This document shows, in pieces, positions 1-37,356 of a stretch of DNA of 37,356 nucleotides; within the stretch, counting starts at the first letter, position 1; each line of letters starts with the position of its first letter. The notes below the pieces were generated by a model, which was given only the letters and a program-made list of their open reading frames with translations, did no database searches and was not told the origin of the DNA. The position numbers and the translations under genes were made by a program. Where the stretch lies: NCBI GenBank assembly GCA_016179185.1, contig JACORW010000014.1:1-37356 (forward strand). Direction: 5' to 3'. This DNA comes from Gammaproteobacteria bacterium. Its GTDB lineage: Bacteria; Pseudomonadota; Gammaproteobacteria; Eutrophobiales; Eutrophobiaceae.

Positions 1-56
1 CAGCCACCAGCCACCAGCCACCAGCCACCAGCCACCAGCCACCAGCCACCAGCCAC
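1..56. repeat. Heptamer tandem array, eight CAGCCAC units
   Basis: Eight perfect consecutive copies of the 7-mer CAGCCAC fill the first 56 bases, and the array may continue off the window. It lies between whatever precedes nuoK (nuoJ would be expected) and the nuoK start at 63, leaving only six bases between array and start codon. The unit differs by one base from the TAGCCAC unit at the right edge of the window, and is related to the GCCACAA/GCTACAA units near 29818-29932. Confidence 0.95.
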
Positions 57-62
57 AATTAT

Positions 63-368
63 ATGATCGAACTGTCCGAAGTCTTGTTACTCGCCGCCAT
101 CCTCTTCTGCATCAGTGTCGCGGGGATATTCATCAACCGCAAGAACGTCATCATCCTGCGGATGTGCATCGAGCTGATGCTGCTGGCGGTGAACATGAAC
201 TTCATCGCCTTCTCGCATTTTCTCGGTGATGTGCACGGCCAGGTGTTCGTATTCTTCATTCTCACGGTGGCCGCGGCCGAGTCCGCCATCGGCCTGGCGA
301 TTCTGGTGGTGCTGTTCCGGAACCGCGGCACCATCAACGTCGCGGACCTGGACTCGATGCGTGGATAA
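63..368 (+). CDS. nuoK: NADH-quinone oxidoreductase subunit K
   Basis: Small membrane subunit of respiratory complex I, involved in coupling quinone reduction to proton pumping in the inner membrane. The 101-residue protein has the family's length and three hydrophobic segments. Two buried glutamates expected in NuoK are visible: Glu37 in the [10 protein letters not shown] segment and Glu73 in [10 protein letters not shown]. It is followed 15 bases later by nuoL, in the standard nuo order. The ATG at 63 gives the normal NuoK N-terminus, but the sequence before it is heptamer repeat plus aattat and has no recognisable Shine-Dalgarno. Translation may therefore depend on coupling to an upstream nuo gene outside the window. 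Confidence 0.96.
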
Positions 369-383
369 GGAGCGCGCCGGCTA

Positions 384-2348
384 ATGGACATGAAGACGAT
401 ATATCTCGCGATCGTGCTGGCGCCGCTGGCCGGGGCCGTCATCGCCGGACTGTCCGGCCGTGCCATCGGCCGCGCCGGGGCGCATTGGGTCACGATCATC
501 GGTGTCGGCGTATCCACCGTGCTGTCGCTGTATGCGTACAAGCGCATGATGCTGGACGGCGGTCCGGTGTTCAACGAGACCATCTACCGCTGGCTGTCCA
601 CCGGCAGTCTCACGCTGGAGGTGGGCTTCCTGGTGGATCCGCTGTCGGTGACGATGATGGCGGTCGTGTCGTTCGTGTCCTGGTTGATCCATATCTACAC
701 CATCGGCTACATGCACGACGATCCCGGTTATCAGCGCTTCTTCAGCTTCATCTCGCTGTTCACGTTTTCAATGCTGATGCTGGTCATGGCCAACAACTTC
801 CTGCAACTGTTCTTCGGCTGGGAGGGCGTGGGGCTGGTCTCCTACCTGTTGATCGGCTTCTGGTTCAAGCGCGAATCGGCCATATTCGCCGGCCTGAAGG
901 CGTTCCTGGTCAATCGCGTCGGCGACTTCGGCTTTCTCATCGGCATCGCGGCGATCCTGATGTACTTCGGTGATCTGGGCTATTCGTCCGTATTCCAGCA
1001 GGCCCCGTCCATGGCCGGGGAAACGATCAGCATCCTGGACGGCACCGAATGGTCGCTGATGTCGTTCATCTGCATCTGCCTGTTCATCGGCGCCATGGGC
1101 AAATCCGCCCAGGTGCCGCTGCACGTCTGGTTGCCGGATTCGATGGAGGGCCCGACCCCCATTTCCGCTCTCATTCACGCCGCGACCATGGTTACCGCCG
1201 GCATCTTCATGGTGGCGCGCATGTCGCCGCTGTATGAGCTGTCCGAAACGGCGCTGAGCCTGATGCTGGTAATCGGCGCGGTCACTGCGTTCTTCATGGG
1301 AGTGCTGGGGCTGGTACAGAACGACATCAAGCGCGTCGTGGCGTATTCCACCCTGTCCCAGCTCGGTTACATGACCGTTGCCCTGGGTGCGTCCGCGTAC
1401 GCCGCGGCCATCTTCCATCTGGTGACGCACGCGTTCTTCAAGGCGCTGCTGTTTCTGGCCGCCGGCTCGGTGATCATCGCGCTGCACCATGAACAGGACA
1501 TGCGTCGCATGGGCGGTGTATACCGTTACATGCCGATTACCTGGTTCACCTGTCTCATCGCGTCATTGGCGTCGATCGGATTCCCGGGTTTCGCCGGTTT
1601 TTACTCGAAGGACTCCATCATCGAGGCCGTGCATCACTCGCAGCTTTGGGGCGCTGATTTCGCCTACGTTGCGGTCCTGTCCTGTGTGCTGATCACGGCG
1701 TTGTATTCCTTCCGGATGTTTTTCATGACGTTTCACGGCCGCGAACGCATGGACACGGAGACATGGAAGCATCTGCACGAATCTCCGGCGGTGGTCACCG
1801 TGCCGCTGGCGGTGCTGGCGGTGCCGTCGCTGGTCATCGGCGCCATGCTCGTGGGTCCGATGCTGTTCGAGGGTTACTACCAGAGTGCGATCTACGTTGC
1901 TCCCCAACACGATGTGCTCGCGCAGATCGGCGCCGGTTACCACGGCGTGCTGGGTTTCACGCTGCACGCCTTCGGCTCGGCGCCGGTATATCTTGCGCTG
2001 GCCGGCGTGGGGCTTGCATGGCTGGGCTACATAAAGTATCCGGACATTCCCGGGAAACTTGCCGAACGCTTTTCCCTGCCATATACGATCCTGATGCGAA
2101 AATACGGGTTCGACGAGCTCTATCAATGGCTGTTTGCCGGCGGGGCGCGCGGCACCGGGCGCCTGCTCTGGCAGGTCGGCGACGAGCAGGTGATTGACGG
2201 TGCGCTGGTCAATGGCACCGCAGCCGGCGTGCGCTGGTTGTCCGGCCTGGTGCGCACGTTGCAGTCCGGTTATCTGTACGACTACGCGTTCGCGATGATC
2301 ATCGGGTTGCTGCTGCTGCTGGCGCTGTTTCTGCGGCAGTTTTTCTAG
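384..2348 (+). CDS. nuoL: NADH-quinone oxidoreductase subunit L
   Basis: Largest antiporter-like proton-pumping subunit of complex I (654 residues, normal length). Family landmarks are clear: FFGWEGVGLVSYLLIGFWF with its conserved glutamate, GAMGKSAQVPLHVWLPDSM with the channel lysine, the following PTPISALIHAATMV helix, and HAFFKALLFLAAGSVI with a second lysine. The C-terminal stretch after about residue 480 corresponds to the extension that carries the lateral helix, and the protein ends in a hydrophobic helix. The ATG at 384 starts MDMKTIYLA; a gga/gag-rich stretch lies just upstream. It sits between nuoK (15-base gap) and nuoM (12-base gap) and is surely cotranscribed with them. Confidence 0.97.
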   Translation: MDMKTIYLAIVLAPLAGAVIAGLSGRAIGRAGAHWVTIIGVGVSTVLSLYAYKRMMLDGGPVFNETIYRWLSTGSLTLEVGFLVDPLSVTMMAVVSFVSWLIHIYTIGYMHDDPGYQRFFSFISLFTFSMLMLVMANNFLQLFFGWEGVGLVSYLLIGFWFKRESAIFAGLKAFLVNRVGDFGFLIGIAAILMYFGDLGYSSVFQQAPSMAGETISILDGTEWSLMSFICICLFIGAMGKSAQVPLHVWLPDSMEGPTPISALIHAATMVTAGIFMVARMSPLYELSETALSLMLVIGAVTAFFMGVLGLVQNDIKRVVAYSTLSQLGYMTVALGASAYAAAIFHLVTHAFFKALLFLAAGSVIIALHHEQDMRRMGGVYRYMPITWFTCLIASLASIGFPGFAGFYSKDSIIEAVHHSQLWGADFAYVAVLSCVLITALYSFRMFFMTFHGRERMDTETWKHLHESPAVVTVPLAVLAVPSLVIGAMLVGPMLFEGYYQSAIYVAPQHDVLAQIGAGYHGVLGFTLHAFGSAPVYLALAGVGLAWLGYIKYPDIPGKLAERFSLPYTILMRKYGFDELYQWLFAGGARGTGRLLWQVGDEQVIDGALVNGTAAGVRWLSGLVRTLQSGYLYDYAFAMIIGLLLLLALFLRQFF

Positions 2349-2360
2349 GAACACACCGGG

Positions 2361-3878
2361 ATGGGAACCAGCCTTCCGCTGCTGAGTCTGCTTGTCTGGG
2401 TGCCGGTGCTGGGCGGCGTGACGCTGCTCTGGCTTGGCGATGCGCGCGCCCCCGCAGTGCGCCGGCTGGCGCTGGCGGTCTCCATCGTTACCTTCGCGCT
2501 TTCACTGGTTGCGTACCGGGAATTTCAGCTCGATACGTACGAGATGCAGTTGCAGGAATTTTCGGTCTGGATCCCCGCATTCAACATCAACTACCACCTC
2601 GGCATAGATGGCATCGCGCTGCCGTTGATCCTGCTGACCACGTTCATGACCGTACTGGTCGTGATTGCGGGGTGGGACGTTGAGCAGCGCCCGTCCCAGT
2701 ACCTGGCGGCGTTTCTCATCCTTGAAGGCCTGATGAACGGCGTATTCGCGTCGGTGGACGCGATCCTGTTTTATTTTTTCTGGGAAGCGATGCTGATCCC
2801 GATGTTCCTGATCATCGGCGTCTGGGGCGGTCCCCGGCGGGTCTACGCCACCATCAAGTTCTTCCTGTACACGTTTCTGGGTTCGGTGTTCATGCTGGTG
2901 GCCCTGCTGTACCTGTACGGCCAGGCCGGCAGTTTCAACATCCTCGATCTGCACCGCCTGCCGCTGCCGCTGCTGGCGCAGGAACTCATTTTCGTCGCCT
3001 TCCTGCTGGCATTTTCGGTGAAGGTGCCGATGTGGCCGGTGCACACCTGGCTGCCCGACGCCCACGTGGAGGCGCCCACCGGCGGCTCGGTGATCCTGGC
3101 CGCCATCCTGCTGAAGATGGGAGGCTACGGCTTCCTGCGCTTCAGCCTGCCGATCGCGCCGGACGCCTCTGTAGCGCTTGCCAATCTGATGATTGTGCTG
3201 TCGTTGATCGCCATCGCCTACATCGGCTTCGTCGCGCTGGTGCAGCTCGACATGAAGAAGCTGATCGCCTATTCGTCCATTTCGCACATGGGGTTCGTGA
3301 CGCTCGGGTTTTTCATCGGTGTGCCGGCGTTGCTGGCCACCGGCCGGCCGGACGCCGGCGTCATGGGGCTCGAGGGCGGCATGATGCAGATGATCTCCCA
3401 TGGCTTCATCTCCGGCGCACTGTTCCTGTGCGTGGGCGTGATGTACGACCGCGTGCACAGCCGTGAGATCGCGGACTATGGCGGCGTTGCGAATACCATG
3501 CCGAAGTTCGCGGCATTGATGATGCTGTTCGCCATGGCCAATTCCGGCCTGCCCGGCACCTCCGGATTCGTCGGCGAATTCCTGGTGATTCTGGCCAGTT
3601 TTCAGTTGAGTCCATGGATTGCGTTCGGCGCCGCGACCATCTTGATCCTGGGCGCTGCCTATACGTTGTGGATGTACAAACGCGTCGTGTTCGGGGATGT
3701 GGCAAATGACGCCGTGGCGGCGCTACAGGACGTGAACGCGCGCGAATTCGTCTTTCTCGCCCTTCTCGCCGTCGCGGTGCTGGCGTTCGGCCTCTGGCCG
3801 GCGCCGATCTTCGATGTGATGCATCCGACCATGGAGCACCTGTTCGAACAAGTTACGATATCGAAGGTGGGCGGATGA
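2361..3878 (+). CDS. nuoM: NADH-quinone oxidoreductase subunit M
   Basis: Second antiporter-like membrane subunit of complex I, 505 residues. Recognisable segments are FFWEAMLIPMFLIIGVWGG with the conserved glutamate, the AFSVKVPMWPVHTWLPDAH segment with the channel lysine, EAPTGGSVILAAILLKMGGYG, and the MISHGFISGALFLCVGVMYDR helix. The whole chain is a run of hydrophobic helices. Its last codons overlap the nuoN start by four bases (ATGA), a translational-coupling arrangement. Nothing is truncated or unusual. Confidence 0.97.
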   Translation: MGTSLPLLSLLVWVPVLGGVTLLWLGDARAPAVRRLALAVSIVTFALSLVAYREFQLDTYEMQLQEFSVWIPAFNINYHLGIDGIALPLILLTTFMTVLVVIAGWDVEQRPSQYLAAFLILEGLMNGVFASVDAILFYFFWEAMLIPMFLIIGVWGGPRRVYATIKFFLYTFLGSVFMLVALLYLYGQAGSFNILDLHRLPLPLLAQELIFVAFLLAFSVKVPMWPVHTWLPDAHVEAPTGGSVILAAILLKMGGYGFLRFSLPIAPDASVALANLMIVLSLIAIAYIGFVALVQLDMKKLIAYSSISHMGFVTLGFFIGVPALLATGRPDAGVMGLEGGMMQMISHGFISGALFLCVGVMYDRVHSREIADYGGVANTMPKFAALMMLFAMANSGLPGTSGFVGEFLVILASFQLSPWIAFGAATILILGAAYTLWMYKRVVFGDVANDAVAALQDVNAREFVFLALLAVAVLAFGLWPAPIFDVMHPTMEHLFEQVTISKVGG

Positions 3879-5314
3879 ACGCGCTGCTGATCGAATTACC
3901 GCTTGCCTGGCCGGAACTCGCGCTGTTGCTGCTGGGATCGGTGCTGCTGGTGGTGGACACGATGGTGCCCGGAGAATCGCGCCGCGCAACCTGCCTGCTG
4001 GCGCAGGTCGCGCTGGTAATCGTTACCGTGCTGGTGGTCGCGGGGGCGCCCGCGGAGACGAACCTCGCGTTCAGCGGCCATTTTGTTTCCGATCCCATGG
4101 CCGCCGCGCTGAAGGTCGCGATTTTGCTCGTGTCCGTGATGGCATTCTCCTATGCGGCCGATTATTTCGACGAGCACGGGTTCTTCCGCGGCGAGTTCTA
4201 CATTCTCGGGCTGTTCGCGGTCCTTGGCATGATGGTGCTCATCTCCGCCCACAGCCTGCTCACGGTTTACCTCGGCCTGGAACTGTTGTCATTGTCGCTG
4301 TACTCGATGGTGGCGCTGCACCGCGATTCGCCGTCGGCATCCGAGGCGGCGATGAAGTATTTCGTGCTCGGCGCGCTGGCCTCGGGCATGTTGCTGTACG
4401 GCATGTCCATGCTGTACGGCATGACCGGGACGCTGGAGCTGTCGGCGCTGTCCCGCGCCGTGGCCGATCTGGGCGGCAACAACATCGTGCTGGTGTTCGG
4501 ACTGGTGTTTATCGTCGTCGGCACCGCCTTCAAGCTGGGCCTCGTGCCGTTCCACATGTGGGTGCCGGATGTGTACGAAGGCTCGCCCACGGCGGTGACG
4601 CTGTTCGTCAGCAGCGCGCCGAAGATCGCGGCGTTCGCCATGGCCATGCGCCTGCTCGTGGATGGCCTGTGGCCGATGTTCCCCGCGTGGGAAGGCATGC
4701 TCATCGTGTTGTCTGTCCTGTCCATGGCCGCCGGCAACGTAATCGCGATCTCGCAGAGCAACATCAAGCGCATGCTGGCCTATTCGACCATCGCCCACGT
4801 GGGATTCCTCGTGCTGGGGATCCTGTCCGGCACCGCCACCGGCTATGCCGGCGCGATGTTCTACGCCATCGTTTACGCGTTCATGAGCCTGGGGTCCTTC
4901 GGCATGGTGATGCTGCTCAGCCGCCGCCAGTGGGAGCATGATCGGCTCGATGATTTTCAGGGCCTGGCGCGGCGCAGTCCGTGGTTCGCGCTGATGATGC
5001 TGATCCTGATGTTCTCGATGGCCGGCGTTCCGCCGTTCGCGGGCTTCTGGGCCAAGTGGTTCGTAATCAAGGAAGTGATCGCCGCCGGGCACGCCTGGCT
5101 TGCCGCCGTCGCGGTGGTATTTTCCGTGGTCGGCGCCTATTACTACCTGCGCATCATCAAGCTGATGTATTTCGACGAGCCCGTGGCCATGGCCGCGCCC
5201 AGGGCGGCGCCCGGTGTGCGCATATTGCTGTCGGCAAATGCGCTGGCGCTGTTCGTCGTCGGCGTTCTGCCCGGCGCGCTGATGGCGCTTTGCATCCGGG
5301 CCGTGGGGATGTAG
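3875..5314 (+). CDS. nuoN: NADH-quinone oxidoreductase subunit N
   Basis: Third antiporter-like membrane subunit of complex I, 479 residues, normal for the family. Diagnostic segments include LELLSLSLYSMVALHRDSPS, the EAAMKYFVLGALASGMLLYG helix, GTAFKLGLVPFHMWVPDVYE with the channel lysine, and SNIKRMLAYSTIAHVGFLVL. It starts inside the end of nuoM and is normally the last gene of nuo operons, which holds here: the next 20 bases lead into a pseudogene on the other strand. No clear intrinsic terminator is visible after the stop codon. Confidence 0.97.
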   Translation: MNALLIELPLAWPELALLLLGSVLLVVDTMVPGESRRATCLLAQVALVIVTVLVVAGAPAETNLAFSGHFVSDPMAAALKVAILLVSVMAFSYAADYFDEHGFFRGEFYILGLFAVLGMMVLISAHSLLTVYLGLELLSLSLYSMVALHRDSPSASEAAMKYFVLGALASGMLLYGMSMLYGMTGTLELSALSRAVADLGGNNIVLVFGLVFIVVGTAFKLGLVPFHMWVPDVYEGSPTAVTLFVSSAPKIAAFAMAMRLLVDGLWPMFPAWEGMLIVLSVLSMAAGNVIAISQSNIKRMLAYSTIAHVGFLVLGILSGTATGYAGAMFYAIVYAFMSLGSFGMVMLLSRRQWEHDRLDDFQGLARRSPWFALMMLILMFSMAGVPPFAGFWAKWFVIKEVIAAGHAWLAAVAVVFSVVGAYYYLRIIKLMYFDEPVAMAAPRAAPGVRILLSANALALFVVGVLPGALMALCIRAVGM

Positions 5315-5334
5315 TGTTCCCGGAGGTTGTGGTT

Positions 5335-5859
5335 TCAGCCGAGGTGCGGGCTCTTCCAGTCCGAAAAGGTCTTCCCCGCAGTCGCCAGTTTCCGACGCAT
5401 CTTCGACGGCTTGAACCACATTCGCCGTAATCTCCAAGTTGCCGGCGGTATTCCTCGTAGGAGCGGAGAATGTACGCCAAGCCAATCTCCGCAGCTTGGT
5501 GCATGGGGCCGCCAAGCAAGACCGGAATGCCGTAACCCTTGATATAGACGAGGTCGCAATCGCCGGATCGCAGGGCGATGCCTTCCTCCAGCACGCGCGC
5601 GCCTTCGTCGATCAGGGGGTACACACAGCGCTCAAATATCTCGCGCGCGGAAATCTCGTGTCGTGCGATGCCCAGTTCACTAGCCAGCTTGATCGCCAGT
5701 TCCACCACATCCGGATCCTCGCGGCACTCGTAGAGGTAACACCCGCGCCGGGCTCGCGCCTTCGAGCACGTGGCGGTGCGCGTCGCGAATGTAGGGTTCC
5801 AGCATCCAATTGCCCACGAAACCAAAACAGACTCCTACGTCTGTTGCGTGCCGTGCGCG
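5335..5859 (-). pseudogene. Decayed FadB-like 3-hydroxyacyl-CoA dehydrogenase C-terminus
   Basis: On the minus strand three frames carry pieces of the C-terminal part of an enoyl-CoA hydratase/3-hydroxyacyl-CoA dehydrogenase fusion. The first piece (about 5748-5855) reads GVCFGFVGNWMLEPYIRDAH. After an apparent internal deletion the second frame reads REDPDVVELAIKLASELGIA and then the EIFERCVYPLIDEGARVLEE core with KGYGIPVLLGGPM. A one-base frameshift near 5430 leads to the usual C-terminus, FKPSKMRRKLATAGKTFSDW, ending at the stop at 5335. There is no start and no hydratase domain; the remnant begins at the stop codon of the acyl-CoA synthetase gene. Known of the family: these proteins catalyse steps two and three of beta-oxidation. 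Inferred: a former member of the island's pathway that has been lost. Confidence 0.85.
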
Positions 5860-7491
5860 TCAGCTCTTGCGTGATTGCAGGTGATTGGCGTACCGGCGGC
5901 GCAGGTCCAGCTTGCTGACCTTGCCCGTGGCGGTGTGCGGCAATTGCTCAACGAAGATCACGTCGTCAGGCACGCACATCCGGGCCACCCGCCCCTGGAA
6001 CCAGGCAATGAGCTCTTCGCGTGTCACCGACAAGCCCGGTTTCACGACTGCCACGAGCACCGGCCGTTCGTTCCATTTCTCGTGGGCGGCGGCAATCACC
6101 GCTGCTTCGAGGATGGCCGGGTGGGACATGGCGCAGTTCTCCAGCTCGATGGAGCTGATCCATTCGCCGCCGGACTTGATCAGATCCTTGGATCGGTCCG
6201 TGATGCGGATGTTGCCGTCCGGGTCGATGCTGGCGACATCGCCCGTGGTGAACCACTGCGCGTCTTCCGCGGCGCCATCGCCTTCGCCGAAGTAACGCCG
6301 GATGACGGTCGGGCCCCTGGCCTGCAGGTGGCCCGTGGTTTTGCCGTCCCATGGCAGTGACTTGCCCGTGTCGTCGTAGATCCGGACCTGCACGCCGAAG
6401 ATGGGGCGGCCATGTTTCAGGTCGAATCCTTCCTTCGCTTCCTCATCGAGTCCCGCGAACGCCGGCCCCGGAACGTTGACAGTTCCCACGGAGCACAACT
6501 CGGTCATGCCCCAGCCCTGGATGAGTTCCACCCCGAGATTGTCCCGAAACCGCCGGAACAACGACTGCGGACAGGCGGCGCCGCCCACGATGGCCCGTTT
6601 CAGGGAGGGCACTTTCAGGCCGTTGTGTTCGAGATGGTCGGCCAGCAGTTGCCAGATGGTGGGTACCGCCACGGAAAAGTTCACACCTTCTGCGGAGATC
6701 AGCGCGTGCAGGATCTCCGGCCGTCCCAGGTAGCGCCCGGGGAACACGAGCTTCGCGCCCACCATGGGTGCGCGAAACGGGATGCCCCAGGCATGGACAT
6801 GGAACATGGGGACGACGGGCATGACGATGTCATTGGCGGAAAGACCGGTTGCATCCGGCATCGAGACGGCGAGTGCGTGCAACACGATGGAGCGATGGGA
6901 ATAAAGTGCCCCTTTCGGATTGCCGGTGGTGCCCGAGGTGTAACAGAGAGAACAGGCCGATCTTTCATCCAGGTCGGGCCAATCGAACACATCGCTTTCC
7001 CGCGCGATTAGCTCCTCGTAACAGAGCACATTGTCGAGTGCGCTCGCAGGCATGGCCCGGGAGGAGGTGAGAACGACGTAGCCCCGCACCAGGGGAAGCC
7101 GGTCCTTAAGTTTGTCCAGTAGCGGGATGAAATCAGGATCGACGAAAACCCATCGGACCCCGGCATGATTGAAGATGTACTCGAGCTGGGGCTCGAACAA
7201 TCGCGGATTGACCGTGTGCAGAACGTAGCCGCCACAGGTGGCAGCGTAGTAAATCTCGAAATGGCGATGGTCATTCCAGGCCAGCGTGGCCAGGCGTTCC
7301 CCTGCAGCGCACCCCAGGGAGGCCAGTGCGTTGGCAAGCCGGCGCGCGCGCCGGAATGACTGGTTGTACGTGGTGCGGTGAAACTCGTCCGTGCCGGTGG
7401 CGGTCACGATTTCGCGGTCGCCGTGATACAGCGCTGCATGGGTCATCACGCTCGTGACGGTCAGCGGCAGGTCCATCATCAGGCTGTGCAT
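5860..7491 (-). CDS. Acyl-CoA synthetase (AMP-forming, AlkK-like)
   Basis: ATP-dependent CoA ligase that activates a carboxylic acid through an acyl-adenylate. ANL-superfamily motifs are complete: the P-loop-like YTSGTTGNPKG at residues 184-194, the GWGMTE motif, TGDVASIDPDGNIRITDRSKD, and the C-terminal catalytic lysine at about 524 in HTATGKVSKLD. The overall look resembles medium/long-chain fatty acyl-CoA ligases of the AlkK type; the actual substrate cannot be read. The ATG at 7491 is chosen over one 12 codons upstream because GAGGGAG lies at the right distance before it. It is divergent from the TetR gene across 182 bases and would supply the CoA ester entering the island's degradation route. 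Confidence 0.9.
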   Translation of the reverse strand: MHSLMMDLPLTVTSVMTHAALYHGDREIVTATGTDEFHRTTYNQSFRRARRLANALASLGCAAGERLATLAWNDHRHFEIYYAATCGGYVLHTVNPRLFEPQLEYIFNHAGVRWVFVDPDFIPLLDKLKDRLPLVRGYVVLTSSRAMPASALDNVLCYEELIARESDVFDWPDLDERSACSLCYTSGTTGNPKGALYSHRSIVLHALAVSMPDATGLSANDIVMPVVPMFHVHAWGIPFRAPMVGAKLVFPGRYLGRPEILHALISAEGVNFSVAVPTIWQLLADHLEHNGLKVPSLKRAIVGGAACPQSLFRRFRDNLGVELIQGWGMTELCSVGTVNVPGPAFAGLDEEAKEGFDLKHGRPIFGVQVRIYDDTGKSLPWDGKTTGHLQARGPTVIRRYFGEGDGAAEDAQWFTTGDVASIDPDGNIRITDRSKDLIKSGGEWISSIELENCAMSHPAILEAAVIAAAHEKWNERPVLVAVVKPGLSVTREELIAWFQGRVARMCVPDDVIFVEQLPHTATGKVSKLDLRRRYANHLQSRKS

Positions 7492-7617
7492 GGAATCTCC
7501 CTCGTGGAATCGCTGTAACCGCGCCATGTCCTGCCCCTGTGCCGGCGCATCGAGAGCAACCTTGTAATTTTAGGCCGTCGCCTTTGACTTCAAAATGGTG
7601 GAAATGAAATAACCGTC

Positions 7618-7665
7618 TGATATTGAATATGTTATTCTCGTCGCAATATCAAGTATAGGCCAAAG
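7618..7665. promoter_or_regulatory. Candidate TetR promoter and operator
   Basis: A perfect 8-bp inverted repeat, TGATATTG (7618-7625) and CAATATCA (7644-7651), spans 34 bases. A plausible rightward promoter lies on it: -35 TTGAAT (7623-7628), 18-base spacer, -10 TATCAA (7647-7652), so the two arms cover both hexamers. TATAGGCCAAAG (7654-7665) follows just before the ribosome binding site and is repeated exactly at 12271-12282. Another TAGGCC at 7571 sits beside a possible leftward -10 (TAAAAT on the minus strand) for the acyl-CoA synthetase gene. Autoregulation by the TetR protein is an inference. Confidence 0.5.
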
Positions 7666-7673
7666 GACAAAAA

Positions 7674-8324
7674 GTGAAGAAAGAAGCGGACACCAACAGC
7701 GAGCGCCGGCCGGACAACAATTCAGCCACGAGGGCAACAGGCAAAAAAGGGCAGAAGCGCCGGCAGCAAATTATCGACGTAGCAAAGGAGTTGCTGATCA
7801 GCGATGGCCCGGTCAGCCTGGTGCTCCGCGATGTGGCCGACCGGCTCGGTATCACGCACGGCAACCTCCAGTACTACTTTCCGACCAAGAATGACCTGCT
7901 TCTCGCGATTTTCGATCAGGAGGTCGAGAAATACACGGTGGGCATGAAAGCCGCCGTATCCGCGACCTCCACAAGGCAGGGCAGACTGGATGCCATCATT
8001 GACTCTGGCATCGCGGAGCTGAAGACCGCCGAAACGGCCCTGTGGCGCATGATGATGTCCCTTGCCAGTCACAACGCGGAAATGGCGAACATCCTGAAGA
8101 AAGAGAACGACCTGTACGAATGCATGGTAGCCGACGAGTTGCAGGTCATCGCCCCGGGCCTTTCGTCGAAGCGCAGGGCCCATATCGCGCGCATCATCCA
8201 TGCCTTACTGGACGGGCTTGGCATCCAGTTCACCTACGAGAACCCGAACGGTCCGGAAATGCGCGCGCTGGCCAGCGAGATCAAGGTGGCGTTGTTCACC
8301 ATTCTTGAGAAGGAATCGGTCTAG
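7674..8324 (+). CDS. TetR-family transcriptional regulator
   Basis: One-component regulator of 216 residues. After a polar 30-residue leader there is a canonical TetR helix-turn-helix at roughly residues 30-75: QQIIDVAKELLISDGPVSLV, then DVADRLGITHGNLQYYFPTK followed by NDLLLAIFD. The C-terminal ligand-binding half shows no recognisable motif. The start is GTG at 7674, preceded by AAAGGAC. The gene is divergent from the acyl-CoA synthetase, and its stop overlaps head-on with the stop of the SDR gene at 8321. Location and the candidate operator suggest that it controls the island in response to a substrate or CoA thioester; the effector is unknown. Confidence 0.92.
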   Translation: MKKEADTNSERRPDNNSATRATGKKGQKRRQQIIDVAKELLISDGPVSLVLRDVADRLGITHGNLQYYFPTKNDLLLAIFDQEVEKYTVGMKAAVSATSTRQGRLDAIIDSGIAELKTAETALWRMMMSLASHNAEMANILKKENDLYECMVADELQVIAPGLSSKRRAHIARIIHALLDGLGIQFTYENPNGPEMRALASEIKVALFTILEKESV

Positions 8325-9094
8325 AAGGTACTGGTCAAGCCGCCATCGACGACCAGTGTCTGACCTGTCATGTAACGACAATATCCCGAGGCCAGGAATA
8401 TTACGGTACCTGCCACGTCCTCGGGGAGGCCTGCGCGCCGCAATGGGATCTTGCCCTTGTTGATGTACCACTCGACGAAGTCGGGTCGCGTTGTTTCGTC
8501 CACCCCGTCGATTATCGACATGGGTGTTCGCATGTAGCCGGGCGCCACCGCGTTCGCCAGGACATTGTGCGGCGCCAATTCCACGGCCAGGGATTTTGTG
8601 TATGAAACGATGGCGCCCTTGGCAGCATTGTAGGGGCCGACTCCACCGCTGGCTGCCAGCGCTTCGATGGACGCAATGCTGATGATGCGACCGGATTGGC
8701 GCCTGACCATGTGCGGGGCAACCAGTTTGCACCCGAGATACACCGCCTCCAGGTTGACCGCCAGTGTCCGGCGCCAGTTCTCCAGCGTATCGTCGAGTAT
8801 GCTGCCGAACGTCACGATCGCGGCGTTGTTCACCAGTATGTCGATGGCGCCCCGCCACGCCAGTATTTCGTCCACGGTCCGCGCGTAGGCGGCATGGTCG
8901 GTCAGGTCGAGCGGGTACGCCCTCGCAAGGCGGCCTTTGGCCTCGATTTCGTTCCGCACCTGCTGCAGCGACTCCGCATTGCGGTCGAGCAGGGCGACCG
9001 CCGCACCCTCACCGCCGAACTCAAGGGCAACGGCGCGGCCCAGGCCCTGGGCCGCGCCGGTGATGATCGCGGTCTGTCCGGTGAGCAGCGACAT
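8321..9094 (-). CDS. SDR-family oxidoreductase
   Basis: Classical short-chain dehydrogenase/reductase of 257 residues, NAD(P)-dependent. The Rossmann glycine motif is TGAAQGLG (residues 12-19), the structural NNAA is at 89-92, and the catalytic triad is Ser142, Tyr155 and Lys159 in YNAAK. The C-terminus has the usual MTGQTLVVDGG. An Asp at the end of strand two (LLDRNA) suggests NAD rather than NADP. It lies 44 bases downstream of the decarboxylase-family gene on the same strand and is probably cotranscribed with it. Its oxidation substrate, likely a hydroxyacyl intermediate, cannot be told. No strong Shine-Dalgarno precedes the ATG. Confidence 0.9.
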   Translation of the reverse strand: MSLLTGQTAIITGAAQGLGRAVALEFGGEGAAVALLDRNAESLQQVRNEIEAKGRLARAYPLDLTDHAAYARTVDEILAWRGAIDILVNNAAIVTFGSILDDTLENWRRTLAVNLEAVYLGCKLVAPHMVRRQSGRIISIASIEALAASGGVGPYNAAKGAIVSYTKSLAVELAPHNVLANAVAPGYMRTPMSIIDGVDETTRPDFVEWYINKGKIPLRRAGLPEDVAGTVIFLASGYCRYMTGQTLVVDGGLTSTF

Positions 9095-9138
9095 GCGCTT
9101 GACCAGGGGAAACGACTACCGGGATCGGTACTGCGACG

Positions 9139-9933
9139 TCAGCCCTTACGCGCCTTCGTGATGACTTCCAGTTCCTTCTGCGTGTACGTTTTCAGTACCT
9201 TGCCGTAGGGCAGGTCGGCGTTGAAGTGGGCGTACTTGCAGCTGACCACCTGCTTCACCGGCAGTTCCGCGTCGGAAGCGCAGCCGAAAGTCAGCGAGCC
9301 CGGCCCGCTGAATACTTCCGCCTTGCCATCGGATCCCATCAACGGCTTCGCCGAGAACGTCACTGAAACCAGCTGTGCCAGCGCCGGGATGTCACTGCCC
9401 TCGGCGTCGGGCACGATGCGCAGCACGATGAGAGGCAAGGTGCCCACCGCCTCGGCCGGCTCGTTCTTCTGCGTGTTCATCAACGCCCGCAACGCGCGAT
9501 CACCCGGCTTGACTTCCATGAGTGCCTCGACCTCGCCGGTGTCGTGGCGGATAAGCTCGATGCGGTGCGCGCGCTTCTTGCCGAACCCGTACACTTCGCG
9601 TCCGATGATCTGGGAAGCCTCGCCGGTCACGTAGACCCCGGGCACGTAGGCGTGCAACTCGCCCTTCCACGTGCACAGGATGCCGTTGTAGACCTCGCTG
9701 TAGGGGCCGATGGTGGTCCAGTGATTGGTCTCGATGACCATGAACGCCATGGCGGGCTCGTACAGTTCCAGCTCCGGCGGCATGATGTTCAGCACGTAGT
9801 CCTCGTCGGTCAGGAACTCCACCAGCACGACCTCGGTATCGCGGTAGTACCAAGGTCCCTTGTGTCCCAGGGAATTGTGCGGGGGACCAAATGGTCCCCA
9901 TTTGTCGGGGGTGAGTCTGCCATTCTTTGCCAT
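9139..9933 (-). CDS. Acetoacetate decarboxylase-family protein
   Basis: 264-residue member of the acetoacetate decarboxylase (ADC) fold. The core GREVYGFGKKRA contains the adjacent lysines 119 and 120 that in true ADC form the Schiff base and tune its pKa. Other conserved parts are PPELELYEPAMAFMVIE in the N-terminal half and EVYNGILCTW before the lysine pair. The ATG at 9933 follows CGGAG. Known: besides beta-keto acid decarboxylases, the fold includes aldolase-dehydratases acting on related keto compounds. Inferred: it handles a keto-acid intermediate of the island. It lies between the TonB receptor (95-base gap) and the SDR, all leftward. Confidence 0.82.
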   Translation of the reverse strand: MAKNGRLTPDKWGPFGPPHNSLGHKGPWYYRDTEVVLVEFLTDEDYVLNIMPPELELYEPAMAFMVIETNHWTTIGPYSEVYNGILCTWKGELHAYVPGVYVTGEASQIIGREVYGFGKKRAHRIELIRHDTGEVEALMEVKPGDRALRALMNTQKNEPAEAVGTLPLIVLRIVPDAEGSDIPALAQLVSVTFSAKPLMGSDGKAEVFSGPGSLTFGCASDAELPVKQVVSCKYAHFNADLPYGKVLKTYTQKELEVITKARKG

Positions 9934-10028
9934 TATTGATTTCTCCGGATTTCTTCCAAAGTATTAAGCGAGTGACTTAACGCGAGGCCGCGCCAGCCTG
10001 GTTTCTCGGGCGAACCGTCACGTCCTCG

Positions 10029-12200
10029 TTACCAGTGGTAGGAGACGTTGCCTCCCACCCACCGGTCAGGGCCCGGTATGTCCTCGATGGAGCCAAAGAA
10101 CGCGGTGGTATCGAAAGCATAGACACGATAGTCCGTGTCGGTGAAGTTCCTCACGAAGATTGCCGCGGACCAGGATTCGTCACCGCTGGTGTACGCAAGA
10201 CGGGCATTCGCTACGCCGTAGGATTCCTCCTTGATGACGGGCGTGAAGGAGAGGTTGAAGTTGTGGTCGTCCTTCCACGCGAAGTCCGTCTGCACGGCCA
10301 GCGACCCGCCGAAGGCGGGCCATTCATAGCGCACCAGGCCGTTGAAGGTGACGTCCGGGGCCAATGCCGCCGTTTCCTTACCCGTGGGGGAAATCGTCAG
10401 CGGTACATCCTTGACATCCGCGTCCAGCAGCGCGAGGCCGAGCAGGATGTCTAGTCCCTCGATCGGCGTGGCCGCCAGCTCGAATTCGGCGCCGTAGGTC
10501 TCGGCATTGGCGTTGAACAGGAATGTGGCGAAGCCGTCGAAGGAGTACGCCTGGTAGTCGTCGTAATCGTAGTAATACGCCGCGGCGTTGAAGCGCACGG
10601 TATCGGACAGGTTCGACTTGAGGCCGATTTCATAAGCGTTCAACACTTCGCCGTCGAACGGAAAATTACCCTCGGCGATGGGGAACAGCGGAAGGTTGAA
10701 GCCGCCGGCCTTGATGCCGCGGCTGTAGCCCGCGTAGACAAGCCAGTCGTCCACCGGGCGCCAATTGAGCTGCACCTTGACGGACACGTCCTCTTCGGAC
10801 AGCGAATCGCTGAAGGTGACGTTCCCGCCCTGCAGGAAGTAGATATCGGTGGAATTGTAGCTGAAATCCTTGTCGTCGCTGTTGTAACGGATGCCCAGCG
10901 TAATGGACCACTGGTCAGTGAAGTCGAATTCGGTCTGGCCGAAGATCGCCCAGGTCTCGGTTTCCTGGTCAGCAGCCACGACTTCCGCGGTGCCCGCCGG
11001 GTAGCCCACGCCGGTGCCGAAGAACGCGTCACCGGTCTGGCGCGTGCCATATTTGCCGTCGATGTTCAGGTAATAGAACCCGATGACATTGCGCGTCCGC
11101 TCCCCCTCCCAGGTCATGCGCAATTCCTGGGATACCTGGTCGACGTCATTGGTCTGCTCGTAGTTGTAGATGTCGAAGGGCGTGACGTCAGCGTCCTCAC
11201 CGTAGGAATCCTCGATGTCCTGGTAGTTGGTCACCGAGGTGAACGTGAAATCGCCCAAGGTCCAGTCGATGTGCGCTGCGAGTTCGAGAACCTCGGATTT
11301 CGTGAACGTTTCGACATCCTGGGACACGGTGAACGGGTCGCCATCGGCGTCGCGGTAGCCGAAAAAGTCGGTGGCCGCCGGGTCCGTGGCGTATTCACCG
11401 GCAAAGCCCACGGTGTGGGCATAACCTCCACGCGCAGCGTCCTCGTCGGCATATTGGGCCTTCAGCAGCACGCTGAGATCCTCGGAGGGTTCGATGAGCA
11501 TCTGTCCGCGCACGGAGTAATCGTCCTGTTCCATGGAATCCGGCCCGATGTCGTTGTCGATGAGACCGTTGTCCTTGTTCCAGGCGGCGGACACGCGGCC
11601 GGACACGATGTCCGTAAGGCCGCCGCCGACGGCCCCTTCCACTTTCTTGCGCCCGTCCTCGCCCAGTTGCACGTCCACGTAGCCATCGAATTCCTGCTTG
11701 GGCGTCTTCGTGATGTAGTGCACCAGGCCTCCCGTGGCATTGCGGCCGAACAGGGTGCCCTGGGGGCCACGCAGGACTTCCGCCCGCTCGATGTCGAACA
11801 GGCTGAAGTTGGTGATGCTGTTCAGGCTGACGTAACCCTCGTCCACGTACACCGCCACCGGGGATTCCTGGGACGCCGCGAAGTCGTTCTGCGTGACGCC
11901 GCGCACGCTGAAGGTGTTGACTGAACCGCCACCGGACCCGGATACCTGCAACCCTGGGGTTTGGGACACGAGGTCAATGGCGCTGGTAAGGCCCAGCTCG
12001 GCCATCTGATCGCCCGAGAAGGCTGTGACCGATACGGCCACGTCCTGGAGGCTCTCCTCGCGCTTCTGCGCGGTCACGACGATTTCCTCGATGACGTCGG
12101 CCTGCACCGTTCCCGATACGAACATGAGTATTCCGGTGCCCGCCAGCAGGCGCAGGGTGTTGCGAGTGAAAGGGCGAAGCGATTGGCGAAAGTTGTCCAT
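10029..12200 (-). CDS. TonB-dependent outer-membrane receptor
   Basis: 723-residue outer-membrane active transporter. It has a signal peptide (positive N-terminus, hydrophobic LLAGTGILMFVSG, cleavage near VQA) and then the TonB box region EEIVVTAQKREESLQDV. The plug domain carries SVRGVTQNDF and LRGPQGTLFGRNATGG, followed by a beta-barrel with many aromatic-polar strands, ending in aromatic-rich VGGNVSYHW. The style is that of receptors for non-iron nutrients and lipids; no siderophore signature is evident. The ATG at 12200 is chosen because GGGGAAAA precedes it and it directly starts the signal peptide; an in-frame start 57 codons upstream would spoil that. It is divergent from the catabolic operon, so it likely imports that substrate. 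Confidence 0.93.
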   Translation of the reverse strand: MDNFRQSLRPFTRNTLRLLAGTGILMFVSGTVQADVIEEIVVTAQKREESLQDVAVSVTAFSGDQMAELGLTSAIDLVSQTPGLQVSGSGGGSVNTFSVRGVTQNDFAASQESPVAVYVDEGYVSLNSITNFSLFDIERAEVLRGPQGTLFGRNATGGLVHYITKTPKQEFDGYVDVQLGEDGRKKVEGAVGGGLTDIVSGRVSAAWNKDNGLIDNDIGPDSMEQDDYSVRGQMLIEPSEDLSVLLKAQYADEDAARGGYAHTVGFAGEYATDPAATDFFGYRDADGDPFTVSQDVETFTKSEVLELAAHIDWTLGDFTFTSVTNYQDIEDSYGEDADVTPFDIYNYEQTNDVDQVSQELRMTWEGERTRNVIGFYYLNIDGKYGTRQTGDAFFGTGVGYPAGTAEVVAADQETETWAIFGQTEFDFTDQWSITLGIRYNSDDKDFSYNSTDIYFLQGGNVTFSDSLSEEDVSVKVQLNWRPVDDWLVYAGYSRGIKAGGFNLPLFPIAEGNFPFDGEVLNAYEIGLKSNLSDTVRFNAAAYYYDYDDYQAYSFDGFATFLFNANAETYGAEFELAATPIEGLDILLGLALLDADVKDVPLTISPTGKETAALAPDVTFNGLVRYEWPAFGGSLAVQTDFAWKDDHNFNLSFTPVIKEESYGVANARLAYTSGDESWSAAIFVRNFTDTDYRVYAFDTTAFFGSIEDIPGPDRWVGGNVSYHW

Positions 12201-12268
12201 GATTTTCCCCCGTATTGACTTGGCAACGCCGGCGCCAATGGCTATCCGGCCGCGTAAATGGCTGGACA

Positions 12269-12297
12269 AATATAGGCCAAAGAATTGTTTCTGGCAA
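12269..12297 (-). promoter_or_regulatory. Predicted promoter of the TonB receptor gene
   Basis: Read on the minus strand there is a -35 TTGCCA (12292-12297), a 17-base spacer ending in GGCC, and a -10 TATATT (12269-12274). This is a good sigma-70 match 69 bases before the receptor start codon. The palindrome at 12295-12306 overlaps the -35 box, which suggests control by a dimeric regulator. The GGCC next to the -10 is shared with other promoters of the island. Confidence 0.6.
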
Positions 12298-12323
12298 ATA
12301 TATTTGAAATCAGTTAACTGATT
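12295..12323. promoter_or_regulatory. Two adjacent perfect palindromes, candidate operators
   Basis: CAAATATATTTG (12295-12306) is a perfect 12-bp palindrome. One base further AATCAGTTAACTGATT (12308-12323) is a perfect 16-bp palindrome. They lie in the 262-base divergent region between the TonB receptor and the VOC-led operon, the first touching the receptor's -35. Spacing and symmetry suit homodimeric regulators; which one binds is not known. The TetR gene encoded at 7674 is the only regulator in the window. Confidence 0.55.
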
Positions 12324-12382
12324 GAGACATCGAGTAAAAGATGGATTAATCGGTACGGAAAATGATTCCATTCAATCCGAGA

Positions 12383-12412
12383 TTGAGAAAAATTAGGCCG
12401 AAGGCTTATACT
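12383..12412 (+). promoter_or_regulatory. Predicted promoter of the 12-gene catabolic operon
   Basis: -35 TTGAGA (12383-12388) and -10 TTATAC (12406-12411, 17-base spacer) or TATACT (12407-12412, 18-base spacer). The spacer contains ATTAGGCCGAAG (12392-12403), a variant of the element repeated at 7654 and 12271. The VOC start codon is 50 bases downstream with GGGGAGG before it. No other comparable promoter is apparent before the operon's later genes. Confidence 0.6.
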
Positions 12413-12462
12413 GCCCGATCTTTGCATTCGACGGGCGAACTGACAACAACGGGGAGGTTCAT

Positions 12463-13521
12463 ATGACAGTCAGTGGCAAGGTAAACAAGATGCGACTCGA
12501 CCACGCGGCGGTGTGGGTGGCAGACATGGAAAAGACGGCGAAATTCCTGACCGACTTCGTCGGCTGGAAACGGCATCCCATGACCGTTGCGGTCAGCGCG
12601 GAAGACGAGACCACGGGCGGCATGGAGGCCGTGTTCATCGACGCGAACGGGCTGTGGCTGGAACTGATCCTCCCCACTTCTCCCGGTCCGGGAATGGAAA
12701 TCCTGAAGGAAAAGGGAGCGGGAGCCATCATCGAGATCAACTTCGAGCCTGACGATTACCAAGCCACGCTCGACGACATGAAGGCCCAGGATATTCCCAT
12801 GTTCAACATGGACGGTTCGCCGCTGGGTCCCGATGGCGGCCTCATCAAGGAAGGCGTGGTGCACGAGGGGGAACTGGGGCAGACCGGGCAGCGCATTGCC
12901 TACTGGTCCACGGAGCTGTCCCACGGCACTACCGTCGAGATCTACGAAAAGCTTGCCCATGACAAGCACAGCCTGCTGGCCCAGCGCGACGAGCAGTGGA
13001 AGGGTCAGAAGCCCGACCCGGCGAGCCCGCGTACCGACCACATTTCCATCGTGGTGGCGGACCTGGAGCGCACCGCGAAATTTTACACGGACGTCATGGG
13101 GCTCAAGCGTCACGCCAGGTTCAGCCTGAACGCCGGCGGTAACAGGGACGTGGGCGGCATGGAAGCCGTGTTCATCGACGGCAATGGCGTGTGGGTGGAA
13201 TTGTTCCAGCCCGCCGGACCGGGACCCCTCATGGATTACCTGCAACAGAAGGGCGACGGTTACGTAGCGGAAATCTGCGCGGAAGTGGACGATATCGAGG
13301 CCTACTACGACGTGGTGAAAGCGCGCGGCGTGGAACTCGTCAATCTTGACGGCAAGCCGTTCACCGGCGGCCGGAAGTGTTTCACGCTGGACCCTTACGG
13401 TGATAAAGGCGCTTACTTCCCCACCAGCGCGAGCTGCGGCATGGTCATCGAGGTGTACCAGCGGGGACCGCAGTCGACGAGCATCCTGCACAAGCGCGAC
13501 GACAGCTGGAAGAAGTCATGA
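12463..13521 (+). CDS. Tandem VOC (glyoxalase-fold) domain protein
   Basis: 352-residue protein with two vicinal-oxygen-chelate domains in tandem. The first begins RLDHAAVWVADMEKTAKFL (His14) with Glu67 in WLELILP and a further glutamate in TTVEIYEKL. The second begins TDHISIVVADLERTAKFYTD, with WVELFQP and MVIEVYQ. The H/E pattern of each half suits a divalent metal site. VOC proteins include dioxygenases, epimerases and lyases, so the reaction is not determined. It is the first gene of the operon, with a strong GGGGAGG ribosome site. The linker and closing DEQWKG/DDSWKKS segments of the two halves resemble each other, which supports an internal duplication. Confidence 0.85.
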   Translation: MTVSGKVNKMRLDHAAVWVADMEKTAKFLTDFVGWKRHPMTVAVSAEDETTGGMEAVFIDANGLWLELILPTSPGPGMEILKEKGAGAIIEINFEPDDYQATLDDMKAQDIPMFNMDGSPLGPDGGLIKEGVVHEGELGQTGQRIAYWSTELSHGTTVEIYEKLAHDKHSLLAQRDEQWKGQKPDPASPRTDHISIVVADLERTAKFYTDVMGLKRHARFSLNAGGNRDVGGMEAVFIDGNGVWVELFQPAGPGPLMDYLQQKGDGYVAEICAEVDDIEAYYDVVKARGVELVNLDGKPFTGGRKCFTLDPYGDKGAYFPTSASCGMVIEVYQRGPQSTSILHKRDDSWKKS

Positions 13522-13547
13522 CTTGCGTGCCGGCAACCGGGGGATGA

Positions 13548-14912
13548 ATGACCGACGCTGCCCGTGATCGGTCGGCCGGAATCGGCGCGCTGGAGCAGGA
13601 AATCCACGCAAGTTTTCGCGCCCGGACGCCGAAATCCGCGGCGTGCTTTGCGCGCGCGACGCGCAGTCTCGCGGGGGGCACGACGGGAAATCTTCGCTAC
13701 TTCGCGCCGTACCCGTTTTATCTCGGTTCCGGCCGTGGAACCACCGTCGTCGATCTCGACGGGAACGAATACCTGGACTGTTTCCTGTGCAACGGCCCGT
13801 TGCTGCTGGGTCACCGCCATCCGGCGGTCGAATACGCCATGGATGCCCATCGCGAGACCGGCGCCCTGGTCGTCAACCCGGAACTGATTGTCGAGGCCGC
13901 CGAACTGGTATGCAGGACCGTGCCGTGCGCGGAACGTGTCCGGTTTCTGAACAGCGGCACCGAAGCCGTGCTGACCGCGGCGCGCTATGCCCGGGCCCAC
14001 ACCGGCAGGAACAGGATCATCAAGTTCCGCGGTCATTATCATGGGCAGGATGACCAGTTTCTTGTTGGGCTCGGCCCCACTGACGACAAGTTTGGAGCAG
14101 GAGTGCCCGACGCAGCGGTGTCCAACACTATGCTGGTCAGGTACGGGGATACGGAAGCCCTGGAGCGGTCAATTGAAAGCAATTCGGACATTGCAGCGGT
14201 CATTCTTGACCCGGCCATGCATGCCGGTGGACTGTGGGGCAGCAGCAGGGAATATCTTCAGGCGATCCGGGATATCACTTTGCGGAAGGGGATCGTCCTG
14301 ATCATTGATGAAGTGATCACCGGGTTCCGTCTCGCGCTGGGCGGAGCCCAGGCCTATTACGGCGTAACCCCGGATCTGGCGACATTCGGCAAGGCGCTCG
14401 CGGCGGGAGAGAAACTCGCCGCGGTCGCAGGCAGGGAGGAGATCATGCGCGTCGTGGACCCCAACGCACCGGCGGATGTGCCACGGGTGTTCCAGTCCGG
14501 CACGGGTAACGACGGCACCGCGGCCCTCGCGGCCGCCGTCGGCGCCATCGGCGCCTACCGATCCGAGGCCAGCGCCGGTTACGCCCGGCTTTTCGACCTG
14601 GCAAAGGAACTAGCGCGTGGCATCCGCGCGGCATTTGCCGCCCATGAAGTGCCCTGTCACGTGAACCAGCTTGGGCCGATGCTGCAGATGTTCCTGACGG
14701 ATGCTGAACCCGGGTTCGAGCATTTCAGCAATCTGGATCACCACGCGCTGGCGCTCTTTTACCTGGCGATGTTAAACGAAGGCATCATCCTGACGTTGCC
14801 AACTTCCAATCACATCTATTTCTCGTTCGTGCATTCCATGCATGACGTGCGCAGGATTATCGAAAAGGTCAACCTTGTGCTGGACAGGTATGACTTTGCC
14901 AGCGTGGTTTGA
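13548..14912 (+). CDS. Class III aminotransferase (GSA-aminomutase-like)
   Basis: PLP-dependent fold-type I enzyme of 454 residues resembling glutamate-1-semialdehyde aminomutases and related class III transaminases. It shows LNSGTEAVLTAARYARA for phosphate binding, GHYHGQDD, Asp254 in LIIDEVITGFR, and the Schiff-base lysine at about 282 in LATFGKALAAGEKLAAV. A true HemL is unlikely because the N-terminus is longer and the context is catabolic. In such a cluster it would remove an amino group to give an aldehyde or ketone, fitting the aldehyde dehydrogenase directly downstream (32-base gap). A gggggat stretch precedes the ATG at 13548. Substrate unknown. Confidence 0.87.
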   Translation: MTDAARDRSAGIGALEQEIHASFRARTPKSAACFARATRSLAGGTTGNLRYFAPYPFYLGSGRGTTVVDLDGNEYLDCFLCNGPLLLGHRHPAVEYAMDAHRETGALVVNPELIVEAAELVCRTVPCAERVRFLNSGTEAVLTAARYARAHTGRNRIIKFRGHYHGQDDQFLVGLGPTDDKFGAGVPDAAVSNTMLVRYGDTEALERSIESNSDIAAVILDPAMHAGGLWGSSREYLQAIRDITLRKGIVLIIDEVITGFRLALGGAQAYYGVTPDLATFGKALAAGEKLAAVAGREEIMRVVDPNAPADVPRVFQSGTGNDGTAALAAAVGAIGAYRSEASAGYARLFDLAKELARGIRAAFAAHEVPCHVNQLGPMLQMFLTDAEPGFEHFSNLDHHALALFYLAMLNEGIILTLPTSNHIYFSFVHSMHDVRRIIEKVNLVLDRYDFASVV

Positions 14913-14944
14913 ATGTTCCCCACCTTACTTGCAGGAGTCACCCC

Positions 14945-16372
14945 ATGACGGACACGAGCAATGCACAATTGCAGGCGCTATTCGAAAAGCAGAAGCGCGC
15001 GTTTGCCTCGGATCGCTACCCCTCGCTTGCCGTGCGCCTCGGGCGGTTGAAGCAACTTGAGCGGATGATGATCGAATACCGGCAACCCATGCGCGACGCG
15101 CTGGCCGCGGATTTCGATTCGCACCATCCCCTGGTCACGGACCTGTTCGAGAGCGGGGCCATCATCGCCCGCGGCCGTTACATCCAGTCGCAGCTCGAAA
15201 GCTGGATGCGCCCGCAGGTCCGGGAGCTGCATCCCATGGTGCACGGTTCATCCTCGGCCCGTGTGATCCACCAGCCCAAGGGCGTCATCGGCAACATTTC
15301 GCCGTGGAACTTCCCCATCGAGTGTGCGCTCGTAATGATCAACGACATGCTGGCCGCGGGGAACCGGGCCATCATCAAGACCTCGGAGCTGGCACCTGCA
15401 TCGGCCGAGGTGGTGCGCGCGGCGGTCGCCAGCCACTTTGACGGGGATCTGCTGGCGGTGGTGACCGGTGGCGTGGATCTGGGGCGTCATTTTGCGATGC
15501 TGCCGTGGGACCACCTGACCTACACCGGGAGCACCAGCGTCGGCAGGCTGGTTATGGAAGCCGCGGCAAAAAACCTGACATCGGTGACATTGGAAATGGG
15601 GGGCAAGAACCCGACGGTATTTGCTGATGATGGCTTCGAGAGCAGCCTGGTCGAGCGGTTCCTTTATTTTCGCGTCTTCAAGGGTGGCCAGGTGTGCACC
15701 TCCCCCGATTACGTCCTCGTGCCCGAGGGAAAGCTGGATCAATGGGTGGACATGGCAAAGCAGGCGTGGACTACCCTGTACCCGAAGTATGTGGGGCATC
15801 CCGACGCCACCGGCGCCATCAACAACCATCACTACCGGCGCGTCATGTCCTACGTGGAGGAGGCGCAGAAAAAGGGTGTGCTGGTCATTTCCCTGAACGG
15901 GGATGAACCGAATCCGAAGCGCCGCCAGATCCCCATGTACGTCGTCGTCAATCCGCCAGATAACCTGCAGTGCATGCAGCAGGAGATTTTCGGGCCGGTG
16001 ACGCCGGTGAAAACCTACAAGATATTCGACGATGCCATTGCCTACATCAATGCCCGGCCCAGCCCGTTGGCCGCCTATCTGGTCACGCGCGATGACACGC
16101 TAGTCGAGAAGTTCTCCACCCAGGTGACCAGCGGCGGCATGGGCGTGAACGTGTTCGGCTTCCAGGCCGCCGACCCGACCCTGCCTTTCGGGGGCACAGG
16201 GGCGAGCGGCATCGGCTGTCATTCCGGTTTCGAGGGCTTCGTGAACTTTTCCAACAACAAGTCCATATTCAACTGTGCCGACGACGACCCGCTGATGCAC
16301 GCCATCCGTCCGCCTTACGACAGCGGCATGGCGCAGGCCTTTGCGGATGCTGTTTTCACACCGATGGAATGA
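14945..16372 (+). CDS. Aldehyde dehydrogenase (coniferyl-aldehyde type)
   Basis: NAD(P)-dependent oxidation of an aldehyde to an acid; 475 residues. Family features are ISPWNFPIE (residues 118-126), the YTGSTSVG segment, the general base Glu217 in TLEMGGKNP and catalytic Cys251 in KGGQVCTSPDYVLVPE. The CTSPDYVLVPE context and the lack of the long C-terminal domain resemble the coniferyl-aldehyde/class-3 ALDH group; actual use on coniferyl aldehyde is not implied. The start at 14945 has CAGGAG at the correct distance and is preferred to one 12 codons upstream. It follows the aminotransferase, so deamination to an aldehyde followed by oxidation is a reasonable pair of steps. Confidence 0.91.
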   Translation: MTDTSNAQLQALFEKQKRAFASDRYPSLAVRLGRLKQLERMMIEYRQPMRDALAADFDSHHPLVTDLFESGAIIARGRYIQSQLESWMRPQVRELHPMVHGSSSARVIHQPKGVIGNISPWNFPIECALVMINDMLAAGNRAIIKTSELAPASAEVVRAAVASHFDGDLLAVVTGGVDLGRHFAMLPWDHLTYTGSTSVGRLVMEAAAKNLTSVTLEMGGKNPTVFADDGFESSLVERFLYFRVFKGGQVCTSPDYVLVPEGKLDQWVDMAKQAWTTLYPKYVGHPDATGAINNHHYRRVMSYVEEAQKKGVLVISLNGDEPNPKRRQIPMYVVVNPPDNLQCMQQEIFGPVTPVKTYKIFDDAIAYINARPSPLAAYLVTRDDTLVEKFSTQVTSGGMGVNVFGFQAADPTLPFGGTGASGIGCHSGFEGFVNFSNNKSIFNCADDDPLMHAIRPPYDSGMAQAFADAVFTPME

Positions 16373-16392
16373 TCCTGCAGGAGGAGAACCCG

Positions 16393-17184
16393 ATGGCTGC
16401 CGACCTGAAGAATCCGCTTTCCCTGGATTCCAGGGTCGCACTGGTCACTGGCGCCGCGGGTGGTATCGGTCGCGCCGCGGCACTGCTGCTTGCGAAATTC
16501 GGTGCGTCGATCGTTCTGACGGATCGGGCGGAGATGTCGGACCTCCTGGAGAATACGCGCCAGGCCATACTGGCCATTGGACAAAAGGTAATGTCAATCA
16601 AGGCGGACCTGGCACTCAGTGGAGACATAGACGAACTTGTAGGTAGCGCGGTCGAGGAGTTCAAGAACATAGACATCCTGGTAAACGTTGCCGCCATCCA
16701 CCTGTTCCCTTCGCCACTACTGAAGATCAGTGCGGCTGAATGGGACCGGGTCCAAGACGTCAATCTGAAGAGTTGCCTGCTGCTGTGTCAGCGCATCGCG
16801 CCATTGATGATTAGCCGTAACTCGGGATGTATCGTGAATATCGCATCCGACAGCGCTTTTGATGTGATTGCGGAAGAGGGTGCTTACGGGATATCGAAAA
16901 TGGGTGTGACAAAACTTTCTTCCTACCTCGCCAAGGAACTGGCGGGCGCGCAGGTGCGAGTGAACTCGATTGCTCCAGGCTGGGTCAGGACAGAGATGAC
17001 GCGCCAGTTCTGGTCCGATCCCGAAATTCTTCGTCAAGCAGAAAAGGGAATTCCACTACGCCGCATGGCGGAACCGGAAGAGATTGCTAACGTCGTATTG
17101 TTCCTTGCATCCAGCCTGGCAAGTTACGTAAATGGTCACTGCATCATTGTCGATGGGGGCCGGATAGCAGGCGTTCCATGCTGA
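16393..17184 (+). CDS. SDR-family oxidoreductase
   Basis: Classical SDR of 263 residues. The cofactor motif is TGAAGGIG (residues 19-26), an acidic Asp44 follows strand two (VLTDRAE, suggesting NAD), and the active site is Ser152, Tyr165 and Lys169 in YGISK. The usual NNAA is NVAA here, an uncommon but tolerated change. Start 16393 follows AGGAGGAG. Base composition looks somewhat lower in G+C than in the flanking genes, with more ATA/GTA/AAT codons, which may mean separate acquisition. It is 20 bases after the ALDH gene in the same operon; likely a hydroxyacyl or alcohol dehydrogenase with an unknown substrate. Confidence 0.9.
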
Positions 17185-17242
17185 ACGTGCGATCGGGTCA
17201 CGCACTGGCGCTGTGCCACAGAAAATCTCCAGGAGCGTTTTA

Positions 17243-18427
17243 GTGAAAGAAGCTGTCATTGTATCCACCGCGCGTACACCCATCGGCAAGGCCTACCGTG
17301 GTGCATTCAACAACACCAGGGCGCCGACGCTGGGCGGCCACGTGATCCGCGAGGCCGTGCACCGCGCGGGCATCGAGCCCGGGGAAGTAGAAGACGTGAT
17401 CATGGGATGCGCCATGCAGGTGGGCACCACCGGCTGGAACATCGGGCGCATGAGTGCACTGGCGGCAGGTCTGCCTGCCAGCGTGAGCGGCATGAGCATG
17501 GACCGGCAGTGCGCTTCCGGGCTCATGGCCATTGCGACCGCGGCCAAGCAGGTCATCGTGGACAACATGCCCGTGGTGGTTGCCGCCGGTATGGAATCCA
17601 TCAGCCTGGTACAGAATGACGCGTTTGCACTGCTCAGCAAGGCTGCGGACGAGGCCGTCACGCGGTTGTCGCCCAATGCTTACATGCCCATGCTGCAGAC
17701 CGCGGAAATCGTCGCCGAGCGCTACCGCATCGGTCGCGCGGCCCAGGATGAATACGCGCTGCAAAGCCAGCGCCGCACGGCTGCGGCACAGGAGGCGGGA
17801 AAGTTCGATGCCGAACTGGCGCCCCTGGCGACGACGCGGGCCGTGGTGAACAAGGACACGAAGGAAGTGACCTACGAGGATATGCTGCTGAAAAAGGACG
17901 AGTGCAACCGCCCGGACACCACCCTGCAGGGCCTGCAGAGCCTCAACCCGGTCATCGAAAATGGATCTATCACGCCAGGCAACGCCAGCCAGCTGTCCGA
18001 CGGTGCGTCCGCCTGTGTGATCATGGAAAGTCGCCTCGCGGAACGGAAGAACCTGCAACCCCTGGGTATCTATCGTGGGTTGGCGGTGGCCGGTCTAGCG
18101 CCGGAGGAAATGGGTATTGGTCCGATTTACGCGGTGCCGAAACTCCTCGAGCGCAACAATCTGAGCGTGGATGATATCGGCCTGTGGGAGTTGAACGAGG
18201 CCTTTGCCGTGCAAGTGGTGTACTGCCGCGACCAGCTCGGCATTCCGAACGACCTGCTCAACGTGAACGGCGGCGCCATTTCCATCGGCCACCCGTACGG
18301 GATGTCCGGAAACCGGATGGTGGGCCATGCCCTGATCGAGGGCAGGCGGCGCGGGGCCCGGTACGTCGTCTGCACTATGTGCGTTGGCGGTGGCATGGGT
18401 GCCGCCGGGCTGTTTGAAGTGATCTGA
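17243..18427 (+). CDS. Thiolase (acetyl-CoA C-acyltransferase)
   Basis: Thiolytic cleavage (or condensation) of 3-ketoacyl-CoA, 394 residues. The nucleophile is Cys90 in MDRQCASGL; the NEAFAVQ motif, the His in [14 protein letters not shown] and the second Cys in [10 protein letters not shown] are all present. GHPYGMSG and CVGGGMG differ slightly from the usual GHPxGxSG and CxGGGxG versions, perhaps reflecting a bulky acyl chain. The GTG at 17243 is preferred because CAGGAG precedes it and the protein then begins at the normal place ([15 protein letters not shown]). An in-frame GTG ten codons earlier lacks such a site. It would release acetyl- or propionyl-CoA in the island's route. Confidence 0.93.
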
Positions 18428-18475
18428 AGCTATACCTGCATACGACGGGAACGGAAGAATCCGGATAGGCGCGAG

Positions 18476-20275
18476 ATGTCAAAAACCATCAACCGCAGGG
18501 ATATCGATTTTCTCCTTTTCGAAGTGTTTGGCGTCGACCGGTTGTGCGAGCGGGATTATTTCGCCGCGCACGATCGCCAGGTATTCAACCTGATGCTCGA
18601 TACGGCGGAGCGGCTGGCCGCAGGACATTTTCTCGGCTGTGCCGCCGGCGGCGACCGGAACATGGCCGAGGTGATTGACGGCAGGGTGAGATTGGTCCCG
18701 CAAGCAAAGTTCGCCATGGACGAAATGATCGACGCCGGATTCGTGGCCGCCAGCCTCGACAACGAATATGGCGGTCTGCAAATGCCCGTGGCCGTGGCAA
18801 ACGCCTGCATGGCGATATTTCAATCGGCCAACATCGGGTTATGCGGCCTGCCACTTCTCACCATAGGCGTTGCCAACCTGATCAACGCCTGTGGCAGTGC
18901 AGAGCAGAAATCAGTGTTCATTCCGCGCCTGCTGAATGGCTCCTGCTACGGCACCATGTGTCTCTCCGAACCCCATGCCGGTTCCTCGTTGACCGACATT
19001 CGCACCCGGGCCGAACTGGTGGACGGCATCAACTATCGCATCACCGGGAGCAAGATGTGGATCACCGGCGGTGAACACGAGTTGAGTGAAAACATAGTCC
19101 ACATGGTACTGGCCAAGATCCCCGGCGGTCCCGCGGGCGTAAAGGGGATTTCCCTGTTTATCGTGCCACGCTACCGCGTGGATGCGGAGGGGAGCGTGGG
19201 TGAATCAAATGATGTTTCCCTTGCGGGCCTGAACCACAAGATGGGGCAGCGGATATCGCCCAACTGCGCACTGAATTTCGGCGAAAACAACAATTGCATC
19301 GGCCAACTGGTCGGCGAACAACATCGTGGTCTGGAATACATGTTCCACATGATGAACGAAGCGAGAATCGCCGTGGGACTTGCCGCAGTAAGTGCTGGTT
19401 ACGCAGGCTATATGTATTCCCTTGGTTATGCCCGGGAGCGCACCCAGGGGCGCCTGCCTCAGGACAAGAACCCGGCAAACAGGATGGTACCCATCATCCG
19501 GCATGCGGATGTCAAACGCATGCTGCTGGCACAGAAAAGCTACGTGGAAGGTGGGCTGGCGCTGTGCCTGTTCGCATCTTCGCTAGTGGACGAGGAGAAG
19601 ACGCACCCGGACGAGTCTGCGCGCAGGCAGGCACACCTTTTGCTCGATGTACTGATCCCCGTGGTCAAGGCATGGCCATCGGAGTGGTGTCTCGAGGCAA
19701 ACAAGCATGCAATACAGATCCTGGGGGGCTATGGTTACACCCAGGAATATCCCGTCGAGCGCTTGTATCGTGACAACCGCCTGAACATGATCCATGAGGG
19801 AACCAATGGCATACATGGTATCGATCTGCTGGGCCGGAAGGTTGTCATGCACAACGGTGCCGGCTTTGAACTGGTGATGGGCGAGATTGCCAGGAGTGTT
19901 GAAACGGCTCGGGCTCATAAAGAACTGTCCGAGTATGCCAGCGGACTGAATAGGGCGAGAAAGACCGTCGTTGACACGACCGCAGTACTGACCGCCGCGG
20001 CGGCAAGCGGAAATGTGGCCGGCTTCATGGCCAACTCATCGCTTTATCTGGACATGTTTGGCCACCTGGTCATTGCCTGGATCTGGCTAAAACAGGCAAT
20101 CGTGGCGCAACGGGCTCTGTCGGGGGCGCATGAATCGGACAGACCTTTTTACGAAGGCAAGCTGCGAGCCTGCCAATACTATTTCCATTGGGAACTGCCG
20201 AAAATCACGGCCCAGGCTGAGCTGCTTTCCAGTCTGGACGCAAGCTGCCTGGAAATGCCGGAAGAGGCGTTTTAA
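18476..20275 (+). CDS. Acyl-CoA dehydrogenase, long form (DmdC-like)
   Basis: FAD-dependent alpha,beta-dehydrogenase of 599 residues, longer than ordinary 380-residue ACADs. It belongs to the long group that includes DmdC and carries an extra C-terminal domain. Visible features are EYGGLQMPVAVANACMA, MCLSEPHAGSSLTDI and ITGSKMWITGGEH for FAD/substrate binding, ILGGYGYTQEYPVERLYRD, and catalytic Glu441 in MIHEGTNGIHG. It lies 48 bases after the thiolase gene in the same operon. G+C appears slightly lower than in the first operon genes. DMSP metabolism is not implied; many long ACADs act on other short or branched acyl-CoAs. Confidence 0.91.
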   Translation: MSKTINRRDIDFLLFEVFGVDRLCERDYFAAHDRQVFNLMLDTAERLAAGHFLGCAAGGDRNMAEVIDGRVRLVPQAKFAMDEMIDAGFVAASLDNEYGGLQMPVAVANACMAIFQSANIGLCGLPLLTIGVANLINACGSAEQKSVFIPRLLNGSCYGTMCLSEPHAGSSLTDIRTRAELVDGINYRITGSKMWITGGEHELSENIVHMVLAKIPGGPAGVKGISLFIVPRYRVDAEGSVGESNDVSLAGLNHKMGQRISPNCALNFGENNNCIGQLVGEQHRGLEYMFHMMNEARIAVGLAAVSAGYAGYMYSLGYARERTQGRLPQDKNPANRMVPIIRHADVKRMLLAQKSYVEGGLALCLFASSLVDEEKTHPDESARRQAHLLLDVLIPVVKAWPSEWCLEANKHAIQILGGYGYTQEYPVERLYRDNRLNMIHEGTNGIHGIDLLGRKVVMHNGAGFELVMGEIARSVETARAHKELSEYASGLNRARKTVVDTTAVLTAAAASGNVAGFMANSSLYLDMFGHLVIAWIWLKQAIVAQRALSGAHESDRPFYEGKLRACQYYFHWELPKITAQAELLSSLDASCLEMPEEAF

Positions 20276-20329
20276 CAGGTCAGAGCGAAACTCCCATTTC
20301 ACATATGCCCAGCAATTCAGGTAAGACCA

Positions 20330-21541
20330 GTGGACTTTGAATACTCGGAAAAAGTGCAAGGACTGCGGAAACGCCTCAATGATTTCATGGAGGCTAATAT
20401 CTACCCCATGGAAAGGGAATACAGGGAATATTTCAGATCGACGGAAAACCCTTGGACCACGCCGCCGCTCATGCAGGAATTGAAGAAGAAGGCCCGGGCA
20501 GAGGGGCTATGGAACCTGTTTTATCCCCGGGGCCATGGCGTCAATGACGCGCTCAGCAATCTGGAATATGCCCCGCTGGCGGAGATCATGGGGCGGGTGG
20601 TGTGGGCGGCGGAGGTTTTCAATTGCAACGCGCCCGATTCCGGGAATATGGAGACGCTGATCCTTTACGGCACCGACCAGCAAAAGGAGCGGTGGCTTAA
20701 ACCCGTGTTGTCCGGCGAAATTCGCTCCGGTTTTGCCATGACCGAGCCGGGAAGTGCTTGCTCTGATGCGACCAATGTTTCGTGCGAAATCAGGAAAGAC
20801 GGCGATACATACATTATTAATGGTCGCAAGTGGTTCACCACCGGCGCCATGCGCGATAGCTGCAAGATACTGATCCTTATGGGCAAGACGGATCCCGGCA
20901 ACCGGGACCGGTACCGGCAGCAGTCCATGATCCTGGTGCCGAGGGATACGCCGGGCGTGAAAATCGTCCGCCACACCCGCACGTTCGGTTATGACGATGC
21001 ACCTTTCGGTGAGCCCGAGATCCTGTTCCAGAACGTGCACGTCCCCGCGGAGAACCTGTTGCTGGGCGAGGGGCACGGTTTCGAGATCGCCCAGGGTCGT
21101 CTCGGGCCGGGGCGCATCCATCATTGCATGCGACTCATCGGCTGCGCCCAGCGCGCTCTGGAGCTTGCATGCGGACGGGTGGAGTCGCGCTCCACCTTTG
21201 GCAGGAAAATCAGCCAGCACCAGTCCGTGCGCGAGGATATTGCCAGGGCCTTCTGCAACATCGAGCAGGCTCGCCTGCTCACGCTCATGGCCGCCGACCG
21301 CATGGACCGCCACGGCAACAAGGAGGCCCGGGATCTCATCGCCGCCATCAAGATCGTAGCGCCGGCCATGGCCTGCAAGGTCATTGACAATGCCATCCAG
21401 ATGCACGGCGCGGCGGGCCTGACGGAAGACGTGTTCCTCGCCGAAGCCTACAACTACGCCCGGCAGATCCGGATCGCCGATGGCCCTGACCAGGTACACA
21501 TGATGGCGCTCGGAAAACAGATCATCCAGCGTTACAGCTGA
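20330..21541 (+). CDS. Acyl-CoA dehydrogenase, ACAD10/11-like
   Basis: 403-residue ACAD-fold flavoprotein. FAD-binding parts are MTEPGSACSDATNV and INGRKWFTTGAM, and the C-terminal half has ESRSTFGRKISQHQSV and MHGAAGLTEDVFLAEAY. At the place of the usual catalytic glutamate motif the sequence is IADGPDQVH (382-390), as in the ACAD10/ACAD11 subgroup and unlike the HEGTNGI of the neighbouring long ACAD. Known of that subgroup: mammalian ACAD10/11 process phosphorylated 4-hydroxyacyl-CoAs. The gene overlaps by one base with an APH-type kinase, the same partner domain fused to ACAD in those proteins. GTG start at 20330, weak ribosome site. Confidence 0.88.
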   Translation: MDFEYSEKVQGLRKRLNDFMEANIYPMEREYREYFRSTENPWTTPPLMQELKKKARAEGLWNLFYPRGHGVNDALSNLEYAPLAEIMGRVVWAAEVFNCNAPDSGNMETLILYGTDQQKERWLKPVLSGEIRSGFAMTEPGSACSDATNVSCEIRKDGDTYIINGRKWFTTGAMRDSCKILILMGKTDPGNRDRYRQQSMILVPRDTPGVKIVRHTRTFGYDDAPFGEPEILFQNVHVPAENLLLGEGHGFEIAQGRLGPGRIHHCMRLIGCAQRALELACGRVESRSTFGRKISQHQSVREDIARAFCNIEQARLLTLMAADRMDRHGNKEARDLIAAIKIVAPAMACKVIDNAIQMHGAAGLTEDVFLAEAYNYARQIRIADGPDQVHMMALGKQIIQRYS

Positions 21542-22578
21542 TGCCCATGGCGGGGCAAGAACTGGATCTCGTCCGACTCGGTGCCTACCTGGAGCGGCAA
21601 ATTGCGGGATTCCGTGGCCTGCAAAGCGCGGAGAAATTTGCCGGCGGGCAGTCCAATCCGACGTACCTGCTGCGCGCGGCCAGCGGCCGGTACGTGCTGC
21701 GCCGGAAACCCACGGGGCAACTGCTCGAGTCCGCCCACGCCGTGGATCGCGAGTACCGTGTGATCTGTGCCCTCGCGGCAACCGGCGTGCCGGTTGCGCG
21801 GGGGCTGCACCTGTGCGCGGACGACGCCGTCATCGGCAGCATGTTCTACGTGATGAGTTTCGCCGACGGACGCGTGTACTGGGACCCGGCCCTGCCGGAA
21901 TTGGACCGGGCCGTCCGCGCCGATTACCACCGCGAACTGGTGCGCGTGATGGCCGCGATCCATGGCGTGGACGTGGATGCCGTGGGCCTCGCGGACTATG
22001 GCAAGCCCGGGGACTATTTTGCGCGACAAATCGCGCGCTGGACGAAGCAGTACCGCGCGGCGGAGACCGGCACGATCGAGTCCATGAACACCCTCGTCGA
22101 ATGGCTTCCCGCCAACGTGCCGCCGGACGACGGGCAACGCAGCCTGATCCACGGCGACTATCGCATCGACAACGTGGTCTTCGCGCGCGGTGCGCCGCGG
22201 GCACTGGCGGTGCTGGACTGGGAGCTTTCGACGCTGGGCCATCCGCTGGCTGACCTCGCCTATTACTGCATGTGCCTGCGCCTGCCGCCGGAGGGAGATG
22301 TCCGGGGGCTGGCCGGCAAAGACCGTCGCGCGCTGGGTGTGCCGGAGGAGCCGGAGATCGTCGACCAGTACTGCAGGCTGCGCGGCCTGTCCAGCATCGG
22401 GCACTGGCACTTCTACCTGAGCTTCAGCTACTTCCGCATCGCCGCCATTTGCCAGGGTGTCTACAAGCGCGCCTTGTCAGGCAACGCGTCCAACAGCAAG
22501 GCCCTGGAAATTGGCCGGCTGGTTGCGCCCCTGGCCGATGCAGCCGTGGCGCTCATCGGGGAGCCCGTAGCCACATGA
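21541..22578 (+). CDS. APH-family kinase, partner of ACAD10/11-like enzyme
   Basis: 345-residue phosphotransferase of the aminoglycoside-phosphotransferase/choline-kinase fold. It shows GGQSNPTYLL near the N-terminus, the catalytic loop HGDYRIDN (204-211) and the metal-binding Asp226 in VLDWELSTLGHPLADLAYY, all typical of the kinase domain of ACAD10/11. Antibiotic resistance is unlikely given the setting. Inferred role: phosphorylation of a 4-hydroxyacyl-CoA so that the dehydrogenase-like partner can eliminate phosphate, as established for ACAD11 and for the LvaA kinase of levulinate catabolism in Pseudomonas putida. Start and stop overlap both neighbours (TGATG and ATGA), so expression is coupled. 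Confidence 0.88.
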   Translation: MPMAGQELDLVRLGAYLERQIAGFRGLQSAEKFAGGQSNPTYLLRAASGRYVLRRKPTGQLLESAHAVDREYRVICALAATGVPVARGLHLCADDAVIGSMFYVMSFADGRVYWDPALPELDRAVRADYHRELVRVMAAIHGVDVDAVGLADYGKPGDYFARQIARWTKQYRAAETGTIESMNTLVEWLPANVPPDDGQRSLIHGDYRIDNVVFARGAPRALAVLDWELSTLGHPLADLAYYCMCLRLPPEGDVRGLAGKDRRALGVPEEPEIVDQYCRLRGLSSIGHWHFYLSFSYFRIAAICQGVYKRALSGNASNSKALEIGRLVAPLADAAVALIGEPVAT

Positions 22579-23336
22579 AAACGAACCTGTTCGACCTTGG
22601 CGGCAAGGTGGCCCTGATCACCGGCGCAAGCCGCGGCATCGGCGCGGAGGTGGCTGCACTGCTGGCGCGGCAGGGCGCCCACGTGATCGTCTCCAGCCGC
22701 AAGCAGGATGCTTGCGAGAAGGTGGCGCAGGAGATCAGGGATGGTGGCGGAAGTGCGTCGGCCTTTGCCTGTCATATCGGCAAACTGGAAGACATCGAAG
22801 CCGTGTTTGCCCACGTCGCGGCACGGCACGGAAAGCTGGACATCCTGGTGAACAACGCCGCGACGAACCCCTACTATGGTCCCATAGTTGACACCGATGT
22901 CGATGCATTTTCCAAGACCGTGGACGTGAACATCCGCGGATATTTCTTCATGACTGCGCGGGCCTGCAGGATCATGCGGGGACGTGGCGGTGTCATCGTC
23001 AATGTGGCTTCCGTGAACGGGGTGCGACCGGGAATCAACCAGGGGATCTATTCGATAACCAAGGCGGCGGTCATCAACATGACCAAGGCGTTCGCACTGG
23101 AATGTGGCCCGGACAATATCCGCGTGAACGCGCTGCTGCCGGGACTCACGGACACGAAGTTCTCCAGCGCGCTGACCACCAACAAGGAGCTGGTCGGGGA
23201 GTTGTTGAAGACCCTCCCGCTGCGGCGTTACGCGCAGCCGTCGGAAATGGCGGGCACGGTGCTGTACCTCGTGTCCGACGCGTCCAGCTTCACTACCGGC
23301 GCCTGCATCAACGTGGATGGGGGATTCCTCATTTGA
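22575..23336 (+). CDS. SDR-family oxidoreductase
   Basis: Classical SDR, 253 residues. The cofactor site is TGASRGIG (17-24), and SSRK after strand two favours NADPH. NNAA is at 93-96; the active site is Ser146, Tyr159 and Lys163 (YSITK). The ATG at 22575 overlaps the kinase stop (ATGA), so the protein starts MKTNLFDLGGK. The likely step is oxidation or reduction of a hydroxyacyl- or ketoacyl-CoA near the kinase/ACAD steps. A longer reading frame open upstream in the same phase is only the shadow of the kinase gene. Confidence 0.9.
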   Translation: MKTNLFDLGGKVALITGASRGIGAEVAALLARQGAHVIVSSRKQDACEKVAQEIRDGGGSASAFACHIGKLEDIEAVFAHVAARHGKLDILVNNAATNPYYGPIVDTDVDAFSKTVDVNIRGYFFMTARACRIMRGRGGVIVNVASVNGVRPGINQGIYSITKAAVINMTKAFALECGPDNIRVNALLPGLTDTKFSSALTTNKELVGELLKTLPLRRYAQPSEMAGTVLYLVSDASSFTTGACINVDGGFLI

Positions 23337-24118
23337 GCAGGAACCTCTTTGACCTTTCCGGCAAATGTGCCGTGGTCACCGGTGGTAACGCAGGCATCGG
23401 CCTCGGCATAGCGCGAGCCCTGTGCGATGCGGGCTGCGCGGTCAGCATCTGGGGCCGGAACCCGGAACGCACCGCCCGCGCGGAGCAGGAATTGCGCTCG
23501 CGCGGCGGCGAGGTGCACCCACGGATCTGCGATGTCACCGACCGGGATGCCGTCGAGCGCGCCTTCGGCGAGACCGTGCAGCGCTTCGGCCGCGTGGACG
23601 GCTGCTTCGCCAATGCCGGGGCGGGCGGCGGCGGCAGGACATCCTTTATCGAACGCACACCGGAGGAATGGCGTGCCATGTTCGCGGCCAATCTGGACAG
23701 CGCGTTCCACGTGTTCCAGGCGGCGGCGCGGCACATGGTGGCCAACGCCGAGGCCGGGAAACCCGGCGGGAGGCTGGTGGCCGTCTCCAGCATGGGCGCG
23801 CTGTTTGGCGTGGCCCGCAATGAGCACTACGGCGCCAGCAAGTCGGCCATGAACGCGCTGGTGCGGGCACTCGGCGTGGAGCTGGCTCGGTACGGGATCA
23901 CGGCCAACGCGATCCTGCCGGGCTACTCGGCGACGGAGATGGCGGCGGAGCTGTTTGCCAACGAGAAATTCGAAAAGGCGGTGAAGCCGCGCATCCCCAT
24001 GCGCCGCTATGGCACGCCGGAGGACTACGGCGGTATCGCCGTCTACTTCATGAGCGACGCCTCCGCCTACCACACCGCCGACTGCGTCGTCATCGACGGC
24101 GGCTATTCCGCCTGCTGA
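23333..24118 (+). CDS. SDR-family oxidoreductase, TTG start
   Basis: Classical SDR of 261 residues. The cofactor site is TGGNAGIG (16-23) with GRNPER after strand two (NADP-like). NAGA replaces NNAG in the structural motif (residues 94-97); the active site is Ser153, Tyr166 and Lys170 (YGASK). The only sensible start is TTG at 23333, giving LSRNLFDLSGK, which matches the MKTNLFDLGGK start of the preceding SDR. It overlaps the previous stop as TTGA, so translation is coupled. The two neighbouring SDRs may be an old duplication (similar N-termini) but have diverged in the rest. Confidence 0.86.
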   Translation: MSRNLFDLSGKCAVVTGGNAGIGLGIARALCDAGCAVSIWGRNPERTARAEQELRSRGGEVHPRICDVTDRDAVERAFGETVQRFGRVDGCFANAGAGGGGRTSFIERTPEEWRAMFAANLDSAFHVFQAAARHMVANAEAGKPGGRLVAVSSMGALFGVARNEHYGASKSAMNALVRALGVELARYGITANAILPGYSATEMAAELFANEKFEKAVKPRIPMRRYGTPEDYGGIAVYFMSDASAYHTADCVVIDGGYSAC

Positions 24119-24170
24119 GTCGGCGCATTGCCAATTCCCCGCACTCGAACGAACCCGGGCGCACACTGCC

Positions 24171-25202
24171 GTGAAAACGAAACAGGTCCACCTGATCAGA
24201 CGCCCGGTCCATGCATCCGTGGCTGACTTCACCATCCGGGAGGTGGAATTGCCGTCGCTGCGGGACGGGCAGGTGCTGGTGGAGAACCTCTTCATGTCCG
24301 TGGACCCGTACATGCGTCGCAGCATGGATGCAGAGGCCAAGGATCTCCCGCCGTGGCCCATCGGCGGTCCGCTGGACGGCCCGTCCATCGGCAGGGTCAT
24401 CCAGTCGAGGAATTCGAAGTACAGGGAAGGCGACATCGTCGAGAGCATGTCGGGTTGGCAGGAGCATTTCATTTCCAATGCCGGAGACTTCATTGCCTAT
24501 TGCTCGGCCAACGATGCCATCGCCCGGAGAACGATGCAGGATGGGGTGAATCCCGAGGACTATCTCGGGCTGTTCGGCATCGCGAGCCAGACCGCCTACT
24601 TTGGCATGACCTGTGCCGCGACTCCGGTGGCCGGCGAAACAGTGGTCATTTCCAGCGGCGCCGGCACCGTGGGAATGATGGCGTGCCAGATTGCAAAGCT
24701 GAAGGGCATGCGCGTAGTCACGTCCGCGGGGTCGGATGACAAGGTTTCCTGGCTGCGGGTCGAACTTGGCGTCGACCACGCCTTCAATTACAAGCGCACT
24801 GCGCTGGATGTGGGGCTGCGGGAGGGATGTCCCCGCGGCATAGACCTCGTGCTCGAAAATGCGAGCCCGGAGCATTTCTCCGCCTGCCTGCCGTTGATGA
24901 ACCCCGGCAAACTGATGCTTATCGCCGGGTTCATCAGCATTTACGACACCGGCGGCCGCGTGAACCCCATCGCCAATTTCGAATACGTGCTGGACCGGTA
25001 CGTGACCATCAAGGCGTTTCCGTTCATGGATTACCTGTATGCCTATGACAGGTTCGTGGACGACATGGTGAAGTGGCGGCGCGCCGGTACCATCAAGTTC
25101 AAGCAGAAGGTGTACGACGGGATCGAATCGGCGCCGGAGGCCTTTCTCTCGCTGTTCACCGGCACGAGTCACGGCAAGGTGCTGGTGCGCCTCGGCATGT
25201 AG
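24171..25202 (+). CDS. Zinc-independent MDR reductase (CurA/PTGR-like)
   Basis: 343-residue NADP-dependent medium-chain reductase of the leukotriene B4 dehydrogenase/CurA type, which reduces the double bond of alpha,beta-unsaturated carbonyl compounds. It has FMSVDPYMRRSMD near the N-terminus, the nucleotide motif SGAGTVG at 162-168 and SAGSDDKVSWL, and lacks the zinc-ligand pattern of alcohol dehydrogenases. GTG start at 24171 with a weak ribosome site. It comes 52 bases after the SDR pair in the operon. Inferred role: reduction of an enone or enal intermediate. Confidence 0.9.
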   Translation: MKTKQVHLIRRPVHASVADFTIREVELPSLRDGQVLVENLFMSVDPYMRRSMDAEAKDLPPWPIGGPLDGPSIGRVIQSRNSKYREGDIVESMSGWQEHFISNAGDFIAYCSANDAIARRTMQDGVNPEDYLGLFGIASQTAYFGMTCAATPVAGETVVISSGAGTVGMMACQIAKLKGMRVVTSAGSDDKVSWLRVELGVDHAFNYKRTALDVGLREGCPRGIDLVLENASPEHFSACLPLMNPGKLMLIAGFISIYDTGGRVNPIANFEYVLDRYVTIKAFPFMDYLYAYDRFVDDMVKWRRAGTIKFKQKVYDGIESAPEAFLSLFTGTSHGKVLVRLGM

Positions 25203-25237
25203 CCCCGCAGCACAAGCACAAGACTAAGGAGGGGTAA

Positions 25238-26092
25238 ATGACGCACAAGAATCCCGGCCCCTGGGTCAACCCGGAGGAGATGGAAGCGGAGCCCTGGCGC
25301 ACGCAGACGGGCATCGTCAAGTTCTTCGAATTCCCGGTACGCATTCCCCGCATGTCGCACCGGGCCTTTCATCTGTACTGGCAGAAGCACCATTCGCCGA
25401 ATGTCATGAACGTTACGGTGTTTGCGCAGTTCATGCGCAAGTACAACAGTGGCCACGTCTATCCCGAAGAGATTGCCGGCCTCCCGGCGCACTACCAGCA
25501 GAACACGCCCTTCGAAGGCGCTGCGGAGGTGTGGGTGAACAGCATGGACGAGGTGGCGGCATGGTTGGGGCAGCCGACGTATGCGGAACTGATCCAGCCC
25601 GACGAGCCAAGATTCATATCACAGGAAGGAAAGGTTGAGATCGTCATTACCAAGGAAGAGCGTCTTTACGAACCGGTCCTGGACATGAACGAAAACCTGA
25701 AGACGAAACTGTACGTTCTGGTTACGAGAAAGCCGGGTGCCGGCTACGATGAATTCCATACTGCCGCAAGTGCTCATGGGAAATTGATCCTTGCGCAGGA
25801 GTCACTGAGGCAGCGCATCGCGAAGTTGGTAATAAGCCACGCGCTCCGAGAGCCCAATCCACAGGGATTCTCCTTTGGCAAAATTGACGCGGTATTTGAA
25901 CTCTGGTTCGAAAGCACTGATTCCGTGGGAAAGTTCTTTTCCGAGGCAGACTACGAGAAGAAAATTCGTCCGAATGAGGAGGAAATTCTCGACGTTACGA
26001 ATATTAGAGCGGTTGTGGCGAAGATGCGGGTCGTCCACGACGAGTTCTCATTCCAGCCGAGCACGACGCAACCCATGCCTTTTGAGTGGTAG
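25238..26092 (+). CDS. EthD-domain protein (tandem dimeric barrel)
   Basis: 284 residues with two ferredoxin-like alpha/beta halves. The first carries the EthD-type signature SHRAFHLYWQKHHSPNV (about residues 40-56) and the second a weaker copy, GYDEFHTAASAHGKLI. EthD-type proteins accompany oxidative catabolic clusters and may act on quinone-like or labile intermediates; the reaction is not known. AAGGAGGGG before the ATG is a strong ribosome site. It is the last gene of the operon: its stop is 21 bases from the convergent psd stop, with no obvious hairpin between them. The second half is richer in A+T than the first. Confidence 0.77.
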   Translation: MTHKNPGPWVNPEEMEAEPWRTQTGIVKFFEFPVRIPRMSHRAFHLYWQKHHSPNVMNVTVFAQFMRKYNSGHVYPEEIAGLPAHYQQNTPFEGAAEVWVNSMDEVAAWLGQPTYAELIQPDEPRFISQEGKVEIVITKEERLYEPVLDMNENLKTKLYVLVTRKPGAGYDEFHTAASAHGKLILAQESLRQRIAKLVISHALREPNPQGFSFGKIDAVFELWFESTDSVGKFFSEADYEKKIRPNEEEILDVTNIRAVVAKMRVVHDEFSFQPSTTQPMPFEW

Positions 26093-26113
26093 CCGCGGTG
26101 CGCCTGGGGCACG

Positions 26114-26974
26114 TCAGAGGCGGAGCATTCTTCCGATTCGCCGCCCCACGCGCACTTCCGCGCCGGGTGCGAGTCCCGCATCCCACTCCGCCCGTCCCGG
26201 TTCGAACAGAATTATCACCGTCGAGCCCATGTTGAAGCGTCCCATTTCCGTTCCCCTGGCCAGCAAGGGCACCGGGACGGTGCCGGTGTAGTCGAAATCC
26301 GTAACATGACGTTTGCCGGCTGGCGTCACGGGTCCGTGCCACACGGTCTCCAGGCTGCCGACGAACAACGCACCCACCATGCACAGGACCATGCGGCCGG
26401 GGCCGTCGAATTCGCAGACCAGGCGCTCGTTGCGGGCGAACAGCCGATCGATGCAAGCCGCGCTGGCTTCATTCACCGAGAACAGTGATCCCGGCAGGTA
26501 GCGCATGTGCAGAAGGCGCGCCGCACAGGGCATGTGGATGCGGTGATAGTTATGGGGCGCCAGATACAGTGTGGCAAAGCAGCCGTCGGCAAATCGTCCC
26601 GCATCGTCGCCTGTCTCCCCGAGCAATGCCGCGACGGAATAGGTCCGGCCCTTCGCCTGCAGCAGCAGACCCGCTTCGACGCGGCCGACCTGGCTGACGT
26701 ATCCGTCCACGGGTGATACCAGCAGGTCGATCGCCGGGTCAATCGGGCGCGCCTCAGGCCGCAGTGAGCGGGTGAAAAAGGCGTTGAAGGACGGGTATGC
26801 CGACGGTATCGGCTGGACGGCTTCGCGGAGATCCACGCCAAAGCATCGGCAGAAACACCGGATCAGGAAATTCTTGACCCACGGAACCGTGCAACGCGTC
26901 AGCCGGTAAACCAGCGCTGTGAGCGCGTGATGGGGCAGGACGTGCTGAAGGGCGGCGCGCAACGAATCGCTCAT
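26114..26974 (-). CDS. psd: Phosphatidylserine decarboxylase proenzyme
   Basis: Makes phosphatidylethanolamine at the inner membrane. The 286-residue proenzyme contains the self-cleavage site MGST, so Ser251 would become the pyruvoyl group. Of the charge-relay residues, Asp90 (VDGYV) and His144 (APHNYHRIH) are visible. N-terminal FFTRSLRPEARPID is typical. It is the last gene of a leftward group after pcuAC, with a 19-base gap and no strong Shine-Dalgarno of its own. It marks the return to housekeeping genes after the catabolic island. Confidence 0.95.
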   Translation of the reverse strand: MSDSLRAALQHVLPHHALTALVYRLTRCTVPWVKNFLIRCFCRCFGVDLREAVQPIPSAYPSFNAFFTRSLRPEARPIDPAIDLLVSPVDGYVSQVGRVEAGLLLQAKGRTYSVAALLGETGDDAGRFADGCFATLYLAPHNYHRIHMPCAARLLHMRYLPGSLFSVNEASAACIDRLFARNERLVCEFDGPGRMVLCMVGALFVGSLETVWHGPVTPAGKRHVTDFDYTGTVPVPLLARGTEMGRFNMGSTVIILFEPGRAEWDAGLAPGAEVRVGRRIGRMLRL

Positions 26975-26993
26975 GGTGCGAAGCGGTGTTGTA

Positions 26994-27455
26994 TCAATGC
27001 TGGTGGGATCCGGCGCCGGGTGAAAACGGCCGCACTTCAGCCGTGACGGGAATACGCACGCCGTCTGCGAAGATCAACGTCAGTGGAATGGATTCTCCGG
27101 TGCGCGGCGGCGGTGCGCCAGAAAACAGCATGAGGTGCAGCCCGCCGGGGGCGAATGGCAGCGTTCCGCCCGCCGGCACCTCTAGCGCTGATTCGCGCCG
27201 CATGGTGTTGACGCCGTTCTGCATGTCGCTGCGGTGCATCTCGATGCGCGCGAAGCGCGGCGACTCGGCGCCGGTCAAGGTTGCGGACTGCGCGCCTTTG
27301 TTGGTCAGTTCCAGATAACCGGCATTGACGCCGGCCACCGGCGGGGCCGCGGCGATCCAGGCGCCAGTTGCCGCAATCTCAGGTTCCTGCGCGGCTGCCG
27401 TCGCGCACAGGACAAGAACACCGCCGGCCAGCAGCGCGCGCGAAATATTCATCAA
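26994..27455 (-). CDS. Periplasmic copper chaperone PCu(A)C
   Basis: 153-residue secreted protein that delivers Cu(I) to the CuA site of cytochrome c oxidase. A signal peptide (ALLAGGVLVLCATAAA) is followed by the diagnostic motif H-X10-M-X21-H-X-M, met exactly by His74, Met85, His107 and Met109. The C-terminus ends in GAGSHQH, which could add a metal ligand. Its start overlaps the end of sco by four bases, and the two proteins are known partners in CuA assembly. Confidence 0.94.
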   Translation of the reverse strand: MMNISRALLAGGVLVLCATAAAQEPEIAATGAWIAAAPPVAGVNAGYLELTNKGAQSATLTGAESPRFARIEMHRSDMQNGVNTMRRESALEVPAGGTLPFAPGGLHLMLFSGAPPPRTGESIPLTLIFADGVRIPVTAEVRPFSPGAGSHQH

Positions 27456-28099
27456 CTCTCCGCGCGCCGGACAAATTCCGCAATGTTGCGGAAGCGCAGC
27501 GTCATTGAATCCTTCTCATGGGGTGCCGAGAGCACGCCGACGAAGCGTGCCCCGGGATCTATGACGAACACGGCGGCGCTGTGGTCCACGGTGTACGCGC
27601 CGTCGGGCGTGCCGGGATTACGCATGACTGCCACTCCCAGTTGCGAGGTCAGGCCGCGGATCTGCTCGGGTGTGCCGCCCAGGCCGATGAATTCCGGATC
27701 GAAATAACGCACGTATTCCTTCAGTTGCGGCGGCTGGTCGCGCTCCGGGTCCACGGTTACGAAGATCACCTGCAATGGCGCGCCGCCCGTTGCATTGCCC
27801 AGTCCTTTCCTGGCCTGGGCCAGCACGGACAATGTGATCGGGCAGATGTCGGGACAATGGGTGAAACCGAAGAATAGCAGCGACCAGCGCCCTTTGAGTT
27901 TCTCTTCCGTAAACGGCCCGCCGTCGTGATCGATGGCGCTGAATGCGGCGAGCGCTCTCGGGTCGGGCCAGATCAAACCTTCGATGGAGCCTGGCTGCGG
28001 CTGTGCGGCATGGCGGGCCAGAAGGAAACCCGCGCTGCCGGCAAGCACCGCCAGCCCCAGTGCCAGCGCAAGTTGACGGCCCGTCGGAGTTGATGACAT
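27452..28099 (-). CDS. SCO1/SenC-family copper protein
   Basis: Membrane-anchored thioredoxin-fold protein for cytochrome oxidase CuA assembly, 215 residues. One N-terminal hydrophobic segment (residues 9-28) anchors it with the domain in the periplasm. The copper-binding site is complete: Cys82 and Cys86 in THCPDICP plus His173 in VDHSAAV. It starts two bases after the yajQ stop and overlaps pcuAC, so all three are translated from one message. Confidence 0.95.
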   Translation of the reverse strand: MSSTPTGRQLALALGLAVLAGSAGFLLARHAAQPQPGSIEGLIWPDPRALAAFSAIDHDGGPFTEEKLKGRWSLLFFGFTHCPDICPITLSVLAQARKGLGNATGGAPLQVIFVTVDPERDQPPQLKEYVRYFDPEFIGLGGTPEQIRGLTSQLGVAVMRNPGTPDGAYTVDHSAAVFVIDPGARFVGVLSAPHEKDSMTLRFRNIAEFVRRAES

Positions 28100-28101
28100 T
28101 T

Positions 28102-28584
28102 TTAATCGCGGAAATTGGTGAACTGCAGCGGCAATTCAAGATCGTCGGCGCGCAGCGCCGCGATGACCTGTTGCAGGTCGTCGCGCTTCTTGCCGGTGAC
28201 GCGCACCTGTTCGCCCTGGACCGCCGCCTGCACCTTGAGCCCGGTGTCCTTCATGATCTTTACCAGCTTCTTCGCCAGTTCCTTGTCTATGCCCTGGCGC
28301 ACGATGACTTCCTGGCGTGCCTCGTTGACGCTCTCTTGCAGTTTCTCGAACTTAAGACAGCGCACGTCTATGCTGCGTTTGGCCAGCTTCGTTTGCAGGA
28401 TGTCGGCCACCTGCTTCACCTGGAACCCGGTCGGTGCAATAAGCGTCAGCTTCAACTCGGCGCGCTCGACGCGTGCGTTGGTGCCCTTGAAGTCGAAGCG
28501 GTTAGTCACCTCGCGGTTGGCCTGGTCCACCGCATTCGTGAGTTCGTGCTGATCGATCTCGGATACGACGTCGAAGGATGGCAT
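28102..28584 (-). CDS. yajQ: YajQ family nucleotide-binding protein
   Basis: 160-residue protein of the YajQ family, normal length, found in most proteobacteria; some members bind cyclic di-GMP. Typical stretches are MPSFDVVSEIDQHELTNAVD, NRFDFKGTNA and AEICAEL-like helices replaced here by VKQVADILQTKLAKR, ending FPLQ-like as LELPLQFTNFRD. The ATG at 28584 gives the exact family N-terminus and has GGGAG before it; a longer open frame upstream is non-coding. It heads the sco-pcuAC-psd group, downstream of an imperfect palindromic repeat. Confidence 0.95.
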   Translation of the reverse strand: MPSFDVVSEIDQHELTNAVDQANREVTNRFDFKGTNARVERAELKLTLIAPTGFQVKQVADILQTKLAKRSIDVRCLKFEKLQESVNEARQEVIVRQGIDKELAKKLVKIMKDTGLKVQAAVQGEQVRVTGKKRDDLQQVIAALRADDLELPLQFTNFRD

Positions 28585-28636
28585 CTCTATGCTCCCGCAC
28601 TGCATGAATTGATCGAATGCTCGCGCTTCGCGCGCG

Positions 28637-28735
28637 GTCCGATCGCATGTCGGCGGACACGCTACGAGTACGTCCATGTAAGCTCGTGTTCCGCCATCCC
28701 TGGCTCCACACGGTCCGCCAACATGCGATCCGACC
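28637..28735. repeat. Palindromic repeat element between apbE and yajQ
   Basis: Arms 28637-28658 and 28713-28735 are inverted copies with about two mismatches over 23 bases (core GATCGCATGT, then GGCGGAC). The middle part has a smaller inverted repeat (CGAG/CTCG around 28664-28687) and the words gtccatgta and ccgccatcc, which also occur in the repeat block at 33358-33554. It fills most of the 226-base gap between apbE and yajQ. It looks like a REP/MITE-type element; no coding potential is seen. Confidence 0.75.
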
Positions 28736-28810
28736 ACCCGCCGCGCTCGCAGGTGCTGCACACACGTCCGATCGGTGGCGTCTTTCGACTCGCCGCCAAT
28801 CCGAGATCGT

Positions 28811-29824
28811 TCAGTCTTTGAGATAGGACTCCAGGAAAGGTGTCCACCGCTCCTCAAAGCCCGCATCGGTGCGCATTATAAACAGGGCAGGGAGCTGCTC
28901 GCGCATCGCAAGTTCGAAGCCCCGGTCCGGGCCCATGACCATCAGCGCCGTAGCCAACCCGTCGGCCCGGGTCGTGGACGGCGACAGAACCGTGACGGAC
29001 GCCAGCCGATGCGTGATCGGCCGTCCGGTAGCGGGGTCGATGAGATGGCTGTAGCGGGTGCCGTTTTCCTCAAAGTAATTGCGATAGTCCCCGGAGGTGG
29101 CGAGGCTGATGTCGCGCAGCTCGATGACGCGCTCGACGCTTTGCCCCCGCTCAACCGGCCGCTCGATGCCGATGCGCCATGGGTTGCCGGCGGCATTCAC
29201 GCCGCGTGCCATGATCTCTCCGCTTACGTCCACCATGAAGTTACGCATGCCCCGCGCCGTGAGATGGCGCCCGACGGCGTCGGCACCGAACCCCTGGGCG
29301 ATGCCGGAGAGATCAATGTAAACGTCTGGCGCCTGCCGGCCCAGCGCCGGTACGGCCGGATCCAGCAGCAGTTTGTCGTAGCCGACTCGCTGCCGCGCCT
29401 GATCAAGCGCGTGGTTGTCGGGTACCTGGCGCGGACGATCCCCGGGTCCGAATCCCCAGAGATTCACCAGAGGTCCGATGGTGACATCGAACGCCCCGCC
29501 GCTGAGGCGGGCGATTTCGAGGGCCACCGAAAGTATCGAAGCCAGTTCCGGCGACAGTTCGATCCAGTCCAGCGAGGGGTTGAAATTCAGGCGCGATAAT
29601 TCGGATTCCGGCTTGTAGGTGGACATGCGCCCGTCCACGCCGTCGAGGATCGCCCCAATCTCCCGCGCCAGCCCGGCGCGATCCAGTGTCAGCGGCGGCG
29701 CGACCTTGACCGTGTAGGTCGTGCCCATGGTGAGACCGTCGAAGACGACGGCTTCGCTGGGAGCCTGCGCCTCGCATCCGAAAAGGAGCAGCGTTGAGAC
29801 GACGATTAGCCTGAAACCAGCCAC
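28811..29824 (-). CDS. apbE: FAD:protein FMN transferase lipoprotein
   Basis: Covalently attaches FMN to threonine in target flavoproteins in the periplasm. 337 residues, with a lipoprotein signal ending in LLLFGC and then TMGTTYTVKV. Family motifs are MSTYKPESELSR, FDVTIGPLVNLWGFGP, YIDLSGIAQGFGADAV, ATSGDYRNY and HLIDPATGRPI. The only in-frame start before the lipoprotein signal is GTG at 29824, which lies inside a heptamer repeat (see 29818-29932); a stop codon lies two codons upstream and no Shine-Dalgarno exists. No target such as nqr or rnf is in the window. Confidence 0.93.
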   Translation of the reverse strand: MAGFRLIVVSTLLLFGCEAQAPSEAVVFDGLTMGTTYTVKVAPPLTLDRAGLAREIGAILDGVDGRMSTYKPESELSRLNFNPSLDWIELSPELASILSVALEIARLSGGAFDVTIGPLVNLWGFGPGDRPRQVPDNHALDQARQRVGYDKLLLDPAVPALGRQAPDVYIDLSGIAQGFGADAVGRHLTARGMRNFMVDVSGEIMARGVNAAGNPWRIGIERPVERGQSVERVIELRDISLATSGDYRNYFEENGTRYSHLIDPATGRPITHRLASVTVLSPSTTRADGLATALMVMGPDRGFELAMREQLPALFIMRTDAGFEERWTPFLESYLKD

Positions 29825-29932
29825 AAGCTACAAGCGACAAGCTACAAGTAAAACCGCGGGCAGGGTTTCATTTTTCACTTGTTGCTTGTGGCTGCCTTTC
29901 TCTTGTTGCTTGTAGCTTGTCGCTTGTAGCTG
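29818..29932. repeat. Facing heptamer arrays between aceK and apbE
   Basis: Left arm 29818-29848 is built of 7-base units GCCACAA, GCTACAA, GCGACAA, GCTACAA. Right arm 29902-29932 is the inverse orientation of the same type of units, and a shorter inverse pair sits at 29878-29894. The arms can pair over about 31 bases with a few mismatches. The element fills the 114-base gap and runs into the apbE start codon. It could end or weaken the aceK transcript, but there is no clear T-tract, so it is listed as a repeat. Confidence 0.9.
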
Positions 29933-29938
29933 ATGTGT

Positions 29939-31684
29939 TCAGGCCACTTCCCGTTTCCCGCGCGCGGCCGCCGGCAGTGCCGGCCGCGCGTAGGGGACAA
30001 CCAGCGGGGCCGCCCCGGCCAGATGCATGGCCTTGATGTCGCGCCAGTACTTCGCGGTCAGCAGCTCGCCGTGGACTTCGAGAAACAGTTCGCGCAGATC
30101 GGCATCCATGGACAGAAACTTCAGAAACTCCTCGGGAAAAATATCGTGCTCGCCGACGAAGTACCACGCTTCGGGACGCATCACGTCTTCGTCCTCCGGC
30201 GGCTCCGGCAGATCGCGGAATTCGCAATCCGTGATCAGGGACACTTCGTCATAGTCGTAAAACACGACACGCCGGTGGCGCGTGACGCCGAAGTTCTTCA
30301 GCAGCAGATCGCCTGGAAATACATTGTTAAGCGCCAGATCGCGCAGCGCCTGCCCGTAATCGAGCGCTGCCGCCTGCGCCTCGTTGCGATTTACCTCCCG
30401 GATATACAGATTCAGCGGGCGCACGCGGCGTTCGATATAGCATTGATCGAACCGGAGTTGATCGCCCTGGACATGCACTGTCAGCGTCGCCTCCCGCAGC
30501 AACTCATCCAGCAGCGCGTCACTGAACCGGCCCACCGGCAGCTCCAGGTTGCGGAAATCCTGGGTGTCAACGAGCCTGCCGCCGCGATCATGCTTGGAGA
30601 TCATGCGATATTTCGCGATCACGTCCTCACGCTTGACGGTCTTCGGGTACCCGAAATGGTCGCGGATGACCTTGAACACCAGATCATAGGACGGCAGCGT
30701 GAACACGAGCATGACCAGGCCGCGGTCGCCGGCGGCATGCACGAATTGCTCGTCCGTGCTGTTCATGTGGTTGGTGAACAACCGGTAGCGTTCGGTCTTG
30801 CCCTGGCGCAGGCGGCCCATCACCGTATACAGCTCGTCCACCGGTTTGCGCGGCAGAATTGAATGCAGGAACTGGACGGCGCCCACGACCGAATTGGGAT
30901 CGGCAAAATAGTAGGAACGCGTGTAGCTGAATACGATGCTGACCTCCTCGTCGGAAAGCAACACGGCATCCACGCGCACGCCGCTGCCGGTGTTCTCCAG
31001 CGCAATCACGATGGGCGAGACATGATGCTGTTGCAGGATACGGCCGACCAGGTAGGCGCGCGCGGACTGGAAAAAGACGGCATCAATGAACTCGAAGCGC
31101 ACGAAGTCGCCGAAATCCTGCAGAAAGATCCGGGCGTACTCGCGGATCTCGCGTTCGATCCGCTCGGCGTCATGTTCCACGTGCAGGTACGGGACCTGAA
31201 ATTCGAACTCCCGCAGCAGCGTGACGAATATCTCCTGCAACGATCCCCAGCAAGGGTAGTGCCGCAGCCGCAGCGCGTCTATGGCCGAACCTTCCTCGGG
31301 TGCGGGCGAGACGAACTCCACCTCCGGGTCTATGCCGACGGTGCCGAAGATTCTGCGTGAGACGGAGTTGAAAAACGTCTTGGTGAATCCGGCATCGGGG
31401 ATGTTCCGTACGCGCTCGCCGTAATAAAAGCGGATGTCGTTCCACAGGCGGCGATCATTGACGCGCGGCCCCAGGTTTTTCTGCAGCGTCGTGACGATAC
31501 GCCGCACGGATTTCTCGTACAGTTCGACGCGCCCCACCAGATCTTCCTGCACGCCCTGCCAGTCGCGGGTCTCGAAGCGCTTGCGGGCGCGCGCGGTAAC
31601 GCGCCCGAAGTTTTCGTTATAGCGCACGAAGCCCTCATAGATGAGTTGCGCGCTCTGTGCGACGATCTTTCCGGAGGTGGACAT
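29939..31684 (-). CDS. aceK: Isocitrate dehydrogenase kinase/phosphatase
   Basis: Bifunctional enzyme that inactivates isocitrate dehydrogenase by phosphorylation and reverses it, sending isocitrate to the glyoxylate bypass. 581 residues, standard length. Matching parts include LIYEGFVRYNENFGRVTARA at the N-terminus, the ADPNSVVGAVQFLHSILPRK and ELYTVMGRLRQGKTERYR segments, and KNFGVTRHRRVVFYDYDEVS with the catalytic-region aspartates. The ATG at 31684 is preferred (GGGGTGG upstream) to a GTG three codons before. AceK is usually in aceBAK; here it follows icd, its substrate, on the same strand. Confidence 0.94.
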   Translation of the reverse strand: MSTSGKIVAQSAQLIYEGFVRYNENFGRVTARARKRFETRDWQGVQEDLVGRVELYEKSVRRIVTTLQKNLGPRVNDRRLWNDIRFYYGERVRNIPDAGFTKTFFNSVSRRIFGTVGIDPEVEFVSPAPEEGSAIDALRLRHYPCWGSLQEIFVTLLREFEFQVPYLHVEHDAERIEREIREYARIFLQDFGDFVRFEFIDAVFFQSARAYLVGRILQQHHVSPIVIALENTGSGVRVDAVLLSDEEVSIVFSYTRSYYFADPNSVVGAVQFLHSILPRKPVDELYTVMGRLRQGKTERYRLFTNHMNSTDEQFVHAAGDRGLVMLVFTLPSYDLVFKVIRDHFGYPKTVKREDVIAKYRMISKHDRGGRLVDTQDFRNLELPVGRFSDALLDELLREATLTVHVQGDQLRFDQCYIERRVRPLNLYIREVNRNEAQAAALDYGQALRDLALNNVFPGDLLLKNFGVTRHRRVVFYDYDEVSLITDCEFRDLPEPPEDEDVMRPEAWYFVGEHDIFPEEFLKFLSMDADLRELFLEVHGELLTAKYWRDIKAMHLAGAAPLVVPYARPALPAAARGKREVA

Positions 31685-31692
31685 AGTTACCA

Positions 31693-31723
31693 CCCCACTG
31701 TGGGGCCGGCTTTACGCCGGCCC
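31693..31723. repeat. Hairpins in the icd-aceK gap
   Basis: CCCCA-ctg-TGGGG (31693-31705) is followed by GGGCCGGC-tttac-GCCGGCCC (31703-31723), a perfect 8-bp stem with a five-base loop. Smaller hairpins follow (GGACA/TGTCC near 31775). They lie just upstream of the aceK start and downstream of icd. Without a T-run they are not a standard terminator; a REP-like stabiliser or an mRNA-level control separating icd and aceK expression is possible. Confidence 0.6.
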
Positions 31724-31829
31724 GCCATAATGGCCTGGATAAACGACCCACAGGACGTGGGAAATGCCGCGTGAGGACAGGATGTCCGAAGCGGCCCGGC
31801 CCCACAGGTCATGCGGTTCTCCCCTGCTC

Positions 31830-33125
31830 TCACATGTTGCGGACCAAGGCCGCCGCGAACTCGCTGCACTTGACTTCAGTGCCGCCCTGCATCAGGCGCG
31901 CGAAATCATACGTGACGATTCTGGCGGCGATGGTACGGTCCATGGCCTGAATGATCAGATCCGCCGCCTCGGTCCAGCCCAGGTAGCGGAACATCATTTC
32001 GCCGGACAGGATCAGCGATCCGGGATTGACCTTGTCCTGATTGGCATATTTGGGCGCGGTGCCGTGGGTCGCCTCGAACACGGCGTGGCCGGTTTCGTAG
32101 TTGATGTTGCCGCCGGGCGCGATGCCAATGCCGCCGACCTGGGCCGCCAGCGCATCGGACAGGTAATCGCCGTTCAGATTCAGCGTGGCGATGACATCGA
32201 ATTCGGCGGGGCGCGTCAGCACCTGTTGCAGCGTGATGTCTGCAATGGCGTCCTTGATCAGGATGCTGCCGCGTGCGAGGGCCTCCTCCTGTTCCTTGTT
32301 GGCCGCCTGCGCGCCTTTCTGGGCGCGCGTTCGTTCCCATTGATCCCAGGTGTAAGCCTGGTCCGGGAATTCGCGCTCCGCGAGTTTGTAACACCAACTG
32401 CGGAACGCCCCCTCGGTGAACTTCATGATATTTCCCTTGTGCACCAGCGTGATGCTCTTGCGCTTGTTGTCTATGGCGTAGCGGATCGCCGCGCGCATCA
32501 ACCGCTCGCTGCCCTCGCGCGACACCGGCTTTATGCCGATCCCGGAACTGAGCGGGAACCGGATTTTCCGGTACTCGCCGGGGAACATGTCCTTCAGCGC
32601 ATCCAGCAGCTTCTTCACATCCGGGCTGCCCTCGGCGAACTCGATGCCGGCGTAGATGTCCTCGGTGTTCTCCCGGAAGATCACCATGTCCACCAGTTCC
32701 GGCGTCTTGGTCGGCGACGGCACGCCCTTGAACCAGCGCACCGGCCGCAGGCAGACGTACAGATCCAGAAGCTGGCGCATGGCCACGTTCAGCGAGCGGA
32801 TACCGCCGCCCACCGGCGTCGTCAGCGGCCCCTTGATGGACACCAGGTATTCCCGGCACAGATCCAGCGAGGCATCGGGCAGCCATGAGCCGGTGAGGTT
32901 GTTGGCCTTCTCCCCGGCATAGGCCTCCACCCACATCAGTTGCCGCCTGCCGCCATAAGCCTTCTGCACGGCGGCGTTCATTACGTGTTCCGTGGCGCGC
33001 CAGATGTCCGGGCCGATGCCGTCACCTTCTATATAGGGGATGATCGGCCGGTCCGGCACCTCCAGGCGGCCGTTCCTGATGGTGATTTTCTCGCCAGCGG
33101 CCGGGATCGTCGCGTTACCTGTCAC
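31830..33125 (-). CDS. icd: NADP-dependent isocitrate dehydrogenase
   Basis: TCA-cycle enzyme making 2-oxoglutarate and NADPH, 431 residues, of the E. coli (homodimeric, type I) class. The site phosphorylated by AceK is conserved as Ser111 in [13 protein letters not shown]; substrate residues include the arginines in CLRPVRWF and the ENTEDIYAG motif. The metal/cofactor region is [21 protein letters not shown] followed by [10 protein letters not shown]. The GTG at 33125 is chosen because AAGGAGA precedes it and the family N-terminus follows; the longer upstream frame has no such support. aceK lies downstream on the same strand. It is divergent from the SAM-II/metZ region. Confidence 0.95.
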
Positions 33126-33229
33126 AATGTTCTCCTTGAGCCTGGGTCCTTTACCGTCAACGGGTTGCGTGTAGTTTTTCACAAATGGGCCACGGACGCC
33201 ACGATTCGGCCGGCGCCTGTGCTTGCTGA

Positions 33230-33258
33230 TTGACACCACCGGGGGATTTATCTAACGT
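33230..33258 (+). promoter_or_regulatory. Predicted promoter of the riboswitch-metZ transcript
   Basis: A perfect -35 TTGACA (33230-33235), a 17-base spacer and a weak -10 TAACGT (33253-33258). Transcription would start around 33264-33266, right at the first base-paired arm of the SAM-II aptamer, which supports the call. It is oriented away from icd. Confidence 0.6.
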
Positions 33259-33262
33259 GTAT

Positions 33263-33318
33263 CCGGCGCCGATTTGATGATCAGCTTGCGGGCGCGTTAA
33301 AAATCCGGCTAAAGCGAG
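33263..33318 (+). promoter_or_regulatory. SAM-II riboswitch aptamer
   Basis: The sequence matches the SAM-II (metA-element) consensus as remembered from the family. There is a GC-rich 5' arm (GGCGCC, 33265-33270), then GATTTGA (33271-33277), CTTGCGG (33285-33291), the 3' arm GGCGC (33291-33295), GTTAAAAA and finally GCTAAAG (33308-33314). The first stem pairs 33266-33270 with 33291-33295. A pseudoknot pairing of AGCT (33283-33286) with GGCT (33307-33310) is possible but less certain. It lies upstream of metZ, a methionine-biosynthesis gene commonly controlled by this class. S-adenosylmethionine binding should reduce metZ expression through the overlapping terminator. Confidence 0.87.
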
Positions 33319-33320
33319 GC

Positions 33321-33355
33321 AACCTGCTTTAGCAAATGCTGACGCAGGTTTTTTT
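33321..33355 (+). terminator. Riboswitch-linked intrinsic terminator with antiterminator
   Basis: The arms AACCTGC (33321-33327) and GCAGGTT (33344-33350) enclose an inner AGC/GCT pair and are followed by a run of seven T (33349-33355), on the plus strand only. A competing hairpin pairs GCTAAAGC (33308-33315, the 3' end of the aptamer) with GCTTTAGC (33326-33333), eight perfect pairs. It shares bases with the terminator's left arm. The two folds exclude each other: ligand-bound aptamer frees the terminator, free aptamer allows the antiterminator. Confidence 0.85.
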
Positions 33356-33357
33356 AT

Positions 33358-33554
33358 GTACATGGATGTACTGTATACCGCGTGTGCAGGAGCACACACG
33401 CGGTAATGTACATGGACGGCAGAAAAATGCTCCTGCATTTTCTGCACTTCCGCCAGCAGAAAACCGCTCCCTGCGTTTTCTGCACTTCCGCCATCCATGG
33501 CGGTCGTCCATGGCGGTCGTACGGTATGCCGCGTGTGCAGGAGCACACACGCGG
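33358..33554. repeat. Dense block of palindromic and direct repeats
   Basis: Between the riboswitch terminator and metZ lies a run of hairpins. GTACAT-gg-ATGTAC is at 33358-33371. Two identical 26-base palindromic units (stem ACCGCGTGTG type) sit at 33378-33403 and 33529-33554. An imperfect tandem of about 37 bases (33419-33455 and 33456-33493) has both copies as hairpins with GCAGAAAA/TTTTCTGC stems. CCGCCAT-cc-ATGGCGG follows, then a perfect 13-base duplication (33494-33506, 33507-33519). The reading frames through it are open but have no ribosome site or protein resemblance. It makes up most of the long metZ leader. Confidence 0.85.
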
Positions 33555-33583
33555 CGACGCCCGCATGCCGGTTGGAGGTCAAT

Positions 33584-34771
33584 ATGACCGATGACAAACT
33601 GAGTCCGGACACGCTGGCGGTGCATGCCGGGCAGGTTCGCACACCGGAGCAGGAGAACAGCGAGGCGCTGTTCCTCAGTTCCAGTTTTGTGTTCGGCAGC
33701 GCCGCCGAGGCCGCCGCCCGCTTCGCCGGCGAATCCCCCGGCAACATCTATTCGCGCTTCACCAATCCGACCGTGCGCATGTTCGAGGCCCGGCTGGCGG
33801 CGCTGGAAGGGGGCGAACGCTGCATCGCCACGTCCTCCGGCATGAGCGCGATTCTGAGCCTGTGCATGGGATTGATGCGCGCCGGGGATCATCTGGTGTC
33901 GTCGCGCAGCATCTTCGGCACGACGATCAACCTGTTCAGCAACGTGCTGGCGCGTTGCGGTATCGAGACGACGTTCGTGCCGCAGACCGATTATCCGCAG
34001 TGGGAGGCGGCGATCCGCCCGAACACACGCCTGCTGTTCCTGGAAACGCCGTCGAATCCGCTGCTGGAGATAGCCGACATCCGCAGGCTGGCCGCCATCG
34101 CCCACGGGCGCGGATGCCTGCTCGCGGTGGACAATTGCCTCTGCACGCCGGCCCTGCAACAGCCCCTCGCGCTGGGCGCAGACATCGTCATTCATTCCGC
34201 GACGAAGTACCTGGACGGGCAGGGGCGCTGCATCGGCGGCGCAGTGGTTGGACCGGCGGCAATGCTGAACGAGGATATTTTTGCGTTCCTGCGCAATGCC
34301 GGTCCGTCCATGAGCCCATTCAATGCCTGGGTGTTTCTGAAGGGCCTGGAGACCCTGCGTTTGCGCATGTCCGCGCACTGCGGGACGGCCTACGCCCTTG
34401 CGCACTGGTTGCAGCAACAACCCGGCGTGCGCCGCACGCACTATCCGGGGCTGGAAAACCACCCCCAGCATGCCCTGGCGCGTTCCCAGCAATCGGCGTT
34501 CGGCGCCATCGTCAGTTTTGAGGTGGATGGGGGCCGCGCCGCGGCGTGGCGGCTGGTTGACGCCGTGCGCGTGTTTACCATCACGGCGAACCTCGGAGAT
34601 GCGAAGTCCACGATCACGCACCCGGCCACGACGACTCATCACCGGCTGACCGATGCCCAGCGCGCCGAGGCCGGGATTGGTGAGGCGCTCATCCGGCTGT
34701 CGGTGGGGCTCGAAGACGGCGGAGACCTGCGGCGGGATCTCGCGGCAGCGCTCTCCGCCATGGCCGGATGA
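33584..34771 (+). CDS. metZ: O-succinylhomoserine sulfhydrylase
   Basis: PLP enzyme of the Cys/Met metabolism family that makes homocysteine directly from O-succinylhomoserine and sulfide. 395 residues. Landmarks are YSRFTNPTVRMFE (phosphate-binding Tyr and Arg of the neighbouring subunit), SSGMSAI, DNCLCTPALQQP, the Schiff-base Lys208 in HSATKYLDGQGR and GDAKSTITHPATTTHHR. DNCLCTP and the N-terminus TLAVHAGQVRTPEQENSEAL fit MetZ better than MetB or MetC. TTGGAGG precedes the ATG at 33584. It is controlled by an upstream SAM-II riboswitch, with a repeat-filled leader of about 230 bases between terminator and start. Confidence 0.92.
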   Translation: MTDDKLSPDTLAVHAGQVRTPEQENSEALFLSSSFVFGSAAEAAARFAGESPGNIYSRFTNPTVRMFEARLAALEGGERCIATSSGMSAILSLCMGLMRAGDHLVSSRSIFGTTINLFSNVLARCGIETTFVPQTDYPQWEAAIRPNTRLLFLETPSNPLLEIADIRRLAAIAHGRGCLLAVDNCLCTPALQQPLALGADIVIHSATKYLDGQGRCIGGAVVGPAAMLNEDIFAFLRNAGPSMSPFNAWVFLKGLETLRLRMSAHCGTAYALAHWLQQQPGVRRTHYPGLENHPQHALARSQQSAFGAIVSFEVDGGRAAAWRLVDAVRVFTITANLGDAKSTITHPATTTHHRLTDAQRAEAGIGEALIRLSVGLEDGGDLRRDLAAALSAMAG

Positions 34772-34798
34772 GGGTGTTTTAGGCTTAAAATATTGCAG

Positions 34799-34836
34799 CG
34801 GCGCATTTTTTTATTGCAAAGCGCCGGATTTCTTTT
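34799..34836 (+). terminator. Weak hairpin after metZ
   Basis: CGGCGC (34799-34804) and GCGCCG (34821-34826) form a 6-bp stem with a 16-base A/T-rich loop, followed by atttctttt. It lies 28 bases after the metZ stop and may terminate its transcript, but the broken T-run makes the call uncertain. Confidence 0.35.
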
Positions 34837-35089
34837 ACTCTATGCGGCCCTTGGTGCGGGTGACGGGGGAGGTAGCGCCGCTCGTACTGCCACAGAATTC
34901 TAGACAGGTTGATGCAAAGGTCCAGCCGTGGAATTTTGCCTTTCGCATCCGCTTGTCAATCCAGCGGGCCGTGGGTGCCAGCCTTACCCGCCTTAGATGC
35001 TTTGTCGCGGGCCGTTCGATCGCCGTGCTGCATGTTATACCCTGCCTGCGCAGATCCGGATTTCAATTTGAGCCTTGAGGAGGCGAGCC
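34837..35089. other. Non-coding gap before the glyoxylate aminotransferase gene
   Basis: The whole space between metZ and the next gene is 318 bases. Apart from the weak hairpin at its left end I see no gene, tandem repeat or known riboswitch. Open frames here have no ribosome site and read as composition-driven sequence. A TATACC hexamer near 35036 could be a -10 box for the downstream pair, with no convincing -35. GAGGAGG at its end is the ribosome site of the next gene. Confidence 0.6.
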
Positions 35090-36271
35090 ATGCCAGGTCG
35101 TAACTTTCTGTTTATTCCGGGACCCACCAACGTGCCCCAGCGCGTTCGCAACGCCATGGCCATCGAGCAGGAGGACATGCGCGCAATGGACTTCCCGAAG
35201 CTCACGCTGCCGCTGTTCGAGGACGTAAAAAAGATCTTTCAGACCAGGACCGGCCGGGTATTCATCTTCCCGTCATCGGGCACCGGGGGCTGGGAGGCGG
35301 CCATCAGCAATACGCTGTCGCCCGGCGACAAGGTGCTGATGTCGCATTTCGGGCATTTCAGCTGGCTGTGGGTGGACATGTGCCAGCGCCATGCCCTGAA
35401 CGTCCAGGAGCTGGAGGTGCCATGGGGTGAGGGCGTTCCGGTGGAGAAGTACGCCGAGAATCTGAAGGCCGACAGGAACAGGGACATCAAGGCGGTATTT
35501 GTCTGCCAGAACGAGACCGCCACCGGCGTGACCAGCGACGTGGCCGCAGTGCGCCGGGCGCTCGACGCGGCCGGGCATCCCGCATTGCTGTTCGTTGACG
35601 GGGTCAGCTCCGTGGCCAGCATTGATTTCCGCATGGACGAGTGGGGCGTGGACGTGTGCGTCAGCGGTTCGCAGAAGGGATTCATGCTGCCGACCGGTCT
35701 CGGTATCGTCTGCGTCAGCCAGAAGGCGCTGGATGCGCGCAAGAGCGCGAAGCTGCATCGGGTCTTCTTTTCGTTCGATGACATGATCGCCGGCAACGAC
35801 AACGGCTTCTTCCCGTATACGCCGAACACCATTTACCTGCGCGGCCTGCGCGAGTCCGTGAACATGCTGCTGGAGGAGGGTCTGCCGAATGTGTTCGCCC
35901 GCCACCGGCGGCTGGCCACCGCGGTGCGCAAAGCGGTCGAGGCCTGGGGTCTGAAGCTGGTGGCGGCCGATCCGAAGTGGTACTCGGACACGGTCAGCGC
36001 CATCTATGTTCCCGAAGGATTCGACGGCAACGAGATGGTGCGGCACGCCTACAAGTTCTACAACATCGCCCTGTCCGTGAGCCTGGGCAAGATCGCCGGC
36101 AAGGCGTTCCGCATCGGGCACCTTGGCGACCTGAACGAACTCATGATCCTGACGCCAATCGCCGCCGCGGAGATGGCAATGAAGGACCTGGGCATCAAGG
36201 TGAAATTGGGCAGCGGTGTCGGCGCCGCGCAGGAATACCTGTGCAGCACGAAGGTGCAGGTGCGGGGCTGA
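35090..36271 (+). CDS. Serine-glyoxylate aminotransferase
   Basis: PLP class V aminotransferase of 393 residues that converts serine and glyoxylate to hydroxypyruvate and glycine, as in the serine cycle or in glyoxylate disposal. It shows FIPGPTNVPQRVRNAM at the N-terminus, SSGTGGWEAAISNTLSPGD, VDGVSSVASIDFRMDEWGVD and the Schiff-base Lys196 in SGSQKGFMLPTGL. The ATG at 35090, preceded by GAGGAGG, is chosen over one five codons upstream. Its stop overlaps the next start (TGATG), so it is translationally coupled to the malyl-CoA-lyase-type gene, a pairing typical of serine-cycle loci. Confidence 0.92.
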   Translation: MPGRNFLFIPGPTNVPQRVRNAMAIEQEDMRAMDFPKLTLPLFEDVKKIFQTRTGRVFIFPSSGTGGWEAAISNTLSPGDKVLMSHFGHFSWLWVDMCQRHALNVQELEVPWGEGVPVEKYAENLKADRNRDIKAVFVCQNETATGVTSDVAAVRRALDAAGHPALLFVDGVSSVASIDFRMDEWGVDVCVSGSQKGFMLPTGLGIVCVSQKALDARKSAKLHRVFFSFDDMIAGNDNGFFPYTPNTIYLRGLRESVNMLLEEGLPNVFARHRRLATAVRKAVEAWGLKLVAADPKWYSDTVSAIYVPEGFDGNEMVRHAYKFYNIALSVSLGKIAGKAFRIGHLGDLNELMILTPIAAAEMAMKDLGIKVKLGSGVGAAQEYLCSTKVQVRG

Positions 36272-37203
36272 TGAGCTTCACGCAATACCCCCCTGCCGCG
36301 CCGCGGTTGCAGCGCAGTGAACTGGCCGTGCCCGGTTCCAATCCGGGCATGTTCGAAAAGGCCGCGAATTCGGAGGCAGACTATGTCTTTCTGGACTGCG
36401 AGGATGCCGTCATCCCGGACGACAAGCCGCAGGCGCGCAAGAACATCATCCAGGCGCTGAATGACATCAACTGGCGCGGAAAGACCATGTCCGTTCGCAT
36501 TAATGGTCTCGACACACATTACATGTACCGCGACGTCGTGGACATCGTGGAGCAGGCCGGCGACAGGCTCGACACCCTCCTGATCCCGAAGGTCGGCACG
36601 CCGTCGGACGTGTACGTCGTGGACTGCCTGCTGACACAGATTGAAGTCGCGAAGGGGCTGAAGAAACGCATCGGCATCGAGTGCTTGATCGAGACCGCGC
36701 TGGGCGGAGCCAATGTCATGGCCATAGCCCAGTCCAGCAGGCGTCTCGAGGCGCTGCATTTCGGCGTCGCTGATTACGCCGCCAGCCTGCGCGCGCGAAC
36801 GGTGAATATCGGCGGCCTGAATCCGGACTATCCGGGCGACCAGTGGCATGCTGCGCTGGTGAACATGGTGACCGCCTGCCGAGCATTCGGGCTGCGCGCC
36901 ATTGATGGGCCATTCGGCGATTTCAGCGACCCCGATGCATTCAGGCTGGCGGCGCGCCGCGCCGCCGCGCTGGGGTACGAAGGCAAATGGGCCATCCATC
37001 CGAGCCAGATACCGCTGGCCAACGAGATCATGTCGCCGCCGGAAGCCGAGGTGACGCGGGCGCGGCGCGTGCTCGTGGCGCTGGAAGAAGCGGCGAAAGC
37101 GGGCAAGGGCGCGGCGCAGCTTGACGGCAAGATGATCGACGCCGCGTCCGAGCGCATGGCGCGCAACATCGTAAGGCAGGCCGAGCTGATCGCAGGCAAA
37201 TGA
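36271..37203 (+). CDS. Malyl-CoA lyase-type CoA-ester lyase
   Basis: 310-residue member of the HpcH/citrate-lyase-beta family, most like L-malyl-CoA/beta-methylmalyl-CoA lyases that split malyl-CoA into glyoxylate and acetyl-CoA. Visible features are SELAVPGSNPGMFEKAA at the N-terminus, the acidic LDCEDAVIPDDK, the RINGLDT arginine, the IECLIETALGGANV metal-site glutamate region, the AIDGPFGDFSD segment and GKWAIHPSQIP near the C-terminus. A citryl-CoA or methylmalyl-CoA activity is possible. Its start overlaps the aminotransferase stop. The coupled pair makes and uses glyoxylate; other serine-cycle genes, if present, would be outside the window. Confidence 0.88.
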   Translation: MSFTQYPPAAPRLQRSELAVPGSNPGMFEKAANSEADYVFLDCEDAVIPDDKPQARKNIIQALNDINWRGKTMSVRINGLDTHYMYRDVVDIVEQAGDRLDTLLIPKVGTPSDVYVVDCLLTQIEVAKGLKKRIGIECLIETALGGANVMAIAQSSRRLEALHFGVADYAASLRARTVNIGGLNPDYPGDQWHAALVNMVTACRAFGLRAIDGPFGDFSDPDAFRLAARRAAALGYEGKWAIHPSQIPLANEIMSPPEAEVTRARRVLVALEEAAKAGKGAAQLDGKMIDAASERMARNIVRQAELIAGK

Positions 37204-37221
37204 CCGGTGGCTGAGGCAGAA

Positions 37222-37251
37222 GGTGGCTGGTGGCTAGTGGCTGGTGGCTGG
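37222..37251 (-). repeat. Inverse heptamer array at the right end
   Basis: Four copies of GGTGGCT/AGTGGCT, the reverse complement of the AGCCACT-type unit, directly after the lyase gene, with a degenerate copy at 37206-37214. It faces the array at 37297, and the two could form a long hairpin. The 45 bases between them include TTGACA (37264-37269) but no matching -10 box. Confidence 0.88.
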
Positions 37252-37295
37252 AAAAGAAAATACTTGACAGAGAATTAACACCGGCGACCATTTTT

Positions 37296-37356
<61 letters not shown>

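Follow-up and report, generated by a model that had tools for sequence, protein, structure and literature searches.

A metZ leader with a SAM-II aptamer and predicted transcription attenuation in a gammaproteobacterium

Does the leader between icd and metZ in this gammaproteobacterial genome sense S-adenosylmethionine (SAM), and if so, does it act on transcription or on translation? The window, by which we mean the whole 37,356-nucleotide stretch of DNA that was analysed, places the leader between icd on the opposite strand (start near 33128, from an ATG and ribosome site chosen by eye) and a gene that the original prediction had named metZ. The product is indeed O-succinylhomoserine sulfhydrylase (NF006003, 669.8 bits, cut-off 522; TIGR01325, 569.9 bits, cut-off 510), with 80% identity to the MetZ of MGYT01000182.1 (Gammaproteobacteria bacterium RIFCSPLOWO2_02_FULL_61_13). 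From the features listed here, we conclude that the leader very probably senses SAM and ends transcription early when SAM is high.

33230-33235, + strand: -35 hexamer TTGACA (from sequence; TTGAC in relatives)
33253-33258, + strand: -10 hexamer TAACGT, 17 nt past the -35 (spacing conserved in relatives)
33266-33270, + strand: P1 5' arm GCGCC (pairing in 53 leaders)
33271-33277, + strand: SAM-II motif GATTTGA (sequence)
33281-33289, + strand: 5' strand of pseudoknot P2, TCAGCTTGC, with 33283 unpaired (leader alignment)
33285-33291, + strand: SAM-II motif CTTGCGG (sequence)
33291-33295, + strand: P1 3' arm GGCGC (pairing in 53 leaders)
33308-33317, + strand: 3' strand of pseudoknot P2, GCTAAAGCGA (sequence and leader alignment)
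33308-33319, + strand: antiterminator 5' arm, comprising GCTAAAGC (33308-33315), a one-base bulge and AGG (33317-33319) (fold)
33323-33333, + strand: antiterminator 3' arm, comprising CCT (33323-33325) and GCTTTAGC (33326-33333) and overlapping the terminator 5' arm (fold; conservation)
33321-33350, + strand: terminator hairpin AACCTGC-T-TTAGC-AAAT-GCTGA-C-GCAGGTT (fold, alignment)
33349-33355, + strand: U-tract of seven T, the first two of which can also pair in the stem (sequence)
33574-33579, + strand: metZ Shine-Dalgarno sequence GGAGGT (sequence)
33584-34771, + strand: metZ, O-succinylhomoserine sulfhydrylase, ATG at 33584 (NCBIfam)

Several lines of evidence assign the leader to the SAM-II class, as the original prediction had proposed. 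A cmscan of the whole window found RF00521 (SAM_alpha, SAM-II) at 33256-33329 on the + strand with 36.5 bits, just over the gathering score of 36 (E 7.9e-5), and this was the sole match in the window to exceed its own family's gathering score. On re-reading the sequence, the positions predicted for the motifs were exact to the base. P1 closes a loop that begins with GAUUU, as SAM-II requires, and P2 joins this loop to the GCUAAA strand through eight proposed pairs. Moreover, the downstream gene belongs to methionine/SAM biosynthesis. We also considered SAM-V or a different RNA family, but rejected these because a covariance-model scan of 33200-33600 gave nothing credible, with no other SAM class, SAM-V included, at E values up to 1.

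To examine conservation, we used leaders of relatives found by RF00521 in whole genomes, extracting 58 distinct leaders with a U-tract, 53 of which were aligned. P1 was paired in 100% of cells, with one pair changed on both sides, and P2 in 89%, its outer pair appearing as U-A, U-G or C-G with three both-side changes. The terminator was paired in 94% of cells, with an outer stem that is conserved with compensatory changes, and the antiterminator in 90%, or 99% if we omit the last pair, which is C-G in only 15 leaders; in slid controls, with partners moved by one to three columns, 21-52% of cells were paired. P1 and the terminator also appear when the alignment is folded to a consensus. Several alignment measures exceeded their shuffle controls only mildly, since the columns hardly vary, and we place no weight on these controls. 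In most relatives, metZ-like reading frames lie downstream of the leader.

The original prediction had noted a perfect -35 just ahead of the aptamer, and a promoter, TTGACA-17-TAACGT, is present. TTGAC lies mostly 34-48 nt upstream of the aptamer stem in relatives, and TAnnnT follows exactly 17 nt after it in 52 of the 61 relatives that have TTGAC (counted by hand). An automatic scan for consensus promoters and terminators found neither feature in the leader, because the -10 hexamer, a poor match to consensus, is too weak and a mismatch interrupts the terminator stem; manual inspection and comparison brought out both. With this promoter, transcription would start near 33265.

The arrangement of the downstream hairpins is what argues for transcription attenuation. 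The predicted terminator with seven T is present, as is the predicted 8-bp antiterminator (33308-33315 with 33326-33333), which is lengthened by three further pairs, AGG with CCT, past the one-base bulge. The antiterminator uses the 3' end of the aptamer, as had been claimed: the first eight bases of the P2 3' strand are its main 5' arm, and thus SAM binding and antitermination are mutually exclusive. Since 33326-33333 in turn lies within the 5' half of the terminator, the SAM-bound aptamer, the antiterminator and the terminator form a chain of exclusions. The leader therefore has the parts of an attenuator, namely an intrinsic terminator and an excluding antiterminator that shares aptamer bases. 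These parts are not readily found by chance. The terminator arm region folds with -13.9 kcal/mol compared to -5.6 +/- 2.0 in dinucleotide shuffles (1 of 1000 as low), an exact 8-nt complement of GCTAAAGC occurred within the next 45 nt in 1.4% of shuffles, and both the terminator fold and the complement are kept across many genera. Of these arguments against chance, conservation carries more weight than the shuffles.

Folding by length gave a consistent picture. In the unconstrained RNA, the antiterminator, AGG/CCU stack included, had a probability of 0.98-1.00 for transcripts ending at 33333-33346. When the P2 bases were blocked by hand, a fold imposed to mimic bound SAM, P1 was stable and the terminator reached 0.99-1.00 from 33348. 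For the full-length RNA, computed energies differ little between the fold with the terminator (-28.8 kcal/mol) and that with a forced antiterminator (-27.7 kcal/mol), and we therefore expect the choice between them to be kinetic. Among the 51 leaders with a recognised antiterminator 3' arm, all seven antiterminator pairs formed at the decision length in 50, and the terminator formed in the unconstrained full-length fold in 39. Thus, both folding and the 53 aligned relatives favor the transcriptional mode of the original prediction.

We propose the following mechanism for SAM binding and termination in the metZ leader. RNA synthesis would begin near 33265. If SAM is low, the emerging GCUUUAGC (33326-33333) would be paired by GCUAAAGC (33308-33315), such that the terminator 5' arm is tied up and polymerase continues into metZ. 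If SAM is high, 33308-33315 would be held in the SAM-bound P2 with the loop strand UCAGCUUGC, leaving 33321-33333 free to form the terminator with 33338-33350, and transcription would end in the U-tract near 33355, yielding an RNA of about 90 nt. We are confident, although on computational grounds, that the leader is a SAM-II riboswitch that turns metZ off in this manner.

A more elaborate version of the model is that Gammaproteobacteria have a distinct SAM-II platform in which both pseudoknot strands guard both terminator arms, with a few relatives that lost the terminator apparently re-using these strands for control at the ribosome site. Specifically, GCUAAAGC would take the terminator 5' arm, while the loop strand AGCUUGCG, which is able to pair with the terminator 3' arm in the forced full-length fold, can take the other. 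We consider this elaboration unlikely.

Is the antiterminator 3' arm conserved for its own sake, or only as part of the terminator? Covariation had to be rejected as proof of the antiterminator, since its pairs vary on one side only and the other arm is the invariant aptamer core. We compared which parts are kept in 72 distinct leaders. In 44, the antiterminator 3' arm and the terminator occur together with an inner terminator arm that can be recognised. The 3' arm (CUUUAG/CUUUGG) is kept in six leaders in which the inner terminator arm was not recognised and in eight with no clean U-tract after the stem (in two of these eight, L010 and L123, a single A is all that breaks the T run); eight leaders have a terminator without the 3' arm, and six have neither. 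Thus, conservation of the 3' arm does not depend solely on its place in the terminator: about a dozen leaders with an altered or missing terminator retain it, which supports, without proving, a separate role. The CUUUAG complement was absent from 11 leaders of mostly alphaproteobacterial MetZ loci, and this conserved antiterminator platform thus seems typical of gammaproteobacterial SAM-II.

We considered that the aptamer might instead have decayed and its terminator become constitutive, or that the leader might be a small RNA standing on its own, leaving metZ without SAM control. The RF00521 score, barely over the cut-off, and the long repeat-bearing stretch ahead of metZ would both fit such a reading. 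However, the window shows no change at any position that at least 90% of the aligned leaders conserve, its antiterminator arm is intact, and a genome of the same genus (G001, leader L013) retains every part. We regard this reading, in either form, as very improbable.

The stretch between terminator and gene has features of its own. The interval 33356-33570 is filled with palindromic interspersed repeats, including CCGCGTGTGCAGGAGCACACACGCGG twice, and parts of it have 51 matches in the genome; in other genera, hairpin repeats follow or replace the U-tract (L012, L013, L024, L044, L125, L126). The 228-nt repeat-bearing stretch from U-tract to gene could be an extra layer of control. A search of plasmid DNA gave only two short matches, within the repeat-free terminator-to-UTR part. 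Many relatives (L009, L010, L012, L015, L019, L020, L029, L123-L128) share another conserved block, close to CAGGCTGACTCTT, some tens of bases upstream of metZ; it is absent from the window.

Translational control, in which the bound aptamer masks the metZ ribosome site, is known for the compact metX SAM-II (PMC10907184), the metA riboswitch of S. meliloti is predicted to work in this way (PMC9373788), and the terminator has been lost in a few relatives (L015, L020, L029). In the window, however, the Shine-Dalgarno sequence lies 219 nt past the U-tract and 245 nt past the aptamer match, with a terminator and complementary antiterminator in between, and we think it highly unlikely that this leader masks its ribosome site. 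In L015 and L020, we noted by eye that CUCUUA complements both AAGAG of the aptamer strand and the metZ ribosome site, which suggests a switch to translational control in these two leaders. Three others (L014, L138, L147) have tandem SAM-II-like aptamers, an arrangement known already (PMC9481103); in L014, the first aptamer has a terminator and the second an apparent ribosome site.

The genome is gammaproteobacterial, as had been predicted, and computation supports this lineage. RF00521 occurs at E <= 0.001 in 45 of the 53 genomes of the order, and in 31 of the 33 good ones. Recent import of the same riboswitch from Alphaproteobacteria, a rival on origin rather than mechanism suggested by the horizontal transfer proposed for sporadic gammaproteobacterial cases (Barrick and Breaker 2007, PMC2258182), is highly unlikely, given this distribution and a platform unlike that of the 11 leaders, mostly alphaproteobacterial, that we inspected. 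Across an evenly drawn sample of the class, which follows the GTDB definition and may include Betaproteobacteria, RF00521 occurs in 118 of 369 genomes, but only 31 exceed the Rfam cut-off. When the entire leader was made into a covariance model, it matched 174 of the 369 genomes (128 of 272 genera), counts that include some training sequences and rest on rough E-values, with weak matches perhaps reflecting the aptamer alone. Thus, default annotation probably overlooks most gammaproteobacterial SAM-II riboswitches.

MetJ was not found in the 53 genomes of the order, although the E. coli control was positive, and we therefore rejected MetJ control of metZ (0 of 53). With no MetJ in the order, SAM-II is a likely SAM-responsive control of homocysteine synthesis there.

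Beyond metZ, a 141-codon frame that overlaps its end (34653-35078) has no NCBIfam or Pfam match and may not be a gene. At 35075-36268 is a class-V aminotransferase close to BhcA, the aspartate-glyoxylate aminotransferase (622 bits, cut-off 650), followed at about 36313-37203 by an HpcH/CitE-type lyase. The two, which lie near icd and aceK, may together handle glyoxylate.

The original prediction held lineage and mode to be noteworthy, but neither is unusual. Corbino et al. 2005 (PMC1273637) listed SAM-II with Coxiella and putative terminators, a 2007 description made SAM-II the class most often linked to terminators in Alpha- and Betaproteobacteria, and a Pelagibacter study (2009, PMC2704228) described it as commonest in Alpha-, Beta- and Gammaproteobacteria. 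In a survey of about 200 proteobacterial genomes, by contrast, SAM-II was reported from Rhizobiales and Rhodobacterales alone (Leyn et al. 2014, PMC4239095). Neither the lineage nor the mode is therefore new, as gammaproteobacterial SAM-II was reported in 2005-2009 and terminator-linked SAM-II described in 2007. What we add is modest: the sub-cut-off copies, the MetJ-less order and the gammaproteobacterial antiterminator complement, which may have been described before, as the literature consulted included few subscription-journal papers.

Compared to known systems, the leader shares P1, P2, the conserved core, a nearby -35/-10 and a pre-gene terminator with Rfam RF00521 (Corbino et al. 2005, PMC1273637), although its score is close to the cut-off and its outer P2 is short (UC/GA), whereas the alpha forms inspected have about four G+C-rich pairs. 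It shares aptamer class and core with the compact metX SAM-II (2QWY), which hides a ribosome site without a terminator (PMC10907184), while the window leader has one. The Betaproteobacteria metXZ element (Leyn et al. 2014, PMC4239095) is likewise a metX/metZ leader with a proposed terminator/antiterminator, but it was described as an element distinct from SAM-II that contains six conserved regions, with no ligand assigned. A near parallel is the metZ SAM-II of Sinorhizobium meliloti (RZ RNA), studied together with that of metA by Scheuer et al. 2022 (PMC9373788). Aptamer class, gene and predicted SAM-induced terminator are common to both, but S. meliloti is an Alphaproteobacterium and the host of the window is gammaproteobacterial; a short RNA is a further likeness, as the RZ RNA is about 100 nt on Northern blots and more abundant in high-SAM conditions (PMC9373788), and the window leader is predicted to yield about 90 nt. 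Among these systems, the window leader is a well-made but ordinary SAM-II, of a class common in this bacterial branch.
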